This document shows positions 1 to 57,625 of a stretch of DNA of 57,625 bases, piece after piece. The translations under genes and the position numbers were made by a program. A model generated the notes under the pieces. That model was not told the origin of the DNA, did not search any database, and saw only the letters and a list, made by a program, of their open reading frames with translations. The DNA lies in the IMG/VR virus record IMGVR_UViG_3300036770_005327, positions 1 to 57,625 of that record, one strand, 5' to 3'. This stretch comes from a virus. Each line of letters starts with the position of its first letter. The first letter of the stretch is position 1.

Positions 1-2579
1 CCGTCCCGATCTGTGATGGGCTCAGGGTGTCCAGGAAGAAACTTATTCCGTACCCCTGTAGCCTTGATATAAGCATGATATGTTTTCGTTAGGCCCGAGC
101 CGGCAGAGCCAAATGCGGCAACATATCGAGCAGTTAAAACAACTGAACCATCGACACTGTAATTTCCTTGCGTGGAATAATTTTGTGAAGGATTAAACCT
201 CACCTGCTTAACAAGTGTCGCGCCATCGTAAATTTCAATAGTGTAAATCAGCCGCTCTGGGCCTGAACTGATGACATTGCCCCGGAACTCAAAGGACACA
301 TCAATAATACTTTCCGCTACATATGAGTCGATATAAATACTGGCTGAAGCAACATGAACGAGCTTATCCAATTCCAACGCATTGCCATTTAAGCCTGCAA
401 TCACTTTTTGGTTAACGGCACCTCCACGAATATTTAATGAATCAACCGACAGGTTTTTAATATACGCGCCTTGCAAATACCCATTACTATCGAGCACCAC
501 ATTACCTTGCGGATCATAAATGGTCAGGCCTTTGGCATAGACACCGCCCGAATTTGAAACCGCCAAAGACGCATTTGCCGCGTTTTTCTCAACACCCGCC
601 GGTCCCGCCCAAATCATGAATGTTTGGTACGGGTGCAAGTCCATCCGGTAGCTGCCACTGAGCAAGCTCAAATCGGAGCCGGTAATTGAACCGCCAATGA
701 TCCTGGGCGAACTCAAACTGGCAGACGCTACCAACGTATCCGCAACCACAGTACCGCTGACCAGCTCCTGAATTGACGCTGCCCGGATTAAGGCCTTATC
801 AATCAGTACCTGGTTGTTTGAGATCACGAACGGATTCACAAGGCCAGCGGGGCCGAGCATCGAAAACCGGTTCGCGTTGACCACAAAGCTAGTGAATGAG
901 CCATTGTTATACAGACCAAAGCCAGCGGCTAACCCATTGACCTCAGTTTTCACCCCCCACATGGCAGTAAAATTATTGTTGGCCGCTGCAACCGCCTGGG
1001 ATAACTGTGTCACTGTGGCGCTGGATGAATTGAACCTGGCATTCACATCTTGCTGTAAAGTGCCCAAAGACTGATTGAATAAACTTTGTGACTGAGATAA
1101 CTGCGTTACATTAGCGTTGGTTGTATCAAATCGGCTGTTTACAGATTGTGTCAGCGTACCAAGAGACTGATTTAACAGACTCTGCGACTGAGACAGCTGT
1201 GTCACATTCGCATTTGTCGTGTTAAAACTACTCTCGACAGATAGCTTTAATGTCCCTACCGATTTATCAACTGTCGATATCGTTTGAGCCAGCTGCGTCA
1301 CGTTCGCGTTGGTGTCTGCAAACTTGCTTTCAACACTTTCTGATAACGTGGCCACAGACTGACTGATGTTGCTTTGTGCCTGTGCAATCTGTGTCACATT
1401 GGCGTTTGTGGTATTAAACCGGCTGTTGACGCTAACCTGCAGCGTTGACAGCGATTCATTCAACGTTGCCTGAGCCAGTGACAACTGCAGAACTGATGCC
1501 GAGTTTTCACCAACATCAGCACGAACCTCCGTCAACTGCCTGGCCATCGCTGCTGATTCCGATGCAATTAAGGTGAATTGCTCATTGATGGCCGCAACGC
1601 TGCTATCAAACTGCGCCATGCGCAGAACGACCCCATAAATCCGCACTTCATGATCTGATATCGAGCTGGTCACATTGTCTTGCCACAATGCCAGGCGCGT
1701 TAAATGCTTTCCATCCCGGACTTCTGCCCCCCACTTCCCAAGCGCGAGCTGCAGCTCTGCATCGGCGTAATTCCACTGAGCCAACAACAACCGGTTAATC
1801 ATGCTGGTTGATGATTGCATCTGGTCAGAATTGACGACCGTTTCTAAATTCTGCGCAACCTGGTTGATACCTTTGCGCAGCAAGTCCAATGGCCCATTGT
1901 CTTCGCTGAATTTAGTATCAACTTTCTGAATAATCTGCTGATACTTTTCATCACTAATCAGCTCGATATCGTTTCGAAGCCATTCAACCAGCGGACTGTT
2001 TGCATCCTCCTCGGTGATTTTCTCAATTAACCAGCCGATATCATCTTCGGTTTTGCCGGGGATCCCGCCAAGGCCTTGCCATGGTCCAATATCCCCTCTT
2101 TGGTTGATAAAGCGAACCCAGTAATAGAACGTGGAACCTTTGGCCACGACATCAGAGAACATCACGCCCTTGGTTGTGCCTATCATGACAGCAGAACCAA
2201 CGAGATCGACACCACTGCGCCAAATCTCGGCTTCAAGATGACCGCGGTAAGTGGGTTCATCGAACCGGATCAGCACTGCTGTAAAGCCACCAACGGCGGT
2301 CACGTTCAAAGGTGCATGCGGTATATCGATCCGCACTGGCGTTCCGGTGCCAGGTTGCAACGGCACCAACACGCCGCCAGTGTTGGGATTTCCTTTGAAC
2401 TGCGCAACGCCCATATCAATTAAATCACGCGGCGTTAGCGCCCGGTCTAAGCCATCCCCGCGACTGCCGGTTAAGATTTCAAGCGCCTGGGCAACGGATG
2501 TAATAGAGCGCGGAAGGTCTTTTGAATTTGTCACCACTGCAGGATAGCGGTGACGGGGCTTCATACTCGTTTGTGTCAT
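1..2579 (-). CDS. tail tip / host-specificity protein, gpJ and DUF1983-like (main part; continues at 57498-57468)
   Basis: This is the main part of an 869-residue protein that crosses the circular join. It starts at ATG 2579, overlapping the TGA of the upstream gene, and ends at TAA 57470-57468. Residues about 80-165 look like a fibronectin type III domain, as in gpJ-type tail tips. Residues about 365-525 are five tandem 32-residue repeats with the pattern LNQSLGTLxxSVNSRFxTTN followed by ANVTQLS, probably a trimeric coiled-coil stalk. The C-terminal third resembles the DUF1983 region of host-specificity proteins (LVASASLSSPRIIGGSITG). It is the last gene of the tail block, where receptor-binding or central-fibre proteins sit. 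Family assignment is by recalled pattern. Confidence 0.8.
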   Translation of the reverse strand, partial: MTQTSMKPRHRYPAVVTNSKDLPRSITSVAQALEILTGSRGDGLDRALTPRDLIDMGVAQFKGNPNTGGVLVPLQPGTGTPVRIDIPHAPLNVTAVGGFTAVLIRFDEPTYRGHLEAEIWRSGVDLVGSAVMIGTTKGVMFSDVVAKGSTFYYWVRFINQRGDIGPWQGLGGIPGKTEDDIGWLIEKITEEDANSPLVEWLRNDIELISDEKYQQIIQKVDTKFSEDNGPLDLLRKGINQVAQNLETVVNSDQMQSSTSMINRLLLAQWNYADAELQLALGKWGAEVRDGKHLTRLALWQDNVTSSISDHEVRIYGVVLRMAQFDSSVAAINEQFTLIASESAAMARQLTEVRADVGENSASVLQLSLAQATLNESLSTLQVSVNSRFNTTNANVTQIAQAQSNISQSVATLSESVESKFADTNANVTQLAQTISTVDKSVGTLKLSVESSFNTTNANVTQLSQSQSLLNQSLGTLTQSVNSRFDTTNANVTQLSQSQSLFNQSLGTLQQDVNARFNSSSATVTQLSQAVAAANNNFTAMWGVKTEVNGLAAGFGLYNNGSFTSFVVNANRFSMLGPAGLVNPFVISNNQVLIDKALIRAASIQELVSGTVVADTLVASASLSSPRIIGGSITGSDLSLLSGSYRMDLHPYQTFMIWAGPAGVEKNAANASLAVSNSGGVYAKGLTIYDPQGNVVLDSNGYLQGAYIKNLSVDSLNIRGGAVNQKVIAGLNGNALELDKLVHVASASIYIDSYVAESIIDVSFEFRGNVISSGPERLIYTIEIYDGATLVKQVRFNPSQNYSTQGNYSVDGSVVLTARYVAAFGSAGSGLTKTYHAYIKATGVRNKFLPGHPEPITDRD

Positions 2580-4180
2580 ACCAAATCTGCCATATCATCC
2601 GATATTGCCAACATTTCAACAGTCCCGGTGCCGGCAAACTCAAACTGTACAGTTCGGCCACGCAACGGCGGTAACCGCATCGAGTCAGCTGCGCGTGAAC
2701 AATCTGAAATGGTGTGTTTCTTGACACCATCAATCCACAAAGAGAAAGACAATGCGGATAACTGCGAGCCTGTGATACTGATAGCGTTTGGCAGTTCGTT
2801 GCCGCCAAACATAAATGGCTTGCTACGCCAGGACATTTGCAATGGTGCTGCGCCTTGGTCAAATCCACAGATTTGAGTACCGTTTAATACAAAGGCGGCA
2901 CCGGTTGCCAAGTCGTTGTAGACGGCGGGATAGTACACACTCAGCGGCATGAGTGATTTTGTATCCGGGTCAAAAATAAACCCCTGCTTGACGTTGGTGG
3001 CACTGGTAAAAAATGCCAGGTATTTACCGTTATAACAGGCCGCAATAATGGTTGCGGGGTTGTACATTTCGCGCCACTGACGGGCAGATATCACATCTTC
3101 CGTCAACAGGATCACCTGGTTGGATGAAACACCTACCAAGCCATCCGGACTGGCGTAAATAACAAACTCGCCCATATCAACCATTGAGCGCGCAGACACA
3201 CAGGCATGATTACTTTCAAGCCGCTCACTCGACATCGCACTGGGGCTGACGCCGGATACGATATAAGGAAATCCTTCGGTGGCCACAACTAAAGCATTGG
3301 TGGTTGCGCCTATGGCCACAATCGGGTGAGAAGTCGTCAGGCGATACCGCTTCGGCCAGGCATAGGCTAAATAGGACTCGCTAAAGTGCAGAGTATTGCC
3401 CACGAAGCCGGCAAGGATGCCATTGGCCATCAGCGTCAGGCCTTTTAAATCTGCCGGCGGTGGATCATAGTCCTGCGTGATCAGCTCCGGGCCTAAACCG
3501 TCTGACAGCAATGTATCAGTCAAAGACCGCTGAGCGATCGGCAATTCCGCGACTAAAAAGAATCCGGAACTGCTGGCACCGCTTGCAGAGCGGTAAACCC
3601 GTTGCCGGTCAATCGCAAAATTGTTCGACGCCAGCACCGGCAAGGTTAACGTCACTGGTTGTCCAGGCTCGACTAACACAAGCCTGGCAGACACAGCGGA
3701 TGGCGGCCCTTCTTCGCCGAATTTATTTACATGCGTAACGACATAAAACCGCGTTTCATCATCTGCATAATCGGTGTTATTGCCTGATGCCGCCCCAAGC
3801 GCGACCACAGGCGCTGTGGCTGGCATTGGGATCCCCAAAGTTAAACTACCACTTGGGTAGGGTGCGCTGGCTGTCAGCAAAGCGCTGTCGCCGAATTTGG
3901 GAGCGCCATCACCCGACCAGTACACGCGGGACCAACTATCGCTGACGATGGGACTGGGGCAAACGTTGACTACCTTTTGCCACGCCAGGTAAATCGTACT
4001 GTATTTATAAATGGTCTGAGCATTGGCCACAGCGATTGTGGCCACGCTGGCAGAAAGCCCTTTAAGGGGGCTTAACTTGCCTTCGGCCGAATAAACGTTC
4101 TGTGCTTGTTCTGCTGCGTACTCAGGAAGGTCGATAGGTTTAACTTTTGGGATCAGTCCTTCAAAGCGGCTGAACTTCAT
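2576..4180 (-). CDS. podovirus tail (tube/knob-like) structural protein
   Basis: 534 residues when started at ATG 4180, which has GGAGG seven bases upstream; the longer frame to 4207 has no ribosome site. The N-terminal pattern (MKFSRFEGLIPKVKP, then QAQNVYSAEGKLSPLKG) is one I associate with podovirus tail proteins that replace older tail-tube annotations. Residues about 130-215 include a fibronectin-like stretch. The rest is rich in short beta strands, possibly a propeller. It starts 20 bases inside the preceding gene and ends overlapping the start of the tail tip gene, so it belongs to one tightly coupled tail operon. The exact role (tube, knob or adaptor) is inference. Confidence 0.6.
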   Translation of the reverse strand: MKFSRFEGLIPKVKPIDLPEYAAEQAQNVYSAEGKLSPLKGLSASVATIAVANAQTIYKYSTIYLAWQKVVNVCPSPIVSDSWSRVYWSGDGAPKFGDSALLTASAPYPSGSLTLGIPMPATAPVVALGAASGNNTDYADDETRFYVVTHVNKFGEEGPPSAVSARLVLVEPGQPVTLTLPVLASNNFAIDRQRVYRSASGASSSGFFLVAELPIAQRSLTDTLLSDGLGPELITQDYDPPPADLKGLTLMANGILAGFVGNTLHFSESYLAYAWPKRYRLTTSHPIVAIGATTNALVVATEGFPYIVSGVSPSAMSSERLESNHACVSARSMVDMGEFVIYASPDGLVGVSSNQVILLTEDVISARQWREMYNPATIIAACYNGKYLAFFTSATNVKQGFIFDPDTKSLMPLSVYYPAVYNDLATGAAFVLNGTQICGFDQGAAPLQMSWRSKPFMFGGNELPNAISITGSQLSALSFSLWIDGVKKHTISDCSRAADSMRLPPLRGRTVQFEFAGTGTVEMLAISDDMADLV

Positions 4181-4481
4181 CAACAGCCTCCGGGGTTGCC
4201 TGCGCAACCAACTTAATCGCCTCCGGATGAGTCAGAAGTGTGACCTTGCCGGAGCCGATCGTTAATTCAAATTCGACGCCATTGCCGGCATGGACTGCAT
4301 AATCTGCCAGCTCGCTAATTTGCTCCGTAGGAATTGATAAAATAACCAGCTCAATTCCATTGAAGTTTATAACTGCAGGGCTGTTGGTTAATGACTGGGC
4401 CGTAGGATCTGTCATGTACGATTCAAGCGTGATCACTGCGTACTTGCTTTCAGGGTTAGTAATAAACTCTTGAATATTCAT
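4161..4481 (-). CDS. small tail-module protein, function unknown
   Basis: 106 residues from ATG 4481, which overlaps the TGA of the preceding gene in an ATGA arrangement; the longer frame to 4541 lies inside that gene. The protein is acidic, without membrane segments or cysteines. It has an alternating beta pattern in the middle (INFNGIELVILSIPTEQI) and a glycine turn (ELTIGSGKVTLLTH). It lies between the putative spike and a tail structural gene, so a minor tail component or a chaperone is possible. I do not recognise the family. Confidence 0.7.
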   Translation of the reverse strand: MNIQEFITNPESKYAVITLESYMTDPTAQSLTNSPAVINFNGIELVILSIPTEQISELADYAVHAGNGVEFELTIGSGKVTLLTHPEAIKLVAQATPEAVDEVQPL

Positions 4482-6097
4482 ATCACGTTTCCAACATCCA
4501 CAATCGACCAGCGATCGGCGTTTTGGTTGACTAAGCGACAAGGGTTATGGACATCATCCATTTGACGCAAAGTAATGTTGTCTATAGTGAAAGATCCGGC
4601 AACTGCAGATACAGGCCTGAAAGTGACATGGCCAGTTGCTTCCCTTGCGCAGAACGTCATTTCGATTTTTTGGCGAACTGCCGAAACATTGATAGATGAA
4701 ATAGTTGCCCAAGTGGGGGCGAAACATTTAAAACTCATCTGTATTGCAGGGCCGGTAATCGCATTGAAATCGACTTCCAGTTTATAAAATCGGCCAGGCA
4801 CAAGAGGGGTGGACCCATTGAGATATAAATCTAATCCGGAGTTCACATTGTCTACAAAATCACATTTAAGGGCACCGTTTACGTTACTTAATGTGGCTCC
4901 GGCAGCAGCATAAGTTCCGGCCAAATCAGTCAGCGCTGGATTACGCATGATCTCTGGCCCCGTCAATTCATACGCGGGAGACAGCTTGATATTTTTTACT
5001 TTGTAGCGCTTACCGTTTTCACTTCCCATTGCGCCACGCAAAGATATATGGGCTGATGGCATCACTCCTGAGCCAGCTGCGGTTGTAAATAAAAACCTTA
5101 GCCTGCCACCGTATAATGGAGCTGTCGAAAACGACCCATAAAATGCACTGCTATGGTCAAAGCTGGCTCTGCGCAATTCATTGAATGGCATGTTACCGGC
5201 ATTGGCTCCGGTGTACGCCAAGGTTAATCTAAGATTTGTTCCATCTGCCCAGCCTTCAACATCAGCTTCTAATACATAAGTGCGTGACCACTCGATTGCT
5301 ACCGGGATACGCCAAGCGCGTTGACCCCATGTATCAACCATGTTGTATTCAAAACTACCATCCGGATTTATTTTAGTGTCTGTTGACGATTCCCAAATAG
5401 GGGGAGCCAAAGCTAAATTTTTAGAAAGCTTTTTCGAGAAAAAAGTACCCGCGCGATCAGAAAAGTCCCAATCACCAATTAACACGCCGTTACTCCGCGC
5501 ACCTTGGTTCCAGACTTTAAGATTGAAATATGTCACATCAGCACGTTCAACACCTGAAGTCAGCGAGCTGGGGCCAGCCATATTGTAAACTGCCGGATCA
5601 GCTGAAAACGAAGTTGAGCTATTCAGAATTTCACCTGAAGGCAACCGTATGGTTCCAGACATGACACCAGCCACACGTTTAATTACCGCGACATAAATAG
5701 TCATCGGCTGACATAGCATTAAAAAGCCGGGATAACTGACAATCGTTGCGTCACCATTGCAGCTAGTTGCATTAAGAGTTCCCCTCTCGCCGCTATGCTG
5801 GCCCCAGCTGTTGAAAAACAGCAGTGGACGGCTTGCTCCACCGACATAGCTATTAATAATGATTTGATTATTACTGGTAGCACGAACAACAGAGTTCAAC
5901 ATAAAGACGACTTCAATTTCAAAGTCGCCAGCCAAAGCGATAGGAACGTGAAAAAGCCAGTGGTCATCAATGCGATCAGCACGATATGCCCATCGCAGAG
6001 CAGATTGCACAACCAACGCAATCTTTTTTTTCCGCACCATCACAGTGGGCGTAAAATCATCGTAAGGATTGCGATGATCTAAGATCTCAATGCTCAT
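4478..6097 (-). CDS. putative tail spike / receptor-binding protein with carbohydrate-binding-like domains
   Basis: 539 residues from ATG 6097, overlapping the stop of the gene before it. The sequence is almost all beta strand. Two or three stretches resemble jelly-roll, carbohydrate-binding-module or LamG-like folds, for example WRIPVAIEWSRTYVLEADVEGW near residue 265 and VPGRFYKLEVDFNAI near 440. I see no enzymatic motif. The position among tail fibre and tail tip genes and this domain type suggest a part that touches the host surface. Alternatives are a tail-sheath decoration or a baseplate-like protein. Receptor binding is inference from fold type and place. Confidence 0.6.
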   Translation of the reverse strand: MSIEILDHRNPYDDFTPTVMVRKKKIALVVQSALRWAYRADRIDDHWLFHVPIALAGDFEIEVVFMLNSVVRATSNNQIIINSYVGGASRPLLFFNSWGQHSGERGTLNATSCNGDATIVSYPGFLMLCQPMTIYVAVIKRVAGVMSGTIRLPSGEILNSSTSFSADPAVYNMAGPSSLTSGVERADVTYFNLKVWNQGARSNGVLIGDWDFSDRAGTFFSKKLSKNLALAPPIWESSTDTKINPDGSFEYNMVDTWGQRAWRIPVAIEWSRTYVLEADVEGWADGTNLRLTLAYTGANAGNMPFNELRRASFDHSSAFYGSFSTAPLYGGRLRFLFTTAAGSGVMPSAHISLRGAMGSENGKRYKVKNIKLSPAYELTGPEIMRNPALTDLAGTYAAAGATLSNVNGALKCDFVDNVNSGLDLYLNGSTPLVPGRFYKLEVDFNAITGPAIQMSFKCFAPTWATISSINVSAVRQKIEMTFCAREATGHVTFRPVSAVAGSFTIDNITLRQMDDVHNPCRLVNQNADRWSIVDVGNVI

Positions 6098-6375
6098 GGC
6101 GTGATCTCGATATTAACGTGTGTTGCCGTATCCTCCGCATACAAATGTATTTCATTTTCCCCTGCTTTGATGTTGGCCAGAGCGTCAGTCACAAGGCGGC
6201 GACCACCAACAAAATCGACAGCAGGCGGCACCAGTCCTATCCATACGCGAATTCGTGCCAGGCCATTACCACGAGCAACGTTCTGAATACTGGTGGCTTT
6301 ACCGACAGGCAACCCCAGCTGACTTAAGGACGTCCATTTTTTTGCTTCTAACAAATCATCAGGTCTGGTATCCAC
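6094..6375 (-). CDS. small tail-module protein, function unknown
   Basis: 93 residues from a GTG at 6375, with AAGGAG eight bases upstream. The C-terminal half (NIKAGENEIHLYAEDTATHV) is a beta-rich stretch like a single Ig or jelly-roll strand set; the N-terminal third is charged and helical. It overlaps the next gene by four bases, and its start follows the stop of the DUF1353-like gene directly, so the group is translationally coupled. The product may be a small adaptor for the spike encoded just downstream. The family is not recognised. Confidence 0.65.
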   Translation of the reverse strand: MDTRPDDLLEAKKWTSLSQLGLPVGKATSIQNVARGNGLARIRVWIGLVPPAVDFVGGRRLVTDALANIKAGENEIHLYAEDTATHVNIEITP

Positions 6376-6726
6376 TTATTGCTCCTTGGTTTTGTAGTTG
6401 CCACGGCCAAACATTTTTACAGCCAGGTAAGCTGGTTTTGCTTTATGAGCTGGCACCTTGTAAGCCAACAGGGTTTGATAAAACGCATCATCGGCAAACT
6501 GCTTGGTATGCAGCGCTTGCTGATAGAAGTAATCATGCAGCACCGAGGCCTCAAAGGCTTCGGTGGCGGGGTCTAAAAACCACCATAAAAAACGGGGCAC
6601 ATTGGCCCCGTTCGTGGTTGTTCCTTCAGGCACAATGCCGTAGGGCGTGTGCCAGTCTTTGGTTAAGACCCATTTCCGTTTACCGACTTTAAGGGTCAGT
6701 AATGGGCTGTATCCGGGTTTACTCAT
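6376..6726 (-). CDS. DUF1353-family phage protein
   Basis: 116 residues. The pattern of a start with IVPEGTTTNGANVPRFLWWF followed by EASVLHDYFYQQAL matches DUF1353, a family common in the tail and lysis regions of phages. In that family a xGxxTDGxSxP loop is followed by HDxLY. Here the first loop reads TTTNGANVP and the second HDYFY, so the conserved histidine and aspartate are kept. The biochemical role of DUF1353 is not established to my knowledge. The gene starts inside the end of the preceding small gene (ATGA overlap at 6723-6726) with GAGGG as ribosome site. Confidence 0.75.
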   Translation of the reverse strand: MSKPGYSPLLTLKVGKRKWVLTKDWHTPYGIVPEGTTTNGANVPRFLWWFLDPATEAFEASVLHDYFYQQALHTKQFADDAFYQTLLAYKVPAHKAKPAYLAVKMFGRGNYKTKEQ

Positions 6727-7013
6727 GCGCCCTCACTTGCTGGCCAATAGGCATCATCACTGATAATTAAATCAACCAAGTCAGGGCGCGCTATCAGCGC
6801 CTCCAGTGCCTGGCGGTGGCTATTAATCCAGTGAACGCATTCAGCGCGTTCCTGTTCACTATAAAGCCCCAGGGCGACATTAGCCTGACCGACCTTATCC
6901 CAGCGCGATTCGATACGGCGGGTGGCTTCAAACTTAGCTTCTGCCTGTTTTTGAGCGCGCAGTTTGTCTTGCTTTGCTGCAGGGGTAACTTTTTTTGACC
7001 AATCAATATTCAT
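6723..7013 (-). CDS. tail fibre assembly chaperone-like protein
   Basis: 96 residues. The N-terminus MNIDWSKKVTPAAKQ and the following basic helical region resemble small phage proteins annotated as tail (fibre) assembly chaperones, which typically begin with xxDWSKxxT and end in a short acidic tail. The C-terminal part, with DAYWPASEG, is acidic. The gene lies two frames downstream of the large tail fibre gene, where such chaperones are usually encoded. It overlaps its neighbours on both sides by four bases. The role is inferred from pattern and place. Confidence 0.55.
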   Translation of the reverse strand: MNIDWSKKVTPAAKQDKLRAQKQAEAKFEATRRIESRWDKVGQANVALGLYSEQERAECVHWINSHRQALEALIARPDLVDLIISDDAYWPASEGA

Positions 7014-7399
7014 GCAGGAAAAACCTCAGGTTCAGGTTCCGCTACAGATTCGGGTTCTGGCTCTGGCTCAGGTTTAGATTCTGGCACTACCGGTTTTCTG
7101 ACAATTGGACAAGGACATTGACCGGCATCAACAACAAACGTGTAGTCTGCCAATTCGGCAGACTGATTTGATTCAGCGTTCGTTGCATCAAATAGGTATT
7201 CAAGTTGCAGCTCGATTTGGTTATTTTTTCTGACAACAACACCAGCAAACGGGGGGCCAATTTCTATTTCCTCACCTTCGCCAAGCGGTGACAGGTCGTA
7301 CTCCAGACCTCGATAGTGTAGAACTTCTCCTGTGACCGTAGGCGGTGTATCAATAGCCCCATTAGGTAAAGCAGAGGTCGCCAAAAGTGTAATTTTCAT
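7010..7399 (-). CDS. small protein with Pro-Glu repeat tail, in the tail fibre operon
   Basis: 129 residues when started at ATG 7399, which overlaps the TGA of the tail fibre gene; GGGAG sits eight bases upstream of this codon and too close to the other candidate at 7408. The body is beta-rich and has a CPCP motif near residue 105. The C-terminus is a low-complexity PEPEPEPE run, likely unstructured. It directly follows the tail fibre, so a fibre accessory or chaperone role is possible. I do not recognise a family. Confidence 0.7.
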   Translation of the reverse strand: MKITLLATSALPNGAIDTPPTVTGEVLHYRGLEYDLSPLGEGEEIEIGPPFAGVVVRKNNQIELQLEYLFDATNAESNQSAELADYTFVVDAGQCPCPIVRKPVVPESKPEPEPEPESVAEPEPEVFPA

Positions 7400-10284
7400 C
7401 AGTACCATCTCCCAATCGCATAGCCTTTAAGCTTTGCTTTATAACCGCCCATTTGGCTAAAAAGAATGTAAATTGCTTGGTCACTTGTTGTGGTCGTAGC
7501 ACCAGCAGACAGCTTGACCGCACCTATTGGCCAACAAGCCGGACCTAGCGCTGCATCCATTTGTCCAGATGAATAAAATGTTGTCGGTGGCGAAACAAAA
7601 GCAGCAGGGAAATTCCAAGACAGAGTTGCACTGTACGTTGCACCAAAGTCGCCATGGCTCGGACCATAAAAAGTTCCAGACTCAAACCAGCATTCCTGCG
7701 TCCCGTCTGCGTACCGGATGTAACTACCATTGGCATTAGTGCCACGCTCAAAAACTGCACCTGCGGGCAATCCACCTGATTGGATTACAGTGCCTACGAT
7801 GTTTGAATTTTGATAGCGAAAAACCCAAGGTGTCCATACCCCGTTTATTTTTGACCTGACCCAGGTATCTCGATTAGTAACTGTTTCGTAATGTTGACGT
7901 ATATAGTCTGCACTAATGTAAAACTGAGTCACCCAGCCATTATAAACGCCCGGCCCATTTATTGGGCTGTTTGCATAAAACTCACCACTGACAGATGGTA
8001 AATTATTTAAATCGCTATTAACTGCAAGGCTAACAGATTTCCCAATTTCTAAAGCCGCCCTCGCAGAGGCAGGTGTCGTACCGATGTTCAGCAGGTTACC
8101 GGGATGATAAAGAAGGCTCCAATCACTATAGGGCTGCCCATCTGTCTTAGTCCTGAAAGCCATAGCCTGAACGTTGCCTCTGGCCGTATCGCAAATAGCT
8201 AACTGAGCGGCAGTGCTTGGGCTACGATGAACATCAATGATATGCCATGCAGACGTGCTATATGGAGCAGGCCTTGTGCCCAGGACTGCTCGATACAAAC
8301 CACCATAACCAAGCGTGTCACAGTTCACATCCCTTGAGATATCAAGGCCTATCCCGGCACTAACATCCCGCCATTGCGCATCCCAAACGCCGCCGTTCTT
8401 TTGCCGTTCAAATCTTCGTTTGTCCGTAGTCCAAAGGATTTGATAAGCAGTTGCAGACGATCCCCACTGCAGGTGCAGCAACATACATCCGGACAACGAA
8501 ATGGTGGTCCCACCATAATCAACAGGACCATTGGATGAGCCTGCGCCCCGGAGCTGGATAAACTGAGTCCGATCAACGGTATTTAAATCAACTTCAGAAA
8601 CAACGTTGTCAGCACCTTCGCCAAGCCCCCAGGCACCATTAATCATCAAAGCGCCAGCTGTTGCGTCCGTAACAGAGCTTTGCTTATTCAGATTGTCTGA
8701 ATGGATGATGTCAGCCCAACCGGACCATTCGTTATTAATGAGCCGGCGATACTTAACCATGCGCTCAGAGTTCAGCGAGTAAAACACTTGCATGGCGTAG
8801 TTAGACGCGGACCATGAATAGTGCTGTAAATAACCTTGGTTATTACCGGACTTCCCTGCGACAGGGCTACCTGTCCATGTATCCCCTAAGGCATAAAAGC
8901 CCGAGGTTCGAAGCGTGTCGGCGTTAGCGCCGCTTAAAAATGGCGTTGAGGCAACGCCTAACCCCTGATCGCCGGTGACAGTGATTTGCTTCCAGGCTGA
9001 CCAAGTGGTTGCGCTTTGTGCATGCCGCTCCCAACAAGGCACACCGATGACACCGCGAAAGCGTTGCCAGCTGTAGGTATATCCGTTACCACTGGTGATG
9101 TAACCTTCCATCGTGCCAAATGCGTTACCGCCAGGGCCGTTCGTGATTGCAACGACGTTAGATGTATAGTTACACCCCTGAGAGCCACATGCCGCAAATA
9201 CCGCTTCGGGTGTGCTGTCGCCATTAATGGCAATCGCAGCACGAAAGCTTGTGCCAAGACCAAACTCACCCAACTGCAGTTGAGCGCGCCAGGTTGTCCA
9301 AACACCGTTGACGTTATCCCGGTTAAACTGACGGTTGCCGACAACGGCAATTTGAGACGCCCGGACACTGGGCGAACCATTGGCGCGGATCACATGGATT
9401 AAGATGCCGCTGCCGGTGCCAGGTGAATTCAGCGTAACGCCGTTGCTGATTTCATAAAAACCACTGACAAGCACAGTGTTGCAGTCAGGACAATTGCGGC
9501 CACTGCCAGGGGTGAGGCCGAAACCTTGCTGCCATGACAACCAACCACCATTCGCCGAATGGCGCCAGAAAAAATCACCCGAAGTCGTACAGGCAATTTG
9601 CATGGCATCGACAGAGTTATAGCGGCAGACAATTAATGAGAACTGCTCAAGGCCAGCCGGCTTTACCCCGGCATTGCTTGATTGCACACGCCAGAACCCT
9701 GCAGGGATCGTATTACTATCTACAGAGCCGGTTAAGTAAACCGCTTTATCATGCGCGCCAAGACCAAAGGCTTCCTTTTTCAAGAGGGTATCAGGGGTTA
9801 AATCCTGTGAGTTTGCCTGCACCACAATCGAGGCGCGTAATGCGGCCAGGCGCTGAACTTCTGTATCAACTGCAGTCTGAATACCTTTGAGACTTGGCGA
9901 GGTGTGATCACGGCCAAAAACGTCCGTCATGCTGACAGAGTTTGGTGCAGTGAAAAATTCAGACATCGAGCGGAACACTTGCAGATTCGAGTCAAGAACC
10001 TGTGCAACCTGAGCGGCCAGCCGGCTCATACTCGTTGCTGAAAACACCGGCTTAATGGTGTAGCTGACGTTGGTTTTGCTAACGCTAAAGCTGCCATGAA
10101 CGCGCAGCTGTGTATCGCTAATCACAGCCGCGACTTCGAACCACTCTTTGTTATCGATGCTGAGCGCATCGCCTGGCATTGGCCGCGCCATGGCCGTGGC
10201 CCAATGTGTACCGGTGCCATTGACCAAATCGGTGCCGGCAACAAAGGTTATCTTGCCTTCTTTGTACCAATAGTTGACGTTCAT
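7399..10284 (-). CDS. tail fibre protein with pyocin-knob-like repeats
   Basis: 961 residues from ATG 10284, with AGGGG five bases upstream; a GTG at 10290 is a weaker alternative. The first about 100 residues (YWYKEGKITFVAGTDLVNG) look like the virion-attachment domain of tail fibres. The middle holds several repeats of the type GFYxxxxxWxGSPxxG ... YQxxYSxNxxRMxYRRxxNxxWSGW, the pattern of pyocin-knob or tail-fibre repeat domains found in fibres that bind surface polysaccharide. The last about 90 residues (GSYIRYADGTQECWFESGT) match the C-terminal receptor domain common in phage side fibres. No peptidase motif is visible. Confidence 0.85.
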   Translation of the reverse strand: MNVNYWYKEGKITFVAGTDLVNGTGTHWATAMARPMPGDALSIDNKEWFEVAAVISDTQLRVHGSFSVSKTNVSYTIKPVFSATSMSRLAAQVAQVLDSNLQVFRSMSEFFTAPNSVSMTDVFGRDHTSPSLKGIQTAVDTEVQRLAALRASIVVQANSQDLTPDTLLKKEAFGLGAHDKAVYLTGSVDSNTIPAGFWRVQSSNAGVKPAGLEQFSLIVCRYNSVDAMQIACTTSGDFFWRHSANGGWLSWQQGFGLTPGSGRNCPDCNTVLVSGFYEISNGVTLNSPGTGSGILIHVIRANGSPSVRASQIAVVGNRQFNRDNVNGVWTTWRAQLQLGEFGLGTSFRAAIAINGDSTPEAVFAACGSQGCNYTSNVVAITNGPGGNAFGTMEGYITSGNGYTYSWQRFRGVIGVPCWERHAQSATTWSAWKQITVTGDQGLGVASTPFLSGANADTLRTSGFYALGDTWTGSPVAGKSGNNQGYLQHYSWSASNYAMQVFYSLNSERMVKYRRLINNEWSGWADIIHSDNLNKQSSVTDATAGALMINGAWGLGEGADNVVSEVDLNTVDRTQFIQLRGAGSSNGPVDYGGTTISLSGCMLLHLQWGSSATAYQILWTTDKRRFERQKNGGVWDAQWRDVSAGIGLDISRDVNCDTLGYGGLYRAVLGTRPAPYSTSAWHIIDVHRSPSTAAQLAICDTARGNVQAMAFRTKTDGQPYSDWSLLYHPGNLLNIGTTPASARAALEIGKSVSLAVNSDLNNLPSVSGEFYANSPINGPGVYNGWVTQFYISADYIRQHYETVTNRDTWVRSKINGVWTPWVFRYQNSNIVGTVIQSGGLPAGAVFERGTNANGSYIRYADGTQECWFESGTFYGPSHGDFGATYSATLSWNFPAAFVSPPTTFYSSGQMDAALGPACWPIGAVKLSAGATTTTSDQAIYILFSQMGGYKAKLKGYAIGRWY

Positions 10285-10292
10285 TGGCACCC

Positions 10293-10928
10293 CTACCGCA
10301 TCGCCTGATCAGCTTGCATTTTGATGCCGAGCGCTTCATTAAAAGAAATCAGGTGCATCCGGGCGCGGCCATCGCCGCCCTGGACAAACTTGCCCACTTT
10401 AGAGAAACCACGAAACAGGATGTAATCAAGCACCGGGTTGTAGTACACATCATCAATGGGCATTTGTGCCGTGGGCACTTGAGCCGGAGTGATTTGTGGT
10501 GGCACATAGGAATAACTAATCAGCACTTTTGTAGCTGCAGCCACTGCAGGGTAAAGATAAAAATTCTTTGGATCGCGCTGGTCATAGATATAGTGCTGAG
10601 CAACGCCCACCGGCGCAGCCTGCGAATGCCAATCAGGCCGACTACTGTCCATCAGGGCCATATCCATTTCTGTGATACTGCGCTTATCAGCGCCTTCATT
10701 GCGCAGTACGCGAATAAGGCGCAGCGCGTCAGCTGGCAATTGCTGCAAAGTCCCAAGCACACAGTTAAGAACCAGCTGCTTTGCATGTGCATCAGGCCTG
10801 GCTGCAATCACCGCTAAGATAGCGGCGTTATACCAACCGGCTAATTCTTCTTCTATCCAGAACGTTTTTTCAGTGTCAACCAGCGTATGCCGGGCCTGAT
10901 CAAGGATCGTTTTAACTGCAACAGCCAT
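10293..10928 (-). CDS. DUF6682-like head-tail adaptor protein
   Basis: 211 residues from ATG 10928, with AAGGT nine bases upstream. The pattern LPADALRLIRVLRNEG, then DSSRPDWH, then YDQRDPKNFYLYPAV is one I associate with DUF6682, found next to the capsid and tail genes of podoviruses and proposed to act as an adaptor at the portal. Its C-terminal half has a beta stretch and a helical tail. It ends eight bases before the tail fibre start, and its own TAG forms part of that gene's ribosome site. Family by recalled pattern; the adaptor role is inference. Confidence 0.65.
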   Translation of the reverse strand: MAVAVKTILDQARHTLVDTEKTFWIEEELAGWYNAAILAVIAARPDAHAKQLVLNCVLGTLQQLPADALRLIRVLRNEGADKRSITEMDMALMDSSRPDWHSQAAPVGVAQHYIYDQRDPKNFYLYPAVAAATKVLISYSYVPPQITPAQVPTAQMPIDDVYYNPVLDYILFRGFSKVGKFVQGGDGRARMHLISFNEALGIKMQADQAMR

Positions 10929-10937
10929 GGTGTTACC

Positions 10938-11498
10938 TTAAAAAAATTGGTGCTTGGTTTGGGCTTCATAAATCCGCGCGGCTTTGTTCAACGAGAACTG
11001 CACTGCATCACTGCAGCCGCTGTCGAACATGCTTTGGTAGCGTTCAATTTGATGTTTGCTAAGAGCCCAGGCCTTTTTCTCGTCCTGGCCTAAGTCAGCA
11101 GCAGCGCCCATACAAATTTCACTGCGATAGCGGTCGTAGATATCTCTATCGACGGTTTGAACGTCAGCCGTTGGGAACACGGAAAGAACAACTTTAAGAT
11201 GACCGGTCATCCGCTTTTTCAGGCGGATGCTGTCGCCATCCAGTTCGAAATGCGTACCTTCCGTCAGGGGGTTGCCATCCATGGCGGCTGCAACAATAGA
11301 ATTGATCCGGGTATGTTCCGGCGTGGTCAGCTCCAGACTGGTGAAATGGCTGGCCACCTGAAATTGATTTTCATGTTGCCAGCAGTAACTTTGCTTACAG
11401 TGCGTGGCAATTGCATCAAGGACGGCCTCCCGCGCCAGGAACCACGGAACCTGAATATATCGGTTCAGGGTTCTTTCAAATTGCTGCAGCTCGACCAT
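10938..11498 (-). CDS. head-completion / tail-joining protein candidate
   Basis: 186 residues, starting at ATG 11498 inside the stop of the gene before it (TAATG). It is mixed alpha/beta, with the pattern GNPLTEGTHFELDGDSIRLKK in the centre and a helical C-terminus that includes CMGAAADLGQDEKKAW. Size and place between the capsid-side proteins and the putative adaptor fit a head-completion protein in the late operon. No catalytic motif is seen. I do not recognise the family by name. Confidence 0.6.
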   Translation of the reverse strand: MVELQQFERTLNRYIQVPWFLAREAVLDAIATHCKQSYCWQHENQFQVASHFTSLELTTPEHTRINSIVAAAMDGNPLTEGTHFELDGDSIRLKKRMTGHLKVVLSVFPTADVQTVDRDIYDRYRSEICMGAAADLGQDEKKAWALSKHQIERYQSMFDSGCSDAVQFSLNKAARIYEAQTKHQFF

Positions 11499-11989
11499 TA
11501 CTGATCACCTGCAGGTTGTTGTTGTGCGGCCCACAGTGCTTGCGCTTTTTCAGGGTTATCAAGCAAATACTTGGTATAGGCCTCCACAACGGTGGATTCC
11601 ATATCCGCACGCAGATCCGTCGAAGATAGAGTCAACCCCAGAGTTTTCACCAGCTCATGTTGTTCGACGCTTTCTTTTCTTGGGAAATTACGCAGCTCAA
11701 CTCTGAGCTTGTGAGCTTGGTCACTGACAAATGAGCCGTGAATAAACTCTGCCGGCTTTACTACTGGCTCAACAACTTGTTCGCCATTCACAAAACGCTC
11801 CCATTTTGGTGATTCAGACAGGCAATAGACATCCGGGTGCAAGTGGCACATTTGATTGGCAACCGATGATGGCACCATTTGTACTTCACCCGGCATCCAG
11901 GTCAGATTGGTGCCATAAATCGTGTCACGCTTGATTGACTTGGTGCCGAGATAACCGACACCGGTATAGATAATTGCATTGATGCTCAT
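11498..11989 (-). CDS. virion-module protein, function unknown
   Basis: 163 residues from ATG 11989, with AGGAA eight bases upstream. The first 70 residues are beta-rich (KRDTIYGTNLTWMPGEVQMV) and could form a small barrel. The last 80 are helical and charged and end in AQALWAAQQQPAGDQ. Position right after the small capsid-associated gene points to a minor head or neck part. The family is not recognised. Confidence 0.65.
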   Translation of the reverse strand: MSINAIIYTGVGYLGTKSIKRDTIYGTNLTWMPGEVQMVPSSVANQMCHLHPDVYCLSESPKWERFVNGEQVVEPVVKPAEFIHGSFVSDQAHKLRVELRNFPRKESVEQHELVKTLGLTLSSTDLRADMESTVVEAYTKYLLDNPEKAQALWAAQQQPAGDQ

Positions 11990-12046
11990 TCATGAATTCC
12001 TGAGGTTCTTAAGAGAACGGCAGAGCAAGCCCTGCCGGATTGGTGC

Positions 12047-12460
12047 TTACAGCTTGTGACTGACACCGGTAGAGCGGTATTCAACCAGGACGTCATAGCG
12101 GCCTGTTTGCACCGCACCTTTGACCGTCAGAATGAGTTGTGAGCGGGTATCAACGACCACAGGCACACCTTCGAATTTTTTAACACCAGCGGTAGCAGAT
12201 GCTGCGACGGCCAAAAATTCAGTAGGTTTGCTTGCAGTGCCATCCATAGGTGCAATACCTAAGTCAAACGTTGCGTTCGCGCCCATGGCAGCGTGATTGA
12301 CCCGGATTTCATCAATCGTCATACCGGCATCAAAGGTGCCTAAAATCACGACTTCATTGATTGGCGCGGCAGCGAGCTGGACGAACAAATGACTACGACT
12401 GGCATTGCCATGAGCGCCGAGGTAGTGTTTTGCGGTAGAGGTAGGTGCGTTAATTGGCAT
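12047..12460 (-). CDS. capsid-associated beta-rich protein (decoration-like)
   Basis: 137 residues when started at ATG 12460 with GGAAT upstream; GTG 12463 is an alternative. The protein is nearly all beta strand (EVVILGTFDAGMTIDEIRV, then FDLGIAPMDG), without charged clusters or cysteines. It lies directly downstream of the major capsid gene, separated only by a strong terminator hairpin. In phages with N4-gp56-type capsids the adjacent small beta protein is often a decoration or head-fibre protein, but I cannot confirm that here. Confidence 0.6.
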   Translation of the reverse strand: MPINAPTSTAKHYLGAHGNASRSHLFVQLAAAPINEVVILGTFDAGMTIDEIRVNHAAMGANATFDLGIAPMDGTASKPTEFLAVAASATAGVKKFEGVPVVVDTRSQLILTVKGAVQTGRYDVLVEYRSTGVSHKL

Positions 12461-12481
12461 CACCGATTCCTTTTTTAAGTG

Positions 12482-12510
12482 AAAAAAAAGGGAGCAAATG
12501 AAATGCTCCC
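12482..12510 (-). terminator. intrinsic terminator after the major capsid gene
   Basis: On the minus strand GGGAGCA - TTTCATT - TGCTCCC forms a seven-pair stem followed by eight T. It lies nine bases after the capsid stop and before the next late gene. Without antitermination it would make the capsid transcript far more abundant than the tail genes downstream. Confidence 0.9.
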
Positions 12511-12518
12511 GTTTGTAC

Positions 12519-13727
12519 TTAGTTGCCTACGGCCGTATCAACGATAATCCGGCCATGGTCGTGCAACACGCCATCCCGATCGCGGAATTGCAGGGCTTTT
12601 TTGCCATTGCAATACCCGATGGTGTATTCCTTGATGTTGCCGTTATCCTTCTCATCTTCCCGGATAGAGAAGTGACTGTTGGCCGTTTTGGTGCGGCCAT
12701 GGGCATAGGCCAGGGCTTGTGAACCCAGCAGGAAAGCCCGCTCGATGTTGACCGATGCAGTCTGCAATGTGGTGGTCGCGTCGGCGTTGTTCTGCGACAC
12801 GCGGACCTGAGAGCCGGCATTAAACCGGATCCGGCGGTTCATCCGGCGGACCATGATTTTGTCTTTCATCAGGTAGTCGCCAGTGAACAGCGGATGCTTG
12901 AAGCCTTTTGAGCGGTTCATTGCACTGGCAACCAGCTTGTTAAAGTCAGCGGTGCTTGATTGGTTCTGCAGATCACGCCACTGACGAGGCGTGACAAACA
13001 GGATATAGAACGGGTTTTCATCCGCAGCTTCATCGCCTGCCAGGGCAACGTGCTTGATTGGACTTGCCATTTCCTGCAGGTACAGGGACAGGTTATCGAT
13101 CGTAGTCAGAGACATTAAATCAGAGCTGTCGATGTTTTGTACTGAGGTTGCATCACCGCCGTAAAAATGGCGTGAGAATGTCGGCGGCACTACAGGGTTG
13201 ACCATGATTTCAGCGTATTCAGGGTCTGTTTCCAGCGGCACGATCAGGTTTGAGTTGTAATCAGAACCCCGAGCGCCGGCCAGGTGGTAGAGCGTGGTTT
13301 CTTCATCCAGGTCTTTATACCAGGACTTGAGCAGCGCCTGGGCAATTTGGTTGATCGGCTGTCCAATGGTTTGGACAAACATCGCACCACCGTTATCAAC
13401 CACGTGACGACCTTGGTTAATACCGACCGTATCCTGGGCGAATGTCATGGTATCTGAACGATTTTCCACACGTCTATCGCCCATCGTCGGCCGGCCGGTG
13501 AGCCGGTGCACGATGTCCACCGTCACCTGCTGACCAGGTTGTGTGGTTAAGTCAGTGACGCGAACAATTGGCGCGCCGGAATCGGTTTGCATTTTGCCGA
13601 TTTCAGCAATGCCTTTTGGTGCTGGGCCCGTCAACATATTGGTCATGTTGTGGGTCCGGGTCGCGGCAGCAAAAAGCGCCGCGTTACGAATAATCGGCGT
13701 TAACGCCGGTGTTTTTTGTACTGGCAT
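12519..13727 (-). CDS. major capsid protein, N4-gp56 family-like
   Basis: 402 residues from ATG 13727, with AGGAA eight bases upstream. The N-terminus (LFAAATRTHNMTNMLTG) and the sequence YHLAGARGSDYN near residue 150 match the N4 gp56 (DUF4043) major capsid family. So do the DRRVENRSDTMTFAQD loop and a helical segment with PRQWRDLQNQSSTADFN. This is a HK97-fold capsid protein. It follows the scaffold gene and is followed by a strong intrinsic terminator, the expected place for the most abundant virion protein. Confidence 0.88.
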   Translation of the reverse strand: MPVQKTPALTPIIRNAALFAAATRTHNMTNMLTGPAPKGIAEIGKMQTDSGAPIVRVTDLTTQPGQQVTVDIVHRLTGRPTMGDRRVENRSDTMTFAQDTVGINQGRHVVDNGGAMFVQTIGQPINQIAQALLKSWYKDLDEETTLYHLAGARGSDYNSNLIVPLETDPEYAEIMVNPVVPPTFSRHFYGGDATSVQNIDSSDLMSLTTIDNLSLYLQEMASPIKHVALAGDEAADENPFYILFVTPRQWRDLQNQSSTADFNKLVASAMNRSKGFKHPLFTGDYLMKDKIMVRRMNRRIRFNAGSQVRVSQNNADATTTLQTASVNIERAFLLGSQALAYAHGRTKTANSHFSIREDEKDNGNIKEYTIGYCNGKKALQFRDRDGVLHDHGRIIVDTAVGN

Positions 13728-13750
13728 TTCAGTTTCCTAAATGAATATGG

Positions 13751-14743
13751 TTAAAAACCAAGAGCAGCCAACACCCGGTCTTGCTCTGCAGAGGACATAC
13801 TGTTCAGGCGGTGCTGGATCTGGGCTTCGGTTAAACCTTCGAATTGTTTTTCAATGGGTGCTGTCACGTCTGACGTCGTACCGGGGATCCCGCTCAGTGA
13901 GAACGGCGGGTCAATGTCATCGACATTGATATCTTTTTTGTTCTGCTTGGCGGGTTGCTTAAGGATGGCCGGTGCCATCTGGCGCATCACTTCGCTGAAC
14001 CGTTCTTGCAGTGGTTTGTCTTGCCAGGCTTTATCGCCCCGCAAGCGCACATCAATTGCAGTTGCCTGGGCGCGCAAGCTTGGGTCTTGCATCACTTCTC
14101 GAAGACCTTCGACCTGATCAATTGTCTTTTCGACAACTGAGGTTGGAGAGTCATCTTCAACAGGCGCAGCGGCTTTGGCCGTAGCCGGCTGAGCCTGTTG
14201 TGTCAGTTGTTGCTGGAGCTGCGCGACCAGTCTTTCAGTGGCCAGTAGTTTGTGACCCAGCTTTTGGGCCACAGCGCCGACATCACCGTATTCTTCGAGC
14301 TCATCAAGCTCCTTTGCAGTCAAGGTCATTTCAGAGGGCAACTGGGCGGGAGTGAGCCCCGCTTTTTTCAGCTGTTCAGCTAACAAATCCGCTTTTTGAG
14401 ATGTGGCCTGATGCAACTCGGCAAGGTTCTTTGCCTCCTGCAACTGGCGTTCACTATCTTCAAGCTGTTGCTTCAACTGCTGCTTTTCGAGCCGCTCTTT
14501 TTCCAGGACGTCAAAAGGAATGACGTGTTCACCATTTTTAGACAGGATCCCAGCTGGTAGTGCTGGACTGTTTTCGTCGCCATCTTCCTGAGGCGTTTTT
14601 GTCGCTGGCTTGCCGGTGGACGGCACGGCGTCTTCTACGTCCATTTCTTGGCCATCGAGATATTGGATTGCGCGCTCGATATTGTCGGGATCGCCGCTAT
14701 TTAACAGCGCTTCAATGTCTTGTTCGCTCAATACATTTGTCAT
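13751..14743 (-). CDS. scaffolding protein
   Basis: 330 residues from ATG 14743, with GGAG seven bases upstream; the TTG at 14755 has no room for a ribosome site. The protein is acidic at the start and strongly helical. It has a long Gln/Glu/Leu-rich coiled coil (residues about 80-165, KERLEKQQLKQQLEDSERQL), then a Lys-rich region near 275 and a short C-terminal helix. This composition, together with its place between portal and capsid genes, is typical of phage assembly scaffolds. No protease motif is seen, so it is probably a scaffold without maturation protease activity. Confidence 0.8.
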   Translation of the reverse strand: MTNVLSEQDIEALLNSGDPDNIERAIQYLDGQEMDVEDAVPSTGKPATKTPQEDGDENSPALPAGILSKNGEHVIPFDVLEKERLEKQQLKQQLEDSERQLQEAKNLAELHQATSQKADLLAEQLKKAGLTPAQLPSEMTLTAKELDELEEYGDVGAVAQKLGHKLLATERLVAQLQQQLTQQAQPATAKAAAPVEDDSPTSVVEKTIDQVEGLREVMQDPSLRAQATAIDVRLRGDKAWQDKPLQERFSEVMRQMAPAILKQPAKQNKKDINVDDIDPPFSLSGIPGTTSDVTAPIEKQFEGLTEAQIQHRLNSMSSAEQDRVLAALGF

Positions 14744-14758
14744 GTGAAACTCCAATGC

Positions 14759-14779
14759 AAAAAGCCGCAGAAGCGGCTT
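14759..14779 (-). terminator. intrinsic terminator between portal and scaffold genes
   Basis: On the minus strand AAGCCGC - TTCT - GCGGCTT forms a seven-pair stem followed by a short T run (TTTTTG when the stem end is counted). It lies between the portal stop (14802) and the scaffold start (14743). The T run is short, so it is probably a partial terminator or an RNA-end stabiliser. Confidence 0.7.
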
Positions 14780-14801
14780 AGAAGGTGTGGTGTGTGGTCA
14801 G

Positions 14802-16919
14802 TTATGCAGCGGCGGGGACGTTCGCCATCATGCGTTTAATCAGGGCGTCTAAGTTGGCGCGCTGGTCAGCACTGTGCTGCTGACTCTGGATATCCTGTTG
14901 CTGAACCATGCCTGTTATTTTTGCCAGGATTTCTTTGGCTCTTGCGGCCATCAGTGCCGGCGCTTCCTGTTCAGTTTGTGCTTTACGGCTGGCCAGCTCG
15001 GCATTCGCTGCAGCCAGTTCAGCTTGTGATTGTGTCAGCTGCGCTTTGGCTTGGGCTTCGGCCAACACGGCTTGCTGCGTTGCCATTTCAACAGCCAGCG
15101 CCATTTGCTGACGTTGCTGTGCAGCGGCATGCTCGGCTCTGGCGGCTTCGTCCATTTCGTTTGGATCAACGCCTTGGCCAATGGCCTGCTGAATTTTCTT
15201 CATCAGCTCCGCTTTGCGCGGTAACTCTGATAATTCCAGAATGTCATTGAGTAAAATCAGCTTGATGTTATCTGGCACTGTGGCCGCCAACGCCATCAGG
15301 CGTTCCAGCATCTGAGCACGATAACCAGGCGAACTGGAGATATCAGCCAGGACAACTTTGCGGCTGAGCATACTGACCTGATTATTGACTTCACCGGTAT
15401 CCGCGCGCTGATTCAGGATCAACGTTTCGGTTTTCTTCATTGGATTGCTGGCATAGACCTTGACCTGCCGTTCTTCATTGCCGATATCCTCGGCAATCAG
15501 ATTCAACAGCAGATTACCAACCAGCTGCTTGCCCGTTCTGAAGTTGTCGTAAAGCTCTGCCATCGTGACAGTGCCCTGTTCCACCAAGCTATTGATGGCA
15601 ATACCGGATGTTGCCCCACCTTCACTACGGCCAAGCATCGCGTTGTAGACACCAGACACAGACTGGATCTGCTTTTCGGCGTCCTGCATGACCTGGAACT
15701 GCTGGGCAGCGATGTTGGATTCATCCCGGATCTTAAATCCGCTTTCTTTATTCTTGCGGTTGGGGTTCAGTTTGATGATGCCATCGACCCGAGCAACGGC
15801 GCTATGCAGCTCAGTGTCTGTCATCGCTACGGCGTCAGAATCCATGATCACCTGGCGCGCTTTTAACAGCCAGGTCAGGGTGCTGCGCCGGAAATTCAGT
15901 TCGTCTTGTGGCCCCATCATGGCGCGGATCAAGCCATACGGCACACGGCTTCGACCCTCGCGATAGCCGAAGAACGGCACCACAGGGAACTCATTATGCG
16001 GGTATGGCGAAGGGCCATCATGGATAAGATGTGGACCTAAATAAATCGCTCTAAACATCCGGGCATAACGGGTGGTTTTCAGCTGGACATGGCCAGCATT
16101 CACCAAGGAGCGATGCAACGGATTGTTTTTGTTAAACAACGCCGTTTCACCGTTACGCGATACCATGGCTTGGCCAACATCGAACTTACGGTAATAGATA
16201 TCAAAAAACCTGACGCGCCGGCGCAGGCTGTCATTCCACTGCTCATTGGTCAGCAATGAACTTTGCGACGTGATTTGCCAGCCAGCCACCAAATCAGGAT
16301 TTACCTGATGGCTATCAAGCGTGAGCAATGCAGGCCAGCCGTCGAGACAACCTTTCACCAGATCTTTATGCTTCGGAGCCACCAGTAGCGCTTGGTCTTC
16401 ATCCATCCAGCGCTCAATCACGACATAACGGCAGTCTTTCCAATCGGCGCGCCGGCTACGCCAATCCCACCACACACTTGTCCAGTCGAGCGTATCCACA
16501 ATGTAGGGATCACCAAACAAGTCATCATTGCGGCGCACTTCAACAAAACCGGCACCGCTTTTAACCTGGCATGCAAATGCGTCAGAGTTGGCGCGGTCAG
16601 CGCCTGACATTCGGGCCGCTTCGTTCAACCGCTCGTTTAAGTATTCGTTGACCAGTGCGCCTTCTTCATCATCTGCGCGGACCTGCCAATCTGTCCGGCT
16701 TTTAGCTTCCATGCCTAAGACGCCGTTGATGGTCGGCGCGACATAGTTATTGATGATCACGGGCTGACCGCGTTCACGCATCGCCTGTTCAACTTCTGGA
16801 AGTAAATGCCGGCCTTCGTAGTAGGCTTCTGCAACAGCGGCTTCTGTGCGCCATTCTGGTTGCTGATGCAAATCTGATAGCAGATTTTCAATCAGGGATT
16901 GTTTTCGATAGGCGGTCAT
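14802..16919 (-). CDS. portal protein, P22-like
   Basis: 705 residues from ATG 16919, overlapping the terminase TGA; a TTG at 16928 is possible but lies deeper in that gene. The pattern MTAYRKQSLIENLLSD, RGQPVIINNYVAPTINGVLG and KSRTDWQVRADDEEG matches P22-type portals. So do the wing region (FRAIYLGPHLIHDGPSPYPH, residues about 290-320) and a C-terminal long helix with Gln/Ala-rich coiled coil (residues about 610-700), the barrel-like tail. Length is close to P22 gp1 (725 residues). It forms the dodecameric DNA channel at the capsid vertex. Confidence 0.88.
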   Translation of the reverse strand: MTAYRKQSLIENLLSDLHQQPEWRTEAAVAEAYYEGRHLLPEVEQAMRERGQPVIINNYVAPTINGVLGMEAKSRTDWQVRADDEEGALVNEYLNERLNEAARMSGADRANSDAFACQVKSGAGFVEVRRNDDLFGDPYIVDTLDWTSVWWDWRSRRADWKDCRYVVIERWMDEDQALLVAPKHKDLVKGCLDGWPALLTLDSHQVNPDLVAGWQITSQSSLLTNEQWNDSLRRRVRFFDIYYRKFDVGQAMVSRNGETALFNKNNPLHRSLVNAGHVQLKTTRYARMFRAIYLGPHLIHDGPSPYPHNEFPVVPFFGYREGRSRVPYGLIRAMMGPQDELNFRRSTLTWLLKARQVIMDSDAVAMTDTELHSAVARVDGIIKLNPNRKNKESGFKIRDESNIAAQQFQVMQDAEKQIQSVSGVYNAMLGRSEGGATSGIAINSLVEQGTVTMAELYDNFRTGKQLVGNLLLNLIAEDIGNEERQVKVYASNPMKKTETLILNQRADTGEVNNQVSMLSRKVVLADISSSPGYRAQMLERLMALAATVPDNIKLILLNDILELSELPRKAELMKKIQQAIGQGVDPNEMDEAARAEHAAAQQRQQMALAVEMATQQAVLAEAQAKAQLTQSQAELAAANAELASRKAQTEQEAPALMAARAKEILAKITGMVQQQDIQSQQHSADQRANLDALIKRMMANVPAAA

Positions 16920-18610
16920 AACATCCAACTTTGGGTTTTTACTTGCTGCACAGGCGCGAACTTGGTTCGCGGCATTTTTTTATTCATTTCAAGAGCAATG
17001 GCATACGACATTACTTTGTCGTCGAAACAACCTTCCCGCGCCCCCATCTTTCCGGTGGACGCATAGACATAAGTCATGGACTGGTCGATGGTGTGCATAC
17101 ACAAAATGCCTGTGTTTTCGTCCAGGATGAGATCACCAAAATAGCCAATGATGATTGGCTTACTTTTCGATGTGGTCAGCCAGCCGACTTTTTCAGTTTC
17201 CCGCTCGTGGCTTTCCTCCAATTCTTCCTGCTTATAAAGATTGGGGTAGTCCAGGTCTTTGAGCTTTTGCACCACAGCATGGCCATGGTTGTTTCGTTCA
17301 ACGCCTAAAAATGCGTTGTTGTAGTAACGACCAAGCTTGTTCAGCAAAAAGCCAAACGAGCTGACCTCAATTTTTCCGTGAAAGGTGGCGACCTGAGTCC
17401 CCTGCTCGTTGAGCACATCCACTGAAGAAAAGTCACCAATCTCTAAACCTTCGGAGACGTCAGCGCCGGCGGAATAAAGTTCGCCGGGGATAGGTTCGGC
17501 CCAAATCTGAATGAGTCCGGACACCGAATCAAAGTCATAGGATTTCGGGTCATTCGGATCATCAACTTCAATGCTTTCAACGTTTCGCTCAACATCAAGC
17601 GAATCTGCATCACGGCTGTATCGCATGAGCTTGATAGGCAAGCGGCAGTAGTTCTTGGCTTCGACCAGTTTGGGGATATCAAACACTGGCCGACCTGATG
17701 CCAGGAATGCTTCGTGCACGTAGCTCGGATATTCCTGCTTAAACAAATCGGAGCTTTTAAGCTCTTTGATTTTTTTCCGGCGCCAGGCAAGTTGGCCATC
17801 GGTAATGTCATGCTTAAATTCAGCGCCATCAGGATGGTTGGCTATCATTGCCGCCAGGGCAATTTCATCAGCGGTTCTGACAAACCCTGCCGGCACTTTA
17901 TCGGTGTAGCCGCTATCCCAATACCAGGGCGAGAAAATCAGAATAAACTCGCCATCTTTTTTGTACGCATCCATGACGTATTCATAGAACGTCCCGCCGA
18001 CACCGTTGGCGGTACTTTCTAAAATCACTTCCGTACCGGGTAAATCTGGTACGGCCTGCATGACACCGGCAAGGATTTGATCTGCAAACGGCCAGAAGGC
18101 AACTTCTGAGCCGTGGAAAAGCTGAGCGGTAAAACCCCGACCGCTGTCCGGGTTCTTGGCGGTGCCTAGTTCGTAGCTCGACTCTAAAGAGCTGAACTTC
18201 ATACCAAGCTTTTTGTTATCGCCGTCTTTGGTCGGCTTCACAAAATCGGGGCAATGGTCATGATATCGCTGGACCATTTCGTACAATTTGCCGGTGGTCT
18301 TACTTTCGTGCGATAAAATGAACGTGGAATAACCCACGGTTTCGGTGGTGATTTTGTAGTACCGCGCACCTATCCAGGTGCTGAACCCTTGCTGCCGGCC
18401 TTTGATAATGACAGCCCGGACCTTGCCGATTTCGCGCCGCTGACGCTCTACCCGCTCATGGGCATAAAGCTGCGCCTTGTTTAAAACAAACGGGGCCACT
18501 TGGCCCCGCTTTGTTCTGATCTTTAAAAACTTCTGTGCGAACCATTTAAACGCAGCTTTGCGTATGGTCCGCAGCTGCTCTTTGACAGCCAACGTTCTGA
18601 GGGTGGCCAT
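16916..18610 (-). CDS. terL: terminase large subunit
   Basis: 564 residues. The ATPase motif is GRQQGFST at residues 71-78, a variant Walker A in which the usual Lys after the second Gly is Phe; GRQQGxST is common in this branch of terminases. Then come FHGSEVAFW as Walker-B-like and ESTANG as the coupling motif. The C-terminal nuclease domain shows SAGADVSEG (first acidic residue) and FDDKVMSYA (last). The enzyme cuts concatemeric DNA and pumps it through the portal encoded just downstream. Its start overlaps the stop of the small subunit (TAATG). Confidence 0.9.
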   Translation of the reverse strand: MATLRTLAVKEQLRTIRKAAFKWFAQKFLKIRTKRGQVAPFVLNKAQLYAHERVERQRREIGKVRAVIIKGRQQGFSTWIGARYYKITTETVGYSTFILSHESKTTGKLYEMVQRYHDHCPDFVKPTKDGDNKKLGMKFSSLESSYELGTAKNPDSGRGFTAQLFHGSEVAFWPFADQILAGVMQAVPDLPGTEVILESTANGVGGTFYEYVMDAYKKDGEFILIFSPWYWDSGYTDKVPAGFVRTADEIALAAMIANHPDGAEFKHDITDGQLAWRRKKIKELKSSDLFKQEYPSYVHEAFLASGRPVFDIPKLVEAKNYCRLPIKLMRYSRDADSLDVERNVESIEVDDPNDPKSYDFDSVSGLIQIWAEPIPGELYSAGADVSEGLEIGDFSSVDVLNEQGTQVATFHGKIEVSSFGFLLNKLGRYYNNAFLGVERNNHGHAVVQKLKDLDYPNLYKQEELEESHERETEKVGWLTTSKSKPIIIGYFGDLILDENTGILCMHTIDQSMTYVYASTGKMGAREGCFDDKVMSYAIALEMNKKMPRTKFAPVQQVKTQSWML

Positions 18611-19212
18611 TAACCTTCAGGCAATTCCTGATGTTCTTGGGCTTCTTCAGCCAACTCACGCAGCAATTGGTCAACGTCCACTTCATCTGGCTGGCCGTCT
18701 TCACTGATACCATAAGCGCGCCGTTCTTCTTTCACGTAGTCAGAAAATGCAGCCATCAGCTGACGGCCTTCCCCGATCGATGCACCCAATGATTTAGGCC
18801 GCATATGGAATGCGCCGGTTTCTTTGTCTTCCACCGCAACCAATAAATCATTACTTTGCGTGTGCAGGTGGTTGTTCAAACTGTTGAGGGTGTTGCCCAT
18901 CTTTTGTAAGAAGTGCTGATGCGCAGTGATGACGGCGACATTGATGGCTACGCGATCGGCTATCGCCTTTTCTTCATCATTCAGCGGCCTTGTGGTATCG
19001 ACGCCAAGGGCGGCTTTTGTCACCGCGATATTGGTTAATCGCTTCACTTCGGCCGACAGGTCACGCTCCCAATTGCCTTTTTTAATCCACTTAATAAGCG
19101 TGGTGTAAGGAATGCTGAGCTTACGCGCCACATCGGCAACACTGAGCGTAGCCGGCATAGCCCGGTACGCGCAGTGGATAGCTTCCATCTGTTCCTTCGA
19201 ATATTTCGCCAT
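18610..19212 (-). CDS. terS: terminase small subunit
   Basis: 200 residues. Residues about 5-55 form a helix-turn-helix (MPATLSVADVARKLSIPYTTLIKWIKKGNW), as in small terminases that recognise packaging sites. A long helical middle (oligomerisation region) and an acidic C-terminus (LLRELAEEAQEHQELPEG) follow. It lies directly upstream of and overlapping the large subunit. Its start shares TAATG with the stop of the preceding lysis-region gene. The expected function is recognition of the pac or cos site. Confidence 0.85.
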   Translation of the reverse strand: MAKYSKEQMEAIHCAYRAMPATLSVADVARKLSIPYTTLIKWIKKGNWERDLSAEVKRLTNIAVTKAALGVDTTRPLNDEEKAIADRVAINVAVITAHQHFLQKMGNTLNSLNNHLHTQSNDLLVAVEDKETGAFHMRPKSLGASIGEGRQLMAAFSDYVKEERRAYGISEDGQPDEVDVDQLLRELAEEAQEHQELPEG

Positions 19213-19439
19213 TACTTCTTAGTCAACTTCTCGATAACGTCCAAGTCTTTCCCCTGCAGTGACTGCAGAATGTCTTGCACTGTTTCTGTGGCCACAGCGT
19301 TGGTGGTCATGCTGGCCAGCTTTTGCAGACCCCAAACCACAACACGAGTGATAAAACGTTCAGCGACAATGCGCCAACCGACTTTGGCAATCATGGCCAA
19401 TAAGATTTCTTTTAATAGCGTCAGCGCGATTGTAGGCAT
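19212..19439 (-). CDS. small membrane-associated protein in the lysis region
   Basis: 75 residues from ATG 19439, with AGGAG seven bases upstream; the longer frame to 19616 runs inside the endolysin gene and is not used. The N-terminal half is hydrophobic or amphipathic (ALTLLKEILLAMIAKVGW, then ITRVVVWGLQKLAS). The C-terminal half is a soluble helix ending in EKLTKK. Similar small proteins with a hydrophobic first half occur next to endolysins. It could be a holin-like or pore-associated protein, but the hydrophobic stretch is short. Function not proven. Confidence 0.6.
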   Translation of the reverse strand: MPTIALTLLKEILLAMIAKVGWRIVAERFITRVVVWGLQKLASMTTNAVATETVQDILQSLQGKDLDVIEKLTKK

Positions 19440-19960
19440 GACAGGGCTCCTGTGAGGTTGAGAGTAGGCAAATCTGCAGACACTTTGCTTAAGTAGTCTT
19501 CCGGAGTGCCTTTTGCGTTTTTTGCATAGCTGTTGTAGTGCTGCTTCCAGTACAGGGCGCGGCCCTGAACAGTTTCTGGAATTGGCGCAGTCACAGCGCA
19601 ATAGCGCAGCCGGCAAAAGATCATCGACAGTAATGGGTTGTAGTCCAGGTCATCATGCGCAACGCGCTGAAGGTTAATGCCCAGGAACGCCATCAAGTCT
19701 TTCTCAATTTTGCTGCCTTTGAATTTCTCTTTGAGCCAGTCAAAAGTACCTAAATCGGTTTGGCATACACCACGGCCAGCACCATCTGGCGTGGGATCAC
19801 GGTATTCACCAAGTCGGGTTTCAGCGCTGGCAGTTTCCAGCAGCTGGTAAAATGTTGCGATTGGCTTTGCGCCAGGGATAATTTCAGTTACAACACAGGC
19901 GGTATCAACCAGCTGCTGTTTGCTGACGATGCCATAAAAACGTGGCTTGATATTTTTCAT
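19421..19960 (-). CDS. probable endolysin (lysozyme / transglycosylase-like)
   Basis: 179 residues. The segment ETASAETRLGEYRDPTPDGAGRG followed by VCQTDLGTFDWL resembles the active-site region of lysozyme-like phage muramidases, with a glutamate (residue about 47) in an LLETASAETRLG helix and a glycine-rich loop. The C-terminal half is helical. No signal peptide is seen, so release would need a holin. The gene lies between the putative holin (upstream, four-base overlap at 19957-19960) and the small membrane protein. It could also be another glycan-cleaving fold; the lysis role rests on context plus the motif. Confidence 0.6.
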   Translation of the reverse strand: MKNIKPRFYGIVSKQQLVDTACVVTEIIPGAKPIATFYQLLETASAETRLGEYRDPTPDGAGRGVCQTDLGTFDWLKEKFKGSKIEKDLMAFLGINLQRVAHDDLDYNPLLSMIFCRLRYCAVTAPIPETVQGRALYWKQHYNSYAKNAKGTPEDYLSKVSADLPTLNLTGALSCLQSR

Positions 19961-20259
19961 GGCGTGATCCCCAGCTTGGAATTAATTTTGATGAGCACAT
20001 CGTGCAACTGGCTCATGGAATGAAGATCGTGCTCAATGCGGTCCAGCTTGCCTTCGACGTTTTGAAATGAGACTTCAAGCGTTTCTTTGAGCCGTTCATA
20101 GGTCACATATTCTTTTGTGACATCGACATGCAGCTTGTGCACAAATTTCTTTGTGGTTTCAAGATCGTTCCCTAACGCATTAATCCGCGAAGAAATGCTG
20201 GCGAGGATCGCCAAAACAATCGTTACGAGAATTCCGCAAACGGTTAAGACGGCTTCCAT
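19957..20259 (-). CDS. holin-like membrane protein with coiled coil
   Basis: 100 residues from the second of two adjacent ATG codons (20262 and 20259), with CGGAG upstream. Residues 3-23 (AVLTVCGILVTIVLAILASI) are one clear membrane segment. The rest is a soluble helical coiled coil (DLETTKKFVHKLHVDV through GKLDRIEHDLHSM). One N-terminal membrane helix followed by a coiled coil is seen in several phage holin or pinholin-like families. It is the first gene after the pR'-like promoter and its terminator, ahead of the endolysin. A spanin-like role is less likely because there is no lipoprotein partner. Confidence 0.6.
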   Translation of the reverse strand: MEAVLTVCGILVTIVLAILASISSRINALGNDLETTKKFVHKLHVDVTKEYVTYERLKETLEVSFQNVEGKLDRIEHDLHSMSQLHDVLIKINSKLGITP

Positions 20260-20276
20260 CATTTTCTCCGGGCAAT

Positions 20277-20306
20277 AAAAAAGGCCGATGCTGTTAAACA
20301 TCGGCC
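20277..20306 (-). terminator. intrinsic terminator in front of the lysis genes (tR'-like)
   Basis: On the minus strand GGCCGATG - TTTAACAG - CATCGGCC forms a perfect eight-pair stem followed by six T. It lies about 60 bases downstream of the start site predicted for the promoter at 20372-20401 and only about 15 bases before the holin start codon. Transcripts from that promoter would stop here unless polymerase is modified, the arrangement of lambdoid tR' sites controlled by Q. Confidence 0.9.
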
Positions 20307-20371
20307 CTGAGCGCTGTTGTACGACAAACTACTGTGCTATCGCCGTAAAGGACACTAACGACGATGGCTGA

Positions 20372-20401
20372 AAGATAGCAAAGCTCCGCCAAGCTTTGCA
20401 A
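20372..20401 (-). promoter_or_regulatory. probable late promoter pR'-like
   Basis: On the minus strand TTGCAA (20401-20396) and TATCTT (20377-20372) are 18 bases apart, with an extended -10 (TGC before TATCTT). The spacer contains a perfect eight-base inverted repeat, GCAAAGCT - N6 - AGCTTTGC (20378-20399), a possible protein-binding site. It drives toward the terminator at 20277-20306 and the lysis genes. Confidence 0.6.
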
Positions 20402-20402
20402 C

Positions 20403-20431
20403 TCATTTTGATATAAATAAAATCAAAATGA
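20403..20431. repeat. inverted repeat TCATTTTGAT-N9-ATCAAAATGA, copy 1
   Basis: A perfect ten-base inverted repeat around nine AT-rich bases, ending one base before the upstream gene's stop (20432) and next to the -35 of the late promoter. The same arms with the same nine-base spacing recur at 57251-57279 before the ejection-protein genes, so this is likely a shared operator or activator site of the late genes. Confidence 0.7.
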
Positions 20432-20776
20432 TTAAATTATTTTTCTGACAAAGATGGAAAACATCCCAGCTGGCTTACCAATCAATGACTTATCAACTTT
20501 TACAAACCGGCCATCAACAACCTGAAAATCATTGGCGATCACTGTTGCTTCAGGTGGCAGTATCACCAGAATCGGTTGGCTGCCAGTCAGGTTTCTGAAA
20601 ACCCGTTTTAGCATAAATATTTCGGCACTCGCATCAACCAATGACTGCGCCAGTGTCGTGGATGTTGCTGCAGCAGCTGCGCAACCGTTGCACCCCTTAG
20701 GGGCTGGAAGTTCTGCCTTTACCGGCGGCGGTGCAAACGACAACAACGACTTAACTACTTTTTTGATAATGTTCAA
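20432..20776 (-). CDS. hypothetical protein of the Q operon
   Basis: 114 residues from TTG 20776, with AGGAG six bases upstream. The N-terminus is a basic amphipathic helix (MNIIKKVVKSLLSF), then a Cys motif (GCNGC) and an alanine-rich stretch. The C-terminal half is beta-rich (PILVILPPEATVI). It starts inside the end of the Q-like gene. The sequence resembles no family I know. The two close cysteines could bind metal or be redox active, but there are only two. Confidence 0.6.
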   Translation of the reverse strand: MNIIKKVVKSLLSFAPPPVKAELPAPKGCNGCAAAAATSTTLAQSLVDASAEIFMLKRVFRNLTGSQPILVILPPEATVIANDFQVVDGRFVKVDKSLIGKPAGMFSIFVRKII

Positions 20777-21120
20777 ATTCGCTCCTGTATAAACTTTTTG
20801 GCACTTTGCAGATGCCGCTGATACGTCCTTAAGGACAGTTCCAACGCGACAGCCCGATCGAGCTGGCGATAACTGGCAAAGTGCCGGCTGTACTCAGCCC
20901 GGATTACTTTTGCCTGAACGGGTTGCTTTACAGCCAGGGTACACACGGCAGATTCGATATCTGATTCGATACACTCAGAAACATCAGGCGAGCGCGGACC
21001 AAAGTTGCCTCTGGTGCCGGCATTGAGAAAATGGGTCACTTGCTGCTTAGCTGGCATGAGCCGGCCGCTTTCAACCCAAGCCGCCCACTGATGTAAAAGC
21101 GTATCGAAGTTATCTGCCAT
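20773..21120 (-). CDS. antitermination protein Q-like (phage 21/82 type)
   Basis: 115 residues from ATG 21120, with AGGAG five bases upstream. The N-terminus (LHQWAAWVESGRLMPA) and the C-terminal region (SDIESAVCTLAVKQP, then SYRQLDRAVALELSLRTYQR and LQSAKKFIQ) match the layout of Phage_antitermQ proteins: a conserved WGxW-like start, an acidic patch, then a helix-turn-helix and a final helix. Q proteins bind a site at the late promoter and let RNA polymerase read through a terminator. The terminator at 20277-20306 lies just downstream of this operon, which supports the assignment. Sequence likeness alone is moderate. Confidence 0.65.
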   Translation of the reverse strand: MADNFDTLLHQWAAWVESGRLMPAKQQVTHFLNAGTRGNFGPRSPDVSECIESDIESAVCTLAVKQPVQAKVIRAEYSRHFASYRQLDRAVALELSLRTYQRHLQSAKKFIQERI

Positions 21121-21523
21121 CTTTTCTCCTGGCGCGGCCTGACTGTTTGTAGTGCACGAGGATCTGCGAAAATATTTCATCACAGGGCTGAAAGTTGCGA
21201 TTGGGTTCGCTTCGGTCAGTGATCAGGTAATGTCCTGGCTTAATCGGAATGGTTCGGCTCATAGTGCCGTCACAGTGACAGATGTACGCATTGCGACTTT
21301 CGAGCCAAGCAAGCTCTGCAAGGGTTTTGATATTGCCAATGAGAACCCTTCGGGCGCGGACTTTGCCTGGATTAAACATCTGCCTTAAGCAGTTCAATCT
21401 CAGCTCGTCACTGACATCGGGGATCACTGAAAATACCCCGTAAACGTCCAGTAACTTGTGTAGCTGCAACAGGATAGACTGCTGAGCTTCGCGGCTTGCG
21501 CCAACCAATCCAATAATCAACAA
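21110..21523 (-). CDS. P-loop-like / nucleotide kinase-like hypothetical protein
   Basis: 137 residues from TTG 21523 (or TTG 21520). The N-terminus IIGLVGASREAQQSILLQL has the beta-loop-helix feel of a degraded P-loop; later segments (VIPDVSDELRLNCLRQMF, KPGHYLITDRSEPNRN) are reminiscent of phage dNMP-kinase-like proteins. The canonical GxxGxGK[ST] is missing, so catalysis is doubtful. It is the first gene of the operon leading to the Q-like gene. The start overlaps a regulatory palindrome and has only a weak ribosome site, so its translation may be low or controlled. Confidence 0.55.
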   Translation of the reverse strand: MLIIGLVGASREAQQSILLQLHKLLDVYGVFSVIPDVSDELRLNCLRQMFNPGKVRARRVLIGNIKTLAELAWLESRNAYICHCDGTMSRTIPIKPGHYLITDRSEPNRNFQPCDEIFSQILVHYKQSGRARRKDGR

Positions 21524-21552
21524 ATCAAATTGAGCCTGAATAAATCAAATTG
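21523..21552. promoter_or_regulatory. two operator-like repeats ATCAAATTG in the Q-operon leader
   Basis: ATCAAATTGA at 21523-21532 and ATCAAATTGC at 21543-21552 are 20 bases apart, about two helical turns. They lie just downstream of the minus-strand promoter at 21558-21586, over the start codon of the first gene. The same palindrome occurs at 27424-27433 and twice at 36545-36575, which marks it as a regulon site. Confidence 0.55.
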
Positions 21553-21557
21553 CGCTT

Positions 21558-21586
21558 AAGTTAGCCGCGAACAGCCTTTTTTTCAA
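21558..21586 (-). promoter_or_regulatory. promoter of the Q operon
   Basis: On the minus strand TTGAAA (21586-21581) and TAACTT (21563-21558) are 17 bases apart. The repressor-like gene is divergently transcribed from 21666. A repeated octamer TTCAACGT occurs at about 21582 and 21605 in the same intergenic region and could be an operator for the divergent regulator. Confidence 0.55.
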
Positions 21587-21665
21587 CGTAAAATGTTAAT
21601 TTTTACATTCAACGTGATATATTTTTAAATGCTGTCGTACAAAAACAACTGGGGCGAACAAAAAA

Positions 21666-22289
21666 ATGAGTTCGATGCTGAACAACGACGAGTTGCGCTT
21701 GCATGCAACTAAAGTTTTTAATGAGTATTACGAAATTTACTGCCGAAGATATCTGTCTGATTTACCCAAGATCACAGACGATGTTTTTGCGCAGCATATT
21801 CACTACAAAACAGGCTTCGAAATTCAGCCAACAACATTGCGTCAGTATCGCAATGGTGCGCGTTTCAAGGTCCAGTTTTACATCATCATTTCCCAGCTGT
21901 TTCAAGTGCCTGTGGCTCATTTCCTAATGCCGGCCAATGAAGCGGCTTTAGACTTTGATAACCAGCTGAAAAACTTATATATCCCAATTAAGGATTTTCA
22001 GACCGGTGCTATCATCGCCATGCTGGAACCTGAGCGCGCTATGATGATTGGTGTATCGCAAAACACGAAAGGGTTGGTGATCACCAAGAGCAACTGCGAA
22101 AGCTCGGGGTACATTCCTGGACAAATTGCTCTGATAGACACCAGCATTAATCACGTCACCGCATCGGGTGATTACATCCGGATGTTAAAAGACAGCCCGA
22201 CTGTGATCAGCTTCCAGTTGCCAAAGGCCACAGTATTGGATGACTCACTGCCGCCACTGGCCGGCAAGGTCATTGGCCGCATCGGATAA
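21666..22289 (+). CDS. CI/LexA-like phage repressor (S24-type C-terminal domain)
   Basis: 207 residues. Residues about 15-90 are a helical DNA-binding region, with TLRQYRNGARFKVQFYIIISQLFQVPVAHFL as the recognition part. The C-terminal half (ITKSNCESSGYIPGQIALIDTS, then ASGDYIRMLKD) follows the S24/LexA dimerisation fold. The usual GDSM serine box is replaced by ESSGYIPG, so self-cleavage cannot be taken for granted. It is divergent from the Q operon and followed by a strong terminator. This is the best candidate for the lysogeny repressor, with the XRE gene at 36591 as a rival or partner. Confidence 0.7.
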   Translation: MSSMLNNDELRLHATKVFNEYYEIYCRRYLSDLPKITDDVFAQHIHYKTGFEIQPTTLRQYRNGARFKVQFYIIISQLFQVPVAHFLMPANEAALDFDNQLKNLYIPIKDFQTGAIIAMLEPERAMMIGVSQNTKGLVITKSNCESSGYIPGQIALIDTSINHVTASGDYIRMLKDSPTVISFQLPKATVLDDSLPPLAGKVIGRIG

Positions 22290-22292
22290 AAC

Positions 22293-22315
22293 AAAGGGGC
22301 GTTAAGCCCCTTTTT
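22293..22315 (+). terminator. intrinsic terminator after the repressor gene
   Basis: AGGGGC - GTTAA - GCCCCT followed by TTTTT, four bases after the repressor stop. A second gene block ends from the other side at 22331, so it separates convergent transcripts. Confidence 0.9.
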
Positions 22316-22330
22316 CATACCTGAGTTTTA

Positions 22331-22870
22331 TTACTCAACAAGACACCAGTCACTGGCCAGCATATCGGTTTGGCTGGCAAGCCAACCCATGAGAATTTCA
22401 CCGGTTGCTGTTTTCATCGTGATACACGGCAACACCTTGGCGCTTCCGCCGTTTTGACGGGCGTACTCACTGTTATTTTCAGACCAGAAGTTTTCGAAGG
22501 CAATTTCACGAGTGCCAGCTGCTGCGTCACCGCCTGGATTACAAGACAACGATAACCACATACCTTTGCCATTCCAACCAGAACGGGCAACCTTTTTGCC
22601 TTCCTTAAGAGCTCTCAGCGCAAAGCCGAAGTCCAGATCTGATGTCTGCTTATAAGCGCGCTCGAACACATTTTTAGCCGACCAGCTGATATAACCCTCA
22701 AAATCAGGATGATTCGGCTTTTCACCATCGAGCCATTCAATCAGGCAACCGTCTTCACTCGGGTTTTCATCTTCTGGAACGGGCAAACCAAGCAACTGGT
22801 AGTATGCCTGCCGGTTCATAGCATACGTTTTAACAATCTTGGTCATGAAATACATACTGGTTGCACGCAT
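22331..22870 (-). CDS. Tad2-like (DUF2829) protein, candidate anti-Thoeris sponge
   Basis: 179 residues. Residues about 78-106 (DFGFALRALKEGKKVARSGW, then NGKGMWLSL) and the C-terminal segment GWLASQTDMLASDWCLVE are the two signature blocks of DUF2829. The family includes Tad2, a phage protein known to bind and sequester the cyclic-ADP-ribose-type messenger of Thoeris defence. The first 75 residues are an extra charged region. The gene is the last of the left early block and follows a second Tad2-like gene, a tandem pair. Not all DUF2829 proteins have been tested, so anti-Thoeris activity is a family-based prediction. Confidence 0.75.
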   Translation of the reverse strand: MRATSMYFMTKIVKTYAMNRQAYYQLLGLPVPEDENPSEDGCLIEWLDGEKPNHPDFEGYISWSAKNVFERAYKQTSDLDFGFALRALKEGKKVARSGWNGKGMWLSLSCNPGGDAAAGTREIAFENFWSENNSEYARQNGGSAKVLPCITMKTATGEILMGWLASQTDMLASDWCLVE

Positions 22871-22872
22871 AA

Positions 22873-23343
22873 CTACCGCCCTACTCCTTCTTCAACCCTA
22901 ACCCAATCACATGCCATGATGTCCACTCCATCCATGACCCAAGGCTTCGTTATATCGCCTGACTTAAACTGAAAAAATGGAATCTCGCTAAACCGGAAGC
23001 CTGCAACTACTTTTATTCCCCAGCCGTCAGGCCAAGATTGACGCTTCACACGATAACCAGAGCGCAATAATTCAAGCGCATCACCGAAGGTTAAACCTTC
23101 ATTTCGTCTGTAGAAGTGTTCAAACTTATCTGGTTCGACAAATTCAAATTCTGTAATGGTTTTGTGCGGGTCAAAATCTTTGACTAAATATCCCCGAACA
23201 GCTGTATCGTTTTTCACAAAGCAAGTTTCGCTTGGGAATAAAGTTTTATACTCACGCTGACTAACTGGGCGCGCTTGAACTACTTTTGCAGCTCTGGTTA
23301 TGTACAACTCATCAATTTCTTGCTTACTTACGCCTTCACTCAT
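22873..23343 (-). CDS. second Tad2-like (DUF2829) domain protein
   Basis: 156 residues from ATG 23343, with AGGTGA upstream. The C-terminal half carries the DUF2829 blocks in divergent form: LTFGDALELLRSGYRVKRQSW (about 83-103) and DGVDIMACDWVRVEEG (about 138-153). The N-terminal 80 residues form a separate beta-rich domain (PVSQREYKTLFPSETCF, then RGYLVKDFD) of a kind seen alone in other phage genomes. The start overlaps the stop of the preceding gene, and its stop lies two bases from the next Tad2-like start, so both are made from one message. Messenger specificity cannot be read from sequence. Confidence 0.65.
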   Translation of the reverse strand: MSEGVSKQEIDELYITRAAKVVQARPVSQREYKTLFPSETCFVKNDTAVRGYLVKDFDPHKTITEFEFVEPDKFEHFYRRNEGLTFGDALELLRSGYRVKRQSWPDGWGIKVVAGFRFSEIPFFQFKSGDITKPWVMDGVDIMACDWVRVEEGVGR

Positions 23344-23699
23344 TGAATCACCTGATTGTTATGGTTGGCATTCAAGGCCTTTAAGGCCGCTATCGCGGCG
23401 TTTCTTTCATCTTTATTATCATTGGCAATCGCTCTAATAAGCGTTTGCGTGGTCTGTGCATATTCTTGCACTACTACATTCAGCAACATAAATTGGCGTG
23501 ATAACGCATGTGAAATTTCCGCAGGTACGCCGAACTGAACGATATGAGCTGACTTCTCCTGCCACTCAATCACCTGTTCCTCAGTTTCACATTTTGCAGC
23601 CAGGGCGATATGCTCAATTAAGACTGCAATATGAGCGTTCAAACTTTCGATAACCATGTCTTTGTTGTGCTCTGGAATAACGTATTTCTCATTGGCCAT
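23340..23699 (-). CDS. hypothetical early protein, helical
   Basis: 119 residues from ATG 23699, with AGGAG eleven bases upstream. The product is almost all helix, acidic in the middle, with an Ala/Asn-rich end (NAAIAALKALNANHNNQ). It has no cysteines beyond one, no membrane segment and no catalytic motif. It is translated immediately before the tandem Tad2-like genes with a four-base overlap, so it may be expressed with them. The family is not recognised. Confidence 0.7.
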   Translation of the reverse strand: MANEKYVIPEHNKDMVIESLNAHIAVLIEHIALAAKCETEEQVIEWQEKSAHIVQFGVPAEISHALSRQFMLLNVVVQEYAQTTQTLIRAIANDNKDERNAAIAALKALNANHNNQVIQ

Positions 23700-23749
23700 G
23701 ACCTAATTCTCCTAAGTTTGAGCGCTTCGCTTTGTTCGCTCTCTAGCCG

Positions 23750-24508
23750 TTACGCTTTTTTTTCAGCTGCATCTAAAATTTCTTCAAGTAATGCAGCCAT
23801 ATATCCCGGCGCTTTACATCCTAGTTTTTGTTGTATTTTTTCAGCTATTTCGTAGTCTTCTTTTAAAACCATCGCTCCATTCATATCTTTTAAAATAGTA
23901 AACCACTGACAGACACGTTGCAGTTCTCTCAGATTAAGCGCGCCAACAATAGTTGAAAAAATCTCAAGCCCTGGCTCAATTACAATCGTTTCTTCTGCTG
24001 ACATCCCAAAGTTGCCATTTGGATTTTCATCACTGTGCAATCCTTTGCGATACTCATCAATCGCTTTGCAAATATAGGGGGCCATTTTGTTATCTCCACA
24101 CTCACGCTTGGTGATTTGTAAAGTTACAATTCTGTCCCAATCCTTTTGTTGTGAAGTGTGGTTATTAATTTTGGTTTCTATTCGACGTGTTATGCGATGA
24201 GTAACCTTGGGCATAACACACAATTTGAAAGGGATGTATGCCAACAACAACGAATACATAGTTCGGCCGTGGTGCATTAATTCAGGCTCAGCAGTCGTTA
24301 CTATTGCCAAATTTGACGTCATCAGTGAAATCAAGACATCAGGATCTGTTGCGTCTTCCAGCCAAGGAACTGCGATTGCGGTTGCACGATCATCAGAGTC
24401 TAATGTGTCGTCAGAAACAGCAAGTGCGTAGCCGTGTTCTGCTAACATCTTAGACATCAGCGAGTAAGTACCTAAGTAATTTCCACTATCTTTTTTACTG
24501 CTCAACAT
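23750..24508 (-). CDS. hypothetical early protein, 252 residues
   Basis: Starts at ATG 24508, with AAGGAT six bases upstream, inside the end of the preceding gene. The N-terminal half includes a beta-strand series and an acidic stretch (VSDDTLDSDDRATAIAVPWL). The C-terminal third is helical with acidic runs (LLEEILDAAEKKA). No known motif. One hydrophobic segment (TMYSLLLAYIPFKLCVMP) could be a buried strand-helix and is too short to call a membrane helix. It belongs to the early leftward operon. Function unknown. Confidence 0.65.
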   Translation of the reverse strand: MLSSKKDSGNYLGTYSLMSKMLAEHGYALAVSDDTLDSDDRATAIAVPWLEDATDPDVLISLMTSNLAIVTTAEPELMHHGRTMYSLLLAYIPFKLCVMPKVTHRITRRIETKINNHTSQQKDWDRIVTLQITKRECGDNKMAPYICKAIDEYRKGLHSDENPNGNFGMSAEETIVIEPGLEIFSTIVGALNLRELQRVCQWFTILKDMNGAMVLKEDYEIAEKIQQKLGCKAPGYMAALLEEILDAAEKKA

Positions 24509-24881
24509 TAATATCCTTCATCTTCTCTGCATAAACCAATTCAGCCAGCGCCTTACCGTCATCAGACAAAGCGAACGCCAGCTGCAACGAACTGCTGCGA
24601 TACTTGAGTAGCAGCTGACGATCAACCAACGTATGACAACTAGCCCTGAAGTTGGTTGGTGCTATCTTGTTGTCACGGCGCTTATTGATAATCGCCAGTA
24701 TATCGACGCCTGGTATCGGCCCGGTCCTGCCCTTTTCACGTAACAGCTGCAGAACAAACAAAGTGTCGCGCTGAACGGCCGACAACCTGCCCTTATTCAT
24801 GTTAGACATGATTAGCAGTTGCTTTCCTAGTCTTCGCCCTGCTATTACACAACTCGCTTCTGCATGCTGCTGGTTGTTCAT
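24495..24881 (-). CDS. winged-helix-like hypothetical protein
   Basis: 128 residues from ATG 24881, with AAGGG five bases upstream; a GTG at 24887 is possible. Residues about 35-110 (AVQRDTLFVLQLLREKGRTG through ASCHTLVDRQLLLKYRSSS) have the helix-helix-strand pattern of a winged helix, with the recognition helix near NFRASCHTLVDRQ. It could be a small DNA-binding regulator of early genes. It overlaps the next gene by 14 bases. No family name is given. Confidence 0.55.
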   Translation of the reverse strand: MNNQQHAEASCVIAGRRLGKQLLIMSNMNKGRLSAVQRDTLFVLQLLREKGRTGPIPGVDILAIINKRRDNKIAPTNFRASCHTLVDRQLLLKYRSSSLQLAFALSDDGKALAELVYAEKMKDINVEQ

Positions 24882-24889
24882 TGGCACCC

Positions 24890-25189
24890 TTATTCATTTT
24901 TGACATGAATAGTTGAACCCATCAAAGGCATCAACTTTTTCATTTCACTGAGCTTTGCATGAAACTTTCGCTCGTAATCACAAAGCAAAGCATCAGCAAC
25001 TTCAACCCATTTTTCGCCATGCTGTTCGACCAGTCTTGATGCCCAGTGAATAAAGACCGCTTGTTCGTACTCAGCATTTGCACGTACAGGTGCATATACT
25101 CCTGTCCGGATCAGCACTTGAGCAATTCTGGCACACGCGAAGTTAGGCCGGCCAAGCACTGATATTTGCTCTTTCGATAGTTCAATCAT
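24890..25189 (-). CDS. hypothetical early phage protein, helical
   Basis: 99 residues, mainly helices. It has a conserved-looking stretch FACARIAQVLIRTGVYAP and EYEQAVFIHWASRLVEQHG that I associate with small phage proteins of unknown function in early regions. Its start overlaps the end of the previous gene by eight bases and its stop lies eight bases before the next start, so it is part of the same leftward operon. No motif that tells function. Confidence 0.7.
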   Translation of the reverse strand: MIELSKEQISVLGRPNFACARIAQVLIRTGVYAPVRANAEYEQAVFIHWASRLVEQHGEKWVEVADALLCDYERKFHAKLSEMKKLMPLMGSTIHVKNE

Positions 25190-25490
25190 GCTTTTCCTCC
25201 GCTATTTCGCAAAGTTGTAGGATTCTAACTGGCGAGTAACTTCTGTTTGTTTCAATCAGCTTGCGTACTGCGGATTCAATATCTTTGAAGATATGCGCTT
25301 TGCTTACATCATCTGTCCAGTAATTAGCTTTGCCTTCTCCGGCACTCGATTCGTAATAAACCGTTTCTGGATTATCCAGCACCATCGCACCGCTGGCGTC
25401 TTTAACTACGTCATTATTTCCGTCAAACTTAAAATCACCAGAAGGTGCCGCCAGGACAAAGTGACCAGTCACAGGTTTTAAGGTCGTCAT
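25182..25490 (-). CDS. hypothetical early protein
   Basis: 102 residues from ATG 25490; a TTG at 25499 lies too near the AGGAAA site. The first half is beta-rich (TGHFVLAAPSGDFKFDGNND). The second half is helical, with IFKDIESAVRKLIETNRSYSP suggesting an alpha-helical cap. It is probably a small soluble protein. It overlaps the following gene by eight bases. Unrecognised. Confidence 0.65.
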   Translation of the reverse strand: MTTLKPVTGHFVLAAPSGDFKFDGNNDVVKDASGAMVLDNPETVYYESSAGEGKANYWTDDVSKAHIFKDIESAVRKLIETNRSYSPVRILQLCEIAEEKHD

Positions 25491-25516
25491 AATCTGCAAT
25501 TTCCTGTAATGTAATG

Positions 25517-25855
25517 CTACTCTTTGATATCTATAAAAATATTCGCAGACATTGTTGATACATCACCTTTAACACTCTTAGCTATTACTGTGCCGGACAT
25601 GGTTTTAACAGAACCGTTAACTGACCTACATCGAACTGCTGCAGTCATAGTTTTTACCGACCCGCAATCGCCTCGTACATTCACCATGTCAGCATGATCA
25701 ACTGATAGAACCTGAACATTTCCAACAATGTGGATCGAGATATCTTTTGCGTCAGGTGTAACGTCCTGCCCGTCAACAATTAATTTCCCGCCCGATACAC
25801 TGACATTTCTGCCGCCAGTAATAGTGACACCGTTAATTCGGATCGAATTTGTCAT
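25517..25855 (-). CDS. right-handed beta-helix-like repeat protein
   Basis: 112 residues from ATG 25855, with GGAT eleven bases upstream. The sequence is a set of short repeats with the pattern xVxGDxGSVKTMSxxVxCxxVxG (SVKTMTAAVRCRSVNG, SVKTMSGTVIAKSVKG, DVSTMSANIF). Each would form one coil of a small beta-helix or a self-assembling ladder. Proteins like this occur in many phage and prophage genomes with no assigned role. The N-terminus is a beta domain (INGVTITGGRNVSVSGGKLI). It is the third of a short gene group in the early operon. Confidence 0.7.
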   Translation of the reverse strand: MTNSIRINGVTITGGRNVSVSGGKLIVDGQDVTPDAKDISIHIVGNVQVLSVDHADMVNVRGDCGSVKTMTAAVRCRSVNGSVKTMSGTVIAKSVKGDVSTMSANIFIDIKE

Positions 25856-25867
25856 GTCTTTTTTATC

Positions 25868-26263
25868 CTATTTCGCGTGATAGCAATGTAATTTCAAACC
25901 ACTGCGCAGCCTTGCGCCAGTCATAGTTGTTTGCCAGCCGCAACGGCACACAACTTTGTAAATTGCCTTTCTGTGCTCATTGGTGCCCAAATCATCCATA
26001 ACGATATATGAACCGAACCGCTCGCCTCGCTCTAACTTCTTCCGGCTTTTAGAACCAAGCTCTTTAGCAAGCTCAGTCCTGAGACAGCCGCAAGATGTTC
26101 TGAGCTTTCGCCTTAAATGACTTGCGGCTGCTTCGGTCTTAGCGCCGCACTGGCACAAGCATTGATACATAACGTGAGTGCCGTTCTCAGCGCCACGAGA
26201 CATACCGATGACGGTCAATCGTCCAAACACTTCCCCTTCACAAACCGGAATGTGCCTACTCAT
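25868..26263 (-). CDS. tandem zinc-ribbon protein
   Basis: 131 residues with two related halves. The first (GEVFGRLTVIGMSRG, then CLCQCGAKTEAAASHLRRK, then SCGCL) has the C-x-C-G ... SCGC pattern of short zinc-binding domains that sit at the N-terminus of AP2- or HNH-type homing endonucleases. The second (GERFGSYIVMDDLG, then VVCRCGWQTTMTGARLRSG) repeats it with fewer cysteines. No HNH or GIY-YIG catalytic part is present, so it is probably DNA- or RNA-binding only. Its ATG overlaps the stop of a 17-codon frame that may be a leader peptide. Confidence 0.7.
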   Translation of the reverse strand: MSRHIPVCEGEVFGRLTVIGMSRGAENGTHVMYQCLCQCGAKTEAAASHLRRKLRTSCGCLRTELAKELGSKSRKKLERGERFGSYIVMDDLGTNEHRKAIYKVVCRCGWQTTMTGARLRSGLKLHCYHAK

Positions 26264-26313
26264 GACACGTAACTTAAATCTTTGTCTTCCTGGTACTGGG
26301 CATTAATGCTCAT
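26260..26313 (-). CDS. possible 17-residue leader peptide
   Basis: ATG 26313 follows GGCGGGTGAT, a usable ribosome site. The frame reads MSINAQYQEDKDLSYVS and stops in a TGA that overlaps the ATG of the zinc-ribbon gene in an ATGA arrangement. Such couplings let ribosomes reach a start that lacks its own site, as this one does. It could be chance: only 54 bases are involved. Confidence 0.4.
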   Translation of the reverse strand: MSINAQYQEDKDLSYVS

Positions 26314-26322
26314 ATCACCCGC

Positions 26323-26592
26323 CTAAAGTTGTGTGTTATCTACCAACTTTGATAACTCTTTGCGCTCAATTTGCTTCAGTTCTTCGTAGAGCCTGGCAAT
26401 TTTATTGAGCCGCTTAAACGCCTTGCACAAGTTGCCAGCGTCTACGCCGTTAAGAACAGCAGCTGATTCGCGGGTGAAACCACGAACCACATGGTCAAAC
26501 AAGGCCTGCTTCATCGCGGCTTCGTTCCTCGTGAACTCCATTAGCTTATTCAGCTTCTCAGCTGACACTGTTCCACGGCATAGATAGTTCAT
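26323..26592 (-). CDS. PapB/KorA-like HTH regulator
   Basis: 89 residues from ATG 26592, with AGGTGA eight bases upstream. The middle (MKQALFDHVVRGFTRESAAV, then LNGVDAGNLCKAFKRLNKI) matches the helix-turn-helix pattern of PapB/FocB and TrfB/KorA-type regulators: a first helix, RGFTRESAA as helix two and GVDAGNLCKAFKRLN as recognition. A helical tail follows. Such proteins act as plasmid or fimbrial-operon regulators, fitting a phage-plasmid. Its site is not known. It overlaps its neighbour by four bases. Confidence 0.6.
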   Translation of the reverse strand: MNYLCRGTVSAEKLNKLMEFTRNEAAMKQALFDHVVRGFTRESAAVLNGVDAGNLCKAFKRLNKIARLYEELKQIERKELSKLVDNTQL

Positions 26593-26825
26593 CGCTGCAT
26601 CACCTGGTACTCTTTGATCAACCGGTTCAGCTCACTTCTGACCTGCTCACGCATTGAGTCTGGCAACTTCTCCAGCGCCTCAACAACCTGTTCACGGGTC
26701 ATCTGACCGATGCGGCGCTTATTAAATAATTCTTTTGCACGTAAGTTTGCTCGATACAGCTGCGCCTGCCTTGCCTTTTGCCCTACCAAAGATGATCGGC
26801 TGAACTGGCGACTGCTGTACGTCAT
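26589..26825 (-). CDS. small helical hypothetical protein
   Basis: 78 residues, Arg/Gln/Leu-rich and helical throughout (KARQAQLYRANLRAKELFNK, then REQVRSELNRLIKEYQVMQ). The basic N-terminus could bind nucleic acid. It overlaps the preceding membrane-protein gene and the following regulator by four bases at each end, a very tight arrangement typical of early operons. Unrecognised. Confidence 0.65.
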   Translation of the reverse strand: MTYSSRQFSRSSLVGQKARQAQLYRANLRAKELFNKRRIGQMTREQVVEALEKLPDSMREQVRSELNRLIKEYQVMQR

Positions 26826-27085
26826 TGTTTATTGTTACCTCTGTAGTGATTAACCAGACGCTGGCTGTCATCGCGCTTGCGTGTGTACACTTTCAAAATT
26901 GTGTAAAGACACATGGCCAATAGACAAACCAGCAACAGCCAGCCAACGGTTTTGCCAAAATGGCCAATCACCCAGTCCGCGGTAAAAGCAATGTAAGAAC
27001 CAGCAGCCAGGATCCAGAACATCCAGCTTTTTAACGTCAAGGCACTGCCGGCTACGGCACTTCGCCACCACAACTTTATTCCCAT
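26822..27085 (-). CDS. small two-TM membrane protein
   Basis: 87 residues from ATG 27085, with GAAGG five bases upstream; the longer frame to 27130 has no ribosome site. Two hydrophobic helices are visible, near residues 12-38 (ALTLKSWMFWILAAGSYIAF) and 46-68 (GKTVGWLLLVCLLAMCLYTI). The C-terminus is basic and soluble. Possible roles include superinfection exclusion or membrane-linked regulation, with no direct evidence. It is the first gene of the early leftward operon that runs down to the Tad2-like genes. Confidence 0.65.
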   Translation of the reverse strand: MGIKLWWRSAVAGSALTLKSWMFWILAAGSYIAFTADWVIGHFGKTVGWLLLVCLLAMCLYTILKVYTRKRDDSQRLVNHYRGNNKQ

Positions 27086-27555
27086 GCTCACCTTCCATCG
27101 TTCGCCAGGCATTCGCCCTGGCGCAGCCACAAAAAGCCGGGATTGCTGAAAACAGCATCATGCCAACAAAATCCGGCCAGTTTTTAGCAGTTGGGTAATC
27201 TATCCGTTTCTAACCCTTTTGCTTACCCTTACATATGTTCCACGGAAAAAACCAAACAACGCCAAGCACTTATCACAACATTTCAGCGTTTTGGTATCGC
27301 TCAATAATTGTGCAAGCTACTACGTGTTTTTCCTGAACTACCGGAAAGGGTTCGCAAGGGTTTTGGATAGCACCAAACAAAATCAAAAACTCTTTACTTG
27401 AGTATTTGCAGGATATTAGCGGATCAATTTGATTTGTAAAAGCTCAAAAGGATCCGAAACAAAATAAATCTAACAAGGATCAAACATTTTCGAGGAATGA
27501 AAAATGCGGATTTTTGGCATAAAAAAACCCGCCGAAGCGGGATTTTTAAGATGTC
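27086..27555. promoter_or_regulatory. intergenic control region of the left early operon
   Basis: About 470 bases with no convincing gene; a 60-codon plus-strand frame at 27219 has no family, neighbour coupling or ribosome site. A palindrome TCAATTTGAT (27424-27433) overlaps the -35 of a minus-strand promoter candidate (TTGATC-N17-TACTCA). It is the same palindrome as in the Q operon leader and before the XRE gene at 36591. Minus-strand transcripts from here would serve the gene at 27085 and the following block. A terminator for the genes to the right lies at 27520-27547. Confidence 0.5.
27520..27547 (-). terminator. intrinsic terminator, bidirectional, UUCG loop
   Basis: On the minus strand CCCGC - TTCG - GCGGG is followed by seven T; on the plus strand the same stem is followed by ATTTTT. 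It ends the leftward transcripts of the block 27556-30180 and could also stop rightward ones. Confidence 0.85.
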
Positions 27556-27843
27556 TTAACGTCGGTCTGGTGAGATGTAAGTTAGTTTCCAATCATCGTC
27601 GTGCTCGATTGGCTTTTCAAGCCGATAGAATGTAACTGTCCTTTTCATTAGATTTTGTCTGTAGTTAAATTCAAAACCTGAGCCAATGATATTTTCCAGC
27701 ACTCTGTCCGCAGGAGTGAAAAAGACTCCGTTATATTGGTATCCAGGTATCGCTAACAACAATCCTCTCTCAGAAACCTCAATACACTCGCCTGGCTTTA
27801 ACGATGACACCATTTTTATAACTTCTTTTGCTTCAGGTTTCAT
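27556..27843 (-). CDS. hypothetical early protein
   Basis: 95 residues from ATG 27843; the ORF extends to TTG 27858. The message runs straight through from the preceding gene, whose TAA (27849-27851) lies five bases before this ATG, so reinitiation is likely. The sequence is beta-rich (GECIEVSERGLLLAIPGYQYN, then FNYRQNLMKRTVTFYRLEKP). No cysteine pairs or catalytic motif. The terminator follows nine bases after the stop. Unrecognised. Confidence 0.65.
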   Translation of the reverse strand: MKPEAKEVIKMVSSLKPGECIEVSERGLLLAIPGYQYNGVFFTPADRVLENIIGSGFEFNYRQNLMKRTVTFYRLEKPIEHDDDWKLTYISPDRR

Positions 27844-27848
27844 CGTGT

Positions 27849-28298
27849 TTACGGCCAAATTTTGTCTTTGAGCTTACTAACAACACGGTCCAAAAGGTCC
27901 AGCTCATTATCATTCAATCTGCGAACGCCATAGTCATGCGCTTTCAGCAACACGCATTCTTCATCTTGACTGAGTTCAACAGTTCTTTCTTTTCCGACCG
28001 CAAGGCCTTTGTAATATTCCAGTGATTTTTGCATTCCTGCAGTCTCCAATATGTTTTCTATGCTTTCTATCCTGTTAATAACAGGAATAATCATAGCGTT
28101 TTCAACGCTGATATCAGCAATGCCTTTCTCGGTCCGGCATCGATAGTAATTGCCGTAAAAGTTTGACCATTCCTCAACCAGCTCCAACTTTTCACCAACT
28201 TTAAAAGACTGCACTGTTAGTCCTGGGCGCGGATATTTTGTAATCTCGTGCTTGTCGCGTTCACACTCACAGTCTTGAGTTATAACAATTTGCGTCAT
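27849..28298 (-). CDS. hypothetical early protein
   Basis: 149 residues from ATG 28298, with GGAAT nine bases upstream. The N-terminal half is beta-rich (YPRPGLTVQSFKVGEKLELV, then NFYGNYYRCRTEKGIAD), like a small SH3-type barrel. The C-terminal half is helical (ELSQDEECVLLKAHDYG, then NDNELDLLDRVVSKLKDK), resembling a short helical regulator. Two domains joined this way are not one I know. The gene is in the early block, after the small zinc-ribbon gene. Confidence 0.65.
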   Translation of the reverse strand: MTQIVITQDCECERDKHEITKYPRPGLTVQSFKVGEKLELVEEWSNFYGNYYRCRTEKGIADISVENAMIIPVINRIESIENILETAGMQKSLEYYKGLAVGKERTVELSQDEECVLLKAHDYGVRRLNDNELDLLDRVVSKLKDKIWP

Positions 28299-28316
28299 TT
28301 TAATTATTCCGCTTGA

Positions 28317-28463
28317 TTAATAAGGCAACGTCACCATGCCATCATCTAAATCCGATTGCTCAGTTTCTGCTGGCGCTTCACAGCTTAAACAGTGGTGGCA
28401 AACTCTCATGCCAGTCGGCTTATCTTCGCCACAGCTGGGGCACGTTTCTAAATCTGCGTCCAT
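28317..28463 (-). CDS. 48-residue zinc-ribbon protein
   Basis: ATG 28463 to TAA 28317-28319. The sequence begins MDADLETCPSCGEDKP and continues with VCHHCLSCEAP, so there is a CxxC pair and a CxxCxxC pair, enough to hold one zinc, followed by an acidic tail ending in DGMVTLPY. It lies between two other early genes on the same strand. Small zinc ribbons of this sort in phages are usually nucleic-acid or protein adaptors; function unknown. Confidence 0.75.
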   Translation of the reverse strand: MDADLETCPSCGEDKPTGMRVCHHCLSCEAPAETEQSDLDDGMVTLPY

Positions 28464-28466
28464 GAC

Positions 28467-28799
28467 CTACTCCCATTTATCCCGCAACTGCTTCATGATG
28501 TCGCCATCAAAACCTTCGTCATTCATCCAGCGCGACGGCCACAGCTCATGCGCAACACAACCAGCTATCGCAACCTCTGCATGCGCGCGGTTTTCAGAAT
28601 CGAATTTGTAGATATTTTGCATATTAAATGGCGAACCATACTCCATTGACAACAGCAGTCGCGCCGCTGTCTCTGCACCACCGCCGGAATGCTCAATCGC
28701 TTGAGTAGCCAAATGATACGCAGACTGACCGCGCGTGCTGGAAGATAAGACAGCCTGGTATTTTGCCGCTTCTCTTTTTGCGTATTCTTCATAAGTCAT
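28467..28799 (-). CDS. DUF7673-like hypothetical protein
   Basis: 110 residues from ATG 28799, with GGAG eight bases upstream. The region SGGGAETAARLLLSMEYGSP with FNMQNIYKFDSENRAHAEVA follows the pattern of a small phage and prophage family I recall as DUF7673, also seen in mobile elements. The upstream spacer carries three degenerate 11-base-phased heptamers of the same type as at parA. The protein is helical. Biological role unknown. Confidence 0.6.
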   Translation of the reverse strand: MTYEEYAKREAAKYQAVLSSSTRGQSAYHLATQAIEHSGGGAETAARLLLSMEYGSPFNMQNIYKFDSENRAHAEVAIAGCVAHELWPSRWMNDEGFDGDIMKQLRDKWE

Positions 28800-28819
28800 A
28801 AAATGCTCCGCATCTAAAA

Positions 28820-28852
28820 GAATTTCAAAAGTAATTCAAACGTATTTCAAGT
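28820..28852. repeat. three degenerate heptamers, 11-base phase
   Basis: GAATTTC, GTAATTC and GTATTTC begin at 28820, 28831 and 28842, each 11 bases apart, just upstream of the DUF7673-like gene. They are a weaker version of the GTATTTC/GAAATAC clusters near 30300 and at parA. Confidence 0.5.
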
Positions 28853-29020
28853 TGCCAGCTTTTCGGCAATTTCGGCTAATCGTTTATCAATGGCCGCTGA
28901 CTGCTCGATTAAGTGGTCACGCTCTTTGTTCAAGCCAGCAACACACTGGCAGTAAACAAAAAAATCAGCTTCAACGGCACTGGTTAACCAGCCTGTATCA
29001 TCACAATTGCTGCATTTCAT
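28847..29020 (-). CDS. small zinc-binding protein
   Basis: 57 residues from ATG 29020, with GGAGG six bases upstream. MKCSNCDDTGWLTS and YCQCVAG give CxxC and CxC sites, and the rest is a helical hairpin (LNKERDHLIEQSAAIDKRLAE). The start lies inside the end of the next gene upstream, a coupled arrangement. It is probably a nucleic-acid or co-factor binding adaptor. It could be a partner of the RHH-like protein encoded just before it. Confidence 0.6.
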   Translation of the reverse strand: MKCSNCDDTGWLTSAVEADFFVYCQCVAGLNKERDHLIEQSAAIDKRLAEIAEKLAT

Positions 29021-29450
29021 CATCATCCTCCACCGGCGAGTCAACCACTGGACCTTTGCGCCAGAACGCTTTCGCGAAGTAGATGATGCAAAGCCTTTGC
29101 GGCAAGCTATAGCTATTTAATTGATCAATAAACGCAATAGCATCGGCCTTAGCCCCTAAAAACTCGGCTACTTGTGCATCGCACTGATAGCCTTCGCTGA
29201 CATGCCAGGCTAAAAGCCTCGCTTCTTCTTTCGGATCAGGATGCGGCATATAGCCGTTGTAGCAGCAGTACAGTGCACTCCATTGATTTGCAGATAGATC
29301 CGGCGTTAGCTCATTCACGATGATTGATACATGCTCTGCCATCGCATTGATTGATCCTGACCAGTTCATACCTTCACCGGCCACGTCCGAAAATGGTCGC
29401 AGCGCTTCGATAGTTGGGTCCGTTAAGCGTACTGATTTTTTAATTGCCAT
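29001..29450 (-). CDS. RHH-like hypothetical protein
   Basis: 149 residues from ATG 29450, with AAGGA eight bases upstream; the longer frame to 29582 lies in the preceding gene. The start MAIKKSVRLTDPTIEALRPF resembles the beta strand and first helix of a ribbon-helix-helix domain. The rest is helical and acidic, with two vicinal cysteines (CC) near residue 70. A terminator lies between this gene and the one upstream. Possibly a regulator; the fold is not certain. Confidence 0.5.
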   Translation of the reverse strand: MAIKKSVRLTDPTIEALRPFSDVAGEGMNWSGSINAMAEHVSIIVNELTPDLSANQWSALYCCYNGYMPHPDPKEEARLLAWHVSEGYQCDAQVAEFLGAKADAIAFIDQLNSYSLPQRLCIIYFAKAFWRKGPVVDSPVEDDDEMQQL

Positions 29451-29465
29451 GATTAAATCCTTATT

Positions 29466-29486
29466 AAAAAGCCGCCCGAAGGCGGC
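29466..29486 (-). terminator. intrinsic terminator, UUCG loop
   Basis: On the minus strand GCCGCC - TTCG - GGCGGC is followed by TTTTT. It follows the gene 29497-30180 by eleven bases and reduces read-through into the next gene, whose start codon is only 15 bases beyond. Confidence 0.9.
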
Positions 29487-29496
29487 GTGCTGGTTG

Positions 29497-30180
29497 TTAT
29501 TCTGCGGCCGCAAATTCGCGGAGCTCGGGCAACCACTGACTATCGTCACAGGTGCCATGCTCGATAAGATGCTGTGCAACATTGGCAGGAATATCTTTCC
29601 CTCTGTACAGAAGGTCAGCCCAAATATCTCGCAAGTCGCTCAGCATGGAGTCAAGATTCGGAGTTTCGCGAAAGTAATAGCCATTCTGGCCATCTGAATC
29701 AATCACGCCTTGCGCAAACTGTTCAAGCGTCTGGCCATCTTCAGGGAATGGCTTATCTTCAATCCATTCAGCCAAATCAATCATGCCGCCTTCTAGTTCA
29801 CACATGAAAGCATAGGTTTGGTGGATGTTGGCGATACTCTCTTGGGCTTCTTCGCTGAACTTGCCAACCCAATTGCTGCCGTTCCAGTGAGATTCTGAGC
29901 CGTCCAAAATTGCTTGAAACAAATCTTTATTGTCATTGATGATTTTTTCAATCTGATCAGCTGTTGTGTGCGGATTGATTGCAAAGCGAACGATTAGCGA
30001 ATGCCAAACAGCGCTAGGGACCGCGTTGCCAATCAGGCCGCTGTAATCCGCAATTAACGAGCCATCACGGATGTCTAATTCAAGATAAGCTGGTTGTGGT
30101 TCGTGTTGACCACCATATTGAGCGTACACAGGAAAGCGTTTTGCAGTGGATGCGTCGAACAGGATATTTAAAGTAGCCAT
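29497..30180 (-). CDS. hypothetical protein, first gene of the leftward block
   Basis: 227 residues from ATG 30180, with AAGGA eight bases upstream. It is a soluble mixed protein with an N-terminal beta strand (MATLNILFDASTAKRFPVYA), a central helical part and an acidic middle (AEWIEDKPFPEDGQTLEQFA). No enzymatic motif. It is the gene driven by the minus-strand promoter at 30250-30278, next to a heptamer cluster, so it may be controlled with parA. Function not recognised. Confidence 0.65.
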   Translation of the reverse strand: MATLNILFDASTAKRFPVYAQYGGQHEPQPAYLELDIRDGSLIADYSGLIGNAVPSAVWHSLIVRFAINPHTTADQIEKIINDNKDLFQAILDGSESHWNGSNWVGKFSEEAQESIANIHQTYAFMCELEGGMIDLAEWIEDKPFPEDGQTLEQFAQGVIDSDGQNGYYFRETPNLDSMLSDLRDIWADLLYRGKDIPANVAQHLIEHGTCDDSQWLPELREFAAAE

Positions 30181-30249
30181 ATATTTTTCCTTAACTTTCG
30201 CCCTGCCGGATTGGCGAGTTTCTTAGCTGTGTTTACCGAACACAAAACA

Positions 30250-30278
30250 AGCATATCGCACCCATGCCGCACCGTCAA
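30250..30278 (-). promoter_or_regulatory. promoter, minus strand, upstream of 30180
   Basis: On the minus strand TTGACG (30278-30273) and TATGCT (30255-30250) are 17 bases apart. The heptamer cluster 30294-30322 lies immediately upstream. Confidence 0.6.
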
Positions 30279-30293
30279 CGCTCAACAGAAAAA

Positions 30294-30322
30294 GAAATAC
30301 AAATGAATTTCAAAAGAAATAC
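30294..30322. repeat. three heptamers GAAATAC/GAATTTC, 11-base phase
   Basis: GAAATAC (30294-30300), GAATTTC (30305-30311) and GAAATAC (30316-30322) are each 11 bases apart. They lie between the divergent promoters at 30250-30278 (minus) and 30332-30360 (plus), placed to act on both. The same motif and spacing flank the parA promoter. Confidence 0.7.
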
Positions 30323-30331
30323 AAAAACAGA

Positions 30332-30360
30332 TTGACGCAACTGTTTTATATCGTTAATTT
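30332..30360 (+). promoter_or_regulatory. promoter, plus strand, for the 30427 operon
   Basis: TTGACG (30332-30337) and TAATTT (30355-30360) are 17 bases apart, ten bases after the heptamer cluster. The operon it would serve starts at 30427. Confidence 0.5.
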
Positions 30361-30426
30361 AAAAAAGCTGCACAGCGCAGCATTCTGAAATAGTTGGCTT
30401 CTTAGCACAGCACACAGGAAAAAAAC

Positions 30427-30642
30427 ATGAACACATTTAAACCAGTAACACATCGCGGTATCACGTATTTTGCACAGCACACAGCTACTGGCTGGACAGT
30501 GCAAACAGCACAAAAAATGGCATCAGGTAAAGTGGTCAGGGGCGCAATTCGCAGATACAAATCGCTTGCCCTGATGATATGCGTCATTCCTGCATTTCGA
30601 ACCAATGCACTGGTTCGCCAAGAAGCGGGGCAGGTCCATTGA
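30427..30642 (+). CDS. hypothetical protein, first gene of the 30427 operon
   Basis: 71 residues from ATG 30427, with AGGA nine bases upstream. MNTFKPVTHRGITYFAQHTA, then GWTVQTAQKMASGK, is beta-rich at the start and basic in the middle. The last third has the run LALMICVIPAFRTNALV, a short hydrophobic stretch. The stop overlaps the next start, so the next gene is coupled. Unknown. Confidence 0.6.
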   Translation: MNTFKPVTHRGITYFAQHTATGWTVQTAQKMASGKVVRGAIRRYKSLALMICVIPAFRTNALVRQEAGQVH

Positions 30643-30860
30643 AGCGGCTTCTCCATAAATCATATCTTTTCGGCTACAAGGGCAAAACGCCGCCGAAGTG
30701 GCTACGTCGCTTGGTCGCAAAAACCATGCTGCACAGCGCCTGGCTAAATGGCAAGTTGGGGATATACACGGAAAGTGGCAGAAAGTACCATACCGCCACT
30801 GGCCATGCTGAACCCGAGCGCGCTCATGACGAAACGAATATCGATCTACTTGTCTACTGA
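30639..30860 (+). CDS. small basic hypothetical protein (TTG start)
   Basis: 73 residues from a TTG whose first T-G overlaps the TGA of the preceding gene. The sequence (KRLLHKSYLFGYKGKTPPKW, then LRRLVAKTMLHSAWLNGKLG) is strongly basic with several aromatic residues and ends acidic (HDETNIDLLVY), as a small DNA- or RNA-binding protein might. Its end overlaps the RHH candidate that follows. The start at 30579 in the same frame is not supported by a ribosome site. Confidence 0.5.
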   Translation: MKRLLHKSYLFGYKGKTPPKWLRRLVAKTMLHSAWLNGKLGIYTESGRKYHTATGHAEPERAHDETNIDLLVY

Positions 30861-31074
30861 AAACGAACAAGCCTTGGCAAACCGGTTTTCCGAGCCAGAA
30901 ATCAATTACACCAGGGCGGTTAATGCCGCCTTGGCAGAATGGCGCGAAAGTGCGCCACAAGGAACAAAACATGAAAAAGCAAAAGACTCAGATCAACAAC
31001 AGCAGAATCGCCCTGGGCAACTGGCTGCGGGAACAGCGGCAGGCGAAAGGCCTCACAATGAGAAATGTAGCTGA
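30826..31074 (+). CDS. RHH-like small protein (uncertain)
   Basis: 82 residues from ATG 30826. The first 40 residues (MTKRISIYLSTENEQALANR, then INYTRAVNAALAEW) fit a ribbon-helix-helix (CopG-type) domain. The rest is low-complexity and rich in Gln and Pro, and is read in a frame shared with the XRE gene that starts at 30971. The RHH part is convincing; the tail may be a product of overlap. It may act on the heptamers at 30294-30322. Confidence 0.45.
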   Translation: MTKRISIYLSTENEQALANRFSEPEINYTRAVNAALAEWRESAPQGTKHEKAKDSDQQQQNRPGQLAAGTAAGERPHNEKCS

Positions 31075-31216
31075 GCTGATGGAAGTACCGCACAGCTTAA
31101 TTGGCAAAATAGAGTGCAATCAGCGCCGGCTCGATGTCGGCGAATTGATTGCATATAGCGACATATTAGGAGTTAAAGCCGCTGACGCGCTGGCAGCAGC
31201 GGCAGTTGCTAGATAG
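30971..31216 (+). CDS. XRE-family HTH regulator
   Basis: 81 residues from ATG 30971, with AAGGA seven bases upstream. The core LGNWLREQRQAKGLTMRNVA, then ELMEVPHSLIGKIECNQRRL, is a typical helix-turn-helix of the phage Cro/CI type, with a following hydrophobic helix (ADALAAAAVAR). It is short for a CI and of suitable length for a Cro-like protein. It ends the rightward operon, convergent with the minus-strand gene ending at 31209. Confidence 0.75.
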   Translation: MKKQKTQINNSRIALGNWLREQRQAKGLTMRNVAELMEVPHSLIGKIECNQRRLDVGELIAYSDILGVKAADALAAAAVAR

Positions 31217-31583
31217 ACTGGCCTTCACAGCGCTTTATTGCCGCCGCTAACACAGAGTTAAAAACCATAGCCGGCGCACCCAGCGTTGCATAATCTAAAC
31301 CGCGATACATACTCTGCAGCTGAGTATTCACTTCAGCTGCAGTTAAATCCTGCAGACATCCCGCATGTGGGATCGATAAGAACTGATTCATCAGCGCTTG
31401 GTCTTCATCTGTCCTGGCAAAAAACTTAATTGCATGCAAATTAGACTCAATGATCAAATCACAGGTCACTTTATCTTTTTTGCATGTCTCCATCAAAAAG
31501 ACGGCCTGTGCCAACTCACGTTCGCCAGCTGACCAAGCATGGCACGAGAAACACATCAATACTGCGAACAACACTCTTAACAC
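31209..31583 (-). CDS. secreted small protein (Rap1a/Tai-like)
   Basis: 124 residues from GTG 31583, with GGAG upstream. The N-terminus MLRVLFAVLMCFSCHAWSAG is a signal peptide with a cleavage site after WSA. The mature part has several cysteines (ETCKKDKVTCDLII, GCLQDLTAAEV, IKRCEGQS), placed as in the Rap1a/Tai fold of type VI-effector immunity proteins. It lies downstream of the recombinase with a second accessory gene. Rap1a-type membership is by pattern only. Confidence 0.5.
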   Translation of the reverse strand: MLRVLFAVLMCFSCHAWSAGERELAQAVFLMETCKKDKVTCDLIIESNLHAIKFFARTDEDQALMNQFLSIPHAGCLQDLTAAEVNTQLQSMYRGLDYATLGAPAMVFNSVLAAAIKRCEGQSI

Positions 31584-31897
31584 TTCACACTCTCCAGAAA
31601 CAATACCAGGTGCATTTTCTGCTCCGGGGTGATATCACTTTTTTCGATAGAGTCCATATTTAGAGGACTCCACTTTTCATACGTTCTCATATCGACGTCA
31701 GAAAAAGCTCTGAAATACCAGGCGTTTTGAAAACATCCAATCTGAAGGCACTTTTCTAAATCTGGTGGATACACCGAGTATTCAGCAGATATAGGGCCAA
31801 TGTTACAACAGGCAATACTAGATCCCACTCGATAAAAACCCGACTGCTGAATCGAAGAAAGCTCAGAGACAACAGGCAAAATCACATCATGCATCAT
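31577..31897 (-). CDS. hypothetical accessory protein next to the recombinase
   Basis: 106 residues from ATG 31897, which shares bases with the recombinase TGA, so the two are coupled. Residues include ILPVVSELSSIQQSGFYRVG and several cysteines (CCNIG, KCLQIGCFQNAW), with a short acidic C-terminus. Beta-rich; no known motif. With the following signal-peptide gene it could be a lysogeny-expressed host-modifying pair, but I have no sign of it beyond location. Confidence 0.55.
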   Translation of the reverse strand: MMHDVILPVVSELSSIQQSGFYRVGSSIACCNIGPISAEYSVYPPDLEKCLQIGCFQNAWYFRAFSDVDMRTYEKWSPLNMDSIEKSDITPEQKMHLVLFLESVKC

Positions 31898-33120
31898 CGG
31901 CGGGGTTCTCCGCATACAGCCTCCATTAAACCTAAATTACACAGCTTTTCATGCCATTTCTGTAACGACTCACGACACGAGTCCAGCAGCAGCGACTGAA
32001 TGTATGTCAGTGATAATACTCCAGCTTTATGATTAAGCAGTAACTCGCCTACGAAAAAATCAATTTTGTTTTCCTGGAACCACACCCGCGCTAGCTTACG
32101 CAAATCATGCGCAGAGCCTTTGCCAAGGCTTTGACTGACAAGATCGCTGGCATAGGATGAATTACATGATTTCTTAGGGTTGCGCTTTGCCGGAAACAGC
32201 CAGTTACCACGATGGCCGGCTTTACGTTGTGTCCGTTTGTGATACCGCAGCATATCCAGGGCAATACCTGTCAGCGGCAATATATGGCCCTGCGCGTTTT
32301 TGGTCTGCTCAGGCGCTAAGCGCAGCATTTTATTATCAACGTCGATATTTTCAGACCAGTTTAAACCGGCCACTTCATCGACTCTGAGCGCATGCAAAAG
32401 GATCATGCCTATCATCACACGTAGCCTGGGCTGTCGCTCTTTACCAATAGCACTAATCACAGCTTTTAAATGGCCGGCGTGGTACGCGGCTTTTTTCGGT
32501 TTAACTACTGCAGTGGTGAAGTTTTTCAGCCGCAATCCGTCCAGGGGATTATGCTCAATCATTTTACTACGATGCGCGGCCGCGAAAATTTGCTGCAATG
32601 TGCGACAGGCAAGATCAATATAGCTCAGAGCGTATTTTTTGTTGGCCATCACATCAACCAGTTTATTTTTGATGACCGGATGCGATAAATCGCACAAATT
32701 ACAATCACCCAGCTTAGGCATAAAATGCTGCGCGATAAGACTTTTAACATTGCGATTACGGCTATCACTGAAGTGATCGGTCAGCATATCCGACTGATAC
32801 CAGGACAACACATTTGCCACAGTTTTCATCTGGCCGAATTGAGATTTTTTTGCTGTGTCCTGGAATCGTTGGCCGTATGCGGCGTCCGCTAACATCTGTC
32901 TGGCAACACTTTTCAGAACTGGCACTGGCACATCAGGCCAGACGCCGATTTTTATCCACGCCGGCGAGGCCTCACCGCTGACACGTTTTACAAAAAACGC
33001 TGAGCCCCGATTCTTTTTTTTGTTTGGAACAAAAATTATTGGCAGCTGCTCATCTCTAAACCGGACACCGCCGGACAGCAACATCGGCATGCTTTTTTCA
33101 GAAAGCTTAATTTTGTCCAA
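31894..33120 (-). CDS. tyrosine recombinase
   Basis: 408 residues. The N-terminal region (RFRDEQLPIIFVPNKKK, then GVWPDVPVPVLKSVARQML) resembles the DUF4102 arm domain of P4-type integrases. The catalytic domain has LLHALRVDEVAGL (Arg, residue about 246), HDLRKLARVW (His and Arg, about 338), LLNHKAG and LTYI with the nucleophile Tyr about 372. It lies directly upstream of the heptamer-flanked parA promoter. It may integrate the genome or resolve dimers like Cre of P1; no attachment site was seen. The upstream spacer (33121-33154) is AT-rich. Confidence 0.8.
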   Translation of the reverse strand: MDKIKLSEKSMPMLLSGGVRFRDEQLPIIFVPNKKKNRGSAFFVKRVSGEASPAWIKIGVWPDVPVPVLKSVARQMLADAAYGQRFQDTAKKSQFGQMKTVANVLSWYQSDMLTDHFSDSRNRNVKSLIAQHFMPKLGDCNLCDLSHPVIKNKLVDVMANKKYALSYIDLACRTLQQIFAAAHRSKMIEHNPLDGLRLKNFTTAVVKPKKAAYHAGHLKAVISAIGKERQPRLRVMIGMILLHALRVDEVAGLNWSENIDVDNKMLRLAPEQTKNAQGHILPLTGIALDMLRYHKRTQRKAGHRGNWLFPAKRNPKKSCNSSYASDLVSQSLGKGSAHDLRKLARVWFQENKIDFFVGELLLNHKAGVLSLTYIQSLLLDSCRESLQKWHEKLCNLGLMEAVCGEPRR

Positions 33121-33154
33121 AACCCCACCTAAAACATATACATAAGCTTTTAAT

Positions 33155-33183
33155 GTATTTCATTTGAAATACCAAAGAAATAC
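33155..33183. repeat. three heptamers upstream of the parA -35, 11-base phase
   Basis: GTATTTC (33155-33161), GAAATAC (33166-33172) and GAAATAC (33177-33183) are each 11 bases apart and end five bases before the -35 of the parA promoter. Confidence 0.75.
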
Positions 33184-33187
33184 CCAT

Positions 33188-33215
33188 TTGACACTAAACC
33201 GCTGACGCGTATAAT
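33188..33215 (+). promoter_or_regulatory. parA promoter (consensus)
   Basis: TTGACA (33188-33193) and TATAAT (33210-33215) are both perfect consensus boxes 16 bases apart. They are flanked upstream (33155-33183) and downstream (33221-33260) by the phased heptamers, so the promoter can be occluded from both sides. That is the pattern of a partition operon repressed by its own RHH protein. Confidence 0.85.
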
Positions 33216-33220
33216 CCAAA

Positions 33221-33260
33221 GAAATACGATAGTATTTCATTTGAAATACAAATGTATTTT
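33221..33260. repeat. four heptamers at the parA start region, 11-base phase
   Basis: GAAATAC (33221-33227), GTATTTC (33232-33238), GAAATAC (33243-33249) and GTATTTT (33254-33260) lie exactly 11 bases apart, beginning at the predicted transcription start of parA. This is the densest cluster and a candidate operator plus centromere. Confidence 0.8.
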
Positions 33261-33297
33261 CACTGTAATTCATTTACTCATTTAAAGGATCATTACC

Positions 33298-34053
33298 ATG
33301 CAGATTATGGCAGTAATCAACCGCAAGGGTGGAGTGGGGAAGACCACCATATCGGCGAACATAGCCGCAGAAATAGCCTTCAGCGGCAAAAGAGTTTTAT
33401 ACATAGACATCGACCCGCAAGCCAACGGCACGTATTTAATCAGTGCCGGCCAATCTGAGTTTGATGTTAGCATAGCCGACCTGCTAGACAATCCAAAAAC
33501 CAGCATTCACAGCGCAATAAAAAAAAGCCCATATGGGCTTGATTACATACCTAGTGTCAAAACGCTATCGCGAGTCTTTGAAAGCATTGTCGGCCGCTTT
33601 GGCCGAGAAATGATCTTAAAAAAATACCTGGAAAAAGTTGATGGCTATGATTATGTCGTCATCGACTGCCCACCAGATTCAGGCCTGGGCACACTCAATG
33701 CAATTGTGGCCGCAGGTGCATTTATCATTCCAGTGGACGGCGGCAGTTTCGCCCTGAATGGCCTAAGCGACTTACTGGAGCTGCTGGCTGAAGTCAAAGA
33801 GAATCTAGGGAAAAAGTATCAGTACATGATCATAAGAAATGAATACAGGCCAACAACCACGATCATGAATAGTTTCCTGGACAATCAATTAGCCAGCCAG
33901 GGCAGTCATGTTCTAAAAACGATGATAAGACACTCAGCGTCTCTCGAACAGGCAGTTGCAATGTGCATGCCTGTCCGTAGCTACAAACCAGGCTCTGTTG
34001 CAACACAGGACATTAAAGACGTTACGAAAGAAGTGATCGGGAGATTAAATTGA
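33298..34053 (+). CDS. parA: ParA-type partition ATPase
   Basis: 251 residues from ATG 33298, with AAAGGAT upstream. The deviant Walker A KGGVGKTT at residues 10-17, DIDPQ at 37-41 and YDYVVIDCPPDSG (about 116-128) are the signature of ParA/MinD-type ATPases. Length and lack of an N-terminal HTH are those of the small ParA subfamily (type Ib) that works with RHH-type centromere-binding proteins. It pushes plasmid copies apart along the nucleoid. The operon is flanked by phased heptamers, and the following gene encodes the RHH-like partner. Confidence 0.92.
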   Translation: MQIMAVINRKGGVGKTTISANIAAEIAFSGKRVLYIDIDPQANGTYLISAGQSEFDVSIADLLDNPKTSIHSAIKKSPYGLDYIPSVKTLSRVFESIVGRFGREMILKKYLEKVDGYDYVVIDCPPDSGLGTLNAIVAAGAFIIPVDGGSFALNGLSDLLELLAEVKENLGKKYQYMIIRNEYRPTTTIMNSFLDNQLASQGSHVLKTMIRHSASLEQAVAMCMPVRSYKPGSVATQDIKDVTKEVIGRLN

Positions 34054-34352
34054 AAAACTTTCAGCCGAAACAAACCAAGATAGGGGCAGCGGCGGCACCA
34101 GAGACGGCGACTGCAAAAACAGCTGCAGCAGAAAAAATGACAATGATGGGTTCAAAAACCAACATTGCGGAAAACATAAAGAGTATCCGGCTGACAGATG
34201 ACGAACTGGCGCTATTGAACAACTGGATAGCGGAGCTACAGCAGCGGACCAACAAAAAGCTTAGCGCTTCAAAGTTGATCCGGGGGCTATTGCATATGCA
34301 GGATGGCATCAATCCGAATAAACTGATCGATGCAATTCACAAGAATACTTAG
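34050..34352 (+). CDS. RHH-like centromere-binding protein, ParA partner
   Basis: 100 residues from TTG 34050, overlapping the TGA of parA, with GGGAG upstream. The first 45 residues are disordered and low-complexity (GAAAAPETATAKTAAAEKM), as in the flexible tail that activates ParA. The last 55 (NIKSIRLTDDELALLNNWIA through KLSASKLIRGLLHMQDGI) fit a ribbon-helix-helix fold: IKSIRLT as the strand and DELALLNNWIAEL as helix one. This is the likely binder of the GAAATAC heptamers. It could also repress the promoters near 30300. Confidence 0.75.
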   Translation: MKNFQPKQTKIGAAAAPETATAKTAAAEKMTMMGSKTNIAENIKSIRLTDDELALLNNWIAELQQRTNKKLSASKLIRGLLHMQDGINPNKLIDAIHKNT

Positions 34353-34355
34353 CGG

Positions 34356-34679
34356 CTAACCACTAACGATGCGGCGCAGCAGACGCCGCATTCCTGAGAA
34401 CATCGGCTGGTAATGGTCATCAAACGACTGCTCCAGCAAAACTATTTGACAGTCAAGATAATCAATATCAGCCTGCATTTCAGCAGAAACACCAGCGATG
34501 ATACTAGCTGCAGGTATGCTTTTTATAATACTGGCGAACTGTTCTGTTGTCGGTTCAGCCGGATGGTCTGACGACAGAATATTTTTTAAATCCGGTAGTA
34601 AAATCCCCGACCGGTTGGCGATCACGGCTAAGTCGCAGTGGCCTGTTAGTAAAGTCTCGATTAATATGCCCTTCAACAT
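34356..34679 (-). CDS. hypothetical accessory protein
   Basis: 107 residues from ATG 34679. The protein is helical (LKGILIETLLTGHCDLAVIA through GMRRLLRRIVSG), with a Cys/Asp stretch DIDYLDCQIVLLEQSFDDH. It ends four bases from the parB stop on the other strand. A hairpin (ATGCGGCG - N7 - CGCCGCAT, 34369-34391) sits in its last codons and could end the convergent par transcript, although there is no T run. It is the third gene of a minus-strand group (35544, 35306, 34679). Function unknown. Confidence 0.6.
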   Translation of the reverse strand: MLKGILIETLLTGHCDLAVIANRSGILLPDLKNILSSDHPAEPTTEQFASIIKSIPAASIIAGVSAEMQADIDYLDCQIVLLEQSFDDHYQPMFSGMRRLLRRIVSG

Positions 34680-34700
34680 CCCAATTTTATCCTTCTGGCA

Positions 34701-35306
34701 TCATACTTTTAGCAAAAACCGATTTTTACAGCCGGCAATAATTAAAGCTAAGAGCAACAACAATTCCAACGATAAGCCTACACAATGAACAGCCAAAGCT
34801 AAATCCCACAATGCTAGCCGATAAATACCAAGCATTTCATAGACTGCGCCAGCTTCGAAAGCGCCAGCGTAGAACATAAAATAGTGGCAAACAACAAGAC
34901 TATGCGAAACAACAAACGCATAGCAAACCCGGCGTATAGCCAATTCAGCCATGTAAAATTTAACCGGGTATACCGCAGGAAGCACAACTTCCACTAAAGG
35001 CCCGAACACAGGTATTCGGGCAAATACCCCACCAATTTTTAGGCTAACTATCGGCCTGAAAATAATGAGGCTTCTTATTAAGAAAACGTGAATTACTATC
35101 TGAACTACATGGAATGTAACACCAGGCATTTCGAAGATAGGCATAACAATTAAAACCATAAATTTAGCAAAAGACGTATACGCCCCTAAAATAAAGAGGG
35201 TCCAGCGAACATTAGCGTCTTTGCATACAACAAAGCTCAAAAACAAAAAGGGCCAATAAATCCAATCAAACACTGACCCTATTAAATCCCGATATTCTTC
35301 TAACAT
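34701..35306 (-). CDS. multi-TM membrane protein
   Basis: 201 residues from ATG 35306, with AAGGAA nine bases upstream. Five or six hydrophobic helices (for example IYWPFLFLSFVVC, TLFILGAYTSFAKFMVLIVM, VVQIVIHVFLIRSLIIF, LVVCHYFMFYAGAF, LELLLLLALIIAGC) make it an integral membrane protein with several cysteines and histidines. Residues H and C in the core may be metal or heme related, but that is a guess. The gene follows a small Ser/Thr-rich peptide gene. A lysogeny-expressed exclusion or transport role is possible. Confidence 0.65.
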   Translation of the reverse strand: MLEEYRDLIGSVFDWIYWPFLFLSFVVCKDANVRWTLFILGAYTSFAKFMVLIVMPIFEMPGVTFHVVQIVIHVFLIRSLIIFRPIVSLKIGGVFARIPVFGPLVEVVLPAVYPVKFYMAELAIRRVCYAFVVSHSLVVCHYFMFYAGAFEAGAVYEMLGIYRLALWDLALAVHCVGLSLELLLLLALIIAGCKNRFLLKV

Positions 35307-35337
35307 CAGTAATTCCTTTACTGCAATGTGGAACTAC

Positions 35338-35544
35338 TTACGGTCTTCCTGGAGGTGAAGGCCAGTCTCCCGGATTGTCTGTCATAGCTTCAGACATTGC
35401 CCGAGCTTGGGGACTAATACTAACAGTATCCGCGCCTGTTGTGGGTACTGCTGTTGCTGTTTCGTCTTTTTTTTCTGCTGGCTTAACAGAAGCAATAGCA
35501 GTGCTATTGACCGCTGCTGAAACGACTTTATCTGAAACGTTCAT
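35338..35544 (-). CDS. small disordered protein with DTVSISPQA motif
   Basis: 68 residues from ATG 35544, with AAGGAG upstream. The product is low in hydrophobic content, rich in Ala/Thr/Ser/Glu, and carries GADTVSISPQARAMSEA, a motif also found in small flagella-associated or FlgM-like proteins. It ends with DNPGDWPSPPGRP. No signal peptide or membrane helix. Placed ahead of a multi-helix membrane protein, it may be a small substrate or regulator of it. Low certainty. Confidence 0.6.
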   Translation of the reverse strand: MNVSDKVVSAAVNSTAIASVKPAEKKDETATAVPTTGADTVSISPQARAMSEAMTDNPGDWPSPPGRP

Positions 35545-35783
35545 CCTCTCTCTCCTTGGTACGCTTATAAAATCAGATTATTTTACATAAAAAACCTGAT
35601 GTAATTTTGATAAAAACCATTCTCAACAAGAAATGGCGCGCAACCGAATGTTTTTTAAACTAAAAAGTTAAGTTTATTCAAGTAGTTGCGTTTAGAGTGT
35701 ACTAAAAACGCAACTACCCAACAAGCGGAAAATGTTCTATTTTTGGTTGCTTTTAGCGCTGAAAAACAACCCAAGACGCAACT
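35545..35783. other. intergenic res-like region before the resolvase
   Basis: 239 bases with no gene. It holds the inverted repeat 35683-35716 and a second, weaker one at 35745-35772, plus an inverted half-site CGCAACTA touching the resolvase start codon. Minus-strand transcription of the membrane-protein group starts on the left side of this region. Confidence 0.55.
35683..35716. repeat. 34-base inverted repeat, probable res subsite I
   Basis: TAGTTGCGTTTAGAGTG and the reverse of TAGTTGCGTTTTTAGTA form a 34-base inverted repeat with 11 perfectly matched outer bases. A weaker copy (GGTTGCTTTTAG ... AAAAACAACC) lies at about 35745-35772, and a lone half-site CGCAACTA occurs just before the resolvase ATG. 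Serine resolvases act on sets of 28-34 base imperfect dyads directly upstream of their gene, which fits. Confidence 0.65.
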
Positions 35784-36488
35784 ATGCAAATAAACATTGC
35801 TTACATCCGGATATCTGATCCGCACAAACAAGATCCGGCGACACAACGGCAACGAATTTCCGACTATGCAATCGCCAACAACATCATCATCACCAGGTGG
35901 GTGGAAAGCGACTTGTCTGGGAGTAAAACAACCAAAAGCGCCAGGGGCATCACGGAAATGCTCGGCGTACTCAAGGAAGGCGACAATCTAATCATCAGTG
36001 ATATCGATCGGCTTGGCCGCGACTCGATATCAGACATCATTGAAACCGTTACCCGCCTAATCAACAACGGCATCACTTTGCACTTGGCGTATGGCAACCA
36101 GCAAATCTGTCCTGCTGACAAAAATGACCTGGCAAAGATTTTTATCACTATCGGAGACGCCTATGCTGCAGTTCGATTTGCAAAGGAACGGTCACAAAAA
36201 GCAAAAGCGGCGGCGGAACGCCGATTGACTGCAGGGCTTTTAAACGGACGCCGCCCTGGCGCCATTGTTGTGAGCAAACTAGATCAGCACGAAAAAACCA
36301 TTGTGCTGATGCGCTCAGAAGGTGCCAGTGAATACGCTATTTCAGAGGCCTTAGCTGTAGACCGCCTAACTCTACGGCGCTGGCAAAAACGCCGGTCGGA
36401 GCTGATCGACAAAGCGAAAGAAATAAGCATATGGCAACCCGGCATGACAATTAGCGACATAAAAGAACGATTGAAAAAGCAGCGGTAA
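35784..36488 (+). CDS. serine resolvase
   Basis: 234 residues. IAYIRISDPHKQDPATQRQRI carries the nucleophile Ser (residue 11), followed by SDIDRLGRDS and a helical arm. The C-terminal 50 residues (SEYAISEALAVDRLTLRRWQ) form the helix-turn-helix of resolvases. It is upstream-flanked by an imperfect dyad set (res). The expected role is to resolve dimers of the circular prophage or plasmid; it could instead invert a segment, but no invertible segment is seen. The start codon lies at the edge of the last half-site, so the gene is probably self-controlled. Confidence 0.88.
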   Translation: MQINIAYIRISDPHKQDPATQRQRISDYAIANNIIITRWVESDLSGSKTTKSARGITEMLGVLKEGDNLIISDIDRLGRDSISDIIETVTRLINNGITLHLAYGNQQICPADKNDLAKIFITIGDAYAAVRFAKERSQKAKAAAERRLTAGLLNGRRPGAIVVSKLDQHEKTIVLMRSEGASEYAISEALAVDRLTLRRWQKRRSELIDKAKEISIWQPGMTISDIKERLKKQR

Positions 36489-36503
36489 TTTTTACGATAG
36501 AAC

Positions 36504-36531
36504 AAAAAGCGCTTTACACGCGCTTTTTTTT
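36504..36531 (+). terminator. intrinsic terminator between resolvase and XRE gene
   Basis: AAAAAGCGC - TTTACAC - GCGCTTTTTTTT gives a GCGC core extended by A-T pairs, with a long T run, 15 bases after the resolvase stop. It can also work on the minus strand. A plus-strand promoter candidate (TTTACA-N16-CATAAT) overlaps the right part. Confidence 0.8.
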
Positions 36532-36544
36532 CACCATAATGCAA

Positions 36545-36575
36545 ATCAATTTGATACAAATTAGCTCAAATTGAT
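36545..36575. promoter_or_regulatory. double operator-like palindromes before the XRE gene
   Basis: ATCAATTTGAT (36545-36555) and TCAAATTGAT (36566-36575) share the TCAAWTTGA core seen in the Q-operon leader (21523-21552) and the left early region (27424-27433). They lie between the terminator and the ribosome site of the XRE gene. Confidence 0.55.
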
Positions 36576-36590
36576 TTTTGCAGGGTAATT

Positions 36591-37016
36591 ATGGAAATAA
36601 CTTTAGGCCAGCTCTTACAGGCGGCGCGAAAAACAAGAGGCATGTCACTCATGACTGCTGCGAAGGAATCCGGCTTATCGTATGCCTGGATTTCTCAGAT
36701 CGAAAAGGGGGCAGAGCCGCGCCTGGCTGACTTTTTAAACCTGTGCAGTGCACTTGGCACTGACTTTTACAAACTGATCCAGCTGGCCAAGCACGGAAAA
36801 GCGGTGCCTGGCTTTGGCAATGTTCACCACAAAAATGAAAAGTTAAACACCCTGCCACTTGATATGGCCAACACAGTTTGGCAGTCGGCAGACTCTTTGC
36901 CGGAATGCTCAACTGACACCTTTTACTTAGGCACGATCGTTGTGAATAAGAAAAGCCCCGTTCAGGTGCAGCTGGTTCTGACATCAAATCCGGAAGCAAT
37001 GGTCGATGAGTGCTGA
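36591..37016 (+). CDS. XRE-family transcriptional regulator with extra domain
   Basis: 141 residues from ATG 36591, with AGGG seven bases upstream. Residues 4-60 (LGQLLQAARKTRGMSLMTAA, then KESGLSYAWISQIEKGAEPR) are a standard HTH-3 domain. The C-terminal 75 residues (LDMANTVWQSADSLPECSTD, then TIVVNKKSPVQVQLVL) form a small beta domain without the S24 motif. Two palindromes of the Q and early type lie in its leader, so it is a candidate autoregulated master regulator. It starts the plus-strand operon toward the rep module. Confidence 0.8.
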   Translation: MEITLGQLLQAARKTRGMSLMTAAKESGLSYAWISQIEKGAEPRLADFLNLCSALGTDFYKLIQLAKHGKAVPGFGNVHHKNEKLNTLPLDMANTVWQSADSLPECSTDTFYLGTIVVNKKSPVQVQLVLTSNPEAMVDEC

Positions 37017-37251
37017 ATATGTCGCCGTCGAATATTGCCTCCAGTCCGGTCTGGTCATATCCGGGTCAATACAACCGCTTGGCCATCATGCAAATGACAC
37101 TAGCGCAGTGCTGGCAGCCACTAAGGCGCTGGACGCATTAATTCTAAATGCCAACTACATCGGTCGTGAAAACCGGCGCTGGATGGTGTTTAACCATGAC
37201 GAATACACAAAATTACTAATTGAAATAGGGAGTACACAAAATGCTGAGTGA
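37006..37251 (+). CDS. small hypothetical protein in the XRE operon
   Basis: 81 residues from ATG 37006, inside the end of the XRE gene. The sequence is mixed, beta at the start (YVAVEYCLQSGLVISGSI) and helical after it (TSAVLAATKALDALILNANYI). No motif. Its stop overlaps the following start by eleven bases. Probably a small soluble protein co-expressed with the regulator. Confidence 0.65.
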   Translation: MSAEYVAVEYCLQSGLVISGSIQPLGHHANDTSAVLAATKALDALILNANYIGRENRRWMVFNHDEYTKLLIEIGSTQNAE

Positions 37252-37873
37252 ATTAGCGGAAACTATTTTGTTGGCACTGGAGAACAACAAAGATCCAATG
37301 ACAAGCGACGAACTGACCAACGGGATGGGCTGCAGCAAATCTGAAGTGGTGCTGGCCATTACTGAACTTAAATCAATCGAGGCAGTAGTCAGTGGCCCAA
37401 CGGGCTATAAATTGTCTGAACCAACTGAAGATAGCGACGAAAAAAAACCAACTGCACCGGATGGTTCGCCCTTTAAGCGGGTGATTTATGTGTTGGCCAC
37501 AATGAAAAAACGGGCCTTTATTAAAGGCCTGGCAAAAGCAGCTGGCTGCATGGAAGTGCAAACCAGATCCATAGTGCAACAATTATTAACCTCAGGCGTC
37601 ATCGATATGCGCTCGCCTGGAACTCACTACCTGACAAAATCCGGAATTGATTTTGTGAAGCAAAACTATCCAGACATTCTGGTACCGGAATATGTAGTTT
37701 TCAACGCCGAGAATCCGCCGGCAAACTTCACTATTAAATCCAATTCCAAAATGCGGGAAAAGATACCACCGGAGCTTCCGGAAAAGCTGTCAGCGCTCTC
37801 CAGGGTGCTTCCTTTGGCATCATCAGAAGACAGAAAGCAATTATCTGAATTATCGACGTGGTTACAATCTTAA
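37241..37873 (+). CDS. tandem winged-helix protein
   Basis: 210 residues from ATG 37241, with GGGAG ten bases upstream. There appear to be two winged-helix units: residues 1-60 (LLALENNKDPMTSDELTNGM, then SKSEVVLAITELKSIEAVVS) and about 78-135 (KRVIYVLATMKKRAFIKGLA, then EVQTRSIVQQLLTSGVIDMR). An unstructured linker and a charged tail complete it. It could be a plasmid-type regulator or a DNA-binding partner of the next gene. The pairing with a coiled-coil gene recalls plasmid KfrA-like pairs, but this is only an analogy. Confidence 0.65.
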   Translation: MLSELAETILLALENNKDPMTSDELTNGMGCSKSEVVLAITELKSIEAVVSGPTGYKLSEPTEDSDEKKPTAPDGSPFKRVIYVLATMKKRAFIKGLAKAAGCMEVQTRSIVQQLLTSGVIDMRSPGTHYLTKSGIDFVKQNYPDILVPEYVVFNAENPPANFTIKSNSKMREKIPPELPEKLSALSRVLPLASSEDRKQLSELSTWLQS

Positions 37874-37881
37874 GGTCAAAT

Positions 37882-38673
37882 ATGAATATTTTAGATTTTC
37901 ACGCCAGCGATTTGCTGGAAGGTTTCCTAGTCAAATATAACGACTTAGTGGCGGAGCTGAATACAGCACAGCAAGAACTGACACTTGTGTCTGAGATTGC
38001 TCAAAAAGCAGATCAAGCCATTACAGCTGCAGGGCTGTTGGATAGTCAGGTTACTGAGCTTACCAAAATCAATAAACAGTTAGACACTCTGCTGAACGCC
38101 AGGACAGCAGAGCTGAAAAAAGCTAACGAACTGTCAGCAATGCTCCGGGTCGAAATCAACACCTTAAAATCTGCCGGTATCGAACGGCTGAAAGAACAAA
38201 ACAAGCGTCTTAAGTCTACTAATGAAGACTTGACCGCAAAAAATGGACGTATTCTCAAAGAAAAAGAGGAAGTAAGTAGAAAATTGAATGCTGTGCTAAA
38301 GGAATGCAGGCAACTCGAAACAGAAAATCTGCAACTGGGTCGCGAATTGTCGCACAACCAAGGCACCGGGATCTGGCACAAAGGGGAGCACCACCTGATC
38401 GTGTGGCCACAAATTGTGGCGACTCAAGATCCAGGCGGTAAGGTACACAAAAGCCGGCCTTTACTTTACATGCACACTTCTGGCCGTGGCGGCCTGATCA
38501 CCTATGATCCAATCAATGGCGCGACACTTAGTGCAGCACCGAAAGGAGGTTTAAAGCCTTCTGCTGACGCCCTGGAGCATGCTGCTACTTGGCTCTACAA
38601 GGTGAACGAACTGCAAAAAGGCGCGGTCACACCAGAGGATATGGCCTGTGTTAACTTCAATGGTGGTGAATAA
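37882..38673 (+). CDS. long coiled-coil protein with small globular C-terminus
   Basis: 263 residues from ATG 37882, with AAGGT eight bases upstream (the frame opens at 37858, inside the preceding gene). Residues about 15-165 are one long coiled coil (VAELNTAQQELTLVSEIAQ through LKECRQLETENLQLGREL). The last 95 residues (GIWHKGEHHLIVWPQIVATQ, then GRGGLITYDPINGATL) are a compact beta-rich domain. Such a rod with a head could tether plasmid DNA or a complex. It overlaps the small membrane peptide that follows. Function not known. Confidence 0.65.
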   Translation: MNILDFHASDLLEGFLVKYNDLVAELNTAQQELTLVSEIAQKADQAITAAGLLDSQVTELTKINKQLDTLLNARTAELKKANELSAMLRVEINTLKSAGIERLKEQNKRLKSTNEDLTAKNGRILKEKEEVSRKLNAVLKECRQLETENLQLGRELSHNQGTGIWHKGEHHLIVWPQIVATQDPGGKVHKSRPLLYMHTSGRGGLITYDPINGATLSAAPKGGLKPSADALEHAATWLYKVNELQKGAVTPEDMACVNFNGGE

Positions 38674-38756
38674 TGCTTATTGTGTTAAGCGCCCTGGCAT
38701 GGCTGGTGGTGATTTTTCTTTTCGCGTGGTTTGTCCATCAGGCATTAAAACGATAA
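38673..38756 (+). CDS. 27-residue single-span membrane peptide
   Basis: ATG 38673 overlaps the TAA of the coiled-coil gene (TAATG), with GGTGG ten bases upstream. The product MLIVLSALAWLVVIFLFAWF plus a basic end (VHQALKR) is one transmembrane helix. Translation coupling and the clean hydrophobic pattern support a real gene. Tiny membrane proteins next to plasmid replication genes can be toxins or membrane anchors, but no antitoxin is obvious. Confidence 0.7.
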   Translation: MLIVLSALAWLVVIFLFAWFVHQALKR

Positions 38757-38763
38757 TGCCAAG

Positions 38764-38810
38764 CCGTTCGCAATCCCGCGCAAGCGGGATGCAGTGAGCG
38801 TAGCGAACGG
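38764..38810. repeat. cruciform: outer arms CCGTTCGC/GCGAACGG with inner hairpin
   Basis: CCGTTCGC (38764-38771) pairs with GCGAACGG (38803-38810). Inside it ATCCCGC - GCAA - GCGGGAT (38773-38790) forms a second stem. It follows the last plus-strand gene by eight bases, and a T-rich stretch (CTTTTTGCTTTTTCTTT) lies beyond. It may end the plus-strand operon or be part of the origin. Confidence 0.6.
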
Positions 38811-38989
38811 GCACGCTTTTTGCTTTTTCTTTCCTGCTGAACCCGCCCCTCCGGGGCGGCTTAGTGCGGTGCCAGTTGTATCAATTAAAATTTTTATCAT
38901 CTCCCCTTAGCATCATAAATTTGTAGCACTGCCTACAGCTGTCGATTTATATAGTTGTTGCTCAGTTAACCAATCTAATTACGTCCTTA

Positions 38990-39041
38990 GGCAGCTGCTT
39001 TAGCAGCTTGCATAACCCAGTCCAGCCGCAGGCTGACATTA
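38990..39041. repeat. structured repeat, copy 1
   Basis: 52 bases with two hairpins: AGCTGCT-TT-AGCAGCT and CAGCC-GCA-GGCTG, joined by TGCATAA. It is paired with a second copy at 39082-39131 that keeps both stems. Confidence 0.7.
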
Positions 39042-39081
39042 TGCTTTTGATTTTTCAAAAACCAATCAGCATATATCGGTT

Positions 39082-39131
39082 GGCAGCTGCCTTGGCAGCT
39101 TGCATAATCGCCCAGCCGGAGGCTGACATTA
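39082..39131. repeat. structured repeat, copy 2
   Basis: 50 bases, the counterpart of 38990-39041. In the first stem one pair changes from T-A to C-G (AGCTGCC-TT-GGCAGCT), a compensating change. The second stem is CAGCC-GGA-GGCTG, with only the loop changed. Conservation of pairing between copies suggests the structure matters, as RNA or as single-stranded DNA. Confidence 0.75.
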
Positions 39132-39189
39132 CTAGCCAAAGGCGCGACTGAAATAACAATTATTTTTTTTAGATATGGTTATAGCGTAG

Positions 39190-39411
39190 CTAGAGCGATG
39201 TGCGGGTAATTCTACCGTTAGGATAAATAACTCTAAATCGACGTTTGCGGTTAATGGTATTTAGCACAAAGAAAGCCCTGATCACGCTACCCTGAGATCC
39301 CTGCCTGGCATAGCTCCCTAAATTGCGCACAAATTTACTCACAGAAAACACGAATTTTATACACAGGGGAAGTGTTGCAGAAAAACTTAACGGTTGAAAA
39401 ATGAGCAACAT
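39190..39411 (-). CDS. possible small protein downstream of rep (weak)
   Basis: 73 residues from ATG 39411, or about 50 from a GTG inside. The C-terminal part (NRKRRFRVIYPNGRITRTSL) is basic and could be real. It lies after the rep terminator within the putative origin and has no clear ribosome site, so it may be chance. Confidence 0.25.
   Translation of the reverse strand: MLLIFQPLSFSATLPLCIKFVFSVSKFVRNLGSYARQGSQGSVIRAFFVLNTINRKRRFRVIYPNGRITRTSL
39357..39365 (+). promoter_or_regulatory. DnaA box match TTATACACA
   Basis: TTATACACA fits the DnaA-box consensus TTATNCACA. It lies about 100 bases downstream of rep, within the presumed origin. A single nonamer can occur by chance, but its place is that expected of IncFII-type oriR. 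Confidence 0.5.
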
Positions 39412-39428
39412 TTATCAGCGGGAACGAC

Positions 39429-39448
39429 AAAAGCCCGAATCAACGGGC
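39429..39448 (-). terminator. terminator after rep
   Basis: On the minus strand GCCCG - TTGATT - CGGGC is followed by TTTTG, 19 bases after the rep stop. The T run is short, so termination is probably partial. Confidence 0.6.
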
Positions 39449-39466
39449 GTTTCAAAAACACTATGG

Positions 39467-40345
39467 TTAATGTGGTGGGCGCTTTTCCTTCTTGCCGCTT
39501 TCACTCACGCCTAGGCGGTGCAGAATGCTCCAGGCGTCAATATGCAACTGTCGAGGGGAATGTAAATAGAGATCACCATTGGCCAGCAATAGCTGTTTGC
39601 CAACATAATGCAGGCGTTCATCAACAGTCGTCAAACCGGCAAGGTAGGCTCGTTTTTTCTGCGCCCTGGCAGCATTTTTACGCCGCTCGTATGCTCGGTC
39701 CCAGGCCCATTTTTTACGCAAGGCTCGGGCTGCATTCAGCCGCATCGGTTGGCCAGATTGGATGTCTAAAATCTCTGCCAGTTTTTCCTGGTGGAGTTGA
39801 TGAAGTCGCTCTATGAGCGACTCATTCGCGCCTCCCGCCTCAAAAAACTTATCCGTTACAAACACCATAGACGGAAAGCAGATGCCATGGCTAGAGTTGT
39901 ACTGCGGTTTATATTCGTTAGTATCATAAGGCTGTAAAAGCCCAGCTGGCACAAAAACGCGCTTGATTATCCTGGTCATCCGGCTGTTGTTTACATCGAG
40001 CTCTGTCGCCAATTGTTCAAAACACTTTGTGGGCATCAGTGTTGCCATATCGAGGCAATCAAAAATAGCTAACCACACCTGATCGATCAGCTTTTTGCTG
40101 ACGTCTCTGAAATCTCGCTTTCGGTTCATCAGCTTGAAAGACTCAAGGATCACGAGGCTACTGTGGATCTTCTTCTTGGCTGCGATTCTAGCCAAAGCCC
40201 CCATCGCGCCAGGGAGTTTTTTATACGAGGATTTTCTGACGTGTTTCGGATTAGGATTGTGGCACTCAGTAGAGTGGTTGCCTCTGCGCCGGCGCGTCCG
40301 AGGTTTAACGCCGTCAGGCGCTTGGACATCAATATTATTTATCAT
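39467..40345 (-). CDS. replication initiator, IncFII/IncB RepA-like
   Basis: 292 residues from ATG 40345. The N-terminal 45 residues are basic (RTRRRRGNHSTECHNPNPK, then HVRKSSYKKLPGAM). The middle (DMATLMPTKCFEQLATELDV, then NNSRMTRIIKRVFVPAGLLQ) is a winged-helix pattern as in IncFII_repA initiators, and the C-terminal third is basic and helical. Such proteins bind the origin in cis and start theta replication. A weak ribosome site, a long leader with an antisense RNA and a possible activator pseudoknot fit an IncFII or IncB control scheme. Family assignment by layout and recalled pattern. Confidence 0.75.
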   Translation of the reverse strand: MINNIDVQAPDGVKPRTRRRRGNHSTECHNPNPKHVRKSSYKKLPGAMGALARIAAKKKIHSSLVILESFKLMNRKRDFRDVSKKLIDQVWLAIFDCLDMATLMPTKCFEQLATELDVNNSRMTRIIKRVFVPAGLLQPYDTNEYKPQYNSSHGICFPSMVFVTDKFFEAGGANESLIERLHQLHQEKLAEILDIQSGQPMRLNAARALRKKWAWDRAYERRKNAARAQKKRAYLAGLTTVDERLHYVGKQLLLANGDLYLHSPRQLHIDAWSILHRLGVSESGKKEKRPPH

Positions 40346-40361
40346 TTTATCAACTCAGTTG

Positions 40362-40389
40362 TTGACAGCAAATAAAAAGCCGTTACACT
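40362..40389 (+). promoter_or_regulatory. antisense RNA promoter in the rep leader
   Basis: TTGACA (40362-40367) and TACACT (40384-40389), 16 bases apart, on the strand opposite rep. Predicted start near 40396. Confidence 0.7.
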
Positions 40390-40395
40390 GAATCT

Positions 40396-40466
40396 TGCCC
40401 GCTCAAAGGCTTTATTGATTCAGTATAATTCCTGAAGAACCACATCCTGCCAGATGTGGTTTTTTG
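40396..40466 (+). ncRNA. antisense (counter-transcribed) RNA controlling rep
   Basis: A plus-strand RNA of about 70 bases is predicted from the promoter at 40362-40389 to the intrinsic terminator at 40438-40466. It is fully complementary to the rep mRNA leader. The major hairpin has a nine-pair stem (AACCACATC/GATGTGGTT) and a six-base loop (CTGCCA). On rep mRNA the same stem shows loop UGGCAG. Size and layout match CopA and RNAI-type inhibitors of IncFII and IncB plasmids. The RNA itself is a prediction. Confidence 0.75.
40438..40466 (+). terminator. terminator of the antisense RNA
   Basis: AACCACATC - CTGCCA - GATGTGGTT followed by six T. This is the same stem as the target hairpin on the rep mRNA. 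Confidence 0.85.
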
Positions 40467-40594
40467 CTTTTAGTACCTGTCAGATTTTATTTCATTTTGG
40501 TTTTAAGCTCGTTTTTGGCTATTTTTTGGCTCAAAATGAAACTTTACAAATCATTTTGAGCCCATTCTACACAGACAGCATATCATTGCAAACA

Positions 40595-40623
40595 TTTATA
40601 CTAGATCAAAGGCTGGATCGCAA
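40595..40623 (-). promoter_or_regulatory. rep promoter
   Basis: On the minus strand TTGCGA (40623-40618) and TATAAA (40600-40595), 17 bases apart. GATC sites at 40604 and 40616 lie in or at the edge of the promoter, and two more (40625, 40640) lie just upstream. Confidence 0.65.
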
Positions 40624-40643
40624 CGATCCACGTCCTGTGGATC
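40604..40643. promoter_or_regulatory. GATC (Dam) cluster at the rep promoter
   Basis: GATC at 40604, 40616, 40625 and 40640: four sites in 40 bases, within dyads (CGATCCAC-GTCCT-GTGGATCG at 40624-40644 and GGATCG-CAA-CGATCC at 40615-40629). Dam clusters mark origins and methylation-controlled promoters. Confidence 0.75.
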
Positions 40644-40656
40644 GCTTTGAAATGCG

Positions 40657-43600
40657 TTATTCCGCTAAATGCTGCAGTTTTTTCGACAAAATGACACCAT
40701 TCACAGCCCTATCACTCAAAGCCGCCCTCTGTTTGAGGCTTTTAATCCGGTGTGCGGCCGTAATCTTCATTGTGGGCTGCGCCAGGTTAAACGCCTCGAT
40801 GTCATCCAGTGTTTGTGCCACCAATAAATCGTCATCATTGCGTCTGGCCAGGGCGTAGCGATTTAGCAGCAACTTCCGGCGGTCCTGGATCCGCCGTGCA
40901 CTGGTTGCCAACGCATTGTTCTGGCCGTATTGCTCCGACACCTCTATCGGCGTAAAACCATTGGCCTGAAGTGCAATCTGCCACACCGATAGCTCGTCCA
41001 GAATTGGATCGCCGCGCTTAGTCTGCACGCCATCAGTCGCATAACGGACCGATTTAAACCAATCCCGCGCAAATTTTGGCACTGCAGACTCCCAGGCGCG
41101 CCCTGTGTGGCCCTCACGGGCTAATTGAGTGGCTTTACCCCAGCCGGCTAAAATGCCGTACATAGGGCCAAGTGCCTGCTCAGCGTAATACTGTACTGCG
41201 GCCTCCCCCTCAAGATCAGCTTCAGCATCGCGGAACCACAGGTTATTCATGCCGATCCGATTGGTTAGGTCCGCGCCAGTCACATTGCCAGGCAAACCAG
41301 ACATAATGACACTGGCGCCCGTTTCCCCAATGGCTTCAGCCAGCGCTTCGCGCACAGCCGCATCAAAATCAAACGGTTCGTCTTCATCATCCAACATGGT
41401 GTTGAAGATCCCCGCAATAACACTGTAAAGCGGCAGTCCTGCAGCACCAGCGAAAAACAGCGTCATCCCCAACATGCCGGCAAGTTGCTTTTGAGCAATC
41501 TTCTTATCTTCCCCACGCCCCCAAAAGCTTTGCTGGAAGTCACGGATTAACCGGTAGGTCATATTGACACTGTGCTGACGGAACAGCAGCAGAACGCGAG
41601 CCATATCGCCTTGCATGAAGCGTGGCCGGTTGCTGTTGGCATAATCAAAATGGCTGAGCTTGGTTAGCTCTATGGCTTCAGCAATCGCCTCTCGATGCGC
41701 TTTACTGTCGCCATATTGCTCACCGGCATACAACTTAGATAACTTGTTGTAAGCCAGTTTATAACTAGCCATAGCCGTGACTTCACGGTTAAAACGCTCC
41801 GCGTGGTGGAACATGAAGCCAGCGACTTGCATCACTTTGTGATATCTGGGCGAATACGCCACGCCACCATCGGCAATACCGGTCATATCATGCGCCATGG
41901 TTTTATCGATAATGCCGCTTTCTTCCAGCTCCCGGAATGCTGAAAGTTCACGGCCGTTCAAAGTTTTATCGACGTTACCTTTGCCTTTGATAAAAGCCTT
42001 ACTCATTTCAGCCAGCATTTTGCCAGCCTCTTTGTAAGTATATCGAGCCCCCAACACTGGCAAACCGACCATTGCCGTCTGCGTTATATTCACCAGCGCC
42101 GCTGCTGGCGTGGTTCCCAAGTACCAGAAAAAGCCAAAGCCTGTCAGCTTATTGGCCCACTCTGAGCCTTTAGGGTTTAGGATCCATTCGTTACGCTGCG
42201 TCAGCTCGTTGACAACTTGTGTTGCCCTGACCTTATCGTCAGCATTGGTTATAGTCCGGACTTCATCTTCCATAGCAAGCAGATGTGATTGCATATGATG
42301 TGTATTGCTTACCTTAGCAATCTGATAGGCCGTATGAAATTGGTTATGCGCAAAAGCGCGCAGCGCATCCTGGTCATAACCACTGACACCTTTGCGGTGG
42401 ATCATGTGCTTTCTGACACTTAAGTCTGGCGAGTGCTCTAAAAAGAGCTGATATAAATCATCCTGGATCTTACTGTTCTGGCTAAAGACAGGACTGAATT
42501 TCAGCAATAAGTCTTTCATAAAGCCGGCACTGACACCACTCATCATTGATGAGTATTCAAATTGATAACCACCTTCAACAACTACACCGGCCCCGCGCTG
42601 TTCTTCCATCCATTGTTGCATTTGCGCGTTGGTTTCAAACATGCTGAAAGCATGCAACTCACCCGTTTCGCGATCTTTGGCCACAGCTTTGTATTTACCG
42701 AATCGCTGCAGTGGAAAGTAAATACCGTTGAGCTCGTTCAGCTCAAATTCTTCGCGCATCATGCTAATTTGCGCGGCAGCCACACGTTTATCAGCGATCA
42801 GGTCTTCTATGCGCTTTTCCAGGGCAATTTTGCGCTGAGTGTTCATTTCAAGATAAGAATCTCGGACCTCGATAAACATCTGCTGATATTCAGCCGGCAG
42901 CGCCAGGAAGTCAGCGCGTAACTGGGCATAAGCTTCTTCCTGCATCGGCACTTTATCCATTGCCGCCTGGATCCGGGCACGGCGCTGCATGCCTCTGGCC
43001 ACAGCTTCAGCTTCGCCGTTGCGTGATTTGATAAAGGCTTTGGCTCGACTCATCAACATTTGATACGTCTGCCTGGTAATGGTCGGATAAAATTTTGACA
43101 TCGACGGATCAACACCCATCAGCGTAGCTTCGTGCATTAAATCAGCCAGCTTGGCTGATGCGGCTTTATCTTTACCAACCAGCTTGCGCCATTTATCTGC
43201 GGTGCCGTGGGTTAAATTAAGCAGGTTGTTGCGCTGGGCTTCCATTGCAGCCACTTGGGCGTTGTAGCGGCGCAAGCTTGGCAACAAATCGCCAGCAATG
43301 TCAGCAAGATAATTACGCGGCAATAACTGTAACATTGCTGGACGAGCTCTATCAGGCCACTTAGTTTTTACCGCCTGCCATAACTTAGCTGGCTTAAATG
43401 CCTCAACCCAACGCTGCATACGCTCTGCATTGATCTGCGATACAGCATCCGCAATCGCATTACCTGTCCGGGGCAACATAGCCGGCGCGTCAAAATCTAA
43501 ATCATTACGCACAGGCTGACTGCCTGCCTTTTGCAAGACTTCCTTCGCCTGAGACAAAATCAAGAACAGGTCATGCTCATTCGTTTTCGTCAGCTTGGTA

Positions 43601-46600
43601 ACTAAATCGCCCAAGCCTAACTCATGCAAAGCCTGTTTTAACTTGGCCAACAGGCGTCTGATAGAGGCCCATACACCGACTGGAACATCTGATTCTTTAA
43701 TGTGTGCAATCAATTCATCGACCAACGCGGCCTGAATATTGGGGTGATTTAAATCCTGGTAATATTTTTTATACCCCTCCAAATCCATCTGATACTTGGC
43801 AGCTAATTGCTTGAGCTTCGACTCCCCTAATTGCATCGCAATTTTGTTTAATTCATCGAAAACACCTTTACCGAACAGCTTCCTTACACCGTAGTGTCGC
43901 AGACGTTCATGGACCAGCAACTCTTGCAAGGACGGTAAATCACGAATATGCTGCAGGTTGATATAAACCTTCCCTTGGAAAAGAAAACCATGCGCATCTG
44001 GACTGGCAAAGGCCTGAATATCTTCAGGAAAATCAGAGAATTTTTCGGCAATAAAAGTACCACTGCCACTGTCAGCCAACCTGGCATCGAAGGCCTTAGC
44101 GAACATTCTGGCCTTTTGCAAAGTGATCCCTGGGCTGACTTGACCGCGGGATGGAACCATGCCGGTGTCGTCCCGCACAACATTTCCGAGGTGCGCCGGC
44201 GCATCAATGGCAGCTGACGTCACTTGATGGCCATCAAAACCAACAGCTGCAGATGGTATTGCATTACCCCCAGCTTGAACCCAAGCATCGCGATAGGATT
44301 GCAGGCCGCGCAGTTGCACCAATTTATTCAGCTCAGGCAGTACAGCCGCTAATTTTTGTTCAGAGAAAACCGCCGACATCACATTGCCGACACTAAAAAA
44401 CTCTGCGCCCATCGCCTTTTGCAGGGCTTCGCTAAACTTAATATCTTTAACAGCTTGGGTTTTGTTTGCCTTCGGGATCTCAATTTTCCATTCATCTGAA
44501 CGCACCGGCAATACGCGAATACTCTGCGACAGATCGAACACCCCAAGGTCTTTTAACAGCTTACGGTTGGATGTTAAGAACTTCTGCAGTACCGTCAAAT
44601 CACGTAACGCAAAATCACTGCCGGCATCAGTCCTGGAAAACTGATCATCCTTAAAGTTTTTCGGCATCAGGATCCCCTGGTGCACATCGCCACGATGATC
44701 AGTAAACGAAATGATCCGGCCGCTTAACTTTTTCGACCCCATGATTGCATTACCAGTGGCAACAAAGCGGGTTTCCCTGCGTTCTTCACCTTTGCGCACC
44801 GGCTTAAAGGTGTCATGGATCAACTTTTCATTGGCCACTGATGTTTTCGTTGCTGACACGCCGCCTTCCTGCAGGCTGGTCAACTGAGAAACTGACAAAT
44901 CAATTTGACGGATCCCGCTGTCCACCATAAAGGTGAATTTCACCTTACTACCAGAATACGGATTACCTTTGCCGGCGCGGTGTGAATCCTTCACGGCCAC
45001 AACAACCCCCTTCACCAGTTCTTCCGGCAGCTTGATGTTAAAATGGTGCCCTATTTGGAACCGCTTAAGCGCATCTTCCGTTGCCTGAACGGATGCACGA
45101 TAACGCTGCATAGCTTCTTCTGCAGTAGTTACATCCGCTTGCGCGGCCATAATCTTGCTGTTTTTCTTCGATTCATCCTTTGAATTAGTCTTTGTTTCAA
45201 CCTTGGCCAACTCTGCTTGCGCTCTTTTTAACGTGCCCTGCAGCTTTTTCTCAAACTGTCGGTCGCGCTCTTTGGCAGCCAAAATACCGGCAACGACCGC
45301 ATCAGGATCTTTAATCTTAGCCAGCGCTTTAAGGACATCATCAGCTGACGGCGGCTTACCTTGGTACTTGGTATCGACCTTATGCAAAAAGGTGTGGCCA
45401 CCGAACACGGTATCAGGGAACTTACCTTCATAAATAACCTTGGAGTCCAGGATCTTCGCATCCAAATCCATGGTCTTTGGCTCTAAATCATTCTGCCCAG
45501 TCTTGTCCAGGTACTCGATAAGATCGGCATACTCGTTTTCCAGCTCAGCATAAATTTCCTTTTGCTGCTTCACTGGCAACAACGCCATCCGGCCTGTAGC
45601 TTTTTCATAAATGCCTGGATAAACCACATCTTCAGCAGGAACCCCAAGCGACAGGTCACGCGCCACTTCCGGATATTCCCGTAAGTAGTCACTCATGACT
45701 TTATCGCCATACTTATTCATCATGTCCTGCGCTTTGAGATTCACATCTGAATCTGTGTTGGCACTGGTTTGGGCATTGAGCGATTTAAACTTTTTCGACG
45801 TTCTGGCCGCTGGCCGCTTTTCTGCAGGGATGGCCAATGACAACATGCTATAGCTTGGCAGCTCGATTTGGCCGGTGCGGTTAATGCGGCCAAGCATCTG
45901 CATCAGAATGTTAATGTCGGCCATAGCCTGCATAACAATCATGTGACGCGGTGATTGGTCTTTAAATTTTTCAGCGGCATGGATACTCAGGCCTGTTGAG
46001 CCAGCCACGTTTAAAATCAACGCATCTAAGCGACCATCATTAAAGGCGTCCACTGTGCCGCGCTTGTCGTTCTGTTCTTCTGCCGAACGAACGGCAAGGG
46101 TAGGAACTTCAGTTTGGTAGTCGATACGATAACCACGGCCAGTAATTTCACTCGTGCGGATCCCTGCTTTTTCCAGCTCATCACGTACATAGTCAATAGG
46201 GGATAACGGAATGCTGGATAAGTTTAAATCCTGAATAATTTCTTTGGCTTCAAGGTATAACATCTGAACATCAGCCGGTAGTTCATGCAGTGGAACATCA
46301 ATCGCACGAACATCCCCAGTTTCATCCGTCACTGAAATACGGCGGGTTCGGTCAAGTGCTTTTAACAGCACATCGCGATAATCAGCCCGGACAGGATCAC
46401 CTACGCTCAGCCCGTTTTCATCGACAAAACCATTTAAAAATGCCCCCATAGTATTCTGCAAAGCAATCACAGGCTTTTGGCCAGCTTTCTTCAACTCAAT
46501 GGCTTTATCAATCGTTGCACGGACCTTAAGACCAATCAGCAATTGTGAAATGAAATTATGCACAATGCTGGTAAAGTTTGAGTGGTCAACGCCTGATGCT

Positions 46601-49600
46601 GCCCGGTTGCCGGCACCTTTAGCTGATCCGCCTTCGTCCTGGTACTTTTGCGCCAACACATCAACAGCCAACTCATGAAACGCTTCGTCAGCAGCAACGA
46701 TCGCGCGCAGACCTTCAGTGACCTGATCTGCCAGCTGCTCGTGTGCCGCTTCATTTTCATAGTCAACTAAGGTGTCAATCTTGATACCTTCAAAAGAGCG
46801 TTCGCGGCGATACAGTTGGCCAGACTCTGCCAGCATGCCGGCAATCAAAGTTTGCAATGCTTCGCCGCCGGCGGATACCGCATCAACCAAATCTTCGACC
46901 TTATCAACCGAATCCATCAAATCGGTCCGGTAGAACACCGGTAAATTATCTGGTCTTTTGGCGTAAGTGGCTGACAAGTAAGTGACTGGAGAATTAGCGA
47001 TCGCTTCATAGATGAAGCCAGCGCGGGTTAAAGTCACATTGCCGGCAGATTTCTTTTCCCGAATACCTGCCGCGTTGTGTGCTTCGTCCAGGACAAAGAT
47101 GGCATTATCTTTGAGCGCGTTAATCAAACGGCGCTGACGATCGCCATCGAGCTGAGAATAAGTCAGGAACAGGACGTTATTATCAGCTGGCAACTTGCCT
47201 GTTTTGATAATTTCATCAAGGGTTTTCAGATGCGCCTGGCGCGATTGGGTTTTAAAAATTTTGGCATCACCAGCCTTGATAAAACCGTCCTGGTTAACGA
47301 TCAAAGGTGCCGCATCGGTTGAACCAATATCAGCCAGATCGTTATACATATCGGTAAAAAGGTTGTCAGTGACCGTGACGAAGATCGGCGTCTTACCTTC
47401 TTTGATGGCGTAACGGATGATACCGGCCGCTTGCCGGCCTTTGCCAACCCCGGTTTGGTCAGCAATGATGATGCCTTTGTTTTTGTTTTCCGCGTTATAG
47501 ATTGCGGCAGCAACCGTATCTACCTGAAGCGCCATGAAGGCTTTATGCGTTTCGGCAACCGAACCATAACCAAGCTTCTTGGTTACGTACTGGTCAACAT
47601 CGCCAATCTCAGCAACCATCTTCTGCATGGCGCGCTGACTGGCTTGCGCCATATTCACCGGCGTTAATGCGCCATCATTAAAGCCTTTACTAAGCGCTGG
47701 ATATAGCGCTTGGAACGAGGATCCGGAGTCTACGCCACCATCTGCAGGTGGCTGTTTAGATCTTCCAGCAGGCTCTGCAGTGTTTGCTGCAGGTACTGCT
47801 GTTTCACGTCCAGCGGTAACTGAACTTTCTGGTTGAACTGAACCTGGCTGACTAACAGGCTCAGACTTTCTGATGCTATCAACTGCTGGGCCAACTGCTG
47901 GGGCTGGGCTTCCGGCTCGATCGTCATTTCCAGCAATCCTGGTACCGCCGCTATCATTTCGTCCACCGGCTGTTGTTCTGCCTGCGCCAGCTTGATCAGC
48001 CTGGCCAATTTTGCGGTCAGTTTCGCTTCGAGCTGGACGCTCGACATTTGGTGAAATTCTTGGCATTGCACCATCAGCACCCGTTGCGCGGCTTGCGTTA
48101 GCTGAGGTGTCAGTGCTGGTACCCAAACTTTCAAGGAAGCGGTCATATACTTGGTTCCATGTTTCAATTCTTTCGATAGCGCCCGACTTAGGGCTCAATT
48201 TTTTACTGCTTTCTCGGCCATGTACAACAATAACACGAACTGGCCAACCAGCACCTTGCCGGCGATATAAATCACCATCGACTTCAAAGTGATCAACCAC
48301 ATTGTAATTGGAATAGAGGTAATTAAAAAACACCCGGTCAGACGCGCCAATCTCACCAGCTTCTTTGCTTGCGCCAATAATAATGGTGGCCTTACCATCA
48401 TCTTTAAGCGCCTGTAGGGCTTTGATAGTAATCAACTGGTCAATAGATTTGATGGTATAGCCATCCACCTTCACAGGTGAATCAAGCCGGCCAAACGGCG
48501 GATTCATCACAGCTGCATCAAACTTTTCAGCCGGGATGTATTCGGCAGCATCTTCGCTGGTCACATCTAAACCTTGCTGCGCCAGCTGGCCAGCGCGGCG
48601 CGGATCTAATTCATTGGCTTTTGCATGTTTCAGGTTAGCGCTGATCAGCAACATACCATTACCGGCCGTAGGTTCATACACGCTGGTTTCTTGCGTAACA
48701 CCAGCCAAACGGGCGGCCACGAACGCAAGCGGGGCCGGTGTGCTGTAAGCCATATTTTCCATACTGGTGCTGGACCGAACGTTCAGATTTGGCTGACGCT
48801 GATACATCTCAAGCAACCGGTCAAAAATCTCTTTGTCCGTACCGCCGGCGGCCACAATCTCACGAGCACGACGAACCAGTGCAAGCTCTAACACTTCCTG
48901 CGCTTCTTTCATCATTTCAGGCGTGACGCCAGAAGTCGGAATGCCATGATAATCCGCAACGACAGATTTTAACTGCCGGTTGTCCTGGATCTGGTCTAGT
49001 TTATCCTGCAGTTCATTGGCCAACGATTTAGCCGGCAACGCTTCCGTCTGCACATCTTCAATCAAAGTGCTGATATCCATCTTCCGGACATCTTTGGCGG
49101 TATCCATATCATCAGCAACAGCATCACTGATACCGTACTTTTCAGGGTTTGCCGCCATCGCGCCATAGGCTTCTTTTAAAAACGGTTTTACATCTTCATC
49201 AGCAATACCTACAACCCGAGTCGTGGCAATCACATCACGGACCCACTGCGCGAACTTTACCGCGCCTTCAGCGATAGACAGCGCACCGACTTCAGCTACG
49301 GCAAGCAGCACCTCAGGATCAACGCCGCTATTGAGCTGACCTTTACGAGACGCAATAAGCGCCTTAAGCTTTTCAGCGGCTTCACGTTTTTTATCACTGA
49401 TATTCTGAGCTGCACTATCAAGCTTTGACGCCGCTGGTTCTTTTGCTGGCGATTTTGCAGCGGCAGGCTTGCCCTTACTCTCGGCTGATTTTCCGCTGGC
49501 CGAGCTTTGAGCCATGATTTTTTCGATGCGCTGCTTATGCGGTGGCGACTTAATACCGGCTGATTTTTCTTCCCATATAATCCGCTGCTCCATATCGTCC

Positions 49601-52600
49601 AGCTTTTCGGCCTGTTCGATTGCCGATAACTCGGCCAATGTCTTTTTGAGCTTTAAGATATCGCCTGGCAAACCCCAATCGTCTGTTGCAGAAGCCCGAG
49701 CTTTCAACTCGGCCAAGTCCGCTGCATAATCCGGGGCTTTCACTGAAACTTCGCTCGACTCAGCAGATTCTGCGTTTTCAGACCGTGGCCGGGCCTCGCC
49801 CAGCGTCATCTTAGGATGCGAAGCCGGGTCGTCATTGAACGGCTTACTGCTGATATTCATCACAGCTTGCGGTCGCAGAATCACTAAATGTTCTGCGCCT
49901 TTGCGGATTTGTTTGGTTGGCGCAGTGCCATCTTTCATAAGAATCGCATCAGCACCCAAAGACAGCGCTATTTCACGCATTGCCGGGAGTGCTTTTCTGC
50001 GGCTTAATAACTCGATATAGCCCTGGCCCTGAGTCCCATCTTTGCCAACCAAGTTGTCCAGTAGTTTTCTATCGTTGTTGGCAACTCGCTCCCACTGGGT
50101 TCGCAGCCGCTCTATTTCTTCATCAGATACACCGGATCGCCCCAAAATGCCCTCGATGTCTATAGCCCCTAAACCAATCGACCTGCCTTTAAACACCAAG
50201 CCTTTATCGCCAATGGTGAGTAAAGCAGGCGCTTTCACCACAAATTCAGCAACGGTTTTTTCGCCTTTAGACAACTCGGCTTTTGCCTCGCTATAGGTTA
50301 TCCCTTTGGCTTTTGCGAGTTTTTCCGCGTTAACCGTATAATCCATATTCCGCGTAACATCGGTCGAGGCGTAATCTTCTGCTTCCTGCGGATCGCTGGT
50401 CAGATAAAACCCTTTTCCAAAGAATGAATCATCATTTGCGTCACTGTACTTGCTGGCATCAAACAACGAGCCTCTATGCCATATCTTATCGATATTAAAG
50501 CCATCATCTTTGGCTTGCAAAAGCTTCGCTGCACGGGAATTTGATGCTTCAACATTGGAAAATAATGGCGTTGTTTTTTTGCCCTGCTCGGTTTGAGTTT
50601 TAGCTACTGGCGTTTTGCTTCCCGCCTGGTTAACGCCATCGCCCTGTGAAGTGACCTTGATCGCTTCGCGCTTTTCATTAAGAGCAACCTGCTTTTCATA
50701 CTTCTGAATTTCAGCCTGCGTCCGGCCTGCATCAAAGTTTGCAGGCATGGCGGAAGGTAATACATTTGTAATACGTTCGGATAGCGCGCTATCGTGCTGC
50801 TTTGCACGAACAGCCAGCGCTTCTAACTGATTTTTAGCCGAATTAAACAAGCCAGTTTTATCGGCTTCGGGCGCAGCGCTTAACTTTTGCTGCTCAACGC
50901 GCTGGTCAGCTCGGCCTAAGATGCCAGGTATGGCTTTTTTCAGTTCATCAATCCGCGACTTGCTATAAACCCAACCCTCACCACCTTTGAGCTTCGGGTT
51001 AAAAACACCTTTGAGATTTTTCAGGGCGTCTTTGTGGGTCTTGGTATCCCCTCTGACGACTACGCTTTTATCGCTATAACGCTCGATGCGCAGCGCACCA
51101 AAATCAGCCACAGTGCTTTCCCACTGTTCGCGTTGCGTCACTGGTTTTTTGGTATCGCCGTTTTTAAGCCAGTCTTTGAACTGGTCCATGGTCATTTCTT
51201 TGACGGGGCCAATTTGCCAGCCAGCTGAATAATTGCGCTTGTAAGTTTGTTCTGCCGATTTTAAATCTGTCGCGCCCAGGACAACTTTATGTTCATCAAA
51301 TGATCCGTCCTTATTCATTTGGTCAACCACAAACACTTTGTCACTGTCCGGGCTATCACCGATAAACACATCAACATGATCACCATCAGCGCCTTCTGTG
51401 CGTTTGATGTAACCGTAGTGATCCTGCATGGTAACTGACCATGGCTTGCCTTTGGCATCGGTGCCTTTGCGCTCTGAACCCTTTGGGTTCTCAATTGCAA
51501 TATCCAGCCCCTGGACATTCACATGCCCTTTTTTGTAGTTGCCGGCTTCCTTCTGAGCTGCGCTCGGCTCTGGCAAATCATTCAGCGGGGATAAGGCGGC
51601 ACCAGCGGCGGCATCATCAATTACAGCTTTGATTTCGTTTACTTTTTCAGCACTGCCCACAGAACCACCCACAGAATCTGTGGATAAGTTTCCGGCGGCC
51701 TGACGCCAGGGCATGAGCATATTGACTTGCTCGTCATTGATACCGAAGGTATCCCGCAAAATCTCCGGATCAATCTTGCCCCGCTCCTCCAGCGGGAAAC
51801 TATCAATGAACCCCCTCGCGGCTACCATAACTTCATCGTCTGGCGCAACTGGTGCCGCAGCCTGAGGTGCGTTCACGATACCTGGTTCAGTGCTTGGAAC
51901 TGGCTCACCCGGATTACTCGCCAAAAACTTGGCCAGCTGACCTTCCGCTTTCGGTCTGAACTCCGGATTAATCAACCATTGACCGGCGGTATTAATTGCC
52001 AGGCCAATTTTTTCCGGCTTGCGCTGAACGTACTGCTGCAGCATTTCAGCGAACTGGGGGTTTTCTTTTGCGACAACACCAGACAGGATGGCAAAGTCGC
52101 TGGCATCTTCTTCTGGCGTGGGTGTCCAGGGCTTTTCACCTTCTGCAGGTTGTGGCGCATTGCCCATGTACTCCTGCAACCGGTGCATGGCATTTTTTCT
52201 AAAAGAGGCGCTGCCGAGATATTTATCCAGCACTGTAATCGCTGACACGGCGCGCTCTGGATCTTCTTTGACAATCTCAACGAGACCATCCACAAATTCA
52301 GGATGTTCAGCTGCAGCGCCGCTGGCCATCTCGATAAAGGTCGATTGCGTGTTGACCTTAGGGTCAATCACACTGGTTAATGGCGGGGTTTCAAACTCCT
52401 GCTCTAAATCAGGATATGCCGGCGGTCCCATTTCATCAGATGGTGCACTGAATTGCTCTGGCTCAGCGCCAGATTGCGCCGGCTGTTCTTTCGATGGCAG
52501 ACGCTTTTGGACGGCTCCAACAGCAGCTGGAACCGCTGCAGCCAGGCCACCGACCGCACCGCCTAAGATCCCCTCGTTGAGGGCCGCAACTGTGACACCT

Positions 52601-53571
52601 TCGTTTAAATCCTGAGTTGGATCGACATATTCTTGCCGTACCTGGTTGCCGGCAAACTGCTCCATGCCGCCTTGGGCAGCTTCGACACCAAACTCTGCAG
52701 CAACACCTGCACCTTTTGGCATGGCACCTGACAGAATGCGTGTCAGTGCGGCACTTCCCAAACCACCAACCAAAAGGTTCGATGTAAGCAATGTTGGATT
52801 TGTTTTAATTGCCGACCGCGCCTGTTCAGCAAGCTGGGTGCGGCTTGTTGCCAAAATATCTTCAGCTTCAGCACCTGGCATGGCTTTGGCATTTGCGCGC
52901 ACGATGGCCTGAAATTCTGGCGACACTTCCAGATCTTCATAATCAAGTGCTTCAACTTCATTACCGACATCAATGGCTTGTAAGCCGCCTGCAACTGCAT
53001 GGCCAGCAGCACCATAAGCCAAAGTATCTTTACCAAATGCGGCAAACTGGCCGGCCTTATCACCGAGATTTTTGGTTAAGAAAGTCTCAGTTGCCTTTTT
53101 TGCTGCAATTTCTGCCATTTCGGCAGTGCCTTTTTCTGCCAGCACTTTTTGCCTGGCAAGCTTCGCTACTTTGGTGACAGCCAGACTGGTGCCTTTAATC
53201 GCAGCACCACCTGCCAAGATGTCAGCATTTAAACCAATCACATGCCCGATTTGCATGGCAATGGCGCGGGGCGATGTCCACGCATCACCGGCAGTGATCG
53301 TATTATCTTTATCGACAAAGAACTGTTCTTGCATAGCGGTTTTACCCGCATTGGAAATAGTCGCAAGTTGCTCGTTTGCGCCCTCCTGGGCCCAGTCACG
53401 CACCCCATCTAAACCAAAGGTTTCACCGATGCCGGCAAGACCGTCATAGGCTCCTTTTTGCGTGGCGTCCACCACATCACCAATAAAACCTTGCCCGGTA
53501 TCAGCAGGCTTAAATTGCGCAGCTTGCTGCTGACGGTATAGGCTAAGTGCGTTTTGATCTAATTTGCTCAT
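40657..53571 (-). CDS. giant polyvalent DNA-ejection / antirestriction protein, 4304 residues
   Basis: One open frame of 12.9 kb. Residues 1-355 are Gly/Ala-rich with amphipathic helices, as in ejected internal proteins. About 665-800: polyvalent pyrophosphatase-like domain (GYIKRTEGADGDHVDVFIGD). About 1025-1190: ADP-ribosyltransferase-like (IWHRGSLFDASKYS, FGKGFYLTSD). About 1600-1800: N6-methylase with NPPFGRLD. About 2020-2640: Strawberry-notch-type helicase with TGVGKGRQ (2039), DEAH (2162) and QMLGRINRTGQ. About 3220: zincin-like HERLRH. About 3619: PLQRFG. Near 4020: a hydrophobic segment. Methylase plus helicase recall DarB of P1. It overlaps the preceding gene by four bases and probably enters the cell with the DNA. 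Confidence 0.85.
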   Translation of the reverse strand: MSKLDQNALSLYRQQQAAQFKPADTGQGFIGDVVDATQKGAYDGLAGIGETFGLDGVRDWAQEGANEQLATISNAGKTAMQEQFFVDKDNTITAGDAWTSPRAIAMQIGHVIGLNADILAGGAAIKGTSLAVTKVAKLARQKVLAEKGTAEMAEIAAKKATETFLTKNLGDKAGQFAAFGKDTLAYGAAGHAVAGGLQAIDVGNEVEALDYEDLEVSPEFQAIVRANAKAMPGAEAEDILATSRTQLAEQARSAIKTNPTLLTSNLLVGGLGSAALTRILSGAMPKGAGVAAEFGVEAAQGGMEQFAGNQVRQEYVDPTQDLNEGVTVAALNEGILGGAVGGLAAAVPAAVGAVQKRLPSKEQPAQSGAEPEQFSAPSDEMGPPAYPDLEQEFETPPLTSVIDPKVNTQSTFIEMASGAAAEHPEFVDGLVEIVKEDPERAVSAITVLDKYLGSASFRKNAMHRLQEYMGNAPQPAEGEKPWTPTPEEDASDFAILSGVVAKENPQFAEMLQQYVQRKPEKIGLAINTAGQWLINPEFRPKAEGQLAKFLASNPGEPVPSTEPGIVNAPQAAAPVAPDDEVMVAARGFIDSFPLEERGKIDPEILRDTFGINDEQVNMLMPWRQAAGNLSTDSVGGSVGSAEKVNEIKAVIDDAAAGAALSPLNDLPEPSAAQKEAGNYKKGHVNVQGLDIAIENPKGSERKGTDAKGKPWSVTMQDHYGYIKRTEGADGDHVDVFIGDSPDSDKVFVVDQMNKDGSFDEHKVVLGATDLKSAEQTYKRNYSAGWQIGPVKEMTMDQFKDWLKNGDTKKPVTQREQWESTVADFGALRIERYSDKSVVVRGDTKTHKDALKNLKGVFNPKLKGGEGWVYSKSRIDELKKAIPGILGRADQRVEQQKLSAAPEADKTGLFNSAKNQLEALAVRAKQHDSALSERITNVLPSAMPANFDAGRTQAEIQKYEKQVALNEKREAIKVTSQGDGVNQAGSKTPVAKTQTEQGKKTTPLFSNVEASNSRAAKLLQAKDDGFNIDKIWHRGSLFDASKYSDANDDSFFGKGFYLTSDPQEAEDYASTDVTRNMDYTVNAEKLAKAKGITYSEAKAELSKGEKTVAEFVVKAPALLTIGDKGLVFKGRSIGLGAIDIEGILGRSGVSDEEIERLRTQWERVANNDRKLLDNLVGKDGTQGQGYIELLSRRKALPAMREIALSLGADAILMKDGTAPTKQIRKGAEHLVILRPQAVMNISSKPFNDDPASHPKMTLGEARPRSENAESAESSEVSVKAPDYAADLAELKARASATDDWGLPGDILKLKKTLAELSAIEQAEKLDDMEQRIIWEEKSAGIKSPPHKQRIEKIMAQSSASGKSAESKGKPAAAKSPAKEPAASKLDSAAQNISDKKREAAEKLKALIASRKGQLNSGVDPEVLLAVAEVGALSIAEGAVKFAQWVRDVIATTRVVGIADEDVKPFLKEAYGAMAANPEKYGISDAVADDMDTAKDVRKMDISTLIEDVQTEALPAKSLANELQDKLDQIQDNRQLKSVVADYHGIPTSGVTPEMMKEAQEVLELALVRRAREIVAAGGTDKEIFDRLLEMYQRQPNLNVRSSTSMENMAYSTPAPLAFVAARLAGVTQETSVYEPTAGNGMLLISANLKHAKANELDPRRAGQLAQQGLDVTSEDAAEYIPAEKFDAAVMNPPFGRLDSPVKVDGYTIKSIDQLITIKALQALKDDGKATIIIGASKEAGEIGASDRVFFNYLYSNYNVVDHFEVDGDLYRRQGAGWPVRVIVVHGRESSKKLSPKSGAIERIETWNQVYDRFLESLGTSTDTSANASRATGADGAMPRISPNVERPARSETDRKIGQADQAGAGRTTAGGRNDSGGTRIAGNDDRAGSPAPAVGPAVDSIRKSEPVSQPGSVQPESSVTAGRETAVPAANTAEPAGRSKQPPADGGVDSGSSFQALYPALSKGFNDGALTPVNMAQASQRAMQKMVAEIGDVDQYVTKKLGYGSVAETHKAFMALQVDTVAAAIYNAENKNKGIIIADQTGVGKGRQAAGIIRYAIKEGKTPIFVTVTDNLFTDMYNDLADIGSTDAAPLIVNQDGFIKAGDAKIFKTQSRQAHLKTLDEIIKTGKLPADNNVLFLTYSQLDGDRQRRLINALKDNAIFVLDEAHNAAGIREKKSAGNVTLTRAGFIYEAIANSPVTYLSATYAKRPDNLPVFYRTDLMDSVDKVEDLVDAVSAGGEALQTLIAGMLAESGQLYRRERSFEGIKIDTLVDYENEAAHEQLADQVTEGLRAIVAADEAFHELAVDVLAQKYQDEGGSAKGAGNRAASGVDHSNFTSIVHNFISQLLIGLKVRATIDKAIELKKAGQKPVIALQNTMGAFLNGFVDENGLSVGDPVRADYRDVLLKALDRTRRISVTDETGDVRAIDVPLHELPADVQMLYLEAKEIIQDLNLSSIPLSPIDYVRDELEKAGIRTSEITGRGYRIDYQTEVPTLAVRSAEEQNDKRGTVDAFNDGRLDALILNVAGSTGLSIHAAEKFKDQSPRHMIVMQAMADINILMQMLGRINRTGQIELPSYSMLSLAIPAEKRPAARTSKKFKSLNAQTSANTDSDVNLKAQDMMNKYGDKVMSDYLREYPEVARDLSLGVPAEDVVYPGIYEKATGRMALLPVKQQKEIYAELENEYADLIEYLDKTGQNDLEPKTMDLDAKILDSKVIYEGKFPDTVFGGHTFLHKVDTKYQGKPPSADDVLKALAKIKDPDAVVAGILAAKERDRQFEKKLQGTLKRAQAELAKVETKTNSKDESKKNSKIMAAQADVTTAEEAMQRYRASVQATEDALKRFQIGHHFNIKLPEELVKGVVVAVKDSHRAGKGNPYSGSKVKFTFMVDSGIRQIDLSVSQLTSLQEGGVSATKTSVANEKLIHDTFKPVRKGEERRETRFVATGNAIMGSKKLSGRIISFTDHRGDVHQGILMPKNFKDDQFSRTDAGSDFALRDLTVLQKFLTSNRKLLKDLGVFDLSQSIRVLPVRSDEWKIEIPKANKTQAVKDIKFSEALQKAMGAEFFSVGNVMSAVFSEQKLAAVLPELNKLVQLRGLQSYRDAWVQAGGNAIPSAAVGFDGHQVTSAAIDAPAHLGNVVRDDTGMVPSRGQVSPGITLQKARMFAKAFDARLADSGSGTFIAEKFSDFPEDIQAFASPDAHGFLFQGKVYINLQHIRDLPSLQELLVHERLRHYGVRKLFGKGVFDELNKIAMQLGESKLKQLAAKYQMDLEGYKKYYQDLNHPNIQAALVDELIAHIKESDVPVGVWASIRRLLAKLKQALHELGLGDLVTKLTKTNEHDLFLILSQAKEVLQKAGSQPVRNDLDFDAPAMLPRTGNAIADAVSQINAERMQRWVEAFKPAKLWQAVKTKWPDRARPAMLQLLPRNYLADIAGDLLPSLRRYNAQVAAMEAQRNNLLNLTHGTADKWRKLVGKDKAASAKLADLMHEATLMGVDPSMSKFYPTITRQTYQMLMSRAKAFIKSRNGEAEAVARGMQRRARIQAAMDKVPMQEEAYAQLRADFLALPAEYQQMFIEVRDSYLEMNTQRKIALEKRIEDLIADKRVAAAQISMMREEFELNELNGIYFPLQRFGKYKAVAKDRETGELHAFSMFETNAQMQQWMEEQRGAGVVVEGGYQFEYSSMMSGVSAGFMKDLLLKFSPVFSQNSKIQDDLYQLFLEHSPDLSVRKHMIHRKGVSGYDQDALRAFAHNQFHTAYQIAKVSNTHHMQSHLLAMEDEVRTITNADDKVRATQVVNELTQRNEWILNPKGSEWANKLTGFGFFWYLGTTPAAALVNITQTAMVGLPVLGARYTYKEAGKMLAEMSKAFIKGKGNVDKTLNGRELSAFRELEESGIIDKTMAHDMTGIADGGVAYSPRYHKVMQVAGFMFHHAERFNREVTAMASYKLAYNKLSKLYAGEQYGDSKAHREAIAEAIELTKLSHFDYANSNRPRFMQGDMARVLLLFRQHSVNMTYRLIRDFQQSFWGRGEDKKIAQKQLAGMLGMTLFFAGAAGLPLYSVIAGIFNTMLDDEDEPFDFDAAVREALAEAIGETGASVIMSGLPGNVTGADLTNRIGMNNLWFRDAEADLEGEAAVQYYAEQALGPMYGILAGWGKATQLAREGHTGRAWESAVPKFARDWFKSVRYATDGVQTKRGDPILDELSVWQIALQANGFTPIEVSEQYGQNNALATSARRIQDRRKLLLNRYALARRNDDDLLVAQTLDDIEAFNLAQPTMKITAAHRIKSLKQRAALSDRAVNGVILSKKLQHLAE

Positions 53572-55304
53572 TGCTTCTCACCATTGATAATTTGTCCACG
53601 TTCCTGCCTTGTGAAGTGCCGTAAGTTGGCTTGGATCCACCGCGTCTTTTCTTCAGCACTTAAATCATTCAGCTTGCCTTGCTGAACAAATTGCCTTGCC
53701 AATTGAGCCTGCTGTGCGTCATCGGCCTGTTTTTTGGTATTGGATTGATTCAAGAATTGACGACGCTGCTCAAACTGCTCCGGCGTTAACGTTTTGCCAG
53801 CAGCTGCTGGGATCGGTTCTGTAGTCAACCACCAGTTCGGTTTGCTGGTCAGTTGTTCAATGGGATCAGGCTCAGGTTGCTTGCTGGCTCCCTGTTGATT
53901 GCCGGCAAGAATGTTCTGTAATGTCTGATTAGATTTAGGATCACTGGTTTTCTTTGAACCGTTTTGCTGCATTTGATACAGCTCTGCGGGGTCATACACG
54001 AAATTACTTTGCAGGTATTTTTGGGCTTCTTCTGGCCCATCGTCTTGTGACAACTGACGCGCCTTATCAAGCACGGCTTTATTTTCCCTGGCTACGCTTT
54101 CTAAAAACTTCAGTTTGCCTGGTTCACCTTTGGTCCACTCAAAATCGCCGTAAGACACGTACTGGAACCCTTCGTCAGCATTACCGAACAATGGGTTCTC
54201 AGTAAAACGCTTGTGCACAAGTTCAGTTTTTTGCGGCCGGCCAGCCCACTGAGTTTCGTCAGATTTGAGTGATGACGTATTTGGATCTGTGTTTAATTTC
54301 TCATACCTGCCCTTAAGCCACTCTAACCCCTCCGGGTTGCGCTTGAGCGCTTCATGAAAAAAGTCGGTGGCTTTGACTTTCCCGACAAACTTGCCAAAAT
54401 CGACAGCCTTGAGCGGGTCATCTGGATCAGACGTTCCCCGTTCAGTCAACGGGGACCGGTATGTGTTACCTTCAGAATCACGCATTTCCAGCTCAACAAA
54501 CATATGGCCTTTGATTGGTTTTCCCTGTGCATCTATTGCCTGGCTGGTGCTGACAATTCGTTTATTGACGATTGGTAAACCCGTCTCCGGGTTTGTACCA
54601 CCGTTGTTCAGGTCATGCTTCAAAAACACGGATGCGACATCAAAGATTTTCGCGTCCGCATAGGGGTTTGCTTGCGTATTCCGGGGATCAAGTAGGGCTG
54701 TAGCCTGAGTCAATGCGTCAGAATACTCCGGATCTAACACTTTGAATGGGCTTAACTCCGTGTCGATGGAGTCTCTTAAAAATGCTTCAGAGAAGCGTCC
54801 GGTCCTATTAAAACGTTCAATTTCAAGCGGAGCCTGCTGTTTCACACGAGCAAGGCGCGCCGCCTTTTCTGCTGAAATCCGTGCGGATGCGCGGGTTTCT
54901 CTCTGATGATTCAGATTTTCTCGTTCTGAATCCAATCGCAAGGCTGCAGCACCTTTTTCAAGTGGGAATAATTCATCCTCCCTTGTTGCCTGGGTTTTAG
55001 ACCTGCTCAGGGTATGCTGCTGCTGTTCAAGCTCTATCGGGCGTAACGCCTTATTATGCTCCGCACTAGCCTGCATCTCAGCCAGCGTTAACGGTCTGGT
55101 CTGCTTATTGTGTTCAATCTGACTTTCCAGGTCGCTTAAGCCTAACCTGGCTTGCTGTTCGGCCAACGGGCGCATTGTGGCCTGATGCTCAGCATTTGCT
55201 CTGGCCTGCTCCATTTGAAATTTATGCTGCTGGTCTATACGTGATTCTTGCCGTGCACCACGGCTGATATCTAGCCCTAAGGCAACGCCTTGCGTAATCC
55301 CCAT
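53568..55304 (-). CDS. internal virion protein (ejection component)
   Basis: 578 residues from ATG 55304, with AGGTGA upstream; GTG 55310 is an alternative. Residues about 20-165 are a helical, Gln/Glu/Arg-rich region with repeated motifs (HNKQTRPLTLAEMQASAEHN, then KALRPIELEQQQHTLSRSK). The rest is mixed, with a beta stretch near 255-305. The layout and place directly before the giant ejection gene match the middle internal virion proteins of podoviruses (as gp15 of T7 precedes gp16). It is presumably released with the DNA into the cell envelope. Confidence 0.6.
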   Translation of the reverse strand: MGITQGVALGLDISRGARQESRIDQQHKFQMEQARANAEHQATMRPLAEQQARLGLSDLESQIEHNKQTRPLTLAEMQASAEHNKALRPIELEQQQHTLSRSKTQATREDELFPLEKGAAALRLDSERENLNHQRETRASARISAEKAARLARVKQQAPLEIERFNRTGRFSEAFLRDSIDTELSPFKVLDPEYSDALTQATALLDPRNTQANPYADAKIFDVASVFLKHDLNNGGTNPETGLPIVNKRIVSTSQAIDAQGKPIKGHMFVELEMRDSEGNTYRSPLTERGTSDPDDPLKAVDFGKFVGKVKATDFFHEALKRNPEGLEWLKGRYEKLNTDPNTSSLKSDETQWAGRPQKTELVHKRFTENPLFGNADEGFQYVSYGDFEWTKGEPGKLKFLESVARENKAVLDKARQLSQDDGPEEAQKYLQSNFVYDPAELYQMQQNGSKKTSDPKSNQTLQNILAGNQQGASKQPEPDPIEQLTSKPNWWLTTEPIPAAAGKTLTPEQFEQRRQFLNQSNTKKQADDAQQAQLARQFVQQGKLNDLSAEEKTRWIQANLRHFTRQERGQIINGEKQ

Positions 55305-55311
55305 GATCACC

Positions 55312-55863
55312 TCATAAAATTGTATAAAGAGCCAGGCCGGCTAATGCCGCCCAACCGGCTGGACCAAGCGCAGCTAACGGGCCTGCACTGGCGGCTGCGC
55401 CTCCTGCAGCAGTGGCACCTGTTGTAGCGGTCGTCGTCGCAGCTGTGGTTGCTGCAGTAGTCGCGCCTGCAATTTCTGCTGCGGCTGCGGCTTCACCTGC
55501 TGCAGCTGCAGCTGTTGCGCCTTCTGCTGCAGTTGTGGTAGCTGCAACATTCGTGGCCGCATTGGTTGCAGTTGCCGCTTGCTTGGTTGCGGCTGCAATT
55601 TCTGCTGCGGCTTTACTTTCACCAAGGGCAGCAGCATCGAGGGCGGCTTTTTCAGCGGCCTGAGTGGCGTAATAGGACTGCAGGCTATGGTCTAAACCAA
55701 TAGTGGCCGCCGATGTCGCAAGCCCCCGGCGCTCTGCTTTTTCTGCCTCTTTAATGTTGGCGTTGATTTGTGTGCGCTGATGCTCAGCATCTCCCGCCTG
55801 GCGAAAACCGCCACGCGCCTTGTTTTCTACAGAATCAGCAAGGCTGAATAAGCCGTAAGTCAT
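55312..55863 (-). CDS. Ala-rich internal virion protein
   Basis: 183 residues. The first 75 are helical and charged; then a run of more than 80 residues is almost only Ala, Thr, Gly and Glu (AEIAAATKQAATATNAATNV, GEAAAAAEIAGATTAATTAA). It ends in a hydrophobic, Gly-rich helix (AALGPAGWAALAGLALYTIL). Low-complexity helical proteins with a hydrophobic end occur among ejected proteins that form the trans-envelope channel. Codon bias in the run (GCN/ACN) also makes long false frames on the other strand. Function by context. Confidence 0.6.
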   Translation of the reverse strand: MTYGLFSLADSVENKARGGFRQAGDAEHQRTQINANIKEAEKAERRGLATSAATIGLDHSLQSYYATQAAEKAALDAAALGESKAAAEIAAATKQAATATNAATNVAATTTAAEGATAAAAAGEAAAAAEIAGATTAATTAATTTATTGATAAGGAAASAGPLAALGPAGWAALAGLALYTIL

Positions 55864-55865
55864 AA

Positions 55866-56309
55866 TTAGCTCCCTGCCGTTGGCATTGGCGCGCCGGCAA
55901 TTGCGGCCATCTGACGGTCTTTTGCATGCTGACGAATGTTGTTTTCTGCGCCGGCCTGACTCAGGGCCATCGATAAATCAGTCCGGCCCATATCGGCGCT
56001 ATCAAGACCCATATGATTCATCCTTATATCAGTCGCTTTTCGGGCATTTGAAAAAGACTGTTCAACATTGCCTGGCACTCGGGCCAGTTGTTGATTCACT
56101 AAGCCAGTTCCCATCACGGCCTCTTTGAAAACACCGTGAATGGGCATGAAGGTTTTCTTGTAATCAGCCCAATCACGCCGCGCCAGGGCGGCATTTGTTT
56201 TACTGGCAAAATGCTTGTCGGACCGACTGATCCCAAACGTAGAACCGGAGCTCGAAGGCACTGAGCCTTCGGCACCGAATGAATCCAACCCTAACCCTAA
56301 GTTTTCCAC
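55866..56309 (-). CDS. small internal virion protein candidate
   Basis: 147 residues. The N-terminal 30 are Gly/Ser-rich and disordered; then helical with RRDWADYKKTFMPIHGVFKE and a Met/Ala/Gln-rich end (QAGAENNIRQHAKDRQMAAI). It lies between two other small helical proteins in the ejection block and ends two bases before the next start. No motif known. Confidence 0.6.
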   Translation of the reverse strand: MENLGLGLDSFGAEGSVPSSSGSTFGISRSDKHFASKTNAALARRDWADYKKTFMPIHGVFKEAVMGTGLVNQQLARVPGNVEQSFSNARKATDIRMNHMGLDSADMGRTDLSMALSQAGAENNIRQHAKDRQMAAIAGAPMPTAGS

Positions 56310-56882
56310 TTAACCCCCTTTTTTACTGTTCAGTGCGGTATCAAGCCCGATGGTGCCGAGCGCGGCAGCACCTGTGGTTAGATCATCTTTCGCCTGCAAC
56401 TTATTGCTCAACGCGGTTTTGGCATGGTCGGCAGACTTCACTGCGATATCGTTAAGGCCATCAATGGCTTGAACTGACTTTTTCTCACCCATGGCCACAG
56501 CATTGCCAAGACCAGCGACATAATTATCCTGCTGGGCGGTTTGAGCCCTGCTGAGGGTTTCAGCGTTGATACCGGCCATCTCAAGCCCTACATCCGCCAT
56601 GTTCGCCTGGTATTGCCCACTGGTGGGGTCAATACCGGCAGCGTTGAGCTGACGCTGAGTACCGGTTAATTGCTGATTTGTAAGCGCAGCAACATCGGCA
56701 TTTACCGAACCATTCAGCGCAGTCAATTTGCTGCTATCATTTGCGGCCTGGGTTTCAGTCAGCCAGAAGTCACGGATTGGCTTTAACTGGCCTTCGAAGT
56801 AATCAAACTGTTCGACGGCAATCGCCGCGAGCTCCTTTTGTTCTTCGGTTTCATCAATTTCAGCTTTGCTGCTTTTGCCCAA
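56310..56882 (-). CDS. small internal virion protein candidate (TTG start)
   Basis: 190 residues from TTG 56882, with GGGAG seven bases upstream and no ATG alternative nearby. The sequence is helical with Ala, Gln and Asn-rich stretches (NADVAALTNQQLTGTQRQLN, then MADVGLEMAGINAETLSRAQ) and ends LGTIGLDTALNSKKGG, a form common in podovirus internal proteins. Its start overlaps the end of the GNAT-like gene, so translation is linked. Confidence 0.6.
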   Translation of the reverse strand: MGKSSKAEIDETEEQKELAAIAVEQFDYFEGQLKPIRDFWLTETQAANDSSKLTALNGSVNADVAALTNQQLTGTQRQLNAAGIDPTSGQYQANMADVGLEMAGINAETLSRAQTAQQDNYVAGLGNAVAMGEKKSVQAIDGLNDIAVKSADHAKTALSNKLQAKDDLTTGAAALGTIGLDTALNSKKGG

Positions 56883-57237
56883 GATTTAACTCCCATGTTT
56901 CGCCATCCTGTAGCAGCTGCCAGCCCCTTTTTGGCATGAAGCGCCGATAGCCAGGCCTTTTGCTACAGAATCGGATTGCAGATACGCCCACGCGGTTTGC
57001 CAGGGCAATAATTGAAGGTTCATAGGTCGCGATGGCATTGCCACCAGTGCTATATGCCGCGAGAACCCAAAGGTAAGAAATAGAACCGCTGACAAGCGGC
57101 TGCAGGACAACCCACCCATCGGGGGCAGAAAAAGAAAAGGCGCGCCCAGATTGGCACGCCTCGACAACATTGTTCACCAGCTGCGGCTCTCCTTCGAAAG
57201 CCGCAATTTCTTGCAGTTGCTTAAGAGCGCTGATCAA
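56860..57237 (-). CDS. GNAT-like acyltransferase-fold protein
   Basis: 125 residues from TTG 57237 with GGAGG just upstream; no ATG near. The pattern GWVVLQPLVSGSISYLWVLA, then NAIATYEPSIIALANRVGVS, then RRFMPKRGWQLLQ resembles the short GNAT-like proteins found next to podovirus internal virion genes. The acetyl-CoA loop (Q/RxxGxG/A) is not clear (AYSTGGNA may stand in), so activity is unsure. It starts the ejection block, after a probable promoter at 57261-57289. Confidence 0.6.
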   Translation of the reverse strand: MISALKQLQEIAAFEGEPQLVNNVVEACQSGRAFSFSAPDGWVVLQPLVSGSISYLWVLAAYSTGGNAIATYEPSIIALANRVGVSAIRFCSKRPGYRRFMPKRGWQLLQDGETWELNLGQKQQS

Positions 57238-57250
57238 CCACCTCCGAAAA

Positions 57251-57279
57251 TCATTTTGATATATTAATCATCAAAATGA
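57251..57279. repeat. inverted repeat TCATTTTGAT-N9-ATCAAAATGA, copy 2
   Basis: The same perfect inverted repeat with the same nine-base spacer length as at 20403-20431. It covers the -10 box of the promoter at 57261-57289 and part of its spacer. Confidence 0.75.
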
Positions 57280-57289
57280 TTTGCTTCAA
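57261..57289 (-). promoter_or_regulatory. promoter of the ejection gene block
   Basis: On the minus strand TTGAAG (57289-57284) and TAATAT (57266-57261), 17 bases apart. The inverted repeat lies over the -10 and could block or recruit polymerase. Confidence 0.55.
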
Positions 57290-57294
57290 GCTAA

Positions 57295-57465
57295 TCAGCC
57301 ATTGGCTTTGAGCTTTTGCACCTCCGGAATAATTGCGTTGATGTCTTGCACTCCCAGCTCGTTGGCTATTTTGAACAGTAGCTGATGTGCTACTGCTGTT
57401 TTCTGTATTTCAGCGGCAAGCATGTCAAATGCTTGTGCCTTTAATAAAATCATCTGTTCATTCAT
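57295..57465 (-). CDS. 56-residue protein after the tail tip gene
   Basis: ATG 57465 to TGA 57297-57295, three bases after the tail tip stop. The product (MNEQMILLKAQAFDMLAAEI, then QLLFKIANELGVQDINAIIP) is a helical hairpin ending in KLKANG. Such small helical proteins near tail tip genes may be assembly chaperones. Unrecognised. Confidence 0.6.
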   Translation of the reverse strand: MNEQMILLKAQAFDMLAAEIQKTAVAHQLLFKIANELGVQDINAIIPEVQKLKANG

Positions 57466-57467
57466 CG

Positions 57468-57625
57468 TTATCGTTTTCCTACACCAATAATAAGCCAGCC
57501 GTCCCGATCTGTGATGGGCTCAGGGTGTCCAGGAAGAAACTTATTCCGTACCCCTGTAGCCTTGATATAAGCATGATATGTTTTCGTTAGGCCCGAGCCG
57601 GCAGAGCCAAATGCGGCAACATATC
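57468..57625 (-). CDS. tail tip / host-specificity protein, C-terminal end (continues from 1-2579)
   Basis: This is the carboxyl end of the tail tip gene, seen through the circular overlap. Reading down from 57500 the frame gives GWLIIGVGKR and then TAA at 57470-57468. The ATG of the next gene on the same strand is at 57465, three bases past the stop, so the two are probably translated together. The segment has no domain of its own; it closes the open frame that leaves the window at base 1. Confidence 0.85.
   Translation of the reverse strand, partial: YVAAFGSAGSGLTKTYHAYIKATGVRNKFLPGHPEPITDRDGWLIIGVGKR
57499..57625. repeat. 127-base terminal overlap, identical to bases 1-127
   Basis: Bases 57499-57625 repeat bases 1-127 without a difference. 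The tail tip gene reads in the same frame through both copies, because the offset of 57,498 is a multiple of three. Such an odd, exact length is what de Bruijn assemblers leave on a circular contig when the k-mer is 127. I therefore read the molecule as circular, or circularly permuted, with 57,498 unique bases, and not as a phage with 127-base direct terminal repeats. Confidence 0.95.

What the first reader, a model, noticed from the sequence alone, without database searches (positions are those of the whole stretch)
40346..40656. Antisense-RNA copy control with a possible activator pseudoknot for rep
A plus-strand promoter (TTGACA-N16-TACACT) and a terminator (nine-pair stem, six T) define an RNA of about 70 bases opposite the rep leader. 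On the mRNA the stem's loop is UGGCAG; CUGUCA, about 20 bases before the rep start, can pair with all six bases (one G-U). IncB and IncI replicons use just such a loop-to-leader pseudoknot to turn on RepZ, and the antisense RNA blocks it. Finding this in a phage genome is unusual.
Basis: partly seen in the sequence, partly recalled or inferred. Interest (0 to 1): 0.85.

Follow-up and report, generated by a model that had tools for sequence, protein, structure and literature searches.

The report
Antisense-RNA-controlled replicon in a phage
A phage that probably lives in its host as a plasmid carries a plasmid-type replication gene with a built-in small antisense RNA that very likely limits its copy number; the parts are a known kind, but this phage version lacks the leader peptide of the classic plasmids, and the proposed activating pseudoknot is possible rather than shown.

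Summary
On the plus strand, TTGACA-N16-TACACT and a terminator hairpin define a ~70-nt RNA opposite the rep leader. No other place in the 57.6 kb, on either strand, has such a promoter-terminator unit, and shuffles give none. Rep passes the NCBIfam cutoff for RepA_IncFII_LM, the family of IncFII, IncL/M and IncI initiators, so antisense copy control is the best reading. The activator pseudoknot (loop UGGCAG with CUGUCA, 17 nt before the rep ATG) is possible but unproven. Its position matches true pseudoknots of plasmid relatives (15 nt), but chance probability is 0.06, the same bases form the antisense -35 box, and an upstream UGACAG pairs CUGUCA better. The leader does not match Rfam PK-repBA and lacks the ATG leader peptide of all nine plasmid controls. 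Eleven relatives on phages, phage-plasmids or small tape-measure plasmids share its layout: short hairpin I, hairpin II carrying the antisense promoter, no leader peptide, mostly no pseudoknot. In most of them the 3' arm of hairpin II can pair with the rep start region, suggesting that antisense binding closes the ribosome site, as proposed for pSK41. For this window alone that switch is only weakly supported. New variant of a known kind.

The parts
39467..40345 (-). rep gene, 292 aa, RepA_IncFII_LM family initiator
   Evidence: NCBIfam NF040977, 88.5 bits against cutoff 70; aligned with plasmid RepA; no Pfam match
40362..40389 (+). promoter of the antisense RNA, TTGACA-16-TACACT
   Evidence: phage PhiPS02 has TTGCAG-17-TACACT at the same place (sequence)
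40396..40466 (+). predicted antisense RNA, about 71 nt
   Evidence: inferred from promoter and terminator; fold; no transcript data
40438..40465 (+). terminator of the antisense RNA; its complement is hairpin I of the rep leader
40447..40452 (-). hairpin I loop UGGCAG
40363..40368 (-). CUGUCA, proposed pseudoknot target; overlaps the antisense -35 box and the 5' arm of a hairpin over the rep start
40477..40482 (-). UGACAG, perfect nested partner of CUGUCA (-6.3 kcal/mol), favoured in the minimum-energy fold of the full leader
40383..40428 (-). hairpin II, UUAUACUGAAUC/GAUUCAGUGUAA, also carries the antisense -10 box
40352..40359 (-). ACUGAGUU, ribosome-site region that can pair with GAUUCAGU (40387-40394) once hairpin II is opened
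40342..40419 (-). open frame of 25 codons starting at AUC, preceded by AGGA, stop overlapping the rep ATG; possible degenerate leader peptide
   Evidence: no ATG/GTG start with a ribosome site
40564..40592 (-). candidate rep promoter, TTTGCA-17-TAGAAT
   Evidence: 9/12 only
39357..39365 (+). DnaA box TTATACACA, 101 nt after the rep stop, likely origin side
   Evidence: similar boxes 138-155 nt after RepA in many relatives

Best explanation
This is the basic replicon of a phage-plasmid. A short antisense RNA transcribed across the rep leader sets copy number by repressing Rep translation (the RNA, the repression and the plasmid life style are inferred from sequence). The most likely switch: in free mRNA, hairpin II holds its own 3' arm, and CUGUCA is held by UGACAG upstream or by the hairpin I loop, so the rep ribosome site is fairly open. 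The antisense RNA first contacts the hairpin I loop, then covers hairpin I and the 5' arm of hairpin II. The freed 3' arm GAUUCAGU then pairs with ACUGAGUU at the rep ribosome site and closes it. This needs no leader peptide.
For: Unique promoter-terminator unit. Rep family. Leader folds far better than shuffles, z -5. With the antisense region made unavailable, the predicted cost of opening the rep ribosome site rises from 3.0 to 8.7 kcal/mol (0 of 150 shuffles reach the change), and the closing hairpin has z -2.3, 3 of 200 shuffles. Comparative: 11 relatives (L002-L005, L013-L015, L051, L052, L054, L055) have a short hairpin I and no ATG leader peptide. The hairpin II 3' arm is complementary to the rep start region beyond shuffles (p 0.002 to 0.05 in at least one of two windows tried) in 10 of the 11, with sequences that differ between lineages, and in 0 of 9 plasmid controls. 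Those examined in context lie next to phage tail genes or in complete phage-plasmids with capsid, portal, terminase and ParA.
Against: In the window itself the arm-to-start complementarity is weak (p 0.10), and the change in opening cost depends on how much 5' leader is included: with the leader cut at 40480 it is +2.5 kcal/mol, 4 of 60 shuffles. L002, L013 and L052 show little or boundary-dependent change in opening cost. The relatives are only about 22-31% identical in Rep and none is close. All structures are thermodynamic predictions; no transcript, binding or copy-number data exist.
Confidence: 0.55

Rival explanations
1. IncI/IncL-M type switch: the hairpin I loop UGGCAG pairs with CUGUCA, the pseudoknot opens the rep start, and the antisense RNA blocks it by binding the loop.
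For: Six pairs with the target ending 17 nt before the start; in nine of ten true pseudoknot plasmids tested it ends 15 nt before, and their single-sequence chance values (0.01-0.33) are no better than here (0.06). Loop UGGCAG/CUGUCA against plasmid UGGCGG/CCGCCA differs by one compensatory change (G-C to A-U) and one C to U. CUGUCA lies in the 5' arm of a hairpin before the start, as in the plasmids. Phage PhiPS02 has loop CGGCAA and UUGCCG, six Watson-Crick pairs, 19 nt before the start.
Against: No PK-repBA match. No ATG leader peptide with ribosome site, present in 9 of 9 controls. The same bases form the antisense -35 box. UGACAG upstream is a better nested partner. Holding loop and target free costs 8.0 kcal/mol against -5.7 gained in the short leader. 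The match is absent in the sister of PhiPS02 (L052, Rep 91% identical) and in nine other relatives of this layout.
Confidence: 0.3
2. The antisense RNA acts mainly by premature termination of the rep mRNA in the leader, as in pT181 or pIP501.
For: AAAGCC...GGCUUU followed by UUAUUU in the leader could form a terminator-like stem when hairpin II is opened (read from the sequence).
Against: The promoter-terminator scan finds no terminator on the rep strand in this leader. The 5' half of that stem would itself be covered by the antisense RNA.
Confidence: 0.07
3. No antisense control: the plus-strand promoter is fortuitous or serves another gene, and the hairpin is a terminator or operator.
For: The promoter has a 16-nt spacer and a 4/6 -10 box. 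A 134-aa plus-strand frame starts inside the hairpin.
Against: That frame has no family match and overlaps the end of the giant gene. The unit is unique in the window and absent from shuffles. The same layout recurs in relatives whose initiator family is controlled by antisense RNA.
Confidence: 0.08

Closest known systems
IncL/M and I-complex replicons (RNAI, repB/repY leader peptide, repA/repZ; Rfam RF01089 PK-repBA; pOXA-48, ColIb-P9)
   Same: Rep family, antisense RNA of about 70 nt over hairpin I, a loop-complementary hexamer 15-17 nt before rep, a hairpin over the rep start
   Different: no PK-repBA match, short nine-pair hairpin I, no ATG leader peptide coupled to rep
IncFII replicon of R1 type (CopA, Tap, RepA; Rfam RF00042)
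   Same: Rep superfamily, antisense RNA over the leader, DnaA box after rep
   Different: no CopA match and no tap-like leader peptide; L007 and L011 do match CopA
pSK41 RNAI-rep of staphylococci (described in PMC5703833)
   Same: proposed logic: antisense binding about 100 nt upstream induces a stem-loop that hides the rep ribosome site
   Different: Gram-positive plasmid of the RepA_N initiator family; RNAI has two stem-loops; no sequence relationship
Phage-plasmid replicons of Vibrio phage PhiPS02, Vibrio alginolyticus p1, Serratia pJSRIV006_2, Vibrio phage 10N.237.312.C11_PE002A
   Same: RepA of the IncFII superfamily near virion genes, short hairpin I, antisense terminator, no leader peptide
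   Different: Rep only about 22-31% identical, loops and hairpin II sequences differ, control region not previously described as far as the held papers show

Membership tests
RepA_IncFII_LM initiators | NCBIfam NF040977 above its curated cutoff | tested here: met
   88.5 bits against 70
IncL/M and I-complex pseudoknot replicons | Rfam RF01089 PK-repBA match | tested here: not met
   none at gathering or relaxed E-value; L008, L009, L010, L016-L020 and L034 do match
IncL/M and I-complex pseudoknot replicons | hairpin I loop complementary to a site just before rep | tested here: inconclusive
   six pairs, p 0.06, but -35 overlap and a better partner
IncL/M and I-complex pseudoknot replicons | translationally coupled leader peptide with ribosome site | tested here: not met
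   only a TTG 9-codon frame without ribosome site, or a 25-codon frame from AUC
IncL/M and I-complex pseudoknot replicons | antisense RNA transcribed against hairpin I | tested here: inconclusive
   promoter and terminator present and unique; transcript not testable here
IncFII CopA/Tap replicons | Rfam RF00042 CopA match | tested here: not met
pSK41-type antisense-induced ribosome-site closure | antisense binding induces a hairpin over the rep ribosome site | tested here: inconclusive
   predicted cost 3.0 to 8.7 kcal/mol, weaker with a shorter leader
pSK41-type antisense-induced ribosome-site closure | RepA_N initiator | tested here: not met
   Rep is RepA_IncFII_LM
Phage-plasmid | virion genes together with plasmid replication and partition genes | tested here: met
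   portal, capsid, terminase, ParA, rep
Phage-plasmid | extrachromosomal circular prophage | not testable with these tools
   record has no end repeat; an integrase is also present

The most novel reading that the evidence does not exclude
RepA_IncFII_LM replicons on phage-plasmids form their own control class, found on several unrelated phage backbones: a short antisense RNA and no leader peptide, with hairpin II acting as a toggle whose released arm closes the rep start. Each lineage uses different sequences for the same switch.
Probability: 0.35. Interest if true: 0.65.

Novelty: new variant of a known kind. Interest (0 to 1): 0.5.

Why it matters
If right, it gives phage-plasmids a copy-number control of the IncFII/IncL-M kind in a stripped-down form that works without the leader peptide long held to be central to it, and predicts which phages and plasmids exclude each other through their antisense loops. 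It also offers a small system for asking how a phage switches from plasmid to lytic replication.

Tried and rejected
Close relatives of rep, ParA or the giant gene's neighbourhood in IMG/VR: no close rep or ParA; only distant relatives of the giant protein, and none of the four neighbourhoods read shows a rep beside it. Close rep relatives in GTDB genomes or by genome sampling: none above about 35%. DNA-level matches to the rep region: none. Rfam on the leader: only chance matches. Solved structures: none. The PK-repBA mention in Aeromonas ARM81 concerns a small plasmid, not its phage. The 134-aa frame on the plus strand was dropped. Further RepA loci from the family of G002 (Serratia) showed no short-hairpin leader in this screen.

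Full report
What was checked. The plus strand at 40362-40466 carries TTGACA-N16-TACACT and, 48 bases downstream, AACCACATC-CTGCCA-GATGTGGTT followed by T. The nine-pair stem leaves four T, not six, but the hairpin folds well. A scan of the whole window for a promoter of at least 10/12 followed at 40-130 nt by a terminator finds this one place on either strand, and none in shuffles. The antisense unit is real as a sequence feature.

What it lies opposite. The gene at 39467-40345 on the minus strand is an initiator of the RepA_IncFII_LM family. It aligns over its full length with plasmid RepA and ends in the same PPH as several of them. A DnaA box lies 101 nt after its stop; many relatives have one 138-155 nt after RepA. 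The genome has portal, capsid, terminase, ParA and integrase genes and a 4304-aa polyvalent protein just upstream of rep. This is a phage-plasmid by gene content; circularity could not be tested.

Family background. Relatives fall into three leader types. Type 1 (L008, L009, L010, L016-L020, L034, with L056 and L057 by sequence) has a coupled ATG leader peptide and a loop-leader pseudoknot; those in the first group match Rfam PK-repBA. The loop-target pairs covary (UGGCGG/CCGCCA, UGGCCG/CGGCCA, UGCCGG/CCGGCA, UGGCGA/UCGCCA), and in nine of ten plasmids tested the target ends exactly 15 nt before rep. Type 2 (L007, L011, and L058 by sequence) has a leader peptide but no loop match; L007 and L011 match CopA. 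Type 3 (L002-L005, L013-L015, L051, L052, L054, L055) has a hairpin I of about 8-13 pairs, a hairpin II that carries the antisense promoter, and no ATG leader peptide. The window belongs to type 3 by layout. Type 3 members examined in context lie next to phage tail genes, or in complete phage-plasmids.

The pseudoknot. Loop UGGCAG and CUGUCA form six pairs ending 17 nt before the ATG. The chance level is 0.06 for the last 45 nt, which is as good as several true pseudoknots taken singly. Against it: CUGUCA overlaps the complement of the -35 box; UGACAG at 40477-40482 pairs CUGUCA perfectly and is the partner in the minimum-energy fold of the full leader; there is no canonical leader peptide to open the start hairpin; and among type 3 relatives only PhiPS02 (L051; also its near-identical copy L053) has a comparable match, which its 91%-identical sister L052 lacks. 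I leave it open at 0.3.

The toggle. Blocking the antisense-covered part of the leader in folding raises the cost of opening the rep ribosome site from 3.0 to 8.7 kcal/mol, because the freed 3' arm of hairpin II pairs with the ribosome site. The direction of change is positive in all type 3 relatives (1.1 to 5.7) and near zero in most type 1 and 2 controls. Direct arm-to-start complementarity beats shuffled start regions in 10 of 11 type 3 relatives at p 0.05 or better in at least one of two windows tried, and in 0 of 9 controls. These relatives make up only about four lineages, and two windows were tried, so the values are not independent. For the window alone p is 0.10, and the folding effect shrinks with a shorter 5' leader. 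The mechanism is thus inferred mainly from relatives. The same logic has been proposed for staphylococcal pSK41 (PMC5703833).

Literature. Control of IncL/M repA by the leader peptide RepB and RNAI is described in PMC12365149, and of I-complex plasmids in PMC10286972 and PMC10724649. Pseudomonas control modules with a putative antisense RNA but no leader peptide gene are reported in PMC5304414. RNA-based prophage origins exist in mycobacteriophages (PMC7157519). IncFII typing of some phage-plasmid groups is listed in PMC11652158. The original pseudoknot papers are not held and are known to me only through these.

Verdict. Antisense control of a phage-plasmid rep is likely. The pseudoknot is possible but not shown. 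A leader-peptide-free switch is the better-supported reading for this class. New variant of a known kind; interest 0.5.

Noticed in passing
window 40657-53571 (-): 4304-aa polyvalent protein with inorganic pyrophosphatase, strawberry-notch-type helicase and LPD39 domains directly upstream of rep on the same strand.
   Followed up: partly
window 38988-39129: Two direct copies of a ~45-bp unit (TAATGTCAGCCT.CGGCTGG...TTATGCAAGCTGC.AAGGCAGCTGCC) between rep and the next gene; could be a partition site, iterons or an attachment site.
   Followed up: no
window 40528-40562: Perfect 12-base inverted repeat GGCTCAAAATGA/TCATTTTGAGCC around the inferred rep transcription start; operator or 5' mRNA hairpin.
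   Followed up: no
window 31894-33120 and 33298-34053: Tyrosine integrase and ParA side by side, so the phage may both integrate and live as a plasmid.
   Followed up: no
L003, L004, L005: Vibrio plasmids of 14-17 kb with a tape measure gene just before repA and no obvious full virion set in the stretch seen; possible phage satellites with the same antisense layout.
   Followed up: partly
L051 and L052 hairpin I loops: PhiPS02 and V. alginolyticus p1 have 91% identical RepA but different loops (CGGCAAA, CGCTAA); CGCTAA also occurs in the distant L002, L013 and L014. Looks like incompatibility-driven loop switching.
   Followed up: partly
window 40342-40419 (-): 25-codon frame starting at AUC where plasmids have the leader peptide ATG, stop overlapping the rep ATG; a decayed or weak leader peptide, or a chance frame.
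   Followed up: partly
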